A stretch of DNA of 13,636 nt, taken from positions 1 to 13,636 of the forward strand of contig CAMLCX010000082.1 of assembly GCA_946478635.1 (NCBI GenBank), given 5' to 3'. The notes beneath the pieces were generated by a model. That model was given only the letters and a program-made list of their open reading frames with translations. It was not told the origin of the DNA and made no database searches. This stretch comes from an uncultured Pseudomonadota bacterium. Its GTDB lineage: Bacteria > Desulfobacterota_B > Binatia > UBA9968. The translations under genes were made by a program, and so were the position numbers. Within the stretch, counting starts at the first letter, position 1; each line of letters starts with the position of its first letter. Positions 1 through 13,636 of this stretch are shown piece after piece.

Positions 1-27
1 TAAACGTAAAAGAATTGGCGCGCGGAG

Positions 28-1446
28 TCAAGTTTGACCGATGTAATCGAGGGCTCTTTTCAGACGCCGGATCGTGCGCTCTTTTCCAAGCACCGCGATC
101 ACGTCGTGAATGCCCGGGCTCACCGTGCCGCCGGTGAGCGCCACACGCACCGGTTGGGCCAGCATGCCCATTTTGAGGTGGTATTCTTCGAGGGTGGTTG
201 TGAAGGCCTGTTCAATCGAAGGCTCGCGGAAATCGGTCAGCTCGGATAGTTTTCCCATTAGGCTTTGCATCGGCGCCGCCGCATCTTTGGTAAGAAACTT
301 CTGCGCCGTTTTTTTTTCGTAATCGATATCTTCGACTAAATAGTAGCGGGCGGCATCGACCATCTCTGCCAGTGTTTTGGCGCGCTCCTGGAGGGTCGCG
401 ATCATTTTTTCCAGCCAGGATTTGTCGCGCGGGACCGGGTAGCCCTTAGCTTGAATAAGCGGAATGATTTCATCTGCCAGTTGCGTCAGGGGCGTCGATT
501 TCAAGTAATGGAAATTGACCCAGAGAAATTTTTCCGGATTGAACACGCCCGCCGACTTCCCGACATTCTCCAGCGAGAATTTCTCGATCAACTCTTGCCG
601 CGAGAAAATTTCCTGATCGCCGTGGGACCAGGCGAGGCGGACCAGATAGTTCACGACGGCCTCCGGGAAGTAGCCCATGTCGCGGTAAGCCGTCACGGAG
701 GTGGCGCCGTGGCGCTTGCTGAGCCGAGCCTTGTCGGTGCCGAGGATGAGCGGGACGTGGGCAAACTGAGGCAACTGATGGCCGAAAGCTTCGTAGAGTT
801 GAATTTGTCGCGGTGTATTGGAGAGATGATCGTCGCCGCGAATAATATGGGTGATGGCCATGTCGATGTCATCAACGACGACGCAGAAATTGTAGGTCGG
901 AGTCCCGTCGGAACGGGCGATGATTAGATCATCGAGCTCGCGGTTATCGAAAACGACGTCGCCCTTGATTAAATCTTTAACGACCGTCGACCCCTCATGC
1001 GGCGAGCGGAACCGGACGGTATAGGGTTTGTTCGTCGGGAGCGAGGGGATGACGCCTTCCATCGGCCGGCACGTGCCATCGTAGGCGGGTTTGCGTTTCT
1101 CTTTTTGCGCCAGCTGACGTTTGGCATCCAGTTCCGCTGCCGTGCAAACACACGGGTAGGCTTTGCCCATTGCTAGAAGTGTCTGGATCTTGTCTTTGTA
1201 CAGCGGATAGCGCTCGGTTTGATAAAAAGGTCCTTCATCGTAATCGAGCTCGAGCCATTTCATGGCGTCCAAAATTGCTTGTATGGCCTCAGGCGTCGAT
1301 CTTTCCCGGTCCGTGTCCTCGATGCGGAGAATGAATTTGCCGCCGTGATGGCGAGCAAAAAGAAAGTTGAAAAGGGCGGTGCGCGCCCCGCCGATATGCA
1401 AGTAACCTGTGGGACTCGGTGCAAAGCGAGTACGAACCTGGGTCAT
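28..1446 (-). CDS. gltX: Glutamyl-tRNA synthetase (GluRS)
   Basis: Class I aminoacyl-tRNA synthetase that charges tRNA(Glu) with glutamate in the cytoplasm. The 472-residue product matches the usual length of bacterial GluRS. The N-terminus reads [14 protein letters not shown], with the HIGH-type signature at residues 17-20, and the KMSKS-type loop is ARLSKR at residues 240-245. A Cys-x-Cys near residue 100, followed by a Cys about 25 residues later (CVC...GTC), resembles the zinc-binding insert of E. coli-type GluRS. The C-terminal helical region is the anticodon-binding part. The start is the ATG whose complement is at 1444-1446; upstream bases show no strong ribosome-binding site. The gene diverges from glnS, so the 96-bp gap should hold both promoters. 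Whether this enzyme is discriminating (tRNA-Glu only) cannot be read by eye, but a neighbouring GlnRS makes that likely. Identification is secure. Confidence 0.97.
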
Positions 1447-1542
1447 TCGGTTAAGCTAACAGGCGCGGGAAAAACCGTCAACGGCGCGTTAAATTATGAA
1501 TCGTTTGTGATATTATCGACGGGAAATTGAGGAGGAGCGCCT
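1447..1542. promoter_or_regulatory. Divergent gltX/glnS promoter region
   Basis: This 96-bp gap separates two divergent genes. Toward glnS, an extended -10-like element TGATATTAT (1508-1516) has a poor -35 (TTAAAT at 1489-1494). Toward gltX, the minus strand carries TTGACG (complement of 1476-1481) with a 17-base spacer to TAGCTT (complement of 1453-1458), which would start transcription almost at the gltX ATG. Both are pattern matches only. The glnS ribosome-binding site GAGGAGG lies about 7 bases before its GTG start and is strong. Confidence 0.35.
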
Positions 1543-3276
1543 GTGGAAACCGAGCCGCCCGATGGCGGCGCCAAGCCGTCAGCAGCTAGCGCCGAAGCCG
1601 CACCGTCAAATTTTATCCGGAATATCGTCGCCGAAGATTTGAAACAAGGTAAAAATGGCGGACGGGTACATACGCGTTTTCCGCCGGAACCGAACGGCTA
1701 CCTGCACATCGGTCACGCCAAATCCATCTGCCTCAATTTCGGCCTGGCGGCGGAATTTGGCGGCATGTCCAATCTCAGGTTTGACGATACCAATCCCAGC
1801 AAAGAGGACATCGAATACGTCGAGTCGATTAAAGAAGATGTTCGCTGGCTCGGGTTCGATTGGGACGATCGAGAGTTTTATGCTTCGGATTACTTTGAGA
1901 GTCTCTATGAGTTCGCGGTACGGCTGATCAAGGCCGGCAAGGCCTTTGTCTGCGACTTAAGCGCGGATCAAATGCGCGAGTACCGCGGGACATTGACCGA
2001 ACCCGGAAAGAACAGCCCCTACCGCAATCGCTCCATTGAGGACAATCTGGATCTCTTCCAGCGTATGCGTGCCGGCGAATTTCCCGACGGTAGCCGAACG
2101 CTGCGAGCAAAAATCGATATGGCGGCGCCCAATATCAATCTGCGCGACCCGGTGATGTACCGCGTCTTGCGGGCGACGCATCACCGAACCGGAGACAGCT
2201 GGTGTATCTACCCAACCTATGATTTCGCCCATGGCCAGTCGGATTCGATCGAGGGAATTACCCATTCGATTTGCACATTGGAGTTTGAAGATCATCGGCC
2301 GCTTTACGACTGGTTTCTCGACCAGCTGCAAATTCATCATGCGCAACAAATTGAGTTTGCGCGATTGAATCTCACCCACACGCTGTTGAGCAAGCGCAAG
2401 CTGCTGCAACTGGTTCAGCAAAAACATGTCACGGGCTGGGATGACCCACGCATGCCGACATTGGCAGGCATGCGGCGCCGCGGTTATACGCCCGAGGCGA
2501 TTCGCAACTTTTGTGATCGCATCGGTGTGGCGAAGAGAAACAGCATGGTTGACATCGCCATGCTGGAGCATTGTTTGCGCGAAGACTTGAACAAACGCGC
2601 GCCGCGGGTGATGGCAGTGCTGCGGCCGGTCAAAGTCGTTCTGGAAAACTATCCGGAAGGACAGGTTGAGGAATTGATCGCGATCAACAATCCAGAAGAC
2701 CCGGCCATGGGAACGCGCAAAGTGGCTTTCTCGCGGGTTCTTTACATCGAGCAGGACGATTTTCGCGAAGAGCCGCCCAAGGGGTTTTTTCGCTTGTCAC
2801 CCGGCAAAGAGGCGCGGCTGCGCTACGGCTACATCATCAAGTGCGTCGGTGTCGAGAAAGATACGGTCACCGGCGAGATTCGCGAGCTGCGCTGTACATA
2901 CGATCCGGACACTAAGAGTGGCTCGTCGCAGAGCGGCCGCAAAGTGAAAGCGACCATTCACTGGGTTTCCGCCGAGCACGCGCTCGGAGCGCAAGTCCGG
3001 CTGTACGAACACCTGTTCACGAAAGAAGATCCTGACGATGTCCCTTCAGGTACGGATTGGCTCGCCAATATCAATTCTAAATCCCTGGAGACGCTTGCTG
3101 ACGCCCGTGTCGAATCCTATCTCGCCGATGCCAAACCGGGCCAACGCTACCAGTTCGAGCGGCTCGGTTATTTCTGCGTCGATGAAAACTCCTCCGCAGA
3201 AGCATTAGTTTTTAACAGATCGGTTACTCTGCGAGATACCTGGGCGAAGTTAGAGCAAAGTAAAAAAAGGTTATGA
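1543..3276 (+). CDS. glnS: Glutaminyl-tRNA synthetase (GlnRS)
   Basis: Class I synthetase that charges tRNA(Gln) directly with glutamine, so this organism need not rely on the GluRS plus GatCAB transamidation route for Gln-tRNA. The product is 577 residues, close to the roughly 550 of E. coli GlnRS plus a short variable leader rich in Ala, Pro and Ser. The catalytic core starts with [11 protein letters not shown] and [17 protein letters not shown], with HIGH at residues 55-58. The KMSKS-type loop is LLSKRK around residues 281-286. FDDTNP and the [12 protein letters not shown] segment are typical of GlnRS rather than GluRS. The C-terminal half is the beta-barrel anticodon-binding domain. The start is GTG, chosen because GAGGAGG sits 7 bases upstream. 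It faces away from gltX, a paralogue in the same synthetase subclass. Identification is secure. Confidence 0.97.
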
Positions 3277-3351
3277 TCGGGAAGTAGGTTATCTCGTACT
3301 ACATATAGATTGATTCACTTGCGCACCTGATCTCGAGTGTTACTTGAATAA

Positions 3352-3372
3352 TTCCGGCTTCCGGTTTCCGTT
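3352..3372 (+). repeat. Three tandem 7-base repeats (TTCCGG-type)
   Basis: TTCCGGC, TTCCGGT and TTCCGTT follow each other without a gap, ending 20 bases before a candidate -35 hexamer. Contiguous short direct repeats ahead of a promoter can be binding sites for OmpR/PhoB-type regulators. The sequence does not match the CTGTCAT Pho box, however, and the 7-base period is not the usual 11, so no regulator is assigned. Confidence 0.4.
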
Positions 3373-3392
3373 CTTTTGAATTAATTCTTTCC

Positions 3393-3421
3393 TTGACTAG
3401 CATAAATAACTCTTATATACG
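3393..3421 (+). promoter_or_regulatory. Candidate sigma-70-type promoter for the VTC operon
   Basis: TTGACT (3393-3398) and TATACG (3416-3421) are separated by 17 bases. The -35 matches 5 of 6 consensus positions and the -10 only 4 of 6. It would give a leader of roughly 220 bases before the VTC gene. It is the best housekeeping-type match in the gap, but one such match is expected fairly often in AT-rich DNA. Confidence 0.3.
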
Positions 3422-3650
3422 GTTGCACAAACTTGCCAAAAGTTCGCATATGTTCAATAAACAGGCAGAAAGCTCTCGGTGAATCAAATAAATGAAATAA
3501 AATGAAATCTATTGATTAGCTATTAGTGGTTAATGTGTGGGTTTTCCAAGGCTGGATAAATTGTCATGACTTCAGGAATCCGAGGAAGAAGAAGGAAGAA
3601 GAAGATGGTGTCTGAGCAGTTGCTAGAACCACATCTGCGAGGAGTTGACC

Positions 3651-4505
3651 ATGACCATGGTGGAAGAGCCGAATTACCAAGACCGCATCGAAAGAAATTA
3701 TCAGGTAGCGGTTAGGGAAAATGAAGTTGCTGGATTATGGCGTGATCTGACCGAGTTTCTGCCGCAATTTGGTCTCAAACCCATTTATGAGATCACATGC
3801 GTGGGAAGCGTCTATTTCGACAACAGAGACTTTGACCTAACGCGGTACACGATTTTAAACGGTGGTCGTCATATTCTTGTTCGGATCCGGACCTATGAAA
3901 ATTATGGCGAGTCTCCAAAGCCGATTTCATATTACTGGATCGAGGTAAAAATCAGACAAAAAGAGCGCTGGAGAAAAAAGAGATTCAAACTCAACAGGGC
4001 GGACCTGCCAGGGTTCATCACCGGCGGAGACGGCTTACAAAGCGCATTGGCTTACAATGATGGGACGGGTGCGGATCGAGCTGTTATTTGTGACTTATAT
4101 CGCGAGACTCAGGAAACAATCCTGACGACCGGCATAAAGCCGATGTTGTTGCTGACTTATCGGAGAGTAGCATTCCAGGGTGACATCCAGAGGGTTTGTC
4201 TCGACTGGGATATTCAGTACTACCATGTAGGCGCAAACGTCTATGCTTACGATTCATGGAAGTATCCCGTGGAAGAGCCAGTAGGGAAATCAACAAAAGC
4301 GATTCTGGAGATCAAGCATCCGCAGGGTCGTCTTCCGGATTGGGTCCCAGATTTAGAAAGACGCTATCCTATTTTGCGGACCAATTTTTCGAAATATGTG
4401 GAAGGCATGGGATTTTTATTTCACGGGCCGCTGAAACATCATAAAGAGGCAGAATACTTTACCCCGAGGATTGACAACTATATGGCGAACAGCGAACGAC
4501 TGTAA
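3651..4505 (+). CDS. VTC-domain (TTM-fold) polyphosphate polymerase-like protein
   Basis: The protein resembles the VTC domain of the triphosphate tunnel metalloenzyme superfamily, whose yeast Vtc4 member makes polyphosphate from ATP. The tunnel residues come in the expected order: YFDN near residue 58, RIR at 78-80, EVK at 98-100, a basic KKR cluster near 108-110, TYRR near 167-170, ILEIKHP with Glu at about 220, and SKY at 247-249. The first tunnel strand reads IERNYQV, with Asn16 where many relatives have Lys (ERKY). No membrane segment or signal peptide is seen, so it is probably cytosolic. I chose ATG 3651 because GGAG lies 6 bases upstream; a TTG at 3645 would add two residues. It heads the seven-gene run, 18 bases before the permease start. 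The family call is fairly firm; polymerase activity is not proven. Confidence 0.8.
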   Translation: MTMVEEPNYQDRIERNYQVAVRENEVAGLWRDLTEFLPQFGLKPIYEITCVGSVYFDNRDFDLTRYTILNGGRHILVRIRTYENYGESPKPISYYWIEVKIRQKERWRKKRFKLNRADLPGFITGGDGLQSALAYNDGTGADRAVICDLYRETQETILTTGIKPMLLLTYRRVAFQGDIQRVCLDWDIQYYHVGANVYAYDSWKYPVEEPVGKSTKAILEIKHPQGRLPDWVPDLERRYPILRTNFSKYVEGMGFLFHGPLKHHKEAEYFTPRIDNYMANSERL

Positions 4506-4523
4506 GTGGGTAAGGTAAAAGGA

Positions 4524-5705
4524 ATGGAGAGTCATAAACCGACCATCGGCATCATAGCTTTCGGGTATTGGAGCCAGGCGCTGACAAATGGTGCCCTGAG
4601 AGTTGTTGTGCCTGTCTACTTTGCCGCTAGCGGCATGGCCATTTCCAAGATCGCTTTCCTGTTTTTTCTATTCAAGTTTGCGGAAATTTTTGCGCCCATG
4701 GGCATCGGAGTCATGCTCAACCGTTGGGGTTACAAAAAGACCTTCTTGACCGGGTTGATAATGCACAGCGTCATTTCATTGTTTTACATGATTCCCGGTG
4801 TGGTCTTCATTTACGTGGAAAGATTTGTTCGTGGTCTTCTGTACATGTCTGATATAAGCGCAGTCTACGTCAAACATTTTTCTCCCAAGCAGAATCAGAG
4901 ATTTCTGATCAACATGATTCTCGGGCTTAAGGAGGCATCGAAGGGCGTTGGTATGATTGCCGGAGGGCTGTTGATCGCTGTGTTCACGATTGAAAAGACG
5001 CTCTCCATTTTTTCGGTTGTAACGGCCCTCTCCGCTCTATGCGCGTTTCGCTATCTCCCGGATATGAGGGAACAAATAAAGTTGCCGGTGCTCAAAATCT
5101 GGGGCGCAGCGGACAGAAAGATCAAAACTTTGGGATTGGGGTTTGGCCTGCTCAACGGGGCACTGGACGCTTGGGGAGTTGTTGTCCTCCCAGTGTATCT
5201 TACGAAAGTTTTGGGTGTAACTCCGGCTTTTGTCGGCACCGTGTTGATGGCTGAGTATATTTTTCAAGGATTGATTGTTACTTTTTTTTCGAAATTCGTG
5301 AATCTCGGATGGGAACCCCGGAGACTGGTAGTCATCGCGGGGTTTTTGCTCGTTCCGGTAAGTATTGCTTTTACCCTTGCGACCACGCTCCCTGCGTATT
5401 TAATAATCGTTTTTATTTTTATGTTTCTCTTCAGCGTGGCGATGGTTTACTATAATCACCTAATGCTGGACTTCGCGAGTGAAGAAAAAACGTCGCTTGA
5501 TCTTGCGACTTATACCACGCTGACAAATGTGTTTAAGCCCATCGGTGTTTTTGTGTCGGGCGTTCTGGCAGAATCAATGGGTTTTAGTTGGCCCTATTAC
5601 TTTGCTGCTCTTTTGGCTATTTTGTCTGCTTTGACATGTCTTGCTCTTCCCAGGTCAACAACCCAAGAAGCCGCTGCTGTCGGCACCTATGCGACTGAAT
5701 CTTAG
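4524..5705 (+). CDS. Major facilitator superfamily permease
   Basis: A polytopic membrane protein of 393 residues with about eleven to twelve hydrophobic segments, consistent with the MFS fold. A motif-A-like loop follows the second helix (GVMLNRWGYKK, with Asn where Asp is common). The central loop between halves is basic (LPVLKIWGAADRKIK). The second half contains LLNGALDAWGVVVLPVYL. The substrate is not identifiable by eye; phosphate, a phosphonate or another anion would fit the neighbours, but this is inference. ATG 4524 is preferred because AAGG lies 8 bases before it. A GTG at 4506, abutting the previous stop codon, would add six residues but has no ribosome-binding site. It lies between the VTC gene and the binding-protein gene, with a 27-bp gap to the latter. 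Confidence 0.8.
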   Translation: MESHKPTIGIIAFGYWSQALTNGALRVVVPVYFAASGMAISKIAFLFFLFKFAEIFAPMGIGVMLNRWGYKKTFLTGLIMHSVISLFYMIPGVVFIYVERFVRGLLYMSDISAVYVKHFSPKQNQRFLINMILGLKEASKGVGMIAGGLLIAVFTIEKTLSIFSVVTALSALCAFRYLPDMREQIKLPVLKIWGAADRKIKTLGLGFGLLNGALDAWGVVVLPVYLTKVLGVTPAFVGTVLMAEYIFQGLIVTFFSKFVNLGWEPRRLVVIAGFLLVPVSIAFTLATTLPAYLIIVFIFMFLFSVAMVYYNHLMLDFASEEKTSLDLATYTTLTNVFKPIGVFVSGVLAESMGFSWPYYFAALLAILSALTCLALPRSTTQEAAAVGTYATES

Positions 5706-5732
5706 CTCTCGATTAATTTAAGGAGAGACACG

Positions 5733-6653
5733 ATGCAAAAAGTCGGTACCTGTCTGGTTTTTGTTTTATTTTTAATCTTGCCTCGTGTTTTCAACCCTTC
5801 TTACGTAATCGCGGACGAGGGGAAGGTGCTTGTTTTCGGCAGAGTCTTTGACGATCCGGTCAGAGCGATAAGGGATCGGCAAGAATTTGTTGACTATTTG
5901 GCAAAAAAACTGGCCTCGTCCGGCATAACTAGCGGTAAGATTTTGGTAGTTGAAAAAATGCACATGCTCTCTCAGGCACTCAAAGAGGGCAAAGTGGATC
6001 TCTTTCATGACAGCGTGGTGCCGACGCTCGTGCTCTCGAAGCGCGCAGGATCCGTGCCCATTTTAAGGCAGTGGAAATATGGCGAGGCCGATTACAAGGG
6101 GCTCATCGTGGTCAAGAAAAACAGCGGGATTAATTCTCTCGGTGATTTGAAGGGTAAGGTGATTGCGTTCGAAGAACCCCATTCCACTTCCGCCACCGTT
6201 CTTCCTCGGATGCTTTTAGAGGAGAAAAAGTTCAAGCTAATACAAATCAAAAACCCGGGCACCGTTAAACCAGACGCGATTGGATATGTCTACGGGAGTG
6301 ATGGCAATTCCGTAAATGTTCTACTCACAGGACGTGCGGATGCGGCTACTACGATTCACAGGGAATTTGACCGGTTGAAGCCGGAAATTCGTGACTCCTT
6401 AAAAGTTCTCGACACTACCGTATCGGTGCCTAGGACTCTGGTGGCCGTGCGCAAGGATCTTGATCCTAAACTGCTCAAGGATTTAAAAGAAATCCTACTG
6501 AACATGGATAAGGATGCGGAGGGTCAAGGGGTACTGAAGAGATCACAGAACACGACGAAATTCGACGAAATCCCGGCCGGTTCTCTGAACCAATTGAAAA
6601 GCATTGAAAAATACGTTTTTTCATCTTTGGGTAAAGAGGTGGATTCGTGGTAA
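5733..6653 (+). CDS. PhnD-like periplasmic substrate-binding protein
   Basis: A 306-residue secreted binding protein of the PhnD/SsuA/transferrin-like group (type 2 periplasmic fold). A hydrophobic signal peptide covers residues 4-27 with a plausible cleavage after VIA27. Family features include FDDPVRA, the DLFHDSVVPTLVLSKR stretch, YKGLIVVKKNSGINSLGDLKGK at the domain crossover, and EEPHSTSA (147-154), matching the position of the PhnD oxyanion-binding STSG loop. A strong AAGGAGA sits 6 bases before ATG. No ABC permease or ATPase gene adjoins it, and the next gene, 9 bases downstream, is a membrane kinase. A role as ligand receptor for that kinase is therefore more likely than transport. 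The ligand could be phosphate, phosphite, a phosphonate or something unrelated, since this group binds diverse molecules. Confidence 0.85.
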   Translation: MQKVGTCLVFVLFLILPRVFNPSYVIADEGKVLVFGRVFDDPVRAIRDRQEFVDYLAKKLASSGITSGKILVVEKMHMLSQALKEGKVDLFHDSVVPTLVLSKRAGSVPILRQWKYGEADYKGLIVVKKNSGINSLGDLKGKVIAFEEPHSTSATVLPRMLLEEKKFKLIQIKNPGTVKPDAIGYVYGSDGNSVNVLLTGRADAATTIHREFDRLKPEIRDSLKVLDTTVSVPRTLVAVRKDLDPKLLKDLKEILLNMDKDAEGQGVLKRSQNTTKFDEIPAGSLNQLKSIEKYVFSSLGKEVDSW

Positions 6654-6662
6654 GATCCGGCC

Positions 6663-8171
6663 ATGATTCTGCCGGTTAAGCTTACTCTCAAACTAAAGAT
6701 CTTCCTCTCCGTCGGCCTTTTTTATCTCGCCGCGGTCGGCACACTCACCTTCTTAACGATTCGCTCACAGAAGAACTTGCTCCTGGCTCAAATGGGTGAA
6801 AGAGCCAAGGTCGGTATCAGCCTTATGGAGCTAAGTGTGTCGGGTTCTCTTTACAAGCTCGATACCTATCGGCTTGAAACGATTGCCTCAGAAGCTAAGG
6901 CTCTGCCTAATGTCGAATATGCCTATATTTTCGACAGCGAAGGCCGAATAGTCGGTGACTACCATCCTGACCAGCGCCAACTTTTTTCAACCTTCACTGA
7001 CGCGCTGGGCCAGAAAATCATAAAATCCACCGCGACCTTGGTGGACCTCGATTACAAGAAGCAAATCCTGGATATCTCGAAGCCCGTAAAGCTCGGACAC
7101 GAACGATTGGGCGGGATTCGTCTTGGTTTTGATCTGAGCCCGATCCATAAAGACATTCAAGAAGTCACCTTCAAAGCGGTGGGAATTTCTTCCACCATTT
7201 TTTTGGTCGGACTGATCATTATTTTTATCATTACGTTCAGAATGACCAAGCCATTGGAGAGACTCACTCTGGCCGCGAAGCGCATTGAAGAGGGAGATCT
7301 CGGGTACCGCGTTTCCATCCGGCGCGACGACGAGATTGGCAGCCTGGCTACGGCGTTTGATCAAATGGCCGAGCGCTTGGCGCAGCGGGAAAAAGAGCTC
7401 AAAGACTCGCAAGCCATCCTGCGCCGGGCGGACCGGCTTTCCTCGCTCGGGCTCCTGACTGCCGGGCTGGCGCATGAAATTCGTAACCCGCTCGTCGCGA
7501 TCCGAACGTTCACCCAGCTTTTACCCGAGCGCTACGAGGATGCCGAGTTCCGAGAGGGATTTCAGGGGCTCGCCTTGAAGGAAGTTGACCGCATTTGCGG
7601 TCTAATTAACGACCTTTTGAGCTTTGCTCGCCCATCCAAGCCGAATGTCGCGCCAGAAAATGTCAACGACGTCGTCGATAACATCGCACGGATTCTCGAA
7701 TCTCAGGCAAAAGAGAAAAACGTGGAAGTAATGCGCAGGTTCGGTAGCGAACTTCCCAAGGTATGGATTGACAGAGAGCAGATGAAGCAGGTATTTATGA
7801 ACCTCATTTTGAACGCCATCCAGGCCATGAGCAATGGCGGCTCGATTGTGATCGCGACGAGTCTTTCGGCAAAGAGCGACTCTGAACTGATACGAGAATA
7901 TGTGCAGATTGAGATTCGTGACACCGGGATTGGTATTCCGCAAGAAAATTTGGAGCAGATTTTCGATCCGTTTTTTACGAGCAAGGATGAAGGCAGCGGT
8001 TTGGGTCTCGCGGTGTCCCATCAGATCGTACAAGAACACGGGGGTTTTGTTACGGTCGAGAGTACGATTGGAAAGGGGACGTCATTCTTCGTCCATGTGC
8101 CCGTTGGCAAGCCGATTCGGCCGGCGACCAATGGTCACGCTCACGTGAATGAAGCGAATCTTAGTCATTGA
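6663..8171 (+). CDS. Membrane sensor histidine kinase (HAMP-HisKA-HATPase)
   Basis: A 502-residue inner-membrane kinase. Order: transmembrane helix at about 10-32, a periplasmic sensor domain of about 138 residues with Cache-like features (YAYIFDSEGRIVGDY), a second helix at about 171-193, a HAMP linker to about 246, the DHp helix with HEIRNP and phospho-acceptor His271, then a complete ATPase domain: N box NLILNAIQAM, G1 RDTGIGIP, F box FDPFFTSK and G2 GSGLGLAVS. All catalytic residues are present, so it should autophosphorylate. It starts 9 bases after the binding-protein gene and overlaps the next gene by 23 bases, indicating translational coupling. Likely partners are the upstream binding protein and the NtrC-type regulator downstream. 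Its DHp helix is strikingly close to that of the degenerate protein encoded next. Confidence 0.93.
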   Translation: MILPVKLTLKLKIFLSVGLFYLAAVGTLTFLTIRSQKNLLLAQMGERAKVGISLMELSVSGSLYKLDTYRLETIASEAKALPNVEYAYIFDSEGRIVGDYHPDQRQLFSTFTDALGQKIIKSTATLVDLDYKKQILDISKPVKLGHERLGGIRLGFDLSPIHKDIQEVTFKAVGISSTIFLVGLIIIFIITFRMTKPLERLTLAAKRIEEGDLGYRVSIRRDDEIGSLATAFDQMAERLAQREKELKDSQAILRRADRLSSLGLLTAGLAHEIRNPLVAIRTFTQLLPERYEDAEFREGFQGLALKEVDRICGLINDLLSFARPSKPNVAPENVNDVVDNIARILESQAKEKNVEVMRRFGSELPKVWIDREQMKQVFMNLILNAIQAMSNGGSIVIATSLSAKSDSELIREYVQIEIRDTGIGIPQENLEQIFDPFFTSKDEGSGLGLAVSHQIVQEHGGFVTVESTIGKGTSFFVHVPVGKPIRPATNGHAHVNEANLSH

Positions 8172-10041
8172 TGAATCGGAGGTCGTCCGAGAGACGTTGG
8201 CTCTCATCCTTGGGAGCGAATTTGTCATTGTCAAGCGACCGCTCAAGGCTAACGAATTTCCCATCGCCGATGTGCGCGAAGTCGATCTCTTAATCCTCGG
8301 CGTCACGCCTCAGCTAGGTGCCGAAACCGCCAGACTCTTGCGTTTTGCCGCGCGATTGCCGTTTGCGGTCCTATTTCTAGTGGAAAGCAAATCGATCGCG
8401 AGAGCGATTGAAACCACGGGCGAGATTCCTTGTCTAACGAAACCCTTCAACCCGTACGAGTTGCATCAGAAAGTCGGGCAGTTGTTGGCGCGACGAACGG
8501 ATTTCCCGGGGTCCGGCGACTTAGAGCACCGCCAGGAGTCAGAAGATTATTTGCCGTATCTGGATTTTCCTTATCTCAGCCGGAGTGCGGCGAGCTTAGC
8601 GCGCCGATTTGGCGCCGCGCCATTGCCGCTTCTGATTGCCGGTGAAATGGGCTGTGGCCAGACTCGAGTTGTGGCCGGGATTTGCAATCTCGGTGGGATG
8701 TCGAAATTGCGTGTTTCAATGAATGCAGTCGAAATCAGCGAGGAGTACCTGGAGCAAAAAAATCTTGAGCTGTCGTTGCAATCGCACTTTTATGCTTCAC
8801 CGACGACTCTGATCATCGAAAACCTGGAAAAATGTTCTTCCGCGGGTCAGTCGTTGCTCTTAAACTTTCTCCAAGAGGGGAATGATAGACGGACGGCGGT
8901 GCGCTATTTAACGACAGCCAATTTAGAATTGTTGGAGAAAGTCTATCGCGGCGAGTTTCTCGATTCACTTTACTATCGGCTCGCGACGCTCACGCTCAAG
9001 TTGGCACCCCTCCGAGAACGGCGGGACGAGATCCCGATTGTGGCGGAATGGTTCGCGCGCGAGTTCGCGAAAAGATTGGGATTGAGGGAGCCGGAGTTGT
9101 CTGAAGACGCAAAACGCCGTCTGACGAATTACCTTTGGTTTGGCAACTTGCACGAGATGGAAACCGTGATTGCACGCACTCTTGCGTATCGTCGAAATTC
9201 ACGGATCGACGGCACTGATCTCATTTTCGACTTTAGCGTTCCGCATCCGAGCGACGGGAGCGAATTTGCCGAATTCGCGCCCGTTGAAGCGCGTCCGAAT
9301 CGAGAAGGCAGCGACTTCCAGTTTGAAGTTTACAGCCGCGGTCCGGCGCCGACTTCGTCCATTAACGGGCACGTAAAGATAGCGGATTTGACCGCGCTGA
9401 TTCACGAGCTTGCTCATGAACTCAAGAATCCTATGGTGACGATCAAAACCTTCGCGCAGCTGCTCGGCGATCGCTATGAAGACGAAAACTTCCGAAGCCG
9501 CTTTCAAGAGGTTGTTGGAAGCGATATCGAGCGCATGGATGAGCTTTTGGAAGTCCTCATCGAATTCGCCGACTTCACGCGACCCCGCTTGAGCCATGTG
9601 GCGCTGAGTGAAAAAATCCGCACCGTGCTGAACGGCATTCGGCTCGAGGGCGCCGAACGGCAGACGCGGGTCACGTGGAAGGGAAACGGCGGCGCCGACA
9701 TCATACAAATCGACGAGTCTCAACTGGAATACATATTGAAAAACATCTTGAGGGTGACGCTGTCCGATGTCAGAATGGGGAGTGAGATCGAAATCGATCT
9801 TTCAACGGCAGGCACTGTGGGGATTACTTACCTGCGTGAAGGCGCACGGGTGGCCTCAATCTCCCATTACTTGGCAGAGCAGAATTTGCCTGAGAACACA
9901 GGCATTCTTCCGTTGCGTGTTTTGCTCGCAAAACAACTGCTGGAAAGCAACGGTGGACGTTTCATGATCCATTCCCCGGATGGCGAGAAAGAGACTTTGA
10001 AATTGGAGTTTCCGCTTGCCGAGCACCGAAATGAAAACTGA
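8149..10041 (+). CDS. Degenerate REC-AAA+-histidine kinase hybrid (likely pseudoenzyme)
   Basis: A 630-residue soluble protein with three recognisable but catalytically altered modules. Residues 1-115 resemble a receiver (ILVIDES, TKPF with Lys98), but the phospho-acceptor position is Gly51. Residues about 140-365 resemble the NtrC AAA+ module, with LAPLRERRDEIP and YLWFGNLHEME intact. Walker A is GEMGCGQT with Gln171 replacing Lys, Walker B Asp-Glu is Glu224-Asn225, the sensor-2 Arg position is His335, and the sigma-54-contacting GAFTGA loop is missing. Residues about 410-625 resemble a kinase: H-box HELKNP keeps His423, but the N-box catalytic Asn is Val536 and no G1 or G2 box is seen. No DNA-binding HTH follows. 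The frame is open throughout and the gene is translationally coupled on both sides, so it is unlikely to be decay. A scaffold or phosphotransferase role is inferred. Confidence 0.85.
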   Translation: MKRILVIDESEVVRETLALILGSEFVIVKRPLKANEFPIADVREVDLLILGVTPQLGAETARLLRFAARLPFAVLFLVESKSIARAIETTGEIPCLTKPFNPYELHQKVGQLLARRTDFPGSGDLEHRQESEDYLPYLDFPYLSRSAASLARRFGAAPLPLLIAGEMGCGQTRVVAGICNLGGMSKLRVSMNAVEISEEYLEQKNLELSLQSHFYASPTTLIIENLEKCSSAGQSLLLNFLQEGNDRRTAVRYLTTANLELLEKVYRGEFLDSLYYRLATLTLKLAPLRERRDEIPIVAEWFAREFAKRLGLREPELSEDAKRRLTNYLWFGNLHEMETVIARTLAYRRNSRIDGTDLIFDFSVPHPSDGSEFAEFAPVEARPNREGSDFQFEVYSRGPAPTSSINGHVKIADLTALIHELAHELKNPMVTIKTFAQLLGDRYEDENFRSRFQEVVGSDIERMDELLEVLIEFADFTRPRLSHVALSEKIRTVLNGIRLEGAERQTRVTWKGNGGADIIQIDESQLEYILKNILRVTLSDVRMGSEIEIDLSTAGTVGITYLREGARVASISHYLAEQNLPENTGILPLRVLLAKQLLESNGGRFMIHSPDGEKETLKLEFPLAEHRNEN

Positions 10042-11449
10042 CATGAGCCAGCCACTGTTATTGGTCGTTGACGATGAAGCAGGCGTAAGGCAGTCCCTGC
10101 AGATGGTATTTAACAAATCCTACAACGTGCTCGAAGCGCCTTCGGCGGAGGAAGCCGTCCAAAAAGCATCCAATGAAAGGCCCGACGTTGTTTTATTGGA
10201 CATTATGATGCCGGGGACGGACGGACTGGCCGTATTGAAACAAATCAAATCGGTACATCCCGATTGCCAGGTGATCATGCTGACAGGACTCAACACGGCG
10301 CGCACGGCGTTTGTCGCCAAGGGTACCGGCGCCTTCGACTACGTGACCAAGCCATTCGACGTCGAAGAGCTGCGCATGCGCGTGGAACATGCACTGGAGA
10401 AGGTTCAGCTTTCGCGCGAGCTAGAGCGGTTGAAGGAAGAGGTCGGCCGGAAATATGGCGTCGAGCACGTCATCGGTAAATCGAAGCAGATCATCGATGT
10501 TTTCAAAGCCGTTAGTATGGTAGCCGCCAAGAAGAGCACTGTTTTGATCACCGGAGAAAGCGGTACCGGCAAGGAACTAATTGCTCGAGCGATTCACTAT
10601 AATAGCGACCGGCGCGCCAAGCCCTTTGTGGTGGTGAACTGCGCCGCTTTGCCGGACACGTTGATCGAGAGCGAGTTGTTTGGATACGAGAGAGGCGCCT
10701 TCACCAACGCTTCGCAGAAAAAGATAGGGCGCTTCGAATTGGCGCACGGCGGAACGCTGTTTTTGGATGAGATCGGCGAGCTCAATCTGAGCACGCAGGC
10801 AAAGTTTCTGCGCGCCATCGAACAGGAAACCTTCACCCGACTGGGCGGCATCGAAGAGATCAAGGTGGATGTTCGGGTGGTTGCCGCGAGCAATCGAGAT
10901 CTCGAGCATATGGCGAAAAACGCCGAGTTTCGCCCGGATTTATTCTATCGGCTGAACGTCGTGTCCCTGTTCCTTTCGCCTTTACGGGAGCGGCGCGATG
11001 ATATTGCCTTGTTGCTCGACCATTTTCTGCGCCTGAAAGCGCAGGAGCATTCGATCGTTGCCAAGACGCTTTCTCCCGAAGTGGTGGACTTTTTCGTTTC
11101 CTACCCGTGGCCCGGCAATATTCGCGAACTGGAAAATCTCATCGAACGTCTTACTATTCTCACGCCACACGAAACCGTAATGCTGCGCGACCTCCCGGTA
11201 GGCATGCGGTCGACGGATCAGACCGCAACACTGAAAGAAGATGTACTCAGTGGATCGCGACCGTTGAGCGATGCAGTGGACGAATTCGAGCGCGAACTTA
11301 TCGTCAAGGCCTTACAACGCACCGGATTCAACCAGACCAAGGCCGCCTCTCTGCTAGGGACTAGCCGGCGGATACTCAAATATCGCATCGAGAAACTCAA
11401 AATAATCGACCCAAACGACTCGGATGAGGAATTGAAGCTTTCGACATAA
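10031..11449 (+). CDS. NtrC-family sigma-54-dependent response regulator
   Basis: Transcription activator with receiver, AAA+ and Fis-type HTH domains, about 472 residues. The receiver has VVDDE, phospho-acceptor Asp57 in LLDIMMPG, and TKPFD. The AAA+ part has Walker A GESGTGKE (Lys181), Walker B TLFLDEIGEL, RPDLFYRLNV containing the arginine finger, LSPLRERRDDI, and WPGNIRELENLI with the sensor-2 Arg. The sigma-54-contacting loop is GAFTNA (222-227) rather than the commonest GAFTGA. The C-terminus FNQTKAASLLGTSRRILKYRIEKL is a Fis-like HTH. The start is uncertain: ATG 10031 overlaps the preceding gene by 11 bases; ATG 10043 lies one base after its stop codon; TTG 10016 has GGAG 7 bases upstream. 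It is presumably phosphorylated by the kinase at 6663-8171 and probably acts at the sigma-54 promoter found downstream. Confidence 0.94.
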   Translation: MKTDMSQPLLLVVDDEAGVRQSLQMVFNKSYNVLEAPSAEEAVQKASNERPDVVLLDIMMPGTDGLAVLKQIKSVHPDCQVIMLTGLNTARTAFVAKGTGAFDYVTKPFDVEELRMRVEHALEKVQLSRELERLKEEVGRKYGVEHVIGKSKQIIDVFKAVSMVAAKKSTVLITGESGTGKELIARAIHYNSDRRAKPFVVVNCAALPDTLIESELFGYERGAFTNASQKKIGRFELAHGGTLFLDEIGELNLSTQAKFLRAIEQETFTRLGGIEEIKVDVRVVAASNRDLEHMAKNAEFRPDLFYRLNVVSLFLSPLRERRDDIALLLDHFLRLKAQEHSIVAKTLSPEVVDFFVSYPWPGNIRELENLIERLTILTPHETVMLRDLPVGMRSTDQTATLKEDVLSGSRPLSDAVDEFERELIVKALQRTGFNQTKAASLLGTSRRILKYRIEKLKIIDPNDSDEELKLST

Positions 11450-11450
11450 A

Positions 11451-11470
11451 CGGACAAATTTGTTCCGGAA
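11451..11470. promoter_or_regulatory. Candidate activator-binding inverted repeats
   Basis: The perfect palindrome ACAAATTTGT (11454-11463) is flanked by CGG and CCG, the right flank offset by one base. It overlaps a second palindrome TTCCGGAA (11463-11470). The cluster is centred about 125 bases before the predicted start of the sigma-54 transcript, within the usual range for enhancer sites of NtrC-type activators. It could instead be a weak termination hairpin after the regulator gene, though no run of T follows. Confidence 0.4.
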
Positions 11471-11560
11471 TTCTCTATTTAGTACCTCGCGGAAAACTTC
11501 CATTAACGACATTTCCAGTTTTTCCTTTTAATAATTAGCGTCTTAGGGGTGGGTCGAGCG

Positions 11561-11576
11561 TGGCATATTACTTGCT
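11561..11576 (+). promoter_or_regulatory. Sigma-54 (-24/-12) promoter
   Basis: TGGCATATTACTTGCT fits the sigma-54 consensus TGGCAYR-N4-TTGCW at every specified position, with the invariant GG and GC at the correct 10-base separation. It lies directly downstream of a gene for a sigma-54 activator and directly upstream of the REC-kinase gene. Transcription is predicted to start near 11587, only a few bases before the ATG at 11591. Confidence 0.8.
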
Positions 11577-11590
11577 CAAATGCTCGCTTT

Positions 11591-12730
11591 ATGGATGCTA
11601 CCAAATCGCACATTTTGATCGTTGACGACGAAATGGGTCCAAGGGAATCCCTCAAAATGATTCTCAACCCTTACTATAACGTATACACGGCCGACCGCGG
11701 TACTCAGGCAGTCGAGATGCTGAAGCAGCACCCCATCGATCTGGTCACTTTAGACCTCAAGATGCCGGGCTTCAGCGGCATCCACGTTTTGGAAAAAGTA
11801 AAGCGCCACGACCCCGACATCGAAGCGATTATCATCACTGGCTATGGCTCCTTGGATACCGCCATCGAGGGACTTCGACTCGGCGCCTTTGACTACATCT
11901 CTAAACCGTTTGATGTCAATCACATACTCGCTTTGGTGCGCCGTGGGCTAGAAAGACGCAACGCCAAGTCGCAACTCAGGCAGGTCAAATCCGACTTTCT
12001 ATCGAATATCTCGCACGAATTGAGAACTCCGCTCAGCGTCGTGGTCGGTTTCGTATATCTTCTACTGAACCAAGTCATCGGCAAGCTTACCGAAGAACAG
12101 CAGAAGGTGCTCGAGACCGTGTACCGGAACTCCGAAGAGTTGCTGGAACTGATCGACAACGTACTCTGGATGACTTCACTCAACGCGGGAGACGCGAGTG
12201 CGACGCTGGAGCGATTCGATCTCCGCAATGTCGTAAACGAAACGACGAAACGTTACGAGAAGACGATCCGCGAAAAAGGCCTGCGCCTGGATGTCAGACT
12301 CGCCGACAGTGAGATTGCGATTGTCAGCGATCGCGCCAAGATTGAACGCGTGTTTCAAAATGTGTTCAACAACGCCGTGAAATTTACTTCCGAGGGTGAG
12401 ATCGTCGTCAACGTGCAGCCTTCGGCACAGCGTAACAGCGTCGAGATCGAAATCACGGATACGGGCGTCGGCATTGAGCAAGGAAAGATCGATTCCATCT
12501 TCGAGCCTTTTCATCAAGCTGACAATTCGATTCACCGGTCCTATTCGGGGCTTGGCATCGGCCTCACCGTTGCGCGCCGGATGGCAGAGCTGATCGGCGG
12601 GAAACTAACGGTAACCAGCAAGCCCGGTGCCGGGACGCGCGTGACGATGAGTTTCCCATCCCATGTAGTTGCCGGACATCAGTTGACCGCGGCGGGTCGG
12701 TCGTTGACTGTCGAGCCGCGGTACGGATAA
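11591..12730 (+). CDS. Soluble REC-histidine kinase hybrid
   Basis: A 379-residue cytoplasmic protein with an N-terminal receiver joined to a complete kinase core. The receiver has HILIVDDE, phospho-acceptor Asp55 in TLDLKMPG, and ISKPFD. A short helical linker (LVRRGLERRNAKSQLRQVK) leads to the DHp H-box SHELRTP with His142, then N box VFQNVFNNAVKFT, G1 ITDTGVGI, F box FEPFHQAD and G2 YSGLGIGLTVA. All catalytic motifs are present. No membrane segment is seen. ATG 11591 is chosen over the GTG at 11549 because the latter lies upstream of the sigma-54 promoter and has no well-spaced ribosome-binding site. Even at 11591 no clear ribosome-binding site is visible. Such REC-kinases usually receive phosphate from one kinase and pass signals to other regulators; a feedback arm on this locus is inferred. 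Confidence 0.92.
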   Translation: MDATKSHILIVDDEMGPRESLKMILNPYYNVYTADRGTQAVEMLKQHPIDLVTLDLKMPGFSGIHVLEKVKRHDPDIEAIIITGYGSLDTAIEGLRLGAFDYISKPFDVNHILALVRRGLERRNAKSQLRQVKSDFLSNISHELRTPLSVVVGFVYLLLNQVIGKLTEEQQKVLETVYRNSEELLELIDNVLWMTSLNAGDASATLERFDLRNVVNETTKRYEKTIREKGLRLDVRLADSEIAIVSDRAKIERVFQNVFNNAVKFTSEGEIVVNVQPSAQRNSVEIEITDTGVGIEQGKIDSIFEPFHQADNSIHRSYSGLGIGLTVARRMAELIGGKLTVTSKPGAGTRVTMSFPSHVVAGHQLTAAGRSLTVEPRYG

Positions 12731-12745
12731 TTAATTAGCCGTACC
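12720..12745. repeat. 26-base near-perfect palindrome over the REC-kinase stop codon
   Basis: Arms GGTACGG (12720-12726) and CCGTACC (12739-12745) flank the central palindrome TAATTAATTA (12728-12737), with a single mismatched pair (A/G) between. The stop codon TAA lies inside it. A third copy of CCGTACC occurs at 12801-12807. It lies between convergent genes, so a transcript-end hairpin is likely, but no T tract follows. A protein-binding palindrome is the alternative. Confidence 0.55.
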
Positions 12746-12777
12746 TGAACGTCTGAGAGTCTTACTTCTAACGAAAC

Positions 12778-12790
12778 ACGACGAGGTCGT
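12778..12790 (-). terminator. Weak hairpin after the ABC ATPase gene
   Basis: On the minus strand, ACGAC-CTC-GTCGT forms a five-base-pair stem with a three-base loop, followed by GTTTCGTT, 22 bases beyond the stop codon of the ABC ATPase gene. The stem is short and the T run interrupted, so it is at best a weak intrinsic terminator. Confidence 0.2.
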
Positions 12791-12812
12791 TCACCCACCG
12801 CCGTACCGGTTT

Positions 12813-13636
12813 CTATTCCTTAACGCTGCCGTCGCGCTTCGACGGCACCACGAGAATGTCCTCGTGAGCAAAAGTCAGAGCCACTTCGTCGCCGGCTTGA
12901 AACTGATGCTTGCCCTTCGGATTGATCACTCGCGCTTTGAGCGCCTTTCCCAGTGCGGCGATTTCGTATTCAACCAAAGCTCCTTGGTAGGCTGACGCGA
13001 GGATCCTGCCTTCGATTCCAGGACCGCAGTCGGGCAACGATTTTTTCTCCAAAAGTTCGAGGGATTCGGGCCGCAGGCTCAAAAACACAGCATCGCCGGC
13101 TCGCGGGCGATGGATCGACGCCGAAATCGAAAGATTCAGTGTGGGCCCGTTCACAATCTCGACGGCGATCCGGTCGTCCGCAGCTTTTAGAATTGTTCCG
13201 GGAAGCAGATTTGTTTGACCGACAAAGCTTGCGATGAAATCGTTCTCAGGGTGCTCGTAAATGTCGCGAGGCGCGCCCTCTTGAACCACCCGGCCTTGAT
13301 GGACGACAGCGATCCTATTCGACATCGCCAAGGCCTCTTCTTGGTCATGCGTTACGTAGATGGTCGTCAGCCCCAAGTCGCGCTGCAGCTTGAGGAGCTC
13401 CAGTCGCATGTCGATCCGAAGTTTCGCATCCAAATTGCTGAGCGGCTCATCCAGAAGCAAAACTCGCGGTTGAATGACCAGCGTGCGGGCGAGCGCCACG
13501 CGTTGTTGTTGTCCGCCTGAAAGCTGGGATGGGCGGCGCCTCTCGACGCCTTTGAGATCGACCTGCTCCAAGGCTTGAAAAACGCGGGACTTGACGTCGG
13601 AGCGAGGCACTTTTCGTTCGCGCAGTCCGAAGGCAA
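12813..13636 (-). CDS. ABC transporter ATP-binding protein (PotA/FbpC/MalK type), 5' end outside window
   Basis: Nucleotide-binding subunit of an import-type ABC transporter; 273 residues are visible and the frame stays open to the window edge. Upstream of the GTG at 13610 it reads AFGLRERK, the usual stretch between the Q loop and the signature in this family, so that GTG is internal and the true start and Walker A lie beyond the window. Visible motifs are the signature LSGGQQQRVALAR, Walker B VLLLDEPLSNLDAK, the H loop THDQEEAL, then FVGQTNLLPG and a C-terminal TOBE-like domain (LRPESLELL). These suit importers of polyamines, ferric iron, sugars or related solutes; the substrate cannot be chosen. 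It converges on the REC-kinase gene and ends 82 bp from it. Its permease and binding-protein partners probably lie upstream, outside the window. Confidence 0.92.
   Translation of the reverse strand, partial: AFGLRERKVPRSDVKSRVFQALEQVDLKGVERRRPSQLSGGQQQRVALARTLVIQPRVLLLDEPLSNLDAKLRIDMRLELLKLQRDLGLTTIYVTHDQEEALAMSNRIAVVHQGRVVQEGAPRDIYEHPENDFIASFVGQTNLLPGTILKAADDRIAVEIVNGPTLNLSISASIHRPRAGDAVFLSLRPESLELLEKKSLPDCGPGIEGRILASAYQGALVEYEIAALGKALKARVINPKGKHQFQAGDEVALTFAHEDILVVPSKRDGSVKE

Follow-up and report, generated by a model that had tools for sequence, protein, structure and literature searches.

A conserved receiver–AAA+–DHp protein with altered ATP sites and an intact H-box, probably a modulator of the adjacent NtrC-type activator

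The window analysed here, a contig of 13,636 nucleotides from an uncultured bacterium (CAMLCX010000082.1), carries a cassette of four signalling genes on its forward strand (Table 1). The second gene, an uninterrupted frame between that of a sensor kinase and that of an NtrC-type activator, shares 23 bases (8149–8171) with the kinase gene and 11 bases with the NtrC gene (ATG at 10031); the first-pass annotation had noted an intact frame and junctions that overlap or nearly do so. In its product, Sigma54_activ_2, AAA_lid_14, Sigma54_activat and HisKA scored above the Pfam cut-off, and Response_reg remained below it at 14 bits; none of the nine Pfam matches belonged to a helix-turn-helix (HTH) family, and a C-terminal DHp/CA region stands in its place. 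An AlphaFold model and structure comparison were consistent with receiver (REC), AAA+ and DHp/CA folds; the model (pTM 0.42) supports the folds rather than any one arrangement of the domains. NtrC1 (1ny5) aligned structurally over residues 2–362, and the receiver 3t6k matched the N-terminal domain by sequence (E 1.8e-4).

Table 1 Features of the four-gene cassette (all positions refer to the window)
Feature	Position	Strand	Basis
Sensor kinase: sCache, HAMP, HisKA, HATPase_c above cut-off	6663..8171	+	Pfam
630-aa pseudo-receiver / pseudo-AAA+ / DHp / pseudo-CA protein	8149..10041	+	ORF, Pfam, AlphaFold
Pseudo-receiver, residues 1–116	8149..8496	+	1ny5 structural alignment, 3t6k sequence match
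Gly51 at receiver phospho-acceptor Asp position	8299..8301	+	Family alignment
Pseudo-AAA+ domain and lid, residues 134–362, no GAFTGA loop	8548..9234	+
Gln171 at Walker A Lys position	8659..8661	+	Family alignment
Glu224-Asn225 at Walker B Asp-Glu position	8818..8823	+	Family alignment
DHp domain, residues 413–478, most conserved part	9385..9582	+	HisKA 34.4 bits; entropy
His423, H-box phospho-acceptor histidine	9415..9417	+	209/209 rows with a residue there
Pseudo-CA domain, residues 479–626; CA fold predicted; catalytic Asn, G1, G2 lost	9583..10026	+
NtrC-type activator: receiver, sigma54 AAA+, lid, Fis HTH above cut-off	10031..11449	+	Pfam
Candidate sigma54 -24/-12 site TGGCATATTACTTGCT before REC-kinase gene	11561..11576	+
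REC-HisKA-HATPase protein, fourth cassette member	11591..12730	+

The substitutions listed in the annotation (G51, Q171, E224-N225, H335 at the sensor-2 position and V536 at that of the kinase catalytic Asn) all lie where it placed them, and losses of the same kinds recur, with the unusual architecture, across the 210 distinct family rows examined. The searches covered the best 120 of 662 and the best 120 of 6,705 matches, the larger set including ordinary NtrC proteins. The phospho-acceptor column of the receiver holds Gly in 189 and Asp in one of the 199 rows with a residue there (Asp absent in 198), so that the domain is a receiver fold without its phospho-Asp; one locus combines the Gly with a Tyr one residue earlier. 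At the Walker A Lys column, 208 rows gave Q 145, R 30, K 19, H 11 and V 3, with Gln as the residue in 118 of the nearest 120, and the Walker A glycines showed no variation in a 72-row alignment. Asp and Glu occupied the Walker B columns in 10 and 55 of 210 rows, respectively. No GAFTGA-like motif was present in the protein or in any of the 210 rows, and Walker A and B are 53 residues apart compared with 65 in the neighbouring NtrC, the 12-residue shortening that had been reported. The protein thus resembles NtrC-family enhancer-binding proteins (1ny5, 4l4u) in its REC and its sigma54-type AAA+ fold and lid, a likeness that sequence comparison picks up, but differs from them in lacking the phospho-Asp, the GAFTGA loop, the Walker A Lys, the Walker B Asp-Glu pair and a Fis-type HTH. 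In the pseudo-CA domain, the catalytic Asn column is Asn in 16 of 207 rows, Pfam found no HATPase_c match in the protein, and no G1-like motif occurs in the last 160 residues of the 210 rows, in line with the reported absence of a G1 box; the N, G1 and G2 boxes of a HisKA kinase are missing.

The description of the protein as all degenerate, with nearly every catalytic residue replaced, does not extend to the DHp domain. Its mean column entropy was 0.37 bits, compared with 0.83–1.37 in the other domains (120 rows), and 38 of its 66 columns were below 0.1 bits. HELKNP, previously taken for a surviving structural motif, is the catalytic H-box itself, with the His, Glu, Asn and Pro of a HisKA kinase. 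His423, Asn427 and Val430 are each unchanged in 209 of 209 rows; the Glu424 column is Glu in 204 and Arg in the other five, all five being REC-less forms (HRxxN in place of HExxN). H423, E424 and N427 also form the His plus E/DxxT/N motif of HisKA transmitter phosphatases. As read from these motifs, the known ATP-using and phosphate-accepting sites are gone from the receiver, motor and kinase-catalytic parts, and the histidine of the kinase helix is retained.

No fully intact orthologue with this architecture appeared among the 210 rows, a count from which P0174, in which a pseudo-AAA+ domain is joined to a kinase whose motifs look intact by eye, was excluded. The family forms a graded series: at one end are REC-less forms that retain a Walker A Lys, at the other forms in which no motif is unaltered. 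It is a natural series on what stays useful after the loss of ATPase, phospho-acceptor and kinase functions, and the answer it points to, which can be tested, is the docking helix of the DHp together with its histidine. Selection on relatives was purifying, as judged by dN/dS of 0.11–0.43 in 10 of 11 pairs (those computable, none including the window sequence), and pooled pN/pS was 0.088 for DHp and 0.25–0.33 for REC, AAA and CA (11 pairs sharing loci). Local decay or artefact is therefore ruled out by a large, conserved family with the same losses and has a negligible probability, although many catalytic residues are gone and dN/dS of the hybrid gene exceeded that of NtrC in six of six comparable pairs.

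The gene neighbourhood ties the hybrid gene to its activator. An NtrC-type gene lies downstream in all 37 judgeable loci; in 36 of the 40 loci in total it is no more than 400 bases away (one gap is about 660 bases and the remaining three loci run into contig ends). A tie to the kinase holds less widely: a kinase gene is directly upstream in 26 of 35 judgeable loci and was not found by BLAST, with the window's kinase as query, in the other nine. Six of these nine genomes encode a distant kinase with a V+7/T+11/F+12 pattern among the top loci inspected; the distant kinase of G525 has T at +7, and none with the pattern was found among the top loci inspected in G464 and G456. In the nine loci, the DHp often departs from the usual residue at position +12 or +15 (F/L to I/V and H). 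The numbers of genomes are minimum values, as three or eight candidates per genome were scored, and partial matches in two genomes (G521 and G522) were left out of the tally. Of 32 loci that could be judged for the REC-kinase gene, 3 gave no sign of it. Inspection of eight REC-kinase regions placed the hybrid gene in four additional genomes (L173–L176); G526 was an already known locus, the contig of G509 begins at NtrC, in G511 the REC-kinase accompanies an NtrC that is split and truncated, with neither kinase nor hybrid, and in G463 the REC-kinase alone was seen. In 21 of 25 loci a sigma54-type site lies ahead of the REC-kinase gene at a comparable position, as found with a looser pattern chosen post hoc with no shuffle control. 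Sites with at most two mismatches are at chance level in the window alone (7 found, 5.6 expected), so the case stands on the position recurring across loci and not on frequency; this recurrence suggests that the REC-kinase gene is an NtrC target. NmpRSTU of Myxococcus xanthus similarly combines an NtrC-like regulator with two other proteins, one of REC-HisKA-CA architecture and one an additional kinase, and has an NmpR-dependent promoter ahead of signalling genes, but no REC-AAA+-DHp protein is described in the accessible part of that report (PMC11841059).

Features of the kinase–NtrC docking interface are retained at two places in the chain. At seven regulator-facing positions of DHp helix alpha1, identity to the locus's own kinase was 0.68 (24 own pairs), compared with 0.26 to 19 other N-type kinases, and in all 24 loci compared none of 57 other kinases matched the DHp as well as its own neighbour did, although in one locus the margin was narrow (77 versus 73). 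Within the pseudo-receiver, column entropies revealed conservation of helix alpha1 (11–22) and the KPF loop but not of alpha2 and alpha4. Identity to the own NtrC was 0.42 in alpha1 and 0.24 over the whole domain, whereas cassette NtrCs compared with 17 other NtrCs gave 0.23 and 0.37; a smaller comparison with six other NtrCs left the alpha1 trend unchanged. The KPF loop was no closer to the own NtrC (0.49) than to others (0.50). The pseudo-receiver, by these alignments, retains the NtrC helix alpha1 despite divergence elsewhere. With kinase-like residues in DHp and an NtrC-like alpha1 in the pseudo-receiver, a single chain apparently combines the two sides of the kinase–NtrC docking interface. 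Descent, rather than selection for docking, could account for part of its likeness to the kinase and NtrC of its own locus; the DHp tree, built on a small number of columns, does not settle where this domain came from, and in the AAA+ tree several pseudo rows are long branches whose joins may be false, with bootstrap unsettled.

Together, these results suggest that the protein probably evolved as a purpose-built modulator for the activator of the adjacent gene. What the computation establishes is the family with its losses, an H-box that does not vary, linkage between the genes and retention of the two surfaces. Our specific proposal, to which we give roughly even chances, is a dedicated NtrC modulator, neither ATPase nor kinase, that most likely acts as an NtrC~P phosphatase gated by its N-terminal half. 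The DHp helix pair would dock the NtrC receiver through those residues that the partner kinase also uses, and His423 and Asn427 would act without ATP of their own, most likely stripping phosphate from NtrC~P, with phosphate hand-over by His423 as the main alternative. The pseudo-receiver and pseudo-AAA+ domain would replace a sensor module and gate this action. Because it keeps the DHp-docking helix of NtrC, the pseudo-receiver may be able to sit as a decoy on its own DHp, as a cap, or on that of the kinase. The pseudo-receiver of ShkA binds HisKA and inhibits it (PMC12632262); ShkA, and similarly CikA, also join an Asp-less receiver and DHp in one chain, but as described there are hybrid kinases that autophosphorylate, whereas the present protein has a dead kinase part and an AAA+ domain separating receiver from DHp. 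We advance more tentatively, as somewhat unlikely, a new class of two-faced regulator, with both docking halves and a dead AAA+ domain, that would sense NtrC phosphorylation or assembly and switch NtrC off by an ATP-free DHp within a conserved circuit of four genes (kinase, pseudo-hybrid, NtrC and sigma54-driven REC-kinase) with built-in feedback.

The sequence fits a phosphatase and a phosphotransferase alike and does not distinguish them. The DHp domain of HK853 has been used in dephosphorylation assays, and roles are described for His260 and Thr264 of its E/DxxT/N motif (PMC5727384); elsewhere, the His is said not to be essential for HisKA phosphatase activity, and phosphatase action as a general role of pseudo-kinases is argued against (PMC12632262). 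Phosphatase activity has been raised as a possibility for archaeal 'HisKA, no HATPase' proteins, which likewise have DHp with His and no recognizable ATPase but are archaeal PAS/GAF sensors for which the accessible text mentions no AAA+ domain (PMC5847659). The main rival, itself rather unlikely, is a histidine phosphotransferase in which His423 would relay phosphate from a receiver, such as that of the REC-kinase, to NtrC or in reverse. Its anatomy, a DHp whose His can be phosphorylated followed by an ATPase domain that has degenerated, is that of Spo0B, ChpT and PhyT/PhyP, degenerate kinases that act as phosphotransferases (PMC5898713); the cassette has two intact receivers (NtrC and REC-kinase), and His and the Asn four residues on are without exception. 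PhyP, an HRxxN protein first named a phosphatase, showed phosphotransferase and no detected phosphatase activity, its authors leaving in vivo dephosphorylation possible; HRxxN recurs in the five REC-less rows. Yet in loci with an adjacent kinase, that kinase should need no intermediary to reach NtrC, some loci appear to lack the REC-kinase, and Arg replaces the acid after His in those five rows. The family also differs from these proteins in its predominant HExxN, its NtrC-type neighbour and its pseudo-receiver/pseudo-AAA+ half, which the available portion of PMC5898713 does not describe for them.

Pairing of the DHp with that of the sensor kinase, whose CA domain would phosphorylate it or be silenced, would explain why the own kinase is the closest match in every locus compared, and native ChrS and HrrS kinases do heterodimerise; a truncated ChrS pseudo-kinase, however, gave no heterodimer (PMC9491836), and the nine loci without an adjacent kinase count against such pairing, although six of their genomes have a similar distant one, which leaves it distinctly unlikely. 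DivL, whose structure 4q20 is among the fold matches, reads DivK~P through its DHp surface and likewise reuses a kinase fold, with the regulator-docking surface kept and no kinase activity of its own expected (PMC4211667). A comparable non-catalytic sensor that would only bind NtrC~P and relay to another protein is nevertheless very unlikely: DivL has lost its His (Tyr550, PMC4211667), whereas His and Asn are invariant here and needless for binding alone. The earlier suggestion of a scaffold joining kinase and activator survives in that the protein keeps docking features of both; the intact DHp and invariant H-box favour phosphoryl chemistry or regulator docking over a pure scaffold. As a scaffold or poison subunit entering or capping the NtrC AAA+ ring, the protein would make sense of the kept AAA+ fold and lid with invariant glycines, the Lys-to-Gln change and the missing GAFTGA motif, but its AAA+ part is more variable than DHp, the column taken for the second Arg finger is mixed (K 115 and R 79 of 210 rows), and no observation here demands ring entry or capping; we regard it as highly improbable.

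The literature searched, with incomplete and partial coverage that makes it weak evidence of absence, yielded no report of a REC-AAA+-DHp protein without ATPase. Because the sigma54 loop is missing from the relatives and the search of the window's protein revealed no domain for DNA binding, the labels that named relatives carry, such as 'DNA-binding NtrC family response regulator' and 'sigma 54-interacting transcriptional regulator', are misleading.

A protein search that scored 7996 candidates returned 662 matches to the hybrid at E ≤ 1e-10. Apart from the window's own protein, the best 120 of these share 55–85% identity over 88–100% of the query, and a second search queried with distant members contributed 53 further rows. 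Whole-genome family-profile searches found the family in at least 12 of 395 genomes from one phylum sample (E ≤ 1e-60) and in at least 27 of 148 genomes from one class (E ≤ 1e-55); source labels of some relatives include Candidatus Binatia, Deltaproteobacteria, Thermodesulfobacteriota and others. Across closer relatives, dN/dS of the hybrid gene was 0.11–0.43 (10 computable of 11 pairs, the window in none). Where both values were available, dN/dS was below the hybrid's in 6 of 6 pairs for NtrC, 3 of 3 for the REC-kinase and 4 of 6 for the neighbouring kinase. The hybrid is therefore evolving faster than NtrC, yet under purifying selection: it is a member of a family, not a ruin. In an AAA+ tree, a 100/100 branch separated 49 hybrid rows from 27 cassette and 19 other NtrCs, with bootstrap values not settled; this agrees with a putative single origin of the hybrids.

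Residues were then counted over 210 distinct family rows. The receiver Asp is kept in 1 of 199 rows; for the Walker A Lys the count is 19 of 208, for the kinase N-box Asn it is 16 of 207, and a GAFTGA-like motif was found in none of the 210. Judged by the missing motifs, the window's hybrid appears to have no intact known ATP site. The first-pass annotation had regarded the H-box as a surviving structural motif, but its His, the H+4 Asn and the H+7 Val are each present in 209 of 209 rows, and the H+1 Glu in 204. The other five rows (loci L076–L078 and proteins P0138 and P0166), all without a receiver, carry Arg at H+1 and thus the HRxxN form that the available text of PMC5898713 reports for PhyP, in contrast to HExxN. 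Among the 120 closest rows, mean column entropy was 0.37 bits in the DHp, where 38 of 66 columns were below 0.1, and 0.83 in the receiver, 1.37 in the AAA+ core, 1.17 in the lid and 1.30 in the CA domain. Pooled pN/pS (11 pairs, some sharing loci) was 0.088 for DHp, 0.311 for REC, 0.252 for AAA+, 0.325 for CA and 0.659 for the linker. We take the DHp to be the hybrid's working part.

The hybrid seems to keep the two sides of a single kinase–NtrC interface. On the DHp side, its putative docking surface resembles that of the adjoining kinase. In 24 such hybrid–kinase pairs, identity at seven regulator-facing DHp alpha1 positions was 0.68, and 0.26 to 19 other N-type kinases; at the remaining alpha1 positions the values were 0.57 and 0.40. 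The adjoining kinase was a better-scoring DHp match than each of 57 others, drawn from five genomes with cassette kinases left out, in 24 of 24 loci. In receivers, alpha1 is the DHp-docking helix. Pseudo-receivers match the adjoining NtrC at 0.42 in alpha1 and 0.24 overall (21 pairs), whereas the identity of cassette NtrCs to 17 other NtrCs is 0.23 and 0.37; pseudo-receivers match those 17 at 0.26 in alpha1. On these identities alpha1 therefore appears to be selectively kept; the KPF loop showed no preference for the adjoining NtrC. Part of each resemblance could be due to common descent from the neighbouring genes, but invariance over distant clades favours constraint.

The role we favour for the hybrid is that of an ATP-free phosphatase with NtrC as its substrate. 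The remaining parts comprise a helix pair, expected from its family to dimerise, with a phosphorylatable His, a phosphatase-type Asn and a surface resembling that used for the NtrC receiver. According to the accessible part of PMC5727384, dephosphorylation assays have employed the DHp of HK853, and His260 and Thr264 matter in them; it is this precedent, with the retained His, Asn and docking-like surface, that leads us to prefer the phosphatase. The pseudo-receiver/pseudo-AAA+ half would gate it by sensing the state of a partner. PhyT-like phosphotransfer is the strongest rival: PhyP was initially taken for a phosphatase, and the text seen of PMC5898713 reports no such activity detected and a phosphotransferase role instead. 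Protein P0174 is a natural fusion in which a GAFTGA-less pseudo-AAA+ domain is joined via a middle region to a PAS-HisKA-HATPase kinase whose DHp is of the same type (precomputed PAS and HATPase_c assignments, motifs intact by eye), which suggests that pseudo-AAA+ modules can act as kinase N-termini.

The output of the cassette NtrC is probably the REC-kinase gene, which would close a circuit, as judged from candidate sites. With GG and GC fixed and up to two mismatches, 18 of 24 regions have a -24/-12 site between the NtrC and REC-kinase genes, compared with 0.36 expected after shuffling the bases. A looser pattern, chosen post hoc after the stricter scan, precedes the first receiver strand by 49–92 bases in 21 of 25 loci; it is absent in two, and the receiver motif was not found in two. 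Across the whole window, sigma54-like sites are no commoner than chance. Each single idea here has a precedent: degenerate-kinase phosphotransferases, DivL, pseudo-receivers on HisKA, and NtrC with REC-kinase circuits (the last in the available part of PMC11841059). No description of the combination was found in the open-licence literature searched, and we class the hybrid as a non-kinase protein of DHp type whose front half is a pseudo-NtrC.

Positions and loci of features in and around the cassette
Feature	Position	Locus	Remark
sigma54-type site	11561-11576	window	before REC-kinase gene of cassette
Loci with sigma54-type site		L001, L048-L050, L052-L063, L067, L068, L077, L078, window	
VTC-domain, MFS, PhnD-type binding-protein genes	3645-6653	window	accompany window's kinase form
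Distant V+7/T+11/F+12 kinases		L178, L179, L183, L185, L188, L189	
beta-ketoacyl synthase gene	10873-12111	L074	
beta-ketoacyl synthase gene	3867-5165	L078	

Neighbourhoods were tallied in 40 loci, one per genome and including the window. A same-strand NtrC-type gene lies within 400 bases downstream of the hybrid in 36 and about 660 bases downstream in locus L016; in the remaining three the contig ends before that position. In some of these loci, L001 and L069 among them, the NtrC reading frame is split or truncated. A kinase gene lies upstream in 26 loci, five reach a contig end, and BLAST with the window's kinase found no adjacent kinase in nine; in six of those nine genomes, the top loci inspected held a distant kinase with the V+7/T+11/F+12 DHp pattern. 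A REC-HisKA-HATPase gene is present in 29 loci, was not found in three and is unclear in eight. The window's VTC, MFS and PhnD-like genes recur in L049, L051, L055, L056, L057 and L064 (the PhnD-like gene also in L054, at the contig start), and all loci sharing these genes have a full-length match to the window's kinase. Other loci, which lack these three genes, hold kinases of 711–780 residues that match the window's kinase over its C-terminal half alone. The signalling cassette thus seems to be the constant unit, with varying input. The VTC/MFS/PhnD-type company hints at a phosphate-, phosphonate- or arsenate-related input; the MFS gene had an ArsJ-like match at 104 bits, below the cut-off of 400. 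A cassette remnant in genome G511 (L170) has a truncated and split NtrC frame and a REC-kinase, and neither a kinase nor a hybrid gene was found there. In two distant clades, a beta-ketoacyl synthase gene lies upstream of the cassette.
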